A stretch of DNA of 35,586 nt from positions 1 through 35,586 of the forward strand of contig JANXAZ010000034.1 in NCBI GenBank assembly GCA_025062095.1, given 5' to 3'. Each line of letters begins with the position of its first letter. Position 1 is the stretch's first letter. A model generated the notes under the pieces. The model was not told the DNA's origin. It worked only from the letters and a program-made list of their open reading frames with translations, and searched no databases. This DNA comes from Geminicoccaceae bacterium. Its GTDB lineage: Bacteria > Pseudomonadota > Alphaproteobacteria > Geminicoccales > Geminicoccaceae. Both the position numbers and the translations under genes were made by a program. This document shows positions 1 to 35,586 of the stretch, in pieces.

Positions 1-118
1 AACGAAGTCGCGGCAGCCTCTGCACGGGTCGCGCGAGGTCGCCATCCGATCGCGTGCGGTGGTTGCCGAAGGCGCTCGCGCGCGGTTGAAGTGTCCGGCC
101 CGCGATCGGATCCCCTCC

Positions 119-3100
119 ATGCCGCACGCCGATTTCGTCCATCTGCGCGTCCGCTCCGCTTATTCGCTGCTCGAGAGCACGGTTCGTCTCAAAGACCTCG
201 TCGCCCGCTGCCGCGCCGAGGCGATGCCGGCGGTGGCGGTGACCGACAGCGCCAATCTCTTCGGGGCCATGCAGTTCTGCGAGGCGGCCAAGAAGGCCGG
301 GGTGCAGCCGATCCTCGGCTGCGCCCTGCCGCTCGCCCGGACCGGATCCGCCGCCCGCGGCCCCGGCCGCGCCGATCCCGAGCCTCTGGTCTTGCTCGTC
401 AAGGACGAAACCGGCTGGCGCAACCTCGTCTGGCTCGTCTCCAGCGCGCATCTCGATGCCGCCGACGGCCGCCCCGAAGTCGACCTCGCCCGCCTCGAGG
501 GGCGCACGGAGGGGCTCCTCGCCCTCACGGGCGGGCCCGAGGGTCCGATCGGGGCGGCGCTCGCCCGCGGCGACCGGCGCGAGGCGGAACGGCTCCTCGA
601 CGAGCTCGCGCGGCTGTTCCCCGGGCGGCTCTACGTCGAGCTCCAGCGCCACGGCCTCGCCGAGGAAGAGCGGATCGAAGAGGCGCTCCTCGAGCTCGCG
701 TTCGCCTTCGATCTGCCGCTCGTGGCCACCAACGACGTGCGCTTTCTCGACGCCCGCGACCATCCCGCGCACGAGGTCCTGCTCGCCATCGCCGCCGGCT
801 GCACGATCCGCGAGGAGGACCGGCCGCGCGCGACCCTCGAGCACCGCTTCAAGACCGCGGCCGAGATGCGCGCGCTGTTCGCCGATCTCCCCGAGGCTTG
901 CGACAACACGCTGGTGATCGCGCAGCGCTGCGCTTTCATGGCGCCCGAGCGCCCGCCCATTCTCCCCTCCTTCGCCGAGGACGAGGCGGCGGAGCTGCGC
1001 CGGCTCGCCGCCGAGGGGCTCGAGCGCCGGCTCGCCCAGAGCGTCTTTTCGCCCGCCGACGACGAAGCCGCGCGCGAGGCCAAGGCGCGTCCCTATCGCG
1101 AGCGCCTGGCCTACGAGTGCGACGTCATCGTGCAGATGAAGTTCCCGGGCTATTTCTTGATCGTCTCGGACTTCATCCGCTGGGCGAAGGCGCGGGGCAT
1201 CCCGGTCGGTCCCGGACGCGGCAGCGGTGCCGGCTCGCTCGTCGCCTGGGCGCTCGAGATCACCGAGCTCGATCCCTTGCGCTTCGGGCTCCTCTTCGAG
1301 CGCTTCTTGAACCCCGAGCGGGTCTCCATGCCCGACTTCGACATCGACTTCTGCGAGGAGCGCCGCGACGAGGTCATCGCCTACGTGCGCGAGCGCTACG
1401 GCGCCGACCGCGTGGCCCACATCATCACCTTCGGGACGCTGCAGGCCCGTGCCGCCCTGCGCGACGTGGGGCGCGCGCTCGGCCTGCCCTTGGGGCTCGT
1501 CGATCGCATCTGCAAGCTCGTCCCCGTCAACCCCGCCAATCCGATCAGCCTCGCCCAGGCCCTCGAGCTCGAACCCCGCCTCGCGCAGGCGATGAACGAT
1601 CCGCAGGTCGCGCGCATGGTCGAGATCGCCCTTTCCCTCGAGGGCCTCCCGCGGCACGCGAGCACCCACGCCGCGGGCGTGGTCATCGGCGATCGGCCGT
1701 TGGTCGAGCTCGTGCCGCTCTATCGCGATCCGCGCGCCGCTATGCCCGCGACCCAGTTCAACATGAAGGACGTCGAGAAGGCCGGGCTCGTGAAGTTCGA
1801 CTTCCTGGGCCTTTCCACCTTGACCCTTCTCGCCCGCGCCGAGCGCATGGTCTCCGAATCCCTCGGCCGCCCCTTCTCCTTGCGCACCCTCTCCCTCGAC
1901 GACCGCGCCACGTACGAGCTCCTCGGTCGCGGCGAGACCTTGGGCGTGTTCCAGCTCGAATCGGGGGGCATGCGCGACGCTTTGCGCAAGCTCAAGCCCG
2001 ACCGGTTCGAGGACATCGTGGCGATGAACGCGCTCTACCGGCCCGGCCCGATGGCCAACATCCCCCGCTACATCGCGGTCAAGCACGGCGTCGAGAAACC
2101 GGATTACCTGCATCCTTCGCTCGAGCCGATCCTCGCCGAGACCAACGGGGTGATCGTCTACCAAGAGCAGGTCATGGAGATCGCCAGACGTCTGGCCGGC
2201 TACACCCTGGGCGGTGCGGATCTCTTGCGCCGCGCCATGGGCAAGAAGATCAAGGCGGAGATGGACGCCCAGCGCTCGGTTTTCGTCGAAGGCGCGAAAC
2301 GAAACGGCATCGCCCCCGAGCTCGCCGAATCCATCTTCGAGGCCGTCGCCCGCTTCGCCTCTTACGGCTTCAACAAGAGCCACGCCGTAGCCTATGCCCT
2401 TTTGGCCTACTACACGGCTTATCTGAAAGCCAACTTCCCGGCCGAGTTCTACGCCTCGGCGATGACCACGGAGATCGCGGCACAAGAGAAGCTCGCCGCC
2501 TTCCGCGCCGAGCTGCTCGGCCGCGGCCTGTCGCTCCTTCCGCCCGACGTCAACCGCTCCGACGTCCTCTTCACGGTCGAACGTCGCGACGGGCTGCGCG
2601 CCGTCCGTTTCGCCCTCGCCGCCGTCAAGGGCGTGGGCGAGCAGGCGATGCGCGCGCTCGTCGAGGAGCGCGCGCGCCGCGGTCCGTTCCGGGATCTCTT
2701 CGATCTCGTCGACCGGGTCGGGACCCGGGTGCTCAACCGCCGGATCCTCGAAGCCCTCGTCCAGGCCGGCGCCCTCGACGGGCTCGAGCCCAACCGCAGG
2801 CGCTTGTTCGAAGCGATCGAGCCCGCCCTGCGCTGGGCGCAGGCGGCGGCGCAGGCGCGCGAGTCCGGCCAGGCCTCGCTGTTCGGCGCGGCACAAGCCC
2901 TCGTCCCCCCGCCCCCGCCGCTGCCCGAACTCCCCGACTGGCCGGTGCTCGAGCGCCTGCAGCGCGAGTTCCAGGTCCTGGGCTTTTATCTTTCCGCCCA
3001 TCCCCTCGACGCCTTCCGCGGCGCCCTCGATCGGCTGGGCGTGGTGCCTTCGGCGGCGCTCGCGGAGCTCCTGGCCGAGGGCGGGCGCCGGCGGGTCCTG

Positions 3101-3577
3101 CTCGCGGGCGTGCCGCTTTCCCGCCAGGAGCGGGCGAGCGAACGGGGGCGCTGGGCCTTCGCCCAGTTCTCCGACGCCTCCGGTCGCTTCGAGGCGACGC
3201 TCTTTTCCGAGGTCCTCGCGAGCGCGCGCGAGCTTCTGGACGCGCACGCGCCGGTGCTCGTCGAGGCCGAGGCCCGGCTCGAGGACGGTTCCTTGCGGAT
3301 CACCGCCCACCGCATCGAGCCGCTCGAGGAGCGGCTCGCGCAAGAGCCCCAGGGCCTCGTCGAGATCCGTCTCGCCCGCGCGCAGGCCGCGCTGCCCTTG
3401 CGCGAGCTTCTCGCCCGAGGCGAGAAGGGTGCGCGGGTGCGCCTGGTCGTACCCGCCGGCCCCGCGGAGGAGGTGGTCCTGGCGCTGCCGGCGAGCTGGG
3501 TCCTGCCCTGGGCGCGGCGGCCCGATGTCGCGCGGCTGCCGGGGGTGCGCGAGATCCGCGAGCTCGTGCTCCACTGA
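119..3577 (+). CDS. dnaE: DNA polymerase III alpha subunit
   Basis: Catalytic alpha subunit of the replicative DNA polymerase III holoenzyme. The 1152-residue product has family-typical length and order: an N-terminal PHP domain (FVHLRVRSAYSLLES near residue 6), the polymerase palm with PDFDIDF at about 405-411 and KFDFLGL at about 559-565 carrying the three catalytic aspartates, the LYRPGPM segment, a helix-hairpin-helix region, a beta-clamp-binding motif QASLFG at about 918-923, and a C-terminal OB fold around 1005-1050. I chose the ATG at 119 because homology begins directly after it; an in-frame GTG at 59 would add 20 unconserved residues. Neither start has a clear Shine-Dalgarno. The gene is convergent with mlaF, 39 bp away. 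Positions 1-118 show no gene and no convincing promoter. Confidence 0.97.
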   Translation: MPHADFVHLRVRSAYSLLESTVRLKDLVARCRAEAMPAVAVTDSANLFGAMQFCEAAKKAGVQPILGCALPLARTGSAARGPGRADPEPLVLLVKDETGWRNLVWLVSSAHLDAADGRPEVDLARLEGRTEGLLALTGGPEGPIGAALARGDRREAERLLDELARLFPGRLYVELQRHGLAEEERIEEALLELAFAFDLPLVATNDVRFLDARDHPAHEVLLAIAAGCTIREEDRPRATLEHRFKTAAEMRALFADLPEACDNTLVIAQRCAFMAPERPPILPSFAEDEAAELRRLAAEGLERRLAQSVFSPADDEAAREAKARPYRERLAYECDVIVQMKFPGYFLIVSDFIRWAKARGIPVGPGRGSGAGSLVAWALEITELDPLRFGLLFERFLNPERVSMPDFDIDFCEERRDEVIAYVRERYGADRVAHIITFGTLQARAALRDVGRALGLPLGLVDRICKLVPVNPANPISLAQALELEPRLAQAMNDPQVARMVEIALSLEGLPRHASTHAAGVVIGDRPLVELVPLYRDPRAAMPATQFNMKDVEKAGLVKFDFLGLSTLTLLARAERMVSESLGRPFSLRTLSLDDRATYELLGRGETLGVFQLESGGMRDALRKLKPDRFEDIVAMNALYRPGPMANIPRYIAVKHGVEKPDYLHPSLEPILAETNGVIVYQEQVMEIARRLAGYTLGGADLLRRAMGKKIKAEMDAQRSVFVEGAKRNGIAPELAESIFEAVARFASYGFNKSHAVAYALLAYYTAYLKANFPAEFYASAMTTEIAAQEKLAAFRAELLGRGLSLLPPDVNRSDVLFTVERRDGLRAVRFALAAVKGVGEQAMRALVEERARRGPFRDLFDLVDRVGTRVLNRRILEALVQAGALDGLEPNRRRLFEAIEPALRWAQAAAQARESGQASLFGAAQALVPPPPPLPELPDWPVLERLQREFQVLGFYLSAHPLDAFRGALDRLGVVPSAALAELLAEGGRRRVLLAGVPLSRQERASERGRWAFAQFSDASGRFEATLFSEVLASARELLDAHAPVLVEAEARLEDGSLRITAHRIEPLEERLAQEPQGLVEIRLARAQAALPLRELLARGEKGARVRLVVPAGPAEEVVLALPASWVLPWARRPDVARLPGVREIRELVLH

Positions 3578-3616
3578 AAAGACGGGGCGGTGGTCGAATC
3601 GGTACCCCGGGCCCGC

Positions 3617-4396
3617 TCAGACGCCCACCTTGATCGGGCCCGTGGCCCGGCCGTGGACGAACTGATCGACGTAGGGATCGCCGCTGTCGTCCAGCCGCTC
3701 CACCGGTCCTTCCCAGATGATCCGGCCCTCGTAGAGCATGGCCACGCGATCGGCGATCTTGCGCACGCTCGCCATGTCGTGGGTGATCGAAAGCGCGGTC
3801 GCGCCGAGCTCGGAGACGAGCGTGCGGATGAGCTCGTTGATGACGTCGGCCATGATCGGGTCGAGGCCGGTGGTGGGCTCGTCGAAGAAGAGGATCTCGG
3901 GCTCGGCGGCGATCGCGCGGGCGAGGCCCACGCGCTTCTGCATCCCGCCCGACAGCTCGGCCGGATAGAGATCGGCCGCCTCGGGCCCGAGGCCGACGCG
4001 CGCGAGGGTGGCGATCGCCCGCTCGCGCGCGCGCTTGCGGTCCACGAGCCGGCGGGCGAGCAGGCCGAAGGCCACGTTCTCCCACACCGGCAGGCTGTCG
4101 AAGAGCGCCGCCCCCTGGAAGAGCATGCCCACCTTGCGCCGCGCCGCCTCGAGCGTGGCGCGCGAGGCGCCCACGAGTTCGGTGCCGTCGATGCGGATCG
4201 AGCCGGCATCGGGCTTGAGCAGGCCCAAGATGCATTTGATGAGCACGCTCTTGCCGCTGCCCGAACCGCCGATGACCACGAGCGAGCGGCCCTCGGGCAC
4301 GTCGAGATCGAGGCCCCGGAGCACCGGCTTCGGGCCGAAGCGCTTCTCGAGCCCGCGGATGCGGATCTTGGGCGGAGCGGGCGGACGCGGGCTCAC
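3617..4396 (-). CDS. mlaF: Lipid-transport ABC transporter ATP-binding protein (MlaF/Ttg2A type)
   Basis: Cytoplasmic ATPase of a Mla-type transporter that moves phospholipid between the outer and inner membranes. The 259-residue protein has Walker A GGSGSGKS (43-50), the ABC signature LSGGMQ (148-153), Walker B ILFFDE (168-173), the D-loop GLDP and the switch histidine in SITHD. The signature variant with MQKRVGLARA is characteristic of the MlaF/MCE-linked ATPases. The start is GTG. It lies 42 bp downstream of mlaE on the same strand and closes the dnaB-alr-mlaE-mlaF operon. The usual next gene mlaD (the MCE substrate-binding protein) is absent: the following gene is dnaE on the opposite strand, so MlaD must be encoded elsewhere. 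Confidence 0.93.
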   Translation of the reverse strand: MSPRPPAPPKIRIRGLEKRFGPKPVLRGLDLDVPEGRSLVVIGGSGSGKSVLIKCILGLLKPDAGSIRIDGTELVGASRATLEAARRKVGMLFQGAALFDSLPVWENVAFGLLARRLVDRKRARERAIATLARVGLGPEAADLYPAELSGGMQKRVGLARAIAAEPEILFFDEPTTGLDPIMADVINELIRTLVSELGATALSITHDMASVRKIADRVAMLYEGRIIWEGPVERLDDSGDPYVDQFVHGRATGPIKVGV

Positions 4397-4438
4397 GGGC
4401 TCGCCTTTTTCCGCTCCGTCCTGCGCGCGCGGGCGCGC

Positions 4439-5212
4439 TCAGCGGGAAAAGAAGAGCTCGGTGACGACATAGTTGGCGACCAGGATGAGGATCGAAGCGG
4501 AGACCACGGCGCGGGTGGTGGCGGCGCCCACCCCTTGGGCGCCCCCGCGCGATCGATAGCCCTGATAACAGCCCATGAGCGCGACGATGAAGCCGAAGAC
4601 CGCGGCCTTGACGAGGCCCGAGACCACGTCCTCGGTCTCGAGATGCTCGAAGCTGCGGTTGACGAACTCGATCGGCCCGAAGCCGAGCTTGTAGACCGAG
4701 ACGAGCCAGCCGCCCATGACCCCGATCACGTCGGCGACGAGCACGAGCAGGGGCAGCATGAGGGTGGCGGCGAGAAGACGCGGGAAGACGAGGTAGCGCA
4801 AGGGGTCGGTGGCGAGCGTGGACAGCGCGTCGATCTGCTCGGTCACCCGCATCGTGCCGAGCTCGGCGGCGATCGCCGCCCCCACCCGGCCGGCGACCAT
4901 GAGCCCGGCGAGCACGGGGCCGAGCTCGCGGGTCATGGAGAGGACGACGATGGTGGGGATCGCCTCTTGGGCCTCGAAGCGGGCGAAACCGGTGTAGCTC
5001 TGCAGAGCCAGGACCATGCCGGTGAAGATCGCGGTCAGGCCGACCACGGGCAGGGAGAAATAGCCCATCTCGAGCATCTGGCGGCCGAGCTGGCGCCAAT
5101 AGAGGCGTCCGCTCAGCCCCGAGGCGAGGGCTTGCAGGGCGAAGGCGACCACCGCGCCGGTGGCGGCGAGAAAGAGGAGCGTCGCCCGGCCGATCGCGGC
5201 GAGCGGGTTCAA
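4439..5212 (-). CDS. mlaE: Lipid-transport ABC transporter permease (MlaE type)
   Basis: Inner-membrane permease partner of the adjacent MlaF. The 257-residue product has the MlaE-family layout: an N-terminal amphipathic stretch, several hydrophobic segments (around 10-30, 45-70, 90-115, 140-170, 190-215 and 230-250) and the conserved cytoplasmic region TRELGPVLAGLMVAGRVGA followed by MRVTEQIDAL, both hallmarks of the family. The start is most likely TTG at 5212-5210, inside an ATTGA overlap with the alr stop; no ATG or GTG is suitably placed and homology begins within a few residues. This suggests translational coupling to alr. Confidence 0.93.
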   Translation of the reverse strand: MNPLAAIGRATLLFLAATGAVVAFALQALASGLSGRLYWRQLGRQMLEMGYFSLPVVGLTAIFTGMVLALQSYTGFARFEAQEAIPTIVVLSMTRELGPVLAGLMVAGRVGAAIAAELGTMRVTEQIDALSTLATDPLRYLVFPRLLAATLMLPLLVLVADVIGVMGGWLVSVYKLGFGPIEFVNRSFEHLETEDVVSGLVKAAVFGFIVALMGCYQGYRSRGGAQGVGAATTRAVVSASILILVANYVVTELFFSR

Positions 5213-6309
5213 TGCGCCTCTCCCCCGCGATAGCACCGCTCGAAGCGGCGGCCCAGCCGGGTCAGGATCTCGTAGCCGATGGTGCCGGCCGCGGCGGCGA
5301 GGGCGTCGGCGTCGAAGGCCGGGCCCAAGAGCTCCACCGGCGTGCCCGGCGCGACGGCCGAGGCGGCGATCCCGCTCACGTCCAGAGTGAGAAGGTCCAT
5401 CGAGACGCGACCCACCACAGGGACTTCGTCCTGCCTGATGCGGGCCTTGGCGCGCCCGCCCGCGGCCCGCGGATAACCGTCCGCGTAGCCCACGGGAACC
5501 ACCGCGATGCGCATGCCCGGTCGGGTGGGGAATTCCGCTCCGTAGCCCACGCTTCCCGCCTCGCGCACCTCGTGCACGCGCAGCACGGGCGCGATCAGCC
5601 GCACCACCGGGCGCATCGGATTGGGTCGTCCGGGGGTGGGATTGAGGCCGAAGAGCGCCGCTCCCGGTCGGACGAGATCGAAGTGGTACGCCGGCCCCAG
5701 GAAGATGCCGGAAGAGGCGGCCAGACTCGCGCGGGCGCGCGGGAAGAGCGCGCGCGCCGCCACGAGCCGCGCGCGCTGGCGCCGGTTGAGGGGATGCTCG
5801 GGCTCGTCGGCACAGGCGAGATGGCTCGCGAGCAGGCCCACGCAGGCGCGCTCGGCGGCCCCGAGCTCTGCGAGCTCGGCCGCGTCCGATCCCAGCCGGG
5901 TGAGCCCCGTATCGAGCAGGAGCGCCGCCTCCTCGGCGGTCTCGGCGGCGCGGCAGGCGGCGCGCCAGGCGCGCAGCTCGGCCGCCGAGCCGAGCACCGG
6001 GGCGAGCCGCGCCTCGAGGAAGAAGGCGGGCGGGCGCAGAGCGAGCCCGTCGAGGACGAGGATGCGCACCGCGGGCAGAAGCGCCCGCAGTTCCGCGCCC
6101 TCTTCCGGCCGGGCGACGAAGAAGGTGCGGCAGCCGGCGCGCGCGAGCGCCCGCGCCACGGGGGCGAGGCCGAGACCGTAGGCGTCGGCCTTGACCACCG
6201 CGGCGCATTCGGCCGGCGCGACCATCCGGGCGAGGCTGCGCCAGTTGGCGACGATCGCCTCGAGATCGATCTCGAGACGGGGCTTCGCGAGCCGTGCGTC
6301 TTCCCTCAA
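5209..6309 (-). CDS. alr: Alanine racemase
   Basis: PLP-dependent interconversion of L- and D-alanine, supplying D-alanine for peptidoglycan. The 366-residue enzyme has the PLP lysine in AVVKADAYGLG (Lys40), the N-terminal TIM barrel and the C-terminal beta domain with the second catalytic tyrosine in GSVGYGAEFPT. The RVSMDLLTLDV segment is also typical. The likely start is TTG at 6309-6307, overlapping the dnaB stop as ATTGA, the same arrangement as alr/mlaE; frame and homology leave no ATG/GTG alternative near the N-terminus. dnaB followed by alr is a familiar alphaproteobacterial order. Confidence 0.95.
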   Translation of the reverse strand: MREDARLAKPRLEIDLEAIVANWRSLARMVAPAECAAVVKADAYGLGLAPVARALARAGCRTFFVARPEEGAELRALLPAVRILVLDGLALRPPAFFLEARLAPVLGSAAELRAWRAACRAAETAEEAALLLDTGLTRLGSDAAELAELGAAERACVGLLASHLACADEPEHPLNRRQRARLVAARALFPRARASLAASSGIFLGPAYHFDLVRPGAALFGLNPTPGRPNPMRPVVRLIAPVLRVHEVREAGSVGYGAEFPTRPGMRIAVVPVGYADGYPRAAGGRAKARIRQDEVPVVGRVSMDLLTLDVSGIAASAVAPGTPVELLGPAFDADALAAAAGTIGYEILTRLGRRFERCYRGGEAH

Positions 6310-7823
6310 TAATAGCCTTCCAAATACGTGTCCGATTCGAGATTGCGGAAGCGGCCGAAGGCCGCGTCGAACTGCAAGAACACGTTGCCGATCGGACCGT
6401 TGCGTTGTTTGGCGATGATGATCTCGGCCTTGTTGTGGACTTTTTCGCAACGCTGCACCCATTCCTGGTAGCGCTGCTGGAACTTTTCCGCGCTTTCGCC
6501 TTCGCGCTGAGTGGGAACGGCACGCGAAAGATAGTATTCTTCGCGGAAGACGAACATGACGACGTCGGCGTCCTGCTCGATCGAGCCGGATTCGCGCAGA
6601 TCCGACAGCATCGGGCGCTTGTCGTCGCGGCTCTCGACCGCCCGCGACAATTGCGAGAGCGCGAGCACCGGCACCTCGAGTTCTTTGGCGAGGGCCTTGA
6701 GCCCCTGGGTGATCTCCGACACCTCCTGCACCCGGTTGCCGGGACCGTAGGAACCCGTGCCGCGCAACAGCTGCAGATAGTCGACGACGACGAGCGAAAG
6801 CCCGTGCGTGCGCTTGAGCCGCCGCGCCCGGGTCCGCAGGCTCGCCACCGACAGCGCCGGGGTGTCGTCGATGAACAGGCTCATCTCGGCGAGCTTCTGG
6901 CTCGCGCGCACGAGCCGCGGCCAGTCCTCGGCGCCGAGTTGGCCGCGGCGCAGCTCGTCGGAGGGGATCCGGGCTTCCGCCGAGAGCAGGCGCAGCGCGA
7001 GCTGCTCGGCCGACATCTCGAGGGAGAACAGCCCCACGACGTGGTGGGTGGGCCCGCCGGGGCGGCGCTGCTCGGGCGGCAGGGGCGTGGAGGCGGCATT
7101 AGCGGCGATCGTCAGCCCGAGCGCCGTCTTGCCCATGCTCGGCCGGCCGGCGAGCACGATGAGATCGGAGGGCTGCAGGCCGCCGAGCTTCTGGTCGAGC
7201 GCCTCGAGCCGGGTGGGCACGCCGGTGACCCGACCCGCCTTGTGGTAGGCGCTCTCGACGTGCCGGATCGCGGCCGCGAGCACGCTCGGGAAGGGGCGGA
7301 AGCTCTTGCCCGTGCGCCCCGTCTCGGCGAGCGCGAAGAGCTCTTGCTCGGCCTGCTCGATCTGCTCGCGGGCGCTGCGGGGCTCGGCGGGGTCGAAGGC
7401 GCGGTTGACCACGTCCTCGCCCACGCGGATGAGCCTGCGGCGGAGCGCGAGGTCGTGGACGACGCGGGCGTAGTGCACGACGTCGACGACGGTCTCGGCG
7501 GCGGCGGCGAGCCGGGCGAGGTAGCGGGCGCCGTCGAGTTCCTTGAGCGCCGGATCGCTGTCGAAGAGGTGGAACAGGGTCTTGTGATCGGCGATCCGGC
7601 CTTCCGCGATCCACTGCGCGCAGGCGGCGAAGATCCTCTGGTGGACGGGCTCGTAGAAGTCCTCGGCGGAGAGGAAGTCCTCGACCCGGTTGTAGGCCTC
7701 GTTGTTGACGAGGATCGCCCCGAGCACGGTCTGCTCGGCCTCGAGGTTGAAGGGCTGGACGCGCACGGGGGGATCGGTGGCCGGTCCCCAGGCCGGCTTG
7801 CGCAGGGTCTCGGTGGTCGTCAT
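6306..7823 (-). CDS. dnaB: Replicative DNA helicase
   Basis: Hexameric 5'-3' helicase that opens the replication fork. The 505-residue protein has the N-terminal helical domain (about 25-130), a linker, and a RecA-like C-terminal motor with Walker A GRPSMGKT (226-233), Walker B VVVDYLQLL, and the conserved LSQLSRAVE and LRESGSIEQDAD segments. No intein interrupts it. It starts at ATG 7823. The 126 bp between it and the upstream same-strand DUF2336 gene (7824-7949) contain a CCCGGG-N6-CCCGGG repeat and a run of six T on the coding strand just before the ATG; no clear Shine-Dalgarno or promoter is seen there. It heads the dnaB-alr-mlaE-mlaF operon. Confidence 0.97.
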   Translation of the reverse strand: MTTTETLRKPAWGPATDPPVRVQPFNLEAEQTVLGAILVNNEAYNRVEDFLSAEDFYEPVHQRIFAACAQWIAEGRIADHKTLFHLFDSDPALKELDGARYLARLAAAAETVVDVVHYARVVHDLALRRRLIRVGEDVVNRAFDPAEPRSAREQIEQAEQELFALAETGRTGKSFRPFPSVLAAAIRHVESAYHKAGRVTGVPTRLEALDQKLGGLQPSDLIVLAGRPSMGKTALGLTIAANAASTPLPPEQRRPGGPTHHVVGLFSLEMSAEQLALRLLSAEARIPSDELRRGQLGAEDWPRLVRASQKLAEMSLFIDDTPALSVASLRTRARRLKRTHGLSLVVVDYLQLLRGTGSYGPGNRVQEVSEITQGLKALAKELEVPVLALSQLSRAVESRDDKRPMLSDLRESGSIEQDADVVMFVFREEYYLSRAVPTQREGESAEKFQQRYQEWVQRCEKVHNKAEIIIAKQRNGPIGNVFLQFDAAFGRFRNLESDTYLEGYY

Positions 7824-7949
7824 GAAAAAAGCTTAGCAGCCCGGGAGGCGGCCCGGGAGGGCTCGGGCGGGCCGCGGCTGTGGGCGATCGCGCGGAAGTC
7901 GTGGGCGAAGGCGGGGACGAGCCGGGGAAAGTCCGGTGGAAACCGCGGC

Positions 7950-9113
7950 TCAAACGGCGAGCAAGAGAGCGAGCCGGTCGCGATCGGCGGCGAGCTTCTG
8001 ATACTGCTCGGCGAGGAAGCGCACGGTCGCGGGTCCGTAATCGCTGCGCGCCGGCCGGCCCTCGACCGCCGCTTCGGCGAGCTCGAGGGCCATGCGCACG
8101 AGCAGATAATGGGGGAAGGGAAAGCCGGCCTTGAGGCAGACGGCGGCCAGCCGGCGGCGGTCGGCGTCGTAGAGGAGGCGGCGGACCCGCCCGAGCGGCT
8201 CGCCCGCGTGCAGCGCCACCCCGATTTCGAAGCCGGCGACGTCGCCTTCGCGCAACATCGCGAGAAGCGCCTCGTGGTCGAGCTCTCCCGCCCGCCAACG
8301 CTCGGCCAGGGCCTGCTCGCGGCCCCGCGGCCCGTGCTCGCGGGCGAGGAGGTCGATCGTCGAGCGCTCGCGGGCGGCGCGGACGATCGCCCGGGCGGTC
8401 GCGAGCGGCAGGCGCATGTTCTCGACGAGCTCCCATTCGAGCCGCTCGGCCACCAGCCGGACGAGCTTCTCGATCAGCTCGAAGGGGAGCTCGGGGCGGC
8501 GCACGAGGCGGTCGCGCACCGTGCGGTCGCGGCCGTGCTCGGCGAGGACGCGCTCGAGCGCGGCGCGCGACAGCTGCGCGCCGGGATTGCCCACGAGCTT
8601 GGCGGCGACCGGCGTCTCCCCGCGATCGAGCAGCGCCGCGCAGACGACTTCGGAGAGCCGGCTGCGCCCCGCCACCGCGAGCGCGTACTGCATGGCGTTG
8701 GTCTGAACGATCGCGACGAGCTCCTCGTCGGAGAGCAACGGGCTCTTCTCGAGCACCGGCTCGGCCACCTCGATCTCGTCGCGGGCGAGCCGGCGCACCA
8801 CCCAGGACGGGACGTCCTCGCGATCGGCGACCGCCTCGGCGAGGGCCTTGCGGACTTCGACGGCGACGTCCTTGACGAGCAGAGCGAGCACCGCCTCGAC
8901 CAGGGCCCGCTCGCGCGGCTCGGTGAAGCTCTGCAACCCGCGGCCGAGCTTGCGCGCGATCCGGGCGCGCTCTTCGGGCGAGCGGTGGGCGGCGAGGCGG
9001 GCGACGTCGGCCGCCCCGAGCGGTTCTTCGGTCACGGGTGCGGGGGCGCGGGCGAGAAGCGCCTCGCGCCGCCGACCACCGCTCGCCGCCGCCTGCGCAT
9101 CCTCCGGGCGCAT
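7950..9113 (-). CDS. DUF2336 domain-containing protein
   Basis: A 387-residue, mostly helical, HEAT-repeat-like protein of the DUF2336 family, which is largely restricted to Alphaproteobacteria and has no firmly assigned biochemical role. Visible features are repeated helical units with SPEERARIARKLG, VRKALAEAVADREDVP and SPLLSDEELVAIV, the last being typical of DUF2336, and a charged C-terminal helix. It is likely cytoplasmic: there is no signal peptide and no membrane segment. I chose the ATG at 9113 because upstream sequence is low-complexity and overlaps the mmcB leader on the other strand. Together with mmcB it forms a divergent pair separated by 53 bp. The function is not inferred. Confidence 0.85.
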   Translation of the reverse strand: MRPEDAQAAASGGRRREALLARAPAPVTEEPLGAADVARLAAHRSPEERARIARKLGRGLQSFTEPRERALVEAVLALLVKDVAVEVRKALAEAVADREDVPSWVVRRLARDEIEVAEPVLEKSPLLSDEELVAIVQTNAMQYALAVAGRSRLSEVVCAALLDRGETPVAAKLVGNPGAQLSRAALERVLAEHGRDRTVRDRLVRRPELPFELIEKLVRLVAERLEWELVENMRLPLATARAIVRAARERSTIDLLAREHGPRGREQALAERWRAGELDHEALLAMLREGDVAGFEIGVALHAGEPLGRVRRLLYDADRRRLAAVCLKAGFPFPHYLLVRMALELAEAAVEGRPARSDYGPATVRFLAEQYQKLAADRDRLALLLAV

Positions 9114-9166
9114 GTTCGCTCCACCGCCGCTCGCGCCGGTCCACCGACCCGCCGGCCTCCCCGAGC

Positions 9167-9706
9167 ATGTCGGGAAACGGTAAAAGAACCTTTGTGTCCG
9201 CGCCTCGTTCCGCCCTCGACCTCCGTACCCCGGGACCGCGCGCCGCCGAGGACATCCGCCGCGGCACGATGCGCCTGCTCGCCGCCCTCGGGCTGGCGCC
9301 GCTGGCGGAAGTGCCCCTGCCCGACGGCCGTCGGCTCGACGTCCTGGCCCTCGCACCCGAGGGGAGCTTCTGGGCGGTGGAGATCAAAAGCGTCCCCGCC
9401 GACTTCCGCGCCGACCGCAAATGGCCCGAGTACCGCCGCTTCGCCGACCGCTTCTTCTTCGCCGTCGGCCCCGACTTCCCGCTCGATCTCCTGCCCGCGG
9501 ACACCGGGCTCGTCGTCGCCGACGGCTTCGCGGCGACGCTGGTGCGCGAGGCGCCCCTCGAGCCGCTGCCGCCCGCCCGGCGCCGAGCGCTTCTCCTGCG
9601 CTTCGCCCGGCTCGCCGCCGGTCGGCTCTTGCGCCTCGCGGATCCCTTCTGCGAACCCGGCTGTGCGGCTCAGCCGCCCTCGAACAGCCATTCCTCGATC
9701 AGATAG
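9167..9706 (+). CDS. mmcB: MmcB family DNA repair protein
   Basis: Small protein of the MmcB family, known in Caulobacter as a DNA-damage (mitomycin C) response and repair factor. The 179 residues include a compact PD-(D/E)xK-like core: Asp58 in RRLDVLAL and Glu72/Lys74 in AVEIKSV, followed by DFRADRKWPEY and RFADRFFFAV, which are strongly conserved in the family. The start is taken at ATG 9167; a GTG at 9194 is possible because neither has a strong ribosome site. The last 37 bp overlap the 3' end of nudC convergently, so the C-terminal tail after FCEPGC is probably not conserved. Confidence 0.85.
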   Translation: MSGNGKRTFVSAPRSALDLRTPGPRAAEDIRRGTMRLLAALGLAPLAEVPLPDGRRLDVLALAPEGSFWAVEIKSVPADFRADRKWPEYRRFADRFFFAVGPDFPLDLLPADTGLVVADGFAATLVREAPLEPLPPARRRALLLRFARLAAGRLLRLADPFCEPGCAAQPPSNSHSSIR

Positions 9707-10569
9707 CGGGCGATGCTGTCGGCGGCGGGGAGCCGCACCGGTCGCCGCCCCTCGTCGAGGAGCTCGCGACGGTGGAACCAGCGGGCGTCTTCGAGTTCGT
9801 CCGCGTCGATGCGCAGGGGAGAAAAGCGCGCGCGGGCGCGGAAGCCGAGCATGAGGCTCTGGGGGAAGGGCCAGGGCTGCGAGGAGCGGTAGACGAGCTC
9901 CTCGAGCTCGAGCCCGACCTCTTCGCGGATCTCCCGCGCCACCGCGGCCTCGAGGGACTCGCCCGGTTCGACGAAACCGGCGAGGGTCGAATAGACGCCG
10001 GGAGGGAAACGGGGCGAACGGCCGAGCACGCAATGCTCGCCCGCGGTGACGAGCACGATCACCGCCGGATCGGTGCGCGGGAAGAACTCCGCCGCGCAGC
10101 CCGGGCAGCGGCGCAGGTGCCCGGCTTCGGCGACCCGCAGCGTGCTCCCGCAGCGGCCGCAGAAGCGCTGCATCCCCGCCCAGTGCAGAAGCGCCCGCGC
10201 ATAGGCGAGAAGGCCGAGCTCGCGGGCGGGGAGGAGGGGGGCGAGCGCGCGCAGCTCGACCGGGCGGACCTCCGCACCGGGGACCTCGTCCCCGAGCTCG
10301 AGCGCGAAGACCGCGCGTCCGTCGAGAAGCCCCAGGAAGATCGCCTCTTCCGGGATCTCCCCGCCCAACGCGCGGAGGTCGAGGGCGAAAGGGTCCGGGC
10401 CTTGCGGACGATCGGCGATCAGGACCCGCAGGCCGCCGAGCGCTACGACGAGGCTTTCGGGATCGCGCCGGCGGCGGGCGAGCCAGGCGCCGTCGCGGCG
10501 GCGGTCGGCCGCGCGCTCGAGACCGATCGTGGTGTAGACGTGCGGGGGCGGGTTCGCGGGGATCGGCAC
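9670..10569 (-). CDS. nudC: NADH pyrophosphatase (NUDIX hydrolase, NudC)
   Basis: Hydrolyses NADH or NAD to NMN(H) plus AMP; related enzymes also remove NAD caps from RNA. The 299-residue protein has the NudC layout: a variable N-terminal domain, a zinc ribbon with Cys137, Cys140, Cys155 and Cys158 (CGRCG and CPGC), the NUDIX box starting GFVEPGESLE (about 198-220) and the diagnostic SQPWPFPQS motif (230-238). The start is GTG at 10569; in-frame upstream sequence is proline/arginine-rich and overlaps the ffs promoter. It is divergent from the SRP RNA gene, 81 bp away, and overlaps the end of mmcB by 37 bp. Confidence 0.93.
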   Translation of the reverse strand: MPIPANPPPHVYTTIGLERAADRRRDGAWLARRRRDPESLVVALGGLRVLIADRPQGPDPFALDLRALGGEIPEEAIFLGLLDGRAVFALELGDEVPGAEVRPVELRALAPLLPARELGLLAYARALLHWAGMQRFCGRCGSTLRVAEAGHLRRCPGCAAEFFPRTDPAVIVLVTAGEHCVLGRSPRFPPGVYSTLAGFVEPGESLEAAVAREIREEVGLELEELVYRSSQPWPFPQSLMLGFRARARFSPLRIDADELEDARWFHRRELLDEGRRPVRLPAADSIARYLIEEWLFEGG

Positions 10570-10613
10570 GGCGGCTCCTCGGGCTCGGGGCGGCGATCGG
10601 CCCCGGCCGGATC

Positions 10614-10644
10614 TTGCGCGCGCCGCGCCGGCGGTCGATATACG
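10614..10644 (+). promoter_or_regulatory. Probable promoter of the SRP RNA gene
   Basis: TTGCGC at 10614-10619 and TATACG at 10639-10644 are separated by 19 bp. The -10-like box ends 6 bp before the inferred RNA 5' end at about 10651, where transcription should start. The spacing is slightly long, so the -35 assignment is weaker than the -10. Confidence 0.5.
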
Positions 10645-10650
10645 CTTTTC

Positions 10651-10746
10651 GGAAGGCCGGCGGCGGACGGCGCACTCGCCAACCCGGTCAGGTCCGGAAG
10701 GAAGCAGCCGTAACGAGCTCCGCGTCGGGTCGTCCGCCGGTCTTCC
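10651..10746 (+). ncRNA. ffs: Signal recognition particle RNA (4.5S type)
   Basis: Bacterial small SRP RNA, the scaffold for Ffh in co-translational membrane targeting. The apical loop region carries the conserved GGTCAGGTCCGGAAGGAAGC with the GGAA tetraloop, followed by AGCAGCCG. The outer arms pair as GGAAG/CTTCC and CCGGCGG-type/CCGCCGG sequences, giving a long hairpin of about 96 nt. The location just upstream of dnaX and divergent from nudC matches many alphaproteobacteria. The ends are estimated from base pairing and may be off by a few nucleotides. Confidence 0.93.
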
Positions 10747-10775
10747 ACCCCCGAGCCGACCGGACCGGTCTTCCT

Positions 10776-12452
10776 TTGTCTCCCGACGACCGTTCGCCCA
10801 TCGCCGCGCGCGGCGCACCGCTTTCCCGACCCTATCGCGTGCTCGCCCGTGCTCATCGACCTCAGCGGCTCTCCGAGCTCGTGGGCCAAGACGCGCTCGT
10901 GCGCACGGTCACCAACGCCTTCCGGACCGGCCGGATCGCCCACGCCTTCCTCCTTTCCGGCATTCGCGGGGTGGGCAAGACGACGACCGCGCGCATCCTC
11001 GCCAAGGGCCTCAACTGCACCGGCCCCGACGGCCGCGGCGGACCCACGCCCGAGCCCTGCGGCGTCTGCCCGTCCTGCGTGGCGATCGCCGAGCAGCGCG
11101 CGCTCGACGTCATCGAGATGGACGCCGCCTCGCAGACCGGCAAAGACGACGTCCTCGCCCTCGTCCAGGGCATCCAGCTCGCCCCGGTGGCGGCGCGCTA
11201 CAAGGTCTACATCCTGGACGAGGTCCACATGCTCTCCGAGAAGGCCTGGAACGCTCTTCTCAAGACGGTCGAGGAACCGCCCCCGCACGCCAAGTTCATC
11301 TTCGCCACCACCGAAGTCCGCAAGGTTCCCCTGACCGTCCTTTCGCGCTGTCAGCGCTTCGAGCTGCGTCGGGTGGACGCGGAGCGGCTGGTCGCGCATC
11401 TCGCCGAGATCTGCCGCAAGGAGGGGATCGCGGCGGAAGCCGAGGCGCTGTCCCTGCTCGCCGCGGCGGCCGAGGGATCGGTGCGCGACGCGCTTTCCCT
11501 CCTCGACCAGGCGATCGCCATCGGGGAAGGCCGGGTGACGGCGGATGCCGTGCGCGAGATGCTCGGGCTCGCCGACCGCGGCCGCATCCTCGACCTGTTC
11601 GAAGCCGCGCTTTCGGGCCCGCCCGGGCGCGTGCTCGACCGCTTCGCCGAGCTCTGGGCGCTCGGCGCCGAGCCGCGGATGGTCCTCGGGGATCTCTTGC
11701 ACCTCGTCCATCTCGCCAGCCGGCTCGCCGTCGGCGTCGATCCGGCCCGGCTCGGGGCACCGCTCGATTCCCGCACGACGGCGCGGCTCCAGGCGCTCGT
11801 GCGCGAGCGCGACCTGCCGCGGCTCGCGCGCGCCTGGCAGATCCTCCTCAAGGGGCTCGAGGAGGTGAAGAACGCGCCTTCCCCGGTGGCGGCGGCGGAG
11901 ATGGTGCTCTTGCGGCTCGCCTGCGTGGCGGACGTACCCCCGCCGGGCGAGCTCGCCCGGCTTTTGCGCGCGGGCGGCGATCGCGCCGCGGGCTCCGTGC
12001 GCGGAACGGTCGCGGTGGCCGCGCCGGAGGCCGCCGGGGCGAGCCCCGAGCCCCCGCCCGCGGATTTCGCCGAGCTCGTCGCCCTGTTGCGCGCGCGCGG
12101 GGAGGCTCTGCTCGCCGCTTGGCTCGCGGAAGGGGCGCGGCTCGTGAGCTACGCCCCGGGCCGGGTCCTGTTCCGCCCCGTGGGCGGCATGCCCGAAGAC
12201 CTGCCCCGGCGGCTCGCGCGGGCGCTCGAGCGGCTGTTCGGCCGAAGCTGGACGGTGGAGACGTGTCCGGAAGCGGGGGCGCCCACCCTCGCCGAACAGG
12301 AGGCGGCGCGCAAAGCGAAGCGGATGGAAGAGCTCGCGCGCGCTCCCGACATCCGCGAGCTCTTGGAGCTTTTCCCGGGAGCGCGCATCGTCGAGGTGCG
12401 CACCGCTCCCGGCACCGGCGAAGCGGTCGACAATCGAGGAGCGCAGCGGTGA
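10776..12452 (+). CDS. dnaX: DNA polymerase III subunits gamma/tau
   Basis: ATPase of the clamp loader that places the beta clamp on DNA. The 558-residue product contains YRVLARAHRP, Walker A GIRGVGKTT (62-70), four zinc cysteines (Cys81, 95, 98, 101), the DEVH box (148-151), sensor I FIFATTE and the arginine-finger SRCQRF. The C-terminal third is the alphaproteobacterial tau-like extension. TTG at 10776 is the only reasonable start downstream of the SRP RNA; a GTG at 10839 would cut into the conserved N-terminus. No slippery heptamer of the E. coli gamma type was noticed. It overlaps ybaB by 4 bp (GTGA). Confidence 0.95.
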   Translation: MSPDDRSPIAARGAPLSRPYRVLARAHRPQRLSELVGQDALVRTVTNAFRTGRIAHAFLLSGIRGVGKTTTARILAKGLNCTGPDGRGGPTPEPCGVCPSCVAIAEQRALDVIEMDAASQTGKDDVLALVQGIQLAPVAARYKVYILDEVHMLSEKAWNALLKTVEEPPPHAKFIFATTEVRKVPLTVLSRCQRFELRRVDAERLVAHLAEICRKEGIAAEAEALSLLAAAAEGSVRDALSLLDQAIAIGEGRVTADAVREMLGLADRGRILDLFEAALSGPPGRVLDRFAELWALGAEPRMVLGDLLHLVHLASRLAVGVDPARLGAPLDSRTTARLQALVRERDLPRLARAWQILLKGLEEVKNAPSPVAAAEMVLLRLACVADVPPPGELARLLRAGGDRAAGSVRGTVAVAAPEAAGASPEPPPADFAELVALLRARGEALLAAWLAEGARLVSYAPGRVLFRPVGGMPEDLPRRLARALERLFGRSWTVETCPEAGAPTLAEQEAARKAKRMEELARAPDIRELLELFPGARIVEVRTAPGTGEAVDNRGAQR

Positions 12453-12772
12453 AGAACCTCTCGAACATGCTCAAAGAGGCCCAGAAGCTGCAACAGCGCA
12501 TGGCCGAACTGCAGCAGCGGCTGGCCGAGATCACCGTGGAAGGGCGCGCGGGCGGCGGGCTCGTCACCGTGCTCATGTCGGGCAAGGGCGAGCTCAAGAA
12601 GGTCAAGATCGACAAGAGCCTGCTCGATCCGAACGAGGTCGAGATCCTCGAAGATCTCGTCGTCGCGGCGGTGAACGACGCCAAGGCCAAGCTCGAAGCG
12701 CAGCTGGCCGAGGAGATGCAGAAGATGGCGGGTGGCCTGGCGCTGCCCCCGGGTCTCAAACTGCCGTTCTAG
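12449..12772 (+). CDS. ybaB: YbaB/EbfC family nucleoid-associated protein
   Basis: Small dimeric DNA-binding protein of the YbaB/EbfC family, usually co-transcribed with dnaX and recR. The 107 residues show a coiled N-terminal helix (KNLSNMLKEAQKLQQRMAELQ), the glycine-rich turn AGGGLVTVLMSGKGEL and the conserved ILEDLVVAAVNDA segment. The start is GTG at 12449, overlapping the dnaX stop, with a good GAGGAG ribosome site at 12436-12441, 7 nt upstream. Five bp downstream lies recR, completing the classical dnaX-ybaB-recR operon. Confidence 0.95.
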   Translation: MKNLSNMLKEAQKLQQRMAELQQRLAEITVEGRAGGGLVTVLMSGKGELKKVKIDKSLLDPNEVEILEDLVVAAVNDAKAKLEAQLAEEMQKMAGGLALPPGLKLPF

Positions 12773-12776
12773 CGCC

Positions 12777-13373
12777 TTGATCGCCGAGCCGATCGAAGAT
12801 CTCGTCCGTCTTCTCGCGCGCTTGCCCGGGCTCGGTCCGCGCTCGGCGCGCCGGGCCACGCTCGCGCTCCTCAAGCGGCCGGATACGCTGCTCGCCCCGC
12901 TCGCCGCGGCGCTCGAGCGCTGCGCGCGCGAGGTCCGGCGCTGCTCGCTGTGCGGCAATCTCGACCTCTCCGACCCTTGCGCGATCTGCCGCGATCCGGA
13001 CCGCGATCCGACCCAGATCCTGGTGGTCGAGGGGATCGAGGACCTCTGGGCGATGGAGCGGACCGGAAGCTTCAAGGGCCGCTACCACGTGCTCGGGGGC
13101 ACGCTCTCGGCGATCGACGCGGTGGGCCCGGAAGAGCTCGGGGTCGATCGACTGCTGCGCCGGGTGGCCGAAACCCCCGGGGTGGAGGTGATCCTCGCGC
13201 TCTCCGCCACCGTCGCCGGCCAGACCACGACGCATTATCTCGCCCGCCGGCTCGCGGGCTCGGGGGCCCGGATCACGCGGCTGGGCTACGGCCTTCCCGT
13301 GGGGGGCGAGCTCAACTATCTGGACGAGGGCACGCTCCGGGCCGCCTTCGAGGCCCGCCGGCCGCTCCTCTGA
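12777..13373 (+). CDS. recR: Recombination mediator protein RecR
   Basis: Works with RecO/RecF in loading RecA at gaps during recombinational repair. The 198-residue protein has the helix-hairpin-helix LPGLGPRSARRA (about 16-27), a four-cysteine zinc finger (Cys56, 59, 68, 71), the Toprim domain starting ILVVEGIEDLWAMERTG (about 81) and the C-terminal LGYGLPVGGELNYLDEGTL motif. Length equals the family norm of about 200. The start is most likely TTG at 12777, 5 bp after the ybaB stop; there is no obvious Shine-Dalgarno, which suggests translational coupling. Confidence 0.96.
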   Translation: MIAEPIEDLVRLLARLPGLGPRSARRATLALLKRPDTLLAPLAAALERCAREVRRCSLCGNLDLSDPCAICRDPDRDPTQILVVEGIEDLWAMERTGSFKGRYHVLGGTLSAIDAVGPEELGVDRLLRRVAETPGVEVILALSATVAGQTTTHYLARRLAGSGARITRLGYGLPVGGELNYLDEGTLRAAFEARRPLL

Positions 13374-13397
13374 GCTCGCTTCGGATCCCGTGCTCCC

Positions 13398-13910
13398 ATG
13401 GCCGTCCGTCGCATCCTGATCGCCCCGCATCCGCTGCTCAAGCTCAAGGCGCGCCCCGTCGAGCGCTTCGACGAGGAGCTGTCGCGTCTTCTCGACGACA
13501 TGCTCGAGACCATGTACCGGGCGCCGGGGATCGGCCTCGCCGCCCCCCAGATCGGCGTCTCGTTGCGGGCGGTGGTCGTCGATCTCGCCAAAGAGGGCGA
13601 GCCCAGAGCGCCCCTGCGGATCGTCAATCCCGAGATCACCTGGTACTCGGACGAGCTCGTGACCATGGAAGAGGGGTGTCTTTCCCTGCCCGAGCAATTC
13701 GCGGAAGTCACCCGTCCGCGGGCCGTCCGCCTGCGCTATCGAGACGAACGCGGCGGGGAGCACGAACTCGAAGCCGAGGGCCTCCTCGCGCGCTGCCTGC
13801 AACACGAGGTCGATCACCTCGACGGCATCCTCTTCGTCGATCGGCTCTCCCCCCTCAAGCGCAACATCATCATGCGCAAACTCGCCAAGGCCCGACGGGC
13901 GCGCGCCTGA
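13398..13910 (+). CDS. def: Peptide deformylase
   Basis: Metalloenzyme that removes the N-formyl group from nascent proteins. The 170 residues carry all three signature motifs: GIGLAAPQIG (44-53), EGCLSLP with metal ligand Cys94, and QHEVDHLDG with ligands His136 and His140 and catalytic Glu137. The ATG at 13398 gives a standard N-terminus (AVRRILIAPHPLLK). It is followed 8 bp later by fmt, the enzyme that adds the formyl group to initiator tRNA, the usual pairing. Confidence 0.97.
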   Translation: MAVRRILIAPHPLLKLKARPVERFDEELSRLLDDMLETMYRAPGIGLAAPQIGVSLRAVVVDLAKEGEPRAPLRIVNPEITWYSDELVTMEEGCLSLPEQFAEVTRPRAVRLRYRDERGGEHELEAEGLLARCLQHEVDHLDGILFVDRLSPLKRNIIMRKLAKARRARA

Positions 13911-13918
13911 GCCGACCC

Positions 13919-14842
13919 GTGCCGCTGCGCCTGGTGTTCTTCGGCAGCGCCGCCTTCGCCGTGCCGGCACTCGCGGCGCTCGCGCGGAGCCCGCATCGGC
14001 TCCTCCTCGTGCTCTCCCAGCCGCCGCGCCCGGCGGGACGAGGTTTGAAGGAGCGGCCCACGCCCGTGCACGAGGTGGCGCAGAGGCTGGGCCTGCCGGT
14101 GCGCACGCCGGAAAGCCTGCGCGAACCCGCGATTCTCGAGGAGCTGCGGGCGCTCGCCCCCGATCTCGGGGTGGTCGCGGCCTACGGTCTCATCCTGCCC
14201 GAGGCCGTGCTGCGGATCCCGCGGCTCGGCTGCGTCAATCTCCACGCCTCGCTCTTGCCGCGCTGGCGCGGCGCCGCCCCGATCCAACGCGCGATCCTCG
14301 CGGGCGATCCCGTCACCGGGGTGTGCCTGATGCAGATGGATCGGGGGCTCGACACCGGACCGGTCCTCGCCCGGCGGGAGACCCCCATCGGACCGCGCGA
14401 GACGGCGGGAGAACTGCACGATCGGCTCGCGGCGATGGCGGCGGAGCTCCTGCTCGAGGAGCTGCCGGCGATCGAAGGGGGAACCGCCCGGGCGACGCCC
14501 CAGCCCGAGGACGGGGCGAGCTACGCCGCCAAGCTCGGCCCCGAGGACCAGCGGCTCGATTTCGCGCAGAGCGCCATCGCCCTCGACCGCCGGATCCGCG
14601 CCCTCGCCCCCGCCCCCGGGGCGTTCTGCTTCGCCCGCGGCGAGCGGCTCGTCGTGCTCGAGGCGGAACCGCGCGAGGGCCCGCGGGGAGAGCCGGGAAC
14701 CGTGGTCGCCCCGCCTTTGGTCGTCGCTTGCGGGGAAGGCGCGCTCGCGCTGTTGCGCGTCAAGCGCGCCGGCCGCAAGGCGATGAGCGCCGAGGAGCTG
14801 CAGCGCGGCTTCCCGCTACCGGTCGGCACGCACCTGGAGTGA
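13919..14842 (+). CDS. fmt: Methionyl-tRNA formyltransferase
   Basis: Formylates Met-tRNAfMet with 10-formyl-tetrahydrofolate for translation initiation. The 307-residue protein has an N-terminal Rossmann-type domain (LRLVFFGSAAFAVPAL), the folate site CVNLHASLLPRWRGAAPIQ with catalytic Asn107 and His109, Asp145 in DRGLDTGPVL, and the C-terminal OB-like tRNA-binding domain. The start is GTG at 13919, 8 bp after def. The usual YTQPDRPAGRG segment reads LSQPPRPAGRG here, a minor variation. Confidence 0.96.
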   Translation: MPLRLVFFGSAAFAVPALAALARSPHRLLLVLSQPPRPAGRGLKERPTPVHEVAQRLGLPVRTPESLREPAILEELRALAPDLGVVAAYGLILPEAVLRIPRLGCVNLHASLLPRWRGAAPIQRAILAGDPVTGVCLMQMDRGLDTGPVLARRETPIGPRETAGELHDRLAAMAAELLLEELPAIEGGTARATPQPEDGASYAAKLGPEDQRLDFAQSAIALDRRIRALAPAPGAFCFARGERLVVLEAEPREGPRGEPGTVVAPPLVVACGEGALALLRVKRAGRKAMSAEELQRGFPLPVGTHLE

Positions 14843-14848
14843 GGCCGT

Positions 14849-15601
14849 TTGCAGCGCTGGCGGCTCGCGATCGAATACGACGGCGGCCCGTTCGTCGGCT
14901 GGCAGCGCCAGGCGAACGGGCTCTCCGTGCAAGCGCTGCTCGAAGAGGCGATCGGTCGCCTCACCGGCGAACGGACGACGGTGGTGGGCGGCGCCCGCAC
15001 CGATGCCGGGGTGCACGCGCTCGGCCAGGTGGCGCACGTCGATCTCGCCCGCGACATCGCACCCGAGCGGCTGGCCGCGGGCCTCAACGCGCATCTCCGC
15101 CCGCATCCCGTCTCGGTGCTCGACGCGCGACGGGTGGGGGCGAACTTCCACGCCCGCTTCTCGGCCCTGCGGAAGAGCTATCTCTACCGCATCCTCGCCC
15201 GCCGCGCACCGCCCGCGCTCGAGCGCGGGCGGGTGTGGCACGTGCCCCCGGACCTCGATGCCGAGCGCATGCACGACGCCGCCCAGGCGCTCGTCGGTCG
15301 GCACGACTTCACGAGCTTCCGGGCCGCGGAATGCCAAGCCCGAAGCCCGGTCAAGACGCTCGAGCTCCTGCACGTGCAGCGCAAGGGCGCGATCGTCGAG
15401 ATCCGGGCGGTGGCCCGCTCGTTCCTGCACCACCAGGTGCGCAACATCGTCGGCACGCTCGTGCGCGTGGGCCTGGGCCGGGAAGACGTGGGATGGCCGG
15501 CCCGCGTCCTCGCGGCGCGCGATCGACGCCTGGCCGGCCCCACCGCCCCGGCCTGCGGGCTCTATCTCGAGCGGATCGACTATCCGCCCGAAGAGGAGTG
15601 A
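14849..15601 (+). CDS. truA: tRNA pseudouridine(38-40) synthase
   Basis: Makes pseudouridine at positions 38-40 of the tRNA anticodon arm. The 250-residue product has the TruA core YDGGPFVGWQRQ (about 10-21), the catalytic aspartate Asp52 in GARTDAGVHALGQ, and FLHHQVRNIVGTLV. The start is TTG at 14849 with a GAGTGAGG ribosome site a few nucleotides upstream that overlaps the fmt stop. Its last 22 bp overlap the end of the membrane-protein gene on the minus strand. It is the last gene of the ffs-to-truA group. Confidence 0.96.
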   Translation: MQRWRLAIEYDGGPFVGWQRQANGLSVQALLEEAIGRLTGERTTVVGGARTDAGVHALGQVAHVDLARDIAPERLAAGLNAHLRPHPVSVLDARRVGANFHARFSALRKSYLYRILARRAPPALERGRVWHVPPDLDAERMHDAAQALVGRHDFTSFRAAECQARSPVKTLELLHVQRKGAIVEIRAVARSFLHHQVRNIVGTLVRVGLGREDVGWPARVLAARDRRLAGPTAPACGLYLERIDYPPEEE

Positions 15602-16182
15602 GCGGGATCCGAGAGCCAGAGCTCGAGCCGGTCGGTGGTCCCGCTCACGAGAAGGCTCACGAGGACGTCGAGAAGGAGAAAGCCGGCGGCGATCCCGCCC
15701 GGAGCCTCGAGCGCGGTCTTGATCACGAGCCATTGGTAGAACAGCGCCGAGAGCACGGCGACGGTCGTGACCACGGTCCCCGGCCCCGCGGGCAAGACAA
15801 GCGCCGCGAGACTGGCAAGAGCGAGGAGCGCGACTTGCAACACCGCCGCCCAGTTGACGGCGACGACGAGCGGCACGAAGCGCCCGCCCTGGCGCAAGAG
15901 GTGGAGCACGAGCCCGGCGGCGATCGGAAAGGCGAGCCAGCCCACGACGTAGCCGAGCCCCTCGAGGAGGACGAGGAGCACGGGGGCGAGCGCCACCGGT
16001 CGCCGCTCCAGCCGCTGGATCACGAGCAAGGCGTAAACCGGCGCCGCCAAGAGCATGGCGGTGAACGACTTGAAAAAACCGTCGAGGGTGAGGTCGAAGC
16101 GCGACATGGCGTCGGCCTCGCCTCTCAGGATCGCGAGCGCGCCTTCGATGCCCCGGCGGATCTCGGCCCCGCTCGCGATCAT
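15580..16182 (-). CDS. Multi-pass membrane protein, Yip1-like
   Basis: A 200-residue hydrophobic protein with about five or six membrane segments (approximately 39-57, 66-95, 103-130, 135-155, 163-181) after a 35-residue soluble N-terminus. The spacing and the small polar loops resemble Yip1-domain or related inner-membrane proteins that commonly sit beside dapE in alphaproteobacteria; this is a family-level impression only. Its ATG overlaps the dapE stop (ATGA), so it is probably translated with dapE. The 3' end overlaps truA by 22 bp convergently. The function is unknown. Confidence 0.7.
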   Translation of the reverse strand: MIASGAEIRRGIEGALAILRGEADAMSRFDLTLDGFFKSFTAMLLAAPVYALLVIQRLERRPVALAPVLLVLLEGLGYVVGWLAFPIAAGLVLHLLRQGGRFVPLVVAVNWAAVLQVALLALASLAALVLPAGPGTVVTTVAVLSALFYQWLVIKTALEAPGGIAAGFLLLDVLVSLLVSGTTDRLELWLSDPAHSSSGG

Positions 16183-17336
16183 CGCTGCGCGCTCGCCCCG
16201 AGGAAAAAGCGCTCGAGGAAGAGCCCGTAGATGCGCGCGAGGCCCTCGATGTCGGCCAGGCGCACCTGCTCGTCGACCTGGTGCATGGTGGGCCCCGGCA
16301 GGCCGAACTCGACGACCGGACAGGACGCGGCGAAAAAGCGGGCGTCCGAGGTCCCGCCCGAGGTGTCGAAGCGCGGGCGACGGCCGGTCACCCGCTCGAT
16401 CGCCTCGGCGAGCATCTCGGTGAGCGGACCTTCCGCGGTGCGGAAGGGTTCGGCGGCGACGGTGACCTCGAGCTCGTACGGGATCCCCAGGGCGTCGAGA
16501 AGAGCGCGCAGGCGTCGCTCGAGCGCGGATCCCTCGTGGCGGTCGTTGAAGCGGACGTTGAAGAGCGCCGAGGCTTCGCCGGGGATGACGTTGCTCGCCG
16601 GGTTGCCGATGTCGATCGAGGCGATCTGCAACGAAGAAGGCGGAAAATACGGCGTGCCCTCGTCGAGCCGCACGGCCAAGAGCGCCTGGAGCACGCTCAC
16701 CAGCCTGTGAGCGGCGTTCTCCGCCCGCTCGGGATAGGCCGTATGGCCCTGCCTGCCCAGGACCCTGAGCCGCCCGGTGAGGGAGCCGCGCCGGCCGATC
16801 TTGGCGAGATCGCCCAGGGTCTCGACCGAGGTGGGCTCGCCCACGAGACAGGCGTCCGGCCCCAGCCCCCGCTCCGTCGCCCAGCGCAGGATCCGCGCGG
16901 TGCCGTCCACGGCCGGGCCCTCCTCGTCGCCGGTGAGGAACAGGCTGAGCCGGCCGGGAAATTGCGGATGCCGCTCGAGAAAGCCGATCGCGGCGGCGAT
17001 CATCGCCGCCACTCCGCTCTTCATGTCCGCGGCTCCGCGCCCGAACAGACGCCCCTCGCGGATCTCGCCCGCGAACGGGGGCACGCTCCACCGCCCGGGA
17101 TCGCCCGGAGGCACGGTATCGAGATGGCCGCTCAAGACCAGATGCGGCCGCCCGGCGCCCGCCGTGGCGACGAGATTGTCGACCTCCGCGCCCGCGCTCG
17201 CGAAGGGCAGACGGGTGCAAGAGAAGCCGGCCTCGGCGAGCAGCCGCTCGCACAGGTCGAGCGCCGCCCCGCAGTCCGGGGTCACGCTGGGGATGCGCAC
17301 GAGGGCGGCGGCGAGGGCGACGGGATCGATCGTCAT
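16179..17336 (-). CDS. dapE: Succinyl-diaminopimelate desuccinylase
   Basis: Zinc M20-family hydrolase producing LL-diaminopimelate from its N-succinyl derivative in the succinylase branch of lysine and peptidoglycan synthesis. The 385 residues include SGHLDTVP with His71 and catalytic Asp73, GRGAADMKSG with metal-bridging Asp104, GDEEGPA with the general base Glu138 and metal Glu139, a lid domain, and the C-terminal GPTMHQVDE histidine ligand. It begins at ATG 17336, 40 bp downstream of dapD, which encodes the enzyme two steps earlier in the same pathway. Confidence 0.95.
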   Translation of the reverse strand: MTIDPVALAAALVRIPSVTPDCGAALDLCERLLAEAGFSCTRLPFASAGAEVDNLVATAGAGRPHLVLSGHLDTVPPGDPGRWSVPPFAGEIREGRLFGRGAADMKSGVAAMIAAAIGFLERHPQFPGRLSLFLTGDEEGPAVDGTARILRWATERGLGPDACLVGEPTSVETLGDLAKIGRRGSLTGRLRVLGRQGHTAYPERAENAAHRLVSVLQALLAVRLDEGTPYFPPSSLQIASIDIGNPASNVIPGEASALFNVRFNDRHEGSALERRLRALLDALGIPYELEVTVAAEPFRTAEGPLTEMLAEAIERVTGRRPRFDTSGGTSDARFFAASCPVVEFGLPGPTMHQVDEQVRLADIEGLARIYGLFLERFFLGASAQR

Positions 17337-17376
17337 GCGCGCCTTGTACCCCGGATCCCGGCGCCCTCGCGAGCGC

Positions 17377-18219
<843 letters not shown>

Positions 18220-18277
18220 GGTGTTCAGTTCCCGTAGCCTTGCGCACGCTATCCGCAACCGGTTCGACGGAGCCGCG

Positions 18278-18305
18278 AGGCTAGCCCCGAAGGTGCGCCT
18301 GTCAA
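18278..18305 (-). promoter_or_regulatory. Probable dapD promoter
   Basis: On the minus strand a perfect TTGACA (18305-18300) is followed, 16 bp later, by TAGCCT (18283-18278). Transcription would begin near 18271, leaving about 50 nt of leader before the dapD ATG at 18219. The -35 is strong and the -10 is weak. Confidence 0.5.
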
Positions 18306-18413
18306 TTCGCGCCCCGCCACCGACCCCGCCGCCTCGTCGACGTCCGCGCGGCGAAAGCCGCATCCGACCGGCTCGCGCTTGTCGCGCCCGGCGGCCGCAC
18401 CTAGGCTTCGGCC

Positions 18414-19853
18414 ATGAGCGCCTTCGATCCGCCCTCGGTACCCGCGAGCTTCCTCGAGCGCTGCGCGGCGATCCTGGGCCCTTCCGGGATCCTGCTCGAG
18501 CCCGCCGCGATCGAGCCCTATGTCGTCGATTTCTGGCGCCAACACCGGGGTCGGGCGGCCGCCGTGCTGCGCCCGGCCACCACCGCCCAGACCGCGGCCG
18601 TGGTCGCGGAGGCCGCGCGCTACCGCGTCCCGCTCGTGCCCCAGGGCGGCAACACCGGGCTCGTGCGCGGGGGCGTGCCGGATGCGAGCGGCCGGCAGGT
18701 CGTGCTCTCGCTCGCGCGCATGGACCGCATCCGCGCGATCGACCCGCGCGGCGAACACCTGATCGTCGAGGCCGGCTGCCCGCTCGAGAAGGTCCACCGG
18801 GCGGCCGCCGAGATCGGCCGCGTCTTCCCGCTCGTGCTCGGGTCCCAAGGCTCCTGCCGGATCGGCGGGAACGTCGCCACCAACGCCGGCGGGGTGAACG
18901 TCGTCCGCTACGGGATGATGCGCGATCTCGTCCTCGGCCTCGAGGTCGTCCTCGCCGACGGGCGGGTGTGGGACGGGCTCCGCACGCTGCGCAAGGACAA
19001 CACCGGCTACGACCTCAAGCAGCTGTTCATCGGCAGCGAGGGCACGCTCGGCGTCGTCACCGCCGCCGCCTTGCGCTTGTTCCCCGCGCCCAAGGAGCGC
19101 GAGACGCTGTGGCTGGGCGTCGAGCACCCCCGCCTCGCCCTCGACGTCTTCGAGCTCTTCCGCGACAAAGCGGGCGAGGCCCTCGCGAGCTTCGAGCTCC
19201 TCTCGGGCTTCGGCGTCGAGGCGGCGTGCACGTATCTTCCGGGCGTGCGGCGGCCGCTGTCCGAGCCCCATCCCTGGCATCTTCTCGTCGAGCTCGCCTG
19301 GAGCTTGGAGGACGGGCTTTCCGAGCGGCTCGAAAAAGTGCTCTCCACGGTGGTCGAGATGGGCCTCGTGGACGACGGAACGCGCGCGGAAAGCGAGGCT
19401 CAGCGGGCGAACATGTGGCGGATCCGCGAGGGCCAGAGCGAGGCCACCCGGCATCTCGGCCACGTCGTGCGCAGCGACGTGACCGTGCCGATCGCCGCGA
19501 TCCCCGAGCTCGTCGACCGGATGCGCGACTGGGTGGAGGCCGAGCATCCCGAGGTCCGACCGATCCCCTTCGGCCACGTGGGCGACGGCAATCTGCACTT
19601 CAACTTCGTGGTCCCGCCCGCGCGCTTCGAGGAGCTGCGCAGGGTGCTGCTCGAGAAGCTCTACGACGAGGTCGCCGCGCTCGGAGGATCGATCAGCGCC
19701 GAACACGGCATCGGCAGGGCGAAGCGCGAGGCCCTCTGGCGCCGCCGACCGCCTATCGACCGCGAACTCATGCTGCGCATCAAGCGCGCCCTCGATCCCT
19801 CGGGCATCTTCAATCCCGGGGCGATTTTCCCGCTCGAGGAGGAATGGTCGTGA
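18414..19853 (+). CDS. FAD-linked 2-hydroxyacid dehydrogenase (GlcD / D2HGDH type)
   Basis: Flavin oxidoreductase of the vanillyl-alcohol-oxidase/PCMH superfamily, in the branch with glycolate oxidase GlcD, D-lactate dehydrogenase and D-2-hydroxyglutarate dehydrogenase. The 479 residues hold the FAD-binding PCMH domain (about 40-220; [15 protein letters not shown] and [15 protein letters not shown]), the substrate domain with [11 protein letters not shown], and the C-terminal [11 protein letters not shown] plus DPSGIFNPG motifs. The exact substrate cannot be read from sequence; D-2-hydroxyglutarate or D-lactate-like acids are plausible. It overlaps the next gene by 4 bp (GTGA) and leads a catabolic cluster. 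Confidence 0.88.
19836..19842 (+). promoter_or_regulatory. Ribosome-binding site that decides the HMG-CoA-lyase-like start
   Basis: GAGGAGG at 19836-19842 lies 7 nt before GTG 19850 but only 1 nt before the in-frame ATG 19844. This spacing favours the GTG, which overlaps the upstream stop as GTGA. Confidence 0.7.
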
Positions 19854-20806
19854 GCGCCTCCTTTCCGCCCGGTGCCCCGCGACGGGCCGTCGTGGTCGAG
19901 GTCGGGCTGCGCGACGGCTTGCAGGCGGAACAGTTGATCCTGCCCACCGCGACCAAGCTCGACCTCGCCCGCCGCCTGATCGCTGCCGGCGTGCGCCATC
20001 TCGAGCTCACGAGCTTCGTGAGTCCGCGCGCCGTCCCCCAGCTCGCGGACGCCGAAGAGCTCCTCGCCCGGCTCGGCCGGCCCGAGGGGGTCGAGATCAC
20101 CGCCCTCGTCCCCAACGCCAAAGGCGCCGAGCGCGCCCTGCGCGCCGGGGTGGACGGGATGGTCGTGTTCCTCTCGGCTTCCGAGAGCCACAACCGCAAG
20201 AACCTCAACCGCCCGATCGCCCGGAGCCTCGAGGACGTCGCCGAAGTCGCGCGCCTGGGCGCGGCGGCCGGGGTGCCGGTGCACGCCGCGCTCTCGGTGG
20301 CCTTCGGCTGTCCCTTCGAGGGCGAGGTCCCGGTCGCCGCGGTGGTCGCGATCGCGCAGAGGCTCGCCGAGCTCGGCATCCGCCGTCTGTCGCTCGGCGA
20401 CACCACGGGCATGGCGACCCCGCCGCTCGTGCGCGAGCGGGTGCGCGCGCTGCGCGAAGCCCTGCCCGAGCTCGAGCTCGCGCTCCATTTCCACAACACG
20501 CGCGGCATCGGGCTCGTCAACGCCTGGGTCGGGCTCGAGCTCGGCATCGAGCGCTTCGAGAGCTCGATCGGCGGGCTCGGCGGCTGCCCCTTCGCCGCCG
20601 GGGCCACCGGCAACGTCTGCACCGAGGACCTCGTCTACCTCCTCCACGAATCCGGGATCGACACCGGGATCGATCTCGAAGCCCTGATCTCGGTCGCCCG
20701 GGACGTCGAGCGGCTCCTGGGCCGTCCCCTGCCCGGCCAGGTGATGAAGGCCGGGCCGCGCCTGAAGCTGCATCCGCTCGACGCGGTCGCCACCGCCCGC
20801 GGGTGA
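19850..20806 (+). CDS. Hydroxymethylglutaryl-CoA lyase family protein
   Basis: TIM-barrel lyase of the HMGL-like family. HMG-CoA lyase splits HMG-CoA into acetyl-CoA and acetoacetate at the end of leucine breakdown; relatives cleave other 3-hydroxy-3-methyl acyl-CoAs. The 318 residues contain EVGLRDGLQ (Arg21, Asp22), the metal histidines His213 and His215 in ALHFHNTRG, and the lyase signature SIGGLGGCPFAAGATGN with catalytic Cys246. It begins at GTG 19850 and ends 7 bp before a CoA-transferase gene. Such a pair could activate and cleave a methyl-branched acid, for example in leucine, itaconate/citramalate or isoprenoid breakdown; the substrate is inference. Confidence 0.87.
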   Translation: MSASFPPGAPRRAVVVEVGLRDGLQAEQLILPTATKLDLARRLIAAGVRHLELTSFVSPRAVPQLADAEELLARLGRPEGVEITALVPNAKGAERALRAGVDGMVVFLSASESHNRKNLNRPIARSLEDVAEVARLGAAAGVPVHAALSVAFGCPFEGEVPVAAVVAIAQRLAELGIRRLSLGDTTGMATPPLVRERVRALREALPELELALHFHNTRGIGLVNAWVGLELGIERFESSIGGLGGCPFAAGATGNVCTEDLVYLLHESGIDTGIDLEALISVARDVERLLGRPLPGQVMKAGPRLKLHPLDAVATARG

Positions 20807-20813
20807 ACCCGCG

Positions 20814-21974
20814 ATGGAGGCGGCGCTCTCGGGCATCCGGGTGATCGATCTCACCCGCGTGCTCTCCGGCCCTTTCTGCACCATGCTGTTGGCCGATCTC
20901 GGGGCGGACGTGATCAAGATCGAAGGGCCCGAGGGCGATCCTACGCGCGGGATCGGCACGATCCGCGAGGGGCTCTCCTGGTACTTCGCCGCCTTCAACC
21001 GCAACAAGCGCTCGGTGGTGCTCGATCTCCGGCGCGAGGCGGACAAGGCGATCCTCGCCCGGATGATCGAGAAGGCCGACGTTCTCGTCGAGAACTTCCG
21101 CCCCGGCGTGCTCGAGGCCTTGGGCTTTCCCTTCGCGCGCCTGGAAGCGCTCAACCCGCGGCTCGTCGTCTGTTCGATCAACGGCTTCGGCGACGCGGGG
21201 CCCTATCGGGATCGTCCCGCCTTCGACTTCATCGCCCAGGCGATGAGCGGCTTCATGGCCACGAACGGAGAGGAAGGCGGACCGCCCGTGCGCGCCGCCG
21301 CACCGATCTCCGACCTCGCGGCCGGCCTCTACGCCGCCTTCGGGATTCTCGCGGCCTTGCGGGCGCGCGAGCGCTCCGGTCGCGGCCAGCGGGTGGAAGC
21401 CACCATGCTGGGCGCGATGCTCTCGCTTTTCGGCTATCTCGCCCCCGAATTCTTCGCGACCGGAAAACCGCCGCCCAGGACCGGCAACGATCATCCGATC
21501 CTCGCGCCCTACGGGCTGTTCCGCACCGCCGATCGCGAGATCGCCGTCGCGCCCGCCAACGAGGCGATCGTGCGCCGGCTCTTCGCGGCCCTGGGCCTCG
21601 AGCGGCTGCTCGCGGATCCGCGTTACGCCACCAACGCCGAGCGGGTGAAGCGGCGAGAGGAGCTCCGGGCCGCGATCGAGGCGGTGCTCGTCCGCGAACC
21701 GGCGGAGGCGTGGATCGCGCGGCTCAACGCCGCGGGCGTGCCCTGTGCGCCCGTGCTCGGGCTTCCCGAGGCCTTCGCCGATCCGCAAGCCCGGGCCTTG
21801 GGCATGGTCGTCGACGTCCCCCATCCCGGCCACGGGGCGGTGCGGATGACGGGCTTTCCGGTGCGGCTTTCGGCGACACCCTGGGCGCTTCGCCGCCCCG
21901 CCCCCGAACTCGGCGAGCACACGGAAGAGGTTCTGGCCGAGTTCGGGGTCGAGCGCCCGCGAGATCCGCGCTGA
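20814..21974 (+). CDS. Class III CoA-transferase (CaiB/BaiF family)
   Basis: Family III CoA-transferase that moves CoA between carboxylic acids through an aspartyl-CoA thioester intermediate. The 386 residues include the opening GIRVIDLTRVLSGPF, LADLGADVIKIE, FNRNKRSVVLDL, LVENFRPGVLE and the probable catalytic Asp167 in APISDLAAGLYAA. The C-terminal ELGEHTEEVLAE is typical. It starts at ATG 20814, 7 bp after the lyase gene and probably in the same transcript. The donor/acceptor acids are unknown; succinyl-CoA-dependent activation of an organic acid feeding the adjacent lyase is a reasonable guess. Confidence 0.9.
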   Translation: MEAALSGIRVIDLTRVLSGPFCTMLLADLGADVIKIEGPEGDPTRGIGTIREGLSWYFAAFNRNKRSVVLDLRREADKAILARMIEKADVLVENFRPGVLEALGFPFARLEALNPRLVVCSINGFGDAGPYRDRPAFDFIAQAMSGFMATNGEEGGPPVRAAAPISDLAAGLYAAFGILAALRARERSGRGQRVEATMLGAMLSLFGYLAPEFFATGKPPPRTGNDHPILAPYGLFRTADREIAVAPANEAIVRRLFAALGLERLLADPRYATNAERVKRREELRAAIEAVLVREPAEAWIARLNAAGVPCAPVLGLPEAFADPQARALGMVVDVPHPGHGAVRMTGFPVRLSATPWALRRPAPELGEHTEEVLAEFGVERPRDPR

Positions 21975-22276
21975 ACGAAAGCCGGCGTGCGGCGCGTTCC
22001 GGGCCCGCCCCGACGCCTCGCCGCGAACGTCCCGACGAGAGCCGATCCCGTCGGCCGGGCCGGCCGCGGGAGGCCGCGCAACGGGTGTCCGCCGTGGTGC
22101 GAGCCGAGAAACCGTGCGGGGCCGGGGCGGATCCGGTGCGGAGCTCGATCTCGCGCGACGGCTCCGAAAGCGGCACGGTACCGAAGCGGACGCGGCCGCG
22201 CCCCGGTGTCCCCCGCGCGATCGCGCGGCGCCGCGGCCGAACACGGTGCGCGGGCCGGTCGGGCCGGAGAAAGCGG
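21975..22276 (+). other. Intergenic region without recognisable gene
   Basis: 302 bp separate the CoA-transferase from the nucleotidyltransferase gene. Reading frames are open only because of high GC and show no recognisable motif. No promoter, hairpin with a T tract, tRNA or direct repeat was found. A GGAGA at 22266-22270 serves as ribosome site for the next gene. Confidence 0.5.
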
Positions 22277-22577
22277 ATGCGACTGACGAGCGAAGAGATC
22301 GCGATCATCAAACGCCTCGTGGCCGAAGCCTACGGGCCCCGGGCGGTGGTCCGACTGTTCGGCTCGCAGCTCGACGATGCGAAAAAAGGGCGGGGACATC
22401 GATCTTCTGGTCGAGGCGCCCGAGACCACCGCGCGCGCGATCCGCACCGAGCTGGGGTTGCAGCGGACTCTCGAGGAGAGCCTGGGCGGGCGCAAGGTCG
22501 ACCTGATCGTGCACCACCGAGGCGAGCGCGAAAGCGCCTTCGTGCGCATCGCGAAGAAGGAAGGCGTGATCTTGTGA
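22277..22577 (+). pseudogene. MNT-type nucleotidyltransferase (antitoxin-like), one-base frameshift
   Basis: Minimal nucleotidyltransferase of the MntA/HI0073 type, in HepT/MntA systems the antitoxin that adenylylates its HEPN partner. The N-terminal part (from ATG 22277, ribosome site GGAGA) reads up to VVRLFGSQLDDAKK; the rest, GGDIDLLVEAPETT through KKEGVIL, is in the +1 frame and ends at 22577. Joined, these give the full GS-x(n)-GGDID active site. The break lies in A6-GGG-C-GGGG at 22382-22395, so a single extra base would explain it: real mutation, sequencing error in homopolymers, or recoding. The downstream half has its own possible ATG at 22377, which would lack the GS motif. The stop overlaps the HEPN start (GTGA). 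Confidence 0.75.
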
Positions 22578-23098
22578 GAGAAGCCGAGGACCTCCTGTTC
22601 GAGATCTCCCGGACGCTCGCGCGCACCGGGCGGACGCTCGCGAAGCCGCGCGGCATGCTCGCCCCGCGGTTTCCTCTTTCGCCCGAAACCGTGCAGGCGC
22701 TCGAGGATACCACCGTGATCGCGACCGATGCCCTGCTCAAGCGGTTCGAGCAGCACGTCGATGCGATCCGCGCCATGGCGCGGACGATCATTCGCCTCCA
22801 AGGAGAACAGGATCGCTACCGTACGGTGCGCCAGGCGTTCGACCGGCTCGCGAGCCTGGGCTTGGTGGACGACGTCGGACGCCTCATGGAGCTCGTCGAC
22901 CTGCGCGACCGCACGGCGCACGCCTACGCTCTTCAAAGCGAACGCCAAGCTCGGATCCTCAACGCCGTGTTCGATGCCGTCCCCGAGCTGATGACGCTCG
23001 CCGCGCGCCTGGGCCGCTTCGCGCGCGAAACGAGGCTGTTGCCGGAGGAGCGCGACGCGGTTCTCGAGGAGCTCGAAGCGCTCGCGCGCTCCGCCTGA
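22574..23098 (+). CDS. HEPN domain protein (HepT / NTase-substrate-binding type)
   Basis: A 174-residue, largely helical protein paired with the upstream MNT gene by a GTGA overlap. The key feature is RDRTAH at 111-116, a match to the R-x4-H RNase motif of HEPN proteins with aspartate in place of the frequent asparagine, followed by AYAL as in the HI0074-like partners. In known pairs the HEPN protein is a ribonuclease toxin and the MNT protein its neutraliser. An N-terminal region (about 1-45) precedes the HEPN bundle. If the MNT frameshift is real and not bypassed, the HEPN protein would lack an active partner. The pair lies inside an otherwise metabolic cluster, consistent with insertion. 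Confidence 0.75.
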   Translation: MREAEDLLFEISRTLARTGRTLAKPRGMLAPRFPLSPETVQALEDTTVIATDALLKRFEQHVDAIRAMARTIIRLQGEQDRYRTVRQAFDRLASLGLVDDVGRLMELVDLRDRTAHAYALQSERQARILNAVFDAVPELMTLAARLGRFARETRLLPEERDAVLEELEALARSA

Positions 23099-23186
23099 TC
23101 GCCCGGCGGAGGCTCTGGCCGAGGCGGGCCGGCTGTGCCATCTCTGCCCCAGGCGAACACGAGAGGTGTTCTCGGGGAGGGCGGCG

Positions 23187-24623
23187 ATGCAGACCTACCT
23201 CAACCTCATCGGCGGCAAATCCGTGCCGGCGCGCGACGGGCGCTCTTACGAGCACCTCTGTCCTTCCGATGGCAAACCCTTCGCGACCGCACCGCGCAGC
23301 GGCCCCGCCGATGTCGACGACGCCGTGCGCGCGGCGCGCGCCGCCTTCGAAGGAGCCTGGGGTCGGACGCCGGCGGTGGAGCGCGGCCGGATCCTGCTGC
23401 GCATCGCCGAGGCGATCCGCCGCGAAGCGGAATCGCTCGCCGCGCTCGAGGCGCGCGACACGGGCAAGCCGATGAAGCAGGCGCGCGCCGACATCGCGGT
23501 CGCCGCGCGGTATTTCGAGTTCTACGGCGGGGCCGCGGACAAGCTCCACGGCGACACCATTCCGTTCCTCGAGGGCTACACGGTCCTCACCTGGCGCGAA
23601 CCTTACGGGGTGACCGCGCACATCGTGCCCTGGAACTATCCGGCGCAGATCTTCGCCCGCTCGGTCGCGGCCTCGCTCGCCGCCGGCAACGCCTGCGTGG
23701 TCAAGCCGGGCGAGGAGGCGGGGCTGAGCATCGTCGCGATCGCCGAGCTCGCCCGCGCCGCGGGCCTGCCCGACGGTGCCCTGAACGTCGTCCACGGGAT
23801 CGGGGAGGAGGCCGGGGCGGCGCTCGCCGCGCATCCCGACATCGACCATCTCTCGTTCACCGGCTCGCCCGAAGTCGGCACCCTGGTCCAGGCGGCGGCG
23901 GCCAAGAACCACGTCGGCTGCACGCTGGAGCTCGGCGGCAAGAGCCCGCAGGTCATCTTCGCCGATGCCGACCTCGAGGCCTGTCTGCCCGTGGTCGTCA
24001 ACGCCATCACCCAGAACGCCGGTCAGACCTGCTCGGCCGGCTCGCGCGTGCTCGTCGAGAAGAAGGCCTACGACGCGGTCGTCGGTCGGCTCGCCGAGCG
24101 CTTCGCGCAGGTCCGCGTCGGCACCCACGAGATGGATCTCGACATGGGCGCGCTCGTTTCCGAGACCCAGCGCAAGCGCGTCCAGGGCTACATCGACCGC
24201 GCGCTCGAAGACGGGATCCCGGTTGTCGCCCGCGGCCGGCTCGAGCCCGGCCTGCCCGCCGGCGGCTTCTACGTCGAACCCGTGCTCTTCGGTCCCGTGC
24301 CGCGGGCCAACCGGCTGGCCTGCGAGGAGGTGTTCGGGCCGGTCCTCGCCGTCTTCCCCTTCGAGGACGAAGAGGACGCGATCCGGCTCGCCAACGGCAC
24401 CCCGTACGGCCTGGTGGCCGGGGTGTGGACGCGCGATCTCGGGCGCGGCCTGCGCATGGCCAAGGGCATCCGCTCGGGTCAGGTGTTCCTGAACGCCTAC
24501 GGTGCGGGCGGAGGGGTGGAACTGCCCTTCGGCGGCTTCAAGCATTCCGGGCACGGCCGCGAGAAGGGCTTCGAGGCGCTCTATGGTTTCACCGCCGTGA
24601 AGACCGTGGTGATCCGCCACTGA
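23187..24623 (+). CDS. NAD(P)-dependent aldehyde dehydrogenase
   Basis: Oxidises an aldehyde to its acid. The 478-residue enzyme has the ALDH-superfamily essentials: IVPWNYP with Asn150, VVKPGEEAGLS (cofactor lysine), FTGSPEVG, general base Glu248 in LELGGKSPQ, and the nucleophile Cys282 in NAGQTCSAGSR, then EEVFGPV and PFGGFKHSGHGREKG. I chose ATG 23187, placed 9 nt after GGGGAGG (23171-region), over the upstream GTG at 23166. The substrate is not evident; betaine-, gamma-aminobutyr- and short-chain aldehyde dehydrogenases share these motifs. It lies 88 bp after the HEPN gene and 61 bp before an acyl-CoA dehydrogenase. Confidence 0.9.
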   Translation: MQTYLNLIGGKSVPARDGRSYEHLCPSDGKPFATAPRSGPADVDDAVRAARAAFEGAWGRTPAVERGRILLRIAEAIRREAESLAALEARDTGKPMKQARADIAVAARYFEFYGGAADKLHGDTIPFLEGYTVLTWREPYGVTAHIVPWNYPAQIFARSVAASLAAGNACVVKPGEEAGLSIVAIAELARAAGLPDGALNVVHGIGEEAGAALAAHPDIDHLSFTGSPEVGTLVQAAAAKNHVGCTLELGGKSPQVIFADADLEACLPVVVNAITQNAGQTCSAGSRVLVEKKAYDAVVGRLAERFAQVRVGTHEMDLDMGALVSETQRKRVQGYIDRALEDGIPVVARGRLEPGLPAGGFYVEPVLFGPVPRANRLACEEVFGPVLAVFPFEDEEDAIRLANGTPYGLVAGVWTRDLGRGLRMAKGIRSGQVFLNAYGAGGGVELPFGGFKHSGHGREKGFEALYGFTAVKTVVIRH

Positions 24624-24684
24624 GCCGCGCTCGGCCGCGGCGTCCGCCGCGGCCCGCGTCGATCGCGGTTCGAGGAGAGTTCCC

Positions 24685-26412
24685 GTGACCGTCTTCGTGC
24701 CGCCGCTGTCGGACATGCGCTTCGTGCTGCGCGCGGTCGCCCGCGCCGACGAGCTCGCGCACCTTCCCGGCCTCGAGCACGCCACGGCCGATCTCGTGGA
24801 CGCCGTGCTCGAAGAGGCCGGACGCTTCGCGCGCGAGGTCCTCGCCCCGCTCGATGCGGTCGGCGACCGCGAGGGGGCGCGCCTGGAGAACGGCGTGGTG
24901 CGCATGCCCTCGGGCTTCGCCGAGGCCTTCGCCGCCTATCGCGCGGGCGGATGGATGGGCGCCGCCTTCCCCGAAGCCATCGGCGGCCAGGACCTGCCGC
25001 GCACCGTCGCCACCGCCCTTTCCGATCTGTGGAACGCGGCGAACACCGCTTTCGAGATCTGCCCCCTTCTCACCCGCGGTGCGGCCGAGGCGATCCTCGC
25101 TCACGGGACCGAGGCTCAGCGCGAGCTCTACGCCCGGCGGCTCGTCGCCGGAACCTGGACGGGGGCGATGGCGCTCACCGAGCCGCAAGCGGGGACCGAT
25201 CTCGGCGCGGTGCGGACGCGGGCGGAGCCCGCGAACGGCAAGTACCGCATCGTCGGTCAGAAGCAGTTCATTTCTTATGCCGACCACGACATGGCCGAGA
25301 ACACGGTCCATCTCGTGTTGGCGCGGCTTCCGGATGCCCCCGAGGGCTCGCGCGGCCTGTCTTTGTTCATCGTTCCCAAATATCTCCCCGACGAAAACGG
25401 CCGCCTCGGGCCGCGCAACGACTGGCGCGTGCTCAAGCTCGAGCACAAGGTCGGGATCCACGCCTCGCCCACTTGCTTCGTCGCGTACGGCGAGGGCGGC
25501 GGTGCCTTGGGCGAGCTCCTGGGCGAGCCGAACCGCGGGCTCGCGACGATCTTCACGATGATCAACAACGCCCGGCTCGCCGTGGGACACGAAGGGCTCG
25601 GCCTTTCCGAGCGGGCCTACCAGGCCGCCCTCGCCTATGCGCGCGGGCGCGTCCAGGGCCGCAAGGGCGGCGAGCCCGTCTCCATCCTCGCCTGGCCGGA
25701 CGTGCGGCGCATGCTCGTCGGGATGCGCGCCGAGATCGCCGCCATGCGCGCGCTGTGCTATTGGACCGCGACCTTCGTCGACCGCGCCGCGCGCGCCGTC
25801 TCGCCCCGAGAGCGCGCCCGCGCCACTGGGCGCGTAGCGCTCCTGACCCCGATCGTGAAGGCCTGGTGCACCGATCTCGCCCAGGAGATCACCCATACCG
25901 CCATCCAGGTCCACGGCGGCATGGGCTACGTGGAAGAGACGGGCGTCGCGCGGCATTGGCGCGATGCGCGCATCCTTCCGATCTACGAGGGAACCAACGG
26001 CGTCCAGGCGATGGACCTGGTCGGCCGCAAACTGGCGCTCGACGACGGGCGGCTTCCGTGGCTCCTCTTCGAGGAGCTGCGCGGCGAACTCGCAACCGCT
26101 CCGGCCGAACTGCGCCCGGCTCTGCGCGCCAGCCTCGAGCGGCTCGAACAGGCGACGCGCCACCTCCAGGCCGCGGAAGAGGAGCATCGCGGGGCGGCCG
26201 CCCGTCCCTATCTGCGGCTCTTCGGCCACACGCTCGGTGCGTTTCTCCTCGCCCGCGGCGCCGCGGCCGCGCTATCGGGCGCGGAAGACGGTGCCGCCTG
26301 GCCGGGGCTCGCGCGCTTTTTCTGCGCGCACGTGCTGCCGGAGACCCAGGGGCTGCTCGCGAGCGTGCTGGCCGGCGCGGAAGGGCTCGATCCCGCGCTC
26401 CTCGACGCCTGA
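24685..26412 (+). CDS. Acyl-CoA dehydrogenase with C-terminal extension (DmdC-like)
   Basis: FAD enzyme introducing a 2,3 double bond into an acyl-CoA. At 575 residues it belongs to the long subgroup that includes 3-methylmercaptopropionyl-CoA dehydrogenase DmdC and many uncharacterised homologues. Visible are the N-terminal helical domain, the middle beta domain with MALTEPQAGTDLGAV and GQKQFIS, INNARLAVGHEGLG, QVHGGMGYVEETG, and the catalytic Glu435 in IYEGTNGVQAMDL, followed by the extra C-terminal domain of about 120 residues. The start is GTG 24685 with an upstream CGAGGAGAG site. Substrate specificity cannot be assigned; DMSP catabolism is possible but no other dmd gene is present. Confidence 0.9.
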   Translation: MTVFVPPLSDMRFVLRAVARADELAHLPGLEHATADLVDAVLEEAGRFAREVLAPLDAVGDREGARLENGVVRMPSGFAEAFAAYRAGGWMGAAFPEAIGGQDLPRTVATALSDLWNAANTAFEICPLLTRGAAEAILAHGTEAQRELYARRLVAGTWTGAMALTEPQAGTDLGAVRTRAEPANGKYRIVGQKQFISYADHDMAENTVHLVLARLPDAPEGSRGLSLFIVPKYLPDENGRLGPRNDWRVLKLEHKVGIHASPTCFVAYGEGGGALGELLGEPNRGLATIFTMINNARLAVGHEGLGLSERAYQAALAYARGRVQGRKGGEPVSILAWPDVRRMLVGMRAEIAAMRALCYWTATFVDRAARAVSPRERARATGRVALLTPIVKAWCTDLAQEITHTAIQVHGGMGYVEETGVARHWRDARILPIYEGTNGVQAMDLVGRKLALDDGRLPWLLFEELRGELATAPAELRPALRASLERLEQATRHLQAAEEEHRGAAARPYLRLFGHTLGAFLLARGAAAALSGAEDGAAWPGLARFFCAHVLPETQGLLASVLAGAEGLDPALLDA

Positions 26413-26430
26413 CCGGAATCTGGTGCGCGC

Positions 26431-26449
26431 GCGCAACGCGATGTTGCGC
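26431..26449. repeat. Inverted repeat upstream of the OmpW gene
   Basis: GCGCAAC (26431-26437), GCGAT spacer, GTTGCGC (26443-26449): perfect 7-bp arms. A smaller ACAA/TTGT repeat follows near 26457-26466. The position, 106 bp upstream of the ompW start in a 142-bp intergenic gap, would suit an operator, but no clear promoter hexamers were found beside it. Confidence 0.4.
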
Positions 26450-26554
26450 TGCTGCGACAATGTTGTGCCTCGCCTGCGCCGGCCGGGCCGCGCGAACGGC
26501 GAGCACCGGTCCGCGCGGTTTCGGGCCGTGCGGGCCGAGGGGGAGTTTCGAGAC

Positions 26555-27205
26555 ATGTCCGGGATCATGCGTCGTGCCCGTTTCGGATGGCTCGCGGGAG
26601 CGGCCGCGCTCGTCGCGGCGAGTGCGACCGTGGCCGAGGCCCAGCAGGGCAAGTCGGCGGGCAACCTCGTGGTGCGGGCGCGCGGGATCGCGGTGATCCC
26701 CGAGGACCGCGCGCGTATCGAGACGATCGGAGGCGATACCGACCTCTCGAACGTGGTCGTACCCGAGCTCGACTTCAGCTATTTCTCGACCGACAATCTG
26801 GCGCTCGAGCTCATCCTCGCCACCACGCCGCACGACATCGACGTCGAGAACAGCGCGATCGGGGATCGCAAGATCGGCTCGGTGTGGCTGTTGCCGCCCA
26901 CGCCCACGCTGCAATACCATTTCCTGCCCAGAGGCGACTGCAGCCCCTATGTCGGCGCCGGCGTCAACTTCACCTTGTTCTACGGCATCGACGAGAAAAA
27001 CCCGATCCAGAAGATCGATATCGATCCGGCCTTCGGCTGGGCGCTCCAGGCCGGCTTCGACTATCGCATCGCCGATCGCTGGTACCTGAACGTCGACGTC
27101 AAGAAGCTGTTCCTCGACGCCGACGCCGAGATCAACCGCGCCGTCGACGCCGAGGTCGAGATCAATCCCTGGATCTTCGGCTCGGGTGTCGGCTATCGCT
27201 TCTGA
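26555..27205 (+). CDS. OmpW family outer membrane protein
   Basis: Eight-stranded outer-membrane beta-barrel of the OmpW/AlkL type, channels for small hydrophobic molecules. The 216 residues begin with a signal peptide (charged MRRARF, hydrophobic GWLAGAAALVAA, probable cleavage after AEA around residue 29), then NLVVRARGIAVIPED, ELDFSYFSTDNLALELI, PTLQYHFLP, YVGAGVNFTLFYG and the terminal phenylalanine of GVGYRF typical of barrel proteins. The ATG at 26555 is preceded by GAGGGGGAG; the ATG at 26567 is an alternative. It follows the acyl-CoA dehydrogenase by 142 bp, so uptake of a hydrophobic substrate for that cluster is possible but unproven. Confidence 0.9.
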   Translation: MSGIMRRARFGWLAGAAALVAASATVAEAQQGKSAGNLVVRARGIAVIPEDRARIETIGGDTDLSNVVVPELDFSYFSTDNLALELILATTPHDIDVENSAIGDRKIGSVWLLPPTPTLQYHFLPRGDCSPYVGAGVNFTLFYGIDEKNPIQKIDIDPAFGWALQAGFDYRIADRWYLNVDVKKLFLDADAEINRAVDAEVEINPWIFGSGVGYRF

Positions 27206-27239
27206 TCCGCCGATCCGCGGCCGGAGCCTTTCGGCACGA

Positions 27240-27271
27240 CGGGAGCGCGAGCGGCTCCGCTCGCGCTCCCG
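27240..27271. terminator. Perfect 14-bp hairpin after the OmpW gene
   Basis: Arms CGGGAGCGCGAGCG (27240-27253) and its exact complement (27258-27271) flank a GCTC loop. It begins 34 bp after the ompW stop and lies 50 bp before the next start. No T tract follows (GCGTTCTC), so it may be a weak or Rho-assisted terminator, or an mRNA 3'-end stabiliser. Confidence 0.5.
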
Positions 27272-27321
27272 CGCGTTCTCGGCTATCCTCGCGCGACCAC
27301 CGAAGTGGTCGGGAGGCGAGG

Positions 27322-27963
27322 ATGGCGAACGAACGAGAAGCCGATCCCACCCGGATCCGCTACCGCGTGCGCGAAGCGGTCGGGGTCTTCCACGCCGTCG
27401 AATGGCTCGAGGACGCGATCGTGGCGCTGCAGGAAGCGGGCTTCGATCGCTCCCAGATCAACCTGCTCTCCAGCCTCGAAGCCGCCGAGCGCAAGCTCGG
27501 CCGGCCGATCCGGGACGTGCGCGAGCTCGAAGACGAACCCGAGATCCCGCACGGCAATCCGATCGACCATCACGAGCTCGCCGAGGGGCGGGCGGCGCTC
27601 ACCGCCGGGCTCGCCGGCATCGGCAGTCTGGTGGCGATCGGAACCGTGGTCGCCACGGGCGGCGGGCTCGGCCTCCTGCTCGCGGCCGCGGCGCTCGCGG
27701 GCGGTCTCGGCGGCGGCATCGGGGCGCTCGTCGCCAAATATCTGGGCGATCGCCACGCCGAGGCGATCCAGCGGCAACTCGAGCGCGGTGGCCTGCTCCT
27801 GTGGGTGACGCTGCGCGATCCGGAGCAGGAGCGCAAAGCGGTCGAGATCTTGAAAGCGCACGGCGCGGAGGACGTGCACGTCCACGAGATCGAACACAGC
27901 TGGGGAGCGGAAGAGGTCCCCATCCGCCGCTGGCAACCCGATCCGTTCCTCTTGCCGCCGTGA
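27322..27963 (+). CDS. Glycine-zipper membrane-associated protein, stress-protein-like
   Basis: A 213-residue protein I cannot assign to a characterised family. Residues 12-50 (YRVREAVGVFHAVEWLEDAIVAL) resemble the start of small alpha/beta 'general stress protein 17M'-like domains. Residues 92-140 are a hydrophobic glycine/alanine-rich stretch (GLAGIGSLVAIGTVVATGGGLGLLLAAAALAGGLGGGIGAL) typical of glycine zippers. Residues 155-190 look like a second alpha/beta half (LLLWVTLRDPEQERKAVEILKAHGAEDVHVHEIE). The ATG at 27322 has a strong GGGAGGCGAGG site. It is convergent with hisA::hisIE, 19 bp away. Confidence 0.7.
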   Translation: MANEREADPTRIRYRVREAVGVFHAVEWLEDAIVALQEAGFDRSQINLLSSLEAAERKLGRPIRDVRELEDEPEIPHGNPIDHHELAEGRAALTAGLAGIGSLVAIGTVVATGGGLGLLLAAAALAGGLGGGIGALVAKYLGDRHAEAIQRQLERGGLLLWVTLRDPEQERKAVEILKAHGAEDVHVHEIEHSWGAEEVPIRRWQPDPFLLPP

Positions 27964-27982
27964 GCGCGCCCGCGCGCGCCTT

Positions 27983-29230
27983 TCAGCCGCGGCGCGTGAT
28001 CCGGCGGCCGCGGCGGTCGAGCTCGCGCTCGACTTCGGCGAGGCTCGCCCCCGTCGCCGCGAGCTTGACGAGGGCGAAATAGAAGAGATCCGCCGCCTCC
28101 CAGACGACCTCCCGGGGGGTGCGGGCGCGCGCGAGCTCTTCGGCCTCCTCGCGCAGCTTGGCGGCGAGGAGTTCGGGGTCTGCGAAAAGCCGGGCGGAAT
28201 AAGAGCCCTCGGGCGGGGCGAGACGGCGCGAACGCAGGATCGCCTCCAGGCGAGCGAGACCTTCCGCCTCGCCGAAGCAGGAATAGCGCGCGAGATGGCA
28301 GAAGCCGGGCGGCTTCTGGCGCACGACGAAGCGCAGCGCGTCGCGGTCGCAATCGAGATCGATACGCACCAGCTCCTGCGTGGCGCCGCTGGTCTCGCCC
28401 TTCACCCACAGCCCGCGCGCGCGCGACTGGTACACACCGGCCCGCCGCCGCACGGCTTCCCGCAAGGAGTCCCGCGAGCTCCAGGCGAGCCCGAGGACGA
28501 TCCCGCGCTCGTCGGCGACCACGGTCGGGAACAGCCCGTCCGGGCGATCGGAGCGCAAGGGGGCGGCGATCGCATCGGCGAAATCGAGCCGACCGGTATA
28601 GAGCGCCATGCCCACCTGCGCGTCCGCCCCCAGCCGATCGAGGGCGGCGATCTCCTCGGCGGTTGTGATCCCGCCCGCGATCGTCACCCGACACTCGGGG
28701 CCGGCGGCGCGCACCACGGCTTCCGCGAGGGCCATGTCGGTTCCCGCCATCCGGCCCTCGCGCTCGACGAAGGTGACGAGGAAGCCGCCGACGAAGGGGC
28801 GGAGCTCTTCGATCCGCTCGAGGATCCCCCGCCCGGTGGGCTTCTTCCAGCCCTCCACCACGACCTCGCCGTGGCGGGCATCGAGCGCCGCGATCACGCG
28901 CTCGCGCGGCAAGGCGCGCAAGAGTTCGGGACGCGCGGCGGTCCCGAGCACGATCTTGGTCGCTCCGCGGTCGAGCCAGTACCGCGCCGTCTCGAGGTCG
29001 CGGATCCCGCCCCCCACGCGGCAGGAGAAACCGGCGTCGAGGAGCTTCTCGACGAGAGCCGCGTTCGAGCCGGTGCCGAGCGCGGCGTCGAGATCGACGA
29101 CCGCGATCTCGCCCGCGAGCGCGAAGCGCTCGGCGATCGGCAGCGGATCGCCGGCCTCGAGGGCGAGCTCCTCCCCGCCCACGAGCTGGACGACCCGTCC
29201 CCGCTGGAGATCGATCGAGGGGACGATCAC
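27983..29230 (-). CDS. HisA-HisI-HisE trifunctional fusion
   Basis: One 415-residue polypeptide covering three histidine-pathway steps. Residues 1-225 are the ProFAR isomerase HisA (TIM barrel; Asp7 in PSIDLQ, Asp117 in [14 protein letters not shown] and AGGIT phosphate sites). Residues 228-320 are phosphoribosyl-AMP cyclohydrolase HisI ([16 protein letters not shown]; zinc cysteines in [15 protein letters not shown] and YSCFG). Residues 330-412 are phosphoribosyl-ATP pyrophosphatase HisE ([25 protein letters not shown]). No stop or frame change separates them. The start is GTG at 29230, overlapping the hisF stop (GTGA). Expected HisA, HisI and HisE proteins are usually separate or only HisI-HisE fused. 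The HisA part is itself divergent ([24 protein letters not shown]). Confidence 0.93.
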
Positions 29231-29982
29231 GGCCGCACCACCACGCCTTTCTCGTGCAGGTAGAGCTTGACGTCCCGCACGGTGAAATCGCCGTCGTGGA
29301 AGATCGAGGCGGCGAGCACGGCATCGGCCCCGACCGCGAGCGCTTCGAGCAGATGCTCGGGCCGATCGGCGCCGCCCGAGGCGATCACCGGGATCCGCAC
29401 CGCGGCGACGACCGCGCGCAAGAGCTCGAGATCGTAGCCCGCGCGCGTGCCGTCGCGATCGAAAGAGGTCAAGAGGATCTCGCCCGCGCCCGCGGCCTCG
29501 CCGCGTTTCGCCCAGGCCACGGCGTCGAGCCCGGTGCCCTCGCGGCCGCCCTTGACGCGCACCTCGAAGCCGCCTTCGGGCCGGCGCGCGGCGTCGATCG
29601 CGAGCACGCAGCACTGCCGGCCGAAGCGGTTGGCGATCTCGGTCAGAAGCGCGGGCCGTTGCACCGCGGCGGTGTTGACCGAGACTTTGTCGGCACCGGC
29701 TTCGAGCAACCGCCAGGCGTCCTCCTCGCTGCGGATCCCCCCGCCCACGGTGAGGGGGATCGAGAGCACCTCGCGCACCCGCCGGATCGTGTCGAGCTGA
29801 TGGCCGCGTCCTTCGGGGGTGGCCGAGACGTCGAGGATCACGATCTCGTCCGCGCCCTGATCCTCGTAAAGGCGCGCGCGCTCGGCCGGATCGCCGGCAT
29901 CGCGCAGATTCTGGAAGCGCACGCCTTTGACGACGCGGCCGTGGCTGACGTCCAGGCAGGGGATGATCCGGCGCGCGAGCAT
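29227..29982 (-). CDS. hisF: Imidazole glycerol phosphate synthase cyclase subunit
   Basis: Cyclase half of the HisH-HisF glutamine amidotransferase: uses ammonia from HisH to form imidazole glycerol phosphate and AICAR. The 251 residues hold catalytic Asp11 (RRIIPCLDV) and Asp130 (LAIDAARR), the phosphate loops GGGIRS and [10 protein letters not shown], and the conserved [14 protein letters not shown]. The ATG at 29982 shares one base with the hisH stop (TGATG) and the stop overlaps the start of hisA::hisIE, so all three genes are translationally linked. Confidence 0.96.
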
Positions 29983-30575
29983 CAGCCGCACTCCAGGAAG
30001 CGGCGGAGCAACGCCGCCCCGAAGACGCCCGAGAGTTCGGGGTGGAACTGGCAGCCGATCACCCGACCGCACTCGATCGCCGCCAGAAAGGGCCCGCCGT
30101 GCTCGCTGCGCGCGCAGGCCCACCCCGGCGCCTCGGTGGCGCGATAGGAGTTGGCGAAATAGGCCCAGCCGCGATCGACGAAGCGGCACGCGGGTTCGGG
30201 CTCGACCGTGTTCCAGCCGAACTGGGGCACGCGCACGTCTTCGGGGAAGCGGCGCACCGTGCCGGGGACGACGGCCAGGCCCGTGACCCCGGGGCTCTCC
30301 TCGCTCGCCGCGAAAAGGAGCTGATGGCCCACGCAGATCGCGAGCGTCGGCCGGTCCTGGGCGATGCGTCGGCGCAGCGCCTCGACGAAGCCCTGACCCA
30401 TCAGCCGCGCCATGGCGGCGCCGAAGGAACCCACCCCGGGCAGCACGACATGGGCGGCGCTCAGGATCTCCCGCCCCCGCTCGGCCAGGCGCACGCCGAC
30501 CGCGAGCCGACGGAAGGCGGCGGCGACGCTCGCGAGATTGGCCGTTCCCGTGGGCACGATCAGGACCTCGGCCAC
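29982..30575 (-). CDS. hisH: Imidazole glycerol phosphate synthase glutaminase subunit (variant)
   Basis: Class I glutaminase partner of HisF. The 197-residue protein has the triad Cys81 ([10 protein letters not shown]), His178 and Glu180 (QFHPELSG) and the [11 protein letters not shown] loop. It departs from the textbook sequence at the N-terminus ([15 protein letters not shown] instead of a DYGMGN-like start) and at YFANSYR, where many HisH proteins have an HSY motif. These features recur in a divergent HisH group outside the common proteobacterial form, as far as I recall. The start is GTG at 30575 with a GGGAGAGGA ribosome site. It lies 55 bp downstream of hisB. Confidence 0.93.
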
Positions 30576-30630
30576 GGTCCTCTCCCTTCTCGCGGCCTGC
30601 TCCGTCGCGCGCGCGCTTTCTCGTCCACCG

Positions 30631-31230
30631 TCACAGCACCCCTTTGGTGCTCGGCACTTCCGCCGAACCGTCCGAGGCGACCGCCTCGCGCAAGGCCAAC
30701 GCGAGGGCCTTGAAGGCCGCCTCGATCCGATGGTGATCGTTTTCGCCGCGTTCGACGTCCACGTGCAAGGCCATGCGTCCGGTCACCGCGAGCGAGCGGA
30801 AGAAGTGGACGAAGTTCTCGCTCGCCACGTCTCCGATCCGCTCGCGAACGAGCCCGAGCGACACGTGCGCGAAGGGACGGCCGGAAAGATCGACCACGAC
30901 ACGCGCGAGCGCCTCGTCGAGGGGGGCGAAGGCCGCGCCGAAGCGGCGGATGCCGCGCCGCTCGCCGAGCCCGGCGTCGAGCGCGGCGCCCAGAAGCAGC
31001 GCGCAATCCTCCACCGTGTGGTGATCGTCGACCTCGAGATCGCCCTCGCAGGCGAGCTCGAGATCGAAGCGGGCGTGGCGCGCGAGCGTGGCCAGCATGT
31101 GGTCGAGGAAGCCCAAGCCGGTGGCGACTTCGCTCCGGCCCGTGCCGTCGAGGTCGAGGACGACCACGACGGAGGTCTCGCGGGTGCGCCGTTCGAGCCG
31201 GGCTCGGCGGGACCGTCGCTCCTCCTCCAC
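30631..31230 (-). CDS. hisB: Imidazoleglycerol-phosphate dehydratase
   Basis: Mn-dependent dehydratase for the sixth histidine step. The 199-residue monofunctional form (no HisN phosphatase domain) shows RRTRETSVVVVLDLDGTG, TGLGFLDHMLATLARHARFDL, the metal site DDHHTVEDCALLLG and the second site GENDHHRIEAAFKALALALR. It starts at GTG 31230, 19 bp after hisG with a GGGGGAGC site. It is normal in length and motifs, unlike the more unusual HisA and HisH next to it. Confidence 0.95.
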   Translation of the reverse strand: MEEERRSRRARLERRTRETSVVVVLDLDGTGRSEVATGLGFLDHMLATLARHARFDLELACEGDLEVDDHHTVEDCALLLGAALDAGLGERRGIRRFGAAFAPLDEALARVVVDLSGRPFAHVSLGLVRERIGDVASENFVHFFRSLAVTGRMALHVDVERGENDHHRIEAAFKALALALREAVASDGSAEVPSTKGVL

Positions 31231-31249
31231 GCGCTCCCCCGCTCCCGCC

Positions 31250-32125
31250 TCAGACCACGATCTGGGCGATGTCGAAGACGACGATGTCGGTGCCGCCCCG
31301 CTCCTTGATCAAGCGGATGAGCTCGGGCAGCTGGGCGCGCGGCACGGCCGCTTTGACCGCGAAGCCGGCGTCGTGGTGCAACGGCGCGATCGTGGGCTCG
31401 CGCATGCACGGCAAGATCTCGACCACCCGTTCGAGGCATTCCTTGCTCACGTTGACCTCGAGCATCACGCGTTTGCGCGCATCGAGCACCGAGCGCACGA
31501 GCATGGTGAAATGCTCGATCACCGGCCGTTTGTTCGGGTCCTCGAGCGAGCGCGGATTGGCATAGAGACGGGTCGAGCTGTGCATGATCTCGTCGACCAC
31601 GAGCAGACCGTTCGCGCGCAACGTGGCACCGGTGGCCGTGTTGTCGACGATGCAATCGGCGTCTTCGGGAGGGAAGACTTCCGTCGCTCCGTACGAGCGG
31701 ACGATGCGCGCCTGCAGCCCCCGGCGCTCGAGCCAGCCGCGGGTGAGCCGCTCGTATTCGGTGGCGACCACGAACGGCCGCGCCGGGAGCTCGCCGTCCT
31801 CGAGGAAAGAGGGTGTGGCGGCGACGACGATGCGGACCGGATCGAGACCGGTATCCAAAAGCTCGACGAGATCGGCCTCGAGCTCGACGACCCAATCCGC
31901 GCCGGCGAAGCCGAGGTCGCGCGAGCCGTGGTGCAACATCTCGACGATGTTCTGCGGCTTCAAGAGCTTGGCCTCGAAACCGGGAAGCGAGAGCGAAGGC
32001 CGGTAGCCGCGCCGATCGAAGGTCACCCGGATCCCGGCATCGGCCAGAAGCGCGAGGACGTTGTCCTGCATCCGCCCCTTGGGGAGCGCGAGATGCACGA
32101 GAGGCGGTGAGGGTGCGGAGGACAC
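31250..32125 (-). CDS. hisG: ATP phosphoribosyltransferase, long form
   Basis: First committed enzyme of histidine synthesis, joining ATP and PRPP. The 291-residue product is the long form: two catalytic lobes (LALPKGRMQDNV near residue 12, GFAGADWVVE, the PRPP loop DNTATGATLRAN) and a C-terminal ACT-like regulatory domain (about 215-291; KRVMLEVNVSKECLERVVEILP, GGTDIVVFDIAQIVV). The long form is feedback-inhibited by histidine and needs no HisZ. The start is uncertain: GTG 32125 is chosen; GTG 32098 would give MHLALPKG. Neither has a Shine-Dalgarno. The GTG at 32200 lies too close to the presumed transcription start. Confidence 0.93.
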   Translation of the reverse strand: MSSAPSPPLVHLALPKGRMQDNVLALLADAGIRVTFDRRGYRPSLSLPGFEAKLLKPQNIVEMLHHGSRDLGFAGADWVVELEADLVELLDTGLDPVRIVVAATPSFLEDGELPARPFVVATEYERLTRGWLERRGLQARIVRSYGATEVFPPEDADCIVDNTATGATLRANGLLVVDEIMHSSTRLYANPRSLEDPNKRPVIEHFTMLVRSVLDARKRVMLEVNVSKECLERVVEILPCMREPTIAPLHHDAGFAVKAAVPRAQLPELIRLIKERGGTDIVVFDIAQIVV

Positions 32126-32179
32126 GGAGGGGGTCGGATCGGGGCCGTCGCGCCGTCGCTTCAGCGATCTGGGCCGGCT

Positions 32180-32191
32180 GTGCCTTGGCAC
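32180..32191. repeat. Palindrome in the hisG/kinase promoter region
   Basis: GTGCC-TT-GGCAC, 5-bp arms around a TT centre. It overlaps the -35 of the rightward promoter candidate and lies just inside the start of the his transcript, a suitable place for an operator. It is short, so chance is possible. Confidence 0.35.
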
Positions 32192-32211
32192 GCCGCGCAC
32201 CCGCTTATAGA
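32185..32211 (+). promoter_or_regulatory. Possible promoter for the FGGY-kinase homologue
   Basis: TTGGCA (32185-32190) and TATAGA (32206-32211), 15 bp apart, one or two short of optimal spacing. Predicted leader is about 65 nt before ATG 32283. The TATA element is shared with the leftward his promoter. Confidence 0.35.
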
Positions 32212-32232
32212 GAGCCGGTCACCGAGCGTAAA
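32204..32232 (-). promoter_or_regulatory. Probable promoter of the histidine operon
   Basis: On the minus strand TTTACG (32232-32227) and TATAAG (32209-32204) are 17 bp apart, giving a start near 32197 and a leader of about 72 nt before GTG 32125. The leader has no run of histidine codons, so classical his attenuation is not indicated. Confidence 0.5.
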
Positions 32233-32282
32233 GCGCGACGGCCGGATCGACGGGGCCCGCGCGTTCGAGGCGGGAGCGAGGC

Positions 32283-33785
32283 ATGGCGGAGGAGGAACGG
32301 CCGCGGGCCGTGCTGGGGGTGGACGTCGGTTCCGCGCGCACGATCGGGGTGTTGCTCGCCGCGGACGGTCGCGTCCTCGCCCGCGCCCGCGTCGACCATG
32401 CGCCGCTCGCGCCCCGGCCCGACCGGCTCGAGCAGGACCCCGAAACGCTGTGGTCGGCGTTCCGCGAGATCGTCCAGCGCCTCAAGGCGCTCGTCGAGGT
32501 CCGGCTCGTCGGGCTCGCGCTCACCGGCGAGCCGGGCGGGCTCGTCTTCCTCGATCGTGCCGGCGTTCCCGTCCGGCCGGCGATCCTCGGGCCCGACCGC
32601 CGCGCCGAGGCGGAGGCTCAGGAGCTCGCCGCGCGTCTTCCCCCCGCGCGGTTGCACGCGATCGCCGGCCGGCGGCTCGGCCCCTGTCTTTCCGCCGCCA
32701 AGATCCTCTGGCTCGCCGCCAACGAGCCGGAAGCGGCGCAACGCGTCACCAAGATCCTCTCGCCCAAGGGCTACGTGCTCTTCCGCTTGACCGGCGAGAC
32801 GGTGACGGATGCGAGCGCCGCGTCCGCGACCGGACTTCTCGATCTCGCCCGCCGGCAGTGGAGCGAGACCGTCCTCGAGGCGCTCGCGCTCGACCCCGAG
32901 CTCTTGCCCGAGGTCTTCGAGGGCGGGGAGGTGTGCGGGCGGGTGAGCGTGGCCGGTGCCGCCGAAACCGGCCTCCCGGTGGGCCTGCCGGTGGTCGCGG
33001 GCGGCAGCGAGCTCGCCTGTGCCGCGCTCGCCGCCGGGATCAAGCGCCAAGGCCAGGGGCTCTTGTGGCTGGAGCCGGGCGCCGGGTTCCTCTTGCCCTG
33101 CGGGCGGCCGCTCGTCGATCCCGAAGAGCGGCTCGAGAGCGCCTGCGGAGCGGCGGGGGGCTGGCTCCTCCTCGGCACGCTCCCGCAGGGGCCGAGCGCC
33201 TTGCGCTGGCTCGCCGAGACCCTCTGCCCGGAATGGGCGGAGGCGGCGCGCGCCGCCGGCTTGGAGCCGGTGGACGCGGTCCTCGGCGAGGCCGGCGCGG
33301 CCGAGCGCGCCGACGCCCCGTTGTTCTTCCCCGGCCTCGCGGAAGAAGGCATTCTCGGCCGTCCGGCCTTCGCGGAGCTCGCCTTCCATCACGGCCGCGC
33401 GGCCCTCGCCCGTGGCGTTCTCGAAGGTATCGGCTTCGCGCTCCTCGACCGGCTCGAGCGAGCGCGGGCCTTGGGTTGCGCTCCCGAGAGCTTGGCCGCG
33501 AGCGGCCGGGTCGCGGGAAGCGAAGCCTGGTCGCGGCTGCTCGCCGCTCAACTGGGGATTCCGCTCCGGCTCCTCGCCGGCGGCCTCGAGCCGGAGCGCG
33601 GTGCGGCCGTGCTCGCCGGGATCGGGGTCGGGCTCTTCCGCGACGGGGTCCGAGCCGCCGAAGGGATCGCCGAGGCCGAACTCGCCTCGATCGGCGTGGA
33701 GGCCGGGCTCGCCGCCCTCGAACGAACGCGCTACGGGCGTTGGCAGCGGCTGCACCGGGTCTTCGCCGCCTTCGCGACTTCCTGA
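32283..33785 (+). CDS. FGGY-family carbohydrate kinase homologue, active-site motifs altered
   Basis: Related to xylulokinase-type FGGY sugar kinases (500 residues, two ribonuclease-H-like lobes). Matches are GVDVGSA (12-18), RLEQDPETLW, PVRPAIL and TDASAASATGLLDL. However, several normally invariant positions differ: the catalytic GGGD is GGSE (240-243), the following SLGTSG ATP loop is WLEPGAG (262-268), the substrate GQMHG-type site is GEPGG, and the GGG of the ATP site in the C-terminal lobe is SGRVAGSE. It may be a kinase with changed chemistry or a catalytically dead regulator; sequence alone cannot decide. It is divergently transcribed from hisG and followed 87 bp later by a TadG-like gene. 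Confidence 0.8.
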   Translation: MAEEERPRAVLGVDVGSARTIGVLLAADGRVLARARVDHAPLAPRPDRLEQDPETLWSAFREIVQRLKALVEVRLVGLALTGEPGGLVFLDRAGVPVRPAILGPDRRAEAEAQELAARLPPARLHAIAGRRLGPCLSAAKILWLAANEPEAAQRVTKILSPKGYVLFRLTGETVTDASAASATGLLDLARRQWSETVLEALALDPELLPEVFEGGEVCGRVSVAGAAETGLPVGLPVVAGGSELACAALAAGIKRQGQGLLWLEPGAGFLLPCGRPLVDPEERLESACGAAGGWLLLGTLPQGPSALRWLAETLCPEWAEAARAAGLEPVDAVLGEAGAAERADAPLFFPGLAEEGILGRPAFAELAFHHGRAALARGVLEGIGFALLDRLERARALGCAPESLAASGRVAGSEAWSRLLAAQLGIPLRLLAGGLEPERGAAVLAGIGVGLFRDGVRAAEGIAEAELASIGVEAGLAALERTRYGRWQRLHRVFAAFATS

Positions 33786-33872
33786 GCGCGCCGCGCCCGA
33801 TCCGCGCCGCCCGTTCACGATTTTTCAACCCGAGCCCGGCAGGCTGCTGCGGGACCGATCCGGGACGCAGTC

Positions 33873-35243
33873 ATGTCCGTGGCCAGGCTTCGCGCGCATC
33901 TCCTCCGCCTCTTCCGCTCGTGCCGTGCCTCGCATCGGGCCGGCGAGCGGGGGGCCGTGGCGATCGTCCTCGCCCTCGCCTTCGTCCCCGCCGCGCTCGC
34001 CGTGGGTGCCGCGCTCGATTACGCGCGGGCGGCGACCGCCCGCTCGGCTCTGCGCGCGGCGGTCGACGCCGCGGCGCTCGCGGCGGCACGGGAGACCGAC
34101 CAGAGCCCGGCCAATCTCCGCGCCGTGGTCGAGCGGTACCTGCGCGCGAATTTCCAGAGCGAGCTGCACGGCACGCTCGGCGCGCTCGAGGTCCAACCGG
34201 GGACGACGACGCTCACCGTGCGCGCGCGCGCGTCGGTGCCCACGAGCCTCATGCGCCTGGGCGGTCTCGAGCGCATGGAGGTGGCCGCCGAAACCGAGGT
34301 CGTGCTGAGCGGGGTGAACCTCGAGGTCGCCCTCGTCCTCGACGTCACCGGCTCCATGGCGCAGGGCACCAAGCTCCCCGATCTCAAGGCGGCGGCGACG
34401 GATCTCGTGAACATCCTGATCCGCGACGTCGCGAGCCCGTTCTACACCAAGATCTCCCTCGTTCCCTATTCGATGGGCGTGAACGTCGGCATGCTCGCGA
34501 ACACGGTGCGGGGTAGCGTGAGCCCGGGCGAATGCACCTCCCCGGGATGCGAATATTTCAAGTTCCGCAATCCGTACAACGAATGGCGGAGCTTTCGCAT
34601 CAGCACCTGCGTGAGCGAGCGGATCGGCCCCCACGCCTATACGGACGCGCCGCCCTCCGTGGCGCCGGTGGGCCGCAACTATCCGGCTCCGAGCAACCCC
34701 TGCCTTTCCAGCCAGCTCCTGCCTCTGACCACCAACAAGGCGCAGCTGTTGGCGGCGATCGCCGGGCTTTCCGCCTCCGGCTCGACCGCGGGCCACGTCG
34801 GCGTCGCCTGGGGCTGGTACACGCTCTCGCCCAATTTCGGGGTCTGGACCGGATCCAGCCGTCCCGGACCCTACGGTCGCGAGGACACGCAGAAGATCCT
34901 GGTGCTGATGACGGACGGTGAATACAACAGCTCTTATTGCAACGGCGTGATCGCCAGGAACTCGACCACGGGTTCCGGTGATCCCCGCAACCACATCAAT
35001 TGCGACGCGCCCAACGGCCATTCTTTCGACCAGGCGCAACGCCTGTGCACGGCGATCAAGCAGAACGGGATCATCGTCTTCACGGTCGGTTTCCAGATCG
35101 TCGACGATCCCCGCGCCCGCGCCCTCATGAGCTCCTGCGCCACGAGCCCCCAGCACGCTTACACGGCGGAAACCGGGGCGCAGCTCCGCCAGGCCTTCCA
35201 GCAGATCGCCAACCGCATCTCCAACCTGCGGATCTCGCGCTGA
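33873..35243 (+). CDS. TadG-like pilus assembly protein with von Willebrand A domain
   Basis: Membrane-anchored secreted protein of the TadE/TadG group. The 456 residues start with a basic cytoplasmic tip, then ERGAVAIVLALAFVPAAL (about 25-45), the single membrane segment with a pilin-like conserved glutamate before it, and a region (48-145) matching TadG N-termini (ALDYARAATARSALRAAVDAAALAAA). A vWA domain follows with the MIDAS motif DVTGS (157-161) and LMTDGEYN. Cysteines in the inserted loops (GECTSPGC, NPCLSS, SYCNG, INCD, SSCATS) suggest disulfides. No other tad genes are in the window, so it may act outside a Tad pilus. Confidence 0.85.
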   Translation: MSVARLRAHLLRLFRSCRASHRAGERGAVAIVLALAFVPAALAVGAALDYARAATARSALRAAVDAAALAAARETDQSPANLRAVVERYLRANFQSELHGTLGALEVQPGTTTLTVRARASVPTSLMRLGGLERMEVAAETEVVLSGVNLEVALVLDVTGSMAQGTKLPDLKAAATDLVNILIRDVASPFYTKISLVPYSMGVNVGMLANTVRGSVSPGECTSPGCEYFKFRNPYNEWRSFRISTCVSERIGPHAYTDAPPSVAPVGRNYPAPSNPCLSSQLLPLTTNKAQLLAAIAGLSASGSTAGHVGVAWGWYTLSPNFGVWTGSSRPGPYGREDTQKILVLMTDGEYNSSYCNGVIARNSTTGSGDPRNHINCDAPNGHSFDQAQRLCTAIKQNGIIVFTVGFQIVDDPRARALMSSCATSPQHAYTAETGAQLRQAFQQIANRISNLRISR

Positions 35244-35291
35244 AGCCCGAGCGGCCCCATCGGCCCGTTCGACCGCGCAACCGCACGATGA

Positions 35292-35586
35292 TCAGCGCGC
35301 GCTCGTCGCGGCCTCGGCCCGATCCCCCTCGTGCAGGGCGAGCCGCGGTTCGCCCTCGCTCCCGCCCGCCGTCGGTTCGACCCAGAGATCCGCGCCCGGG
35401 AAGATTTCCGGCAGCCCCGGTGCCGATCGGGGATCGGCGAAGGGCGGGGAGGCGACCGAGAGGTCGCCGAGCGCGGCCGCCACCGACCGGCCCGGCTGCG
35501 CGAAGGCCGCGAGAAGATCGTCCATAGGCGCAGCCGAAGCGCCGAAGAAGTCGGAAAGAGCGAAGGGACGGTTTCCGACCTCGATG
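35292..35586 (-). CDS. 3' end of an unrecognised gene (runs off the right edge)
   Basis: A minus-strand reading frame ending at TGA 35292 stays open to the window edge (at least 97 residues). The visible part reads IEVGNRPFALSDFFG, then MDDLLAAFAQPGRSVAAALGDL and an acidic, alanine/proline-rich tail (LHEGDRAEAATSAR). The internal ATG at 35525 could start a 77-residue protein, but the upstream residues look equally protein-like, so a longer gene is favoured. I recognise no family. It is convergent with the TadG-like gene, 48 bp away. Shadow-frame coding cannot be excluded at this GC content. Confidence 0.45.
   Translation of the reverse strand, partial: IEVGNRPFALSDFFGASAAPMDDLLAAFAQPGRSVAAALGDLSVASPPFADPRSAPGLPEIFPGADLWVEPTAGGSEGEPRLALHEGDRAEAATSAR

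Follow-up and report, generated by a model that had tools for sequence, protein, structure and literature searches.

An FGGY-fold putative pseudokinase in a genus of Geminicoccaceae that looks like a hisG-linked xylulokinase disarmed in place

The FGGY kinases are a known protein family, whose active members, according to the main text of the 2011 family paper, hold the sugar mainly on the N-terminal domain, whereas ATP touches both domains (PMC3245297); that main text uses none of the whole words Asp, aspartate or motif. Residues on which catalysis depends have been probed by mutation in SePSK, a member of the family that phosphorylates D-ribulose. Mutation of D8, T11 or D221 is reported to lower its activity strongly, and the same effect is stated for the corresponding residues of the E. 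coli xylulose and glycerol kinases (PMC4880283). Xylulokinase itself, XylB (TIGR01312; PDB: 2itm, 2nlx), is a further described system with which the protein presented here can be compared over its full length.

YeaZ, for which TsaB is a synonym, belongs to a different family and is smaller than the FGGY proteins. It is a member of the same wide actin-like superfamily, and the account of TM0874 describes it as a relative of actin-like ATPases that has apparently lost ATP binding and has retained a conserved surface for the formation of complexes (PMC2954210). In contrast to the protein described below, YeaZ has a known protein network, and we use it as a precedent only. Pseudoenzymes are a known kind of protein and the FGGY kinases a known family; a search by title returned no report of a bacterial FGGY pseudokinase in the literature covered, which leaves most subscription journals outside.

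The candidate is encoded in the window, by which we mean the whole analyzed stretch of 35,586 nucleotides from a Geminicoccaceae bacterium (GCA_025062095.1, contig JANXAZ010000034.1). An intact open reading frame on the forward strand (32283..33785) specifies a putative FGGY-fold pseudokinase of 500 residues, in which both Pfam domains of the family score above their curated cut-offs: FGGY_N clearly (160.5 bits, cut-off 28.8, E 7e-47) and FGGY_C as a weak match (38.7 bits, cut-off 27, E 1.2e-9). The XylB model TIGR01312 gives the same protein 227 bits, which is under the NCBI curated cut-off of 380.25. Intact versions of the gene are found in all six available genomes of the genus (G000, the window genome, and G020-G024), with the other five proteins 56–75% identical to that of the window (56–57% for G020, G022 and G024), and all six orthologues, at 213–255 bits, lie under the XylB cut-off. 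One of these genomes, G022, is a single-contig 'complete genome' and displays the same motif changes as the rest of the genus. In structural alignments the window protein shares the two-domain FGGY fold with XylB from end to end, at 31–32% identity to 2itm; unlike XylB, it is devoid of the catalytic Asp and the GQMHG, SLGTSG and GGGA motifs, as well as the PYLxGERxPH stretch of the C-terminal domain, on which the original prediction had been silent. Under annotation by name the product would pass for a xylulokinase or another FGGY kinase, which would credit these bacteria with a pentulose phosphorylation that they may lack.

The extent of these departures was established in an alignment of 56 rows, comprising the six orthologues and 50 other FGGY proteins, from which L003/L032 (the window itself) and L004-L007 (judged to be duplicates of G023, G020, G024 and G022) were left out. 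States within the genus are given below in the order G000, G023, G021, G020, G024, G022, and the names and roles of the ATP and phosphate loops are those that we take to apply to the respective sites. The first phosphate loop, canonically D-x-G-T, is D14-V-G-S17 in the window protein (32322..32333, forward strand, as are all motifs below). Its Asp position reads D, D, D, E, E, E, where all 49 comparison rows that have a letter show D; its Thr position reads S, S, R, R, R, R, where 48 of 49 such rows show T. The window copy hence keeps D14 and has Ser17 for Thr, neither of which had been remarked upon in the original prediction. At the substrate loop, the GQMHG found in all five full-length nearest relatives is replaced by GEPGG (residues 82-86; 32526..32540), and GE[PA]GG is seen in all six members of the genus. 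The catalytic-base position, the Asp of the GGGD motif, which we presume to be the catalytic base in agreement with D221 of SePSK, is occupied by E, E, E, A, T, A, as opposed to D in each of the 50 other rows; in the window protein it is Glu243 of GGSE (residues 240-243; 33000..33011). Alignment of this protein with the E. coli xylulose kinase 2itm runs without gaps across VVAGGSELA and VVAGGGDNA, and because the motif is free of gaps E243 can be placed at the position of the catalytic Asp. D105 is retained throughout the genus and in every one of the 49 comparison rows that have a letter there.

The two ATP loops depart from the family in a different manner. The second phosphate loop, SLGTSG in canonical members, is WLEPGAG in the window protein (residues 262-268; 33066..33086), and W262, L263, E264, P265, G266 and G268 are invariant within the genus; Glu264, present in all six, replaces a Gly seen in 50 of 50 others. 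The adenosine motif GGGA is GRVA (residues 408-411; 33504..33515; codons checked), with Arg409 in all six in place of a Gly common to the 48 other rows with a letter. At the catalytic residues, then, the changes come in steps from one genome to the next, whereas at the ATP loops they are the same throughout. SePSK and AtXK-1 (5HTN and others) are likewise FGGY proteins, and D8, T11 and D221 can be matched through the conserved loops to D14, S17 and E243. The window copy and G023 are the mildest cases at these three positions (Asp retained, Ser for Thr, Glu for Asp), whereas in G020, G022 and G024 all three are replaced (by E, R and A or T); of the three residues that SePSK is reported to need (PMC4880283), the former thus keeps one and the latter none. 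The four departures listed in the original prediction, namely Glu243 (GGSE for GGGD), G82-E-P-G-G86 at the GQMHG-type site, W262-L-E-P-G-A-G268 for SLGTSG and a C-terminal ATP motif without GGG (G408-R-V-A411), are all present in the translation, and each of these four sites departs from the canonical motif in six of six genomes. It had also named an aspartate elsewhere in the structure taking the catalytic position as the finding that would speak against it; alignment at the level of sequence revealed none.

Its expectation that the fold would be intact likewise holds in the predicted models. AlphaFold returns a pLDDT of 88.3 and a pTM of 0.88 for the window protein, and 88.5 and 0.90 for the more degenerate protein of G022; as both models were built on ten-row alignments of shared relatives, these values indicate no more than that the sequences are compatible with the fold. 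Each model contains the full two-domain secondary structure, with residue 243 opening a helix after the strand 236-242. Foldseek ranks 2itm, the xylulose kinase of E. coli, first for the window model (E 3.4e-44), and VIA-align 2 places this model with the xylulose kinases 5vm1, 3ifr and 2itm at Z-scores of 46.2, 45.3 and 44.9 (471–480 residues).

The provenance of the gene is indicated by its nearest full-length relatives in other genera, five rows of 38–43% identity with canonical motifs. Four of these canonical relatives score 517–536 bits for XylB and G016 scores 520 (cut-off 380), and a fragment from G018, where the gene is cut by the contig end, reaches 343 bits. In the window the gene is divergent from hisG (31250..32200, reverse strand; a long form, with Pfam HisG and HisG_C), which heads a his cluster, and tblastn with the window neighbors recovered this arrangement throughout the genus (six of six genomes). 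Two other genera share it, with four canonical genomes between them (G003; G016, G017 and G018), and the full-length relatives at this locus are XylB by the NCBI cut-off. In G005 the FGGY gene and hisG are also divergent, at a distance of about 3.3 kb with three predicted genes between them; no his gene was found within the stretch analyzed from G002 and from G015, and the contig of G004 is a 4.8-kb fragment. In a tree of 53 rows, prior to which three fragments (L044, L046 and the second L009 ORF) were dropped, the six proteins group together with 100/100 support, their stem being 1.08 changes per site long, and the genus forms a single clade with the five full-length canonical rows (support 100/99), three of which (G003, G016, G017) sit at the hisG locus. 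All five canonical members of the clade exceed the XylB cut-off, which points to common descent of the genus with XylB proteins. In a tree of 27 rows, after removal of a further 26, the grouping of the five canonical rows to the exclusion of the genus has a p-AU of 0.09, with the genus either nested among them or sister to them.

With canonical relatives in other genera, in four genomes at the same locus, the window gene looks like the orthologue of a hisG-linked xylulokinase that was disarmed in its original place. When 385 genomes from the class and 398 from the phylum were searched with a profile of the genus, no match outside the family reached E <=1e-95, a threshold which, with only the best few candidates scored in each genome, would let a more distant disarmed homologue escape; the matches at 1e-95 were G000, G022 and the canonical G017 in the class search, and G000 alone in the phylum search. 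No protein above the XylB cut-off was found in any of the six genomes of the genus, compared with 15 of the 31 genomes in the family. Xylose isomerase was likewise found in none of the six, and in 2 of the 31 family genomes (G012, G019); since the search also failed to find it in the canonical G003, G005, G016, G017 and G018, and hisG-linked canonical genomes are hence also without it, the loss of the kinase is not accounted for by a missing isomerase. The locus offers a natural comparison, in which orthologues at the same site look active in other genera, are disarmed in one, and show graded steps within that one. The path from enzyme to pseudoenzyme is thereby directly testable.

The mode of selection on the gene was assessed from pairwise substitution rates, of which dS by NG86 is rough at the 73–78% G+C of these genes. 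Over the whole gene dN/dS is 0.23–0.50 in the 15 pairs of the genus and 0.18–0.55 in ten canonical pairs, and at residues 126-250 it drops to 0.11–0.25 (four pairs of the genus). Dividing dN of residues 251-450 by that of residues 9-250 gives 1.27–2.54 in the 15 pairs of the genus and 0.83–1.19 in nine canonical pairs, and in the tenth and closest canonical pair (G016-G017) the quotient is 1.59, within the range of the genus. A subset of five pairs of the genus, taken with seven of the ten canonical ones, had spanned a narrower 1.75–2.22. At 53–62% whole-gene identity the ranges of 11 pairs of the genus and 9 canonical pairs do not overlap, a contrast that amounts to a pattern and not a test, as the pairs share branches and are not independent. 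Relative to HisG, the dN of the FGGY protein is about 2–3.4 in five pairs of the genus versus about 1.5–1.9 in three canonical pairs, which implies that the gene evolves faster in the genus and is still constrained. Thus, the gene of the genus is constrained, and the constraint is weaker on its C-terminal domain, where the greater part of the ATP site lies, than on its N-terminal domain. There are 197 invariant columns among the six proteins and 199 among the five canonical rows; 68 are invariant and identical in both sets and 23 are fixed but different, and the invariant blocks of the genus include GRVSVAGAAETGLP.

Several other explanations of these observations were weighed. That the differences stem from sequencing, frameshift or assembly errors, or from misplaced alignment, is hardly conceivable: four records (L004-L007) stem from metagenome assembly, but the same motifs recur in six genomes, one of them complete in a single contig, and the alignment is gapless at each motif. 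Chance or error was rejected in view of the six intact copies, and a misaligned catalytic site in view of the gapless match both to 2itm and in the 56-row alignment. The long stem branch (~1.08) and the elevated dN relative to HisG (~2–3.4 against 1.5–1.9) are what might be expected of a decaying gene whose function is gone and whose reading frame happens to be unbroken still. We regard such decay as improbable and rejected it, as the selection tests largely refute it: all six frames are intact, dN/dS remains at 0.23–0.50 over the 15 pairs and at 0.11–0.25 in residues 126-250, and the 197 invariant columns include blocks such as GRVSVAGAAETGLP.

A rather unlikely, albeit more serious, alternative is that the protein has remained a kinase of the FGGY fold, acting on a different substrate or by a weak and unusual mechanism, in which Glu243 would serve as the base in the window copy. 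The retention of D14, the conservative nature of S17 and E243 in G000 and G023, the presence of D105 in every row with a letter and the purifying selection on the gene are all in keeping with it. However, G020, G022 and G024 would have to use Ala or Thr as the 'base' and have Glu and Arg in the first loop, the faster-evolving C-terminal domain counts against a retained enzyme, and a change of substrate would not demand the Gly to Glu and Gly to Arg replacements fixed in the ATP loops of all six. A changed substrate alone would be expected to spare the ATP site. The original prediction had left the choice between a pseudokinase and an enzyme that acts on another substrate; that pair of readings is supported, and of the two the pseudokinase is the better supported, because the catalytic site varies among E, A and T and both ATP-loop glycines are Glu and Arg in six of six. 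A special form of the pseudokinase reading, to which we would assign a low probability, has the protein acting as a regulator or partner either of histidine biosynthesis or of the downstream neighbor, a VWA/Tad-like protein (33873..35243, forward strand; Pfam VWA and Tad, TadE/G-like). The divergent hisG and the VWA gene downstream are indeed conserved throughout the genus; tblastn matched the latter in six of six genomes (partially in G020) and in none of eight stretches from other genera, among which that of G018 has no downstream sequence and that of G016 less than 1 kb. Nevertheless, linkage to hisG is common to the canonical kinases of other genera, and the gap to the VWA gene ranges from 87 bases in the window to ~460 in G024 and ~1,010, with a predicted ORF between, in G022. 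Hence neither neighbor argues for a function, and with such variable spacing an operon with the VWA gene is not established.

Taking these alternatives into account, we consider it probable that the gene is orthologous to a hisG-linked xylulokinase and that in the stem of the genus it lost phosphotransfer, and very probably ATP binding, while selection has maintained its product as a folded protein of two domains. The observations drawn upon are computed, namely the predicted fold, synteny, loss of canonical residues, intact reading frames, purifying selection and new invariant motifs. Conserved catalytic residues are lost from a retained fold and this condition is kept between species, as in a pseudokinase; of the features of an active FGGY member, the window protein has neither the catalytic Asp nor either of the two ATP-loop glycines. 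We infer from its sequence that the protein of the genus has no kinase activity, with phosphotransfer probably lost in the stem of the genus. The binding of ATP would very probably have been lost along with it, given the Glu and Arg at these sites: E264-P265 and R409 stand where relatives have small residues, in loops that hold ATP in those relatives, so that the nucleotide pocket is likely to be closed or filled. Some weak residual activity is possible in the window copy, whose changes are mild (D14 unaltered, Ser17 for Thr, Glu243 for Asp). Less surely, the better-conserved N-terminal domain may still bind a partner protein or a small ligand, the latter perhaps other than a pentulose in view of the lost GQMHG. 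The likeliest role would perhaps be that of a ligand sensor or scaffold, for which YeaZ is a precedent in the wider superfamily. A more specific version, which we offer tentatively and regard as doubtful, would be a nucleotide-free sensor, in which Glu264 and Arg409 pair across the empty pocket as a plug that locks the domains, and the GE[PA]GG site of the N-terminal domain reads another ligand (perhaps a phosphosugar) or a partner.

Some further features of these genomes deserve mention. On the reverse strand of the window, a 415-residue ORF (27983-29230) joins a His_biosynth domain (residues 1-215), which by its position and start we take to be HisA, to PRA-CH/HisI (248-319) and PRA-PH/HisE (326-407). 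ORFs of 414–415 residues with the same PSIDL start, recognized by length and start, are present in L070, L071, L065 and L066. A HisA-HisI-HisE fusion is absent from the five his fusions named in the conclusion of PMC1963479. The two other FGGY_C proteins of the window genome (L001 1501-2049, C67; L002 1501-2070, C11) retain the catalytic Asp, and L001 has a very long branch (2.58) and an odd first loop, DLGG for DxGT. Elsewhere in the window, a DUF2336 protein is encoded on the reverse strand (7950-9356).
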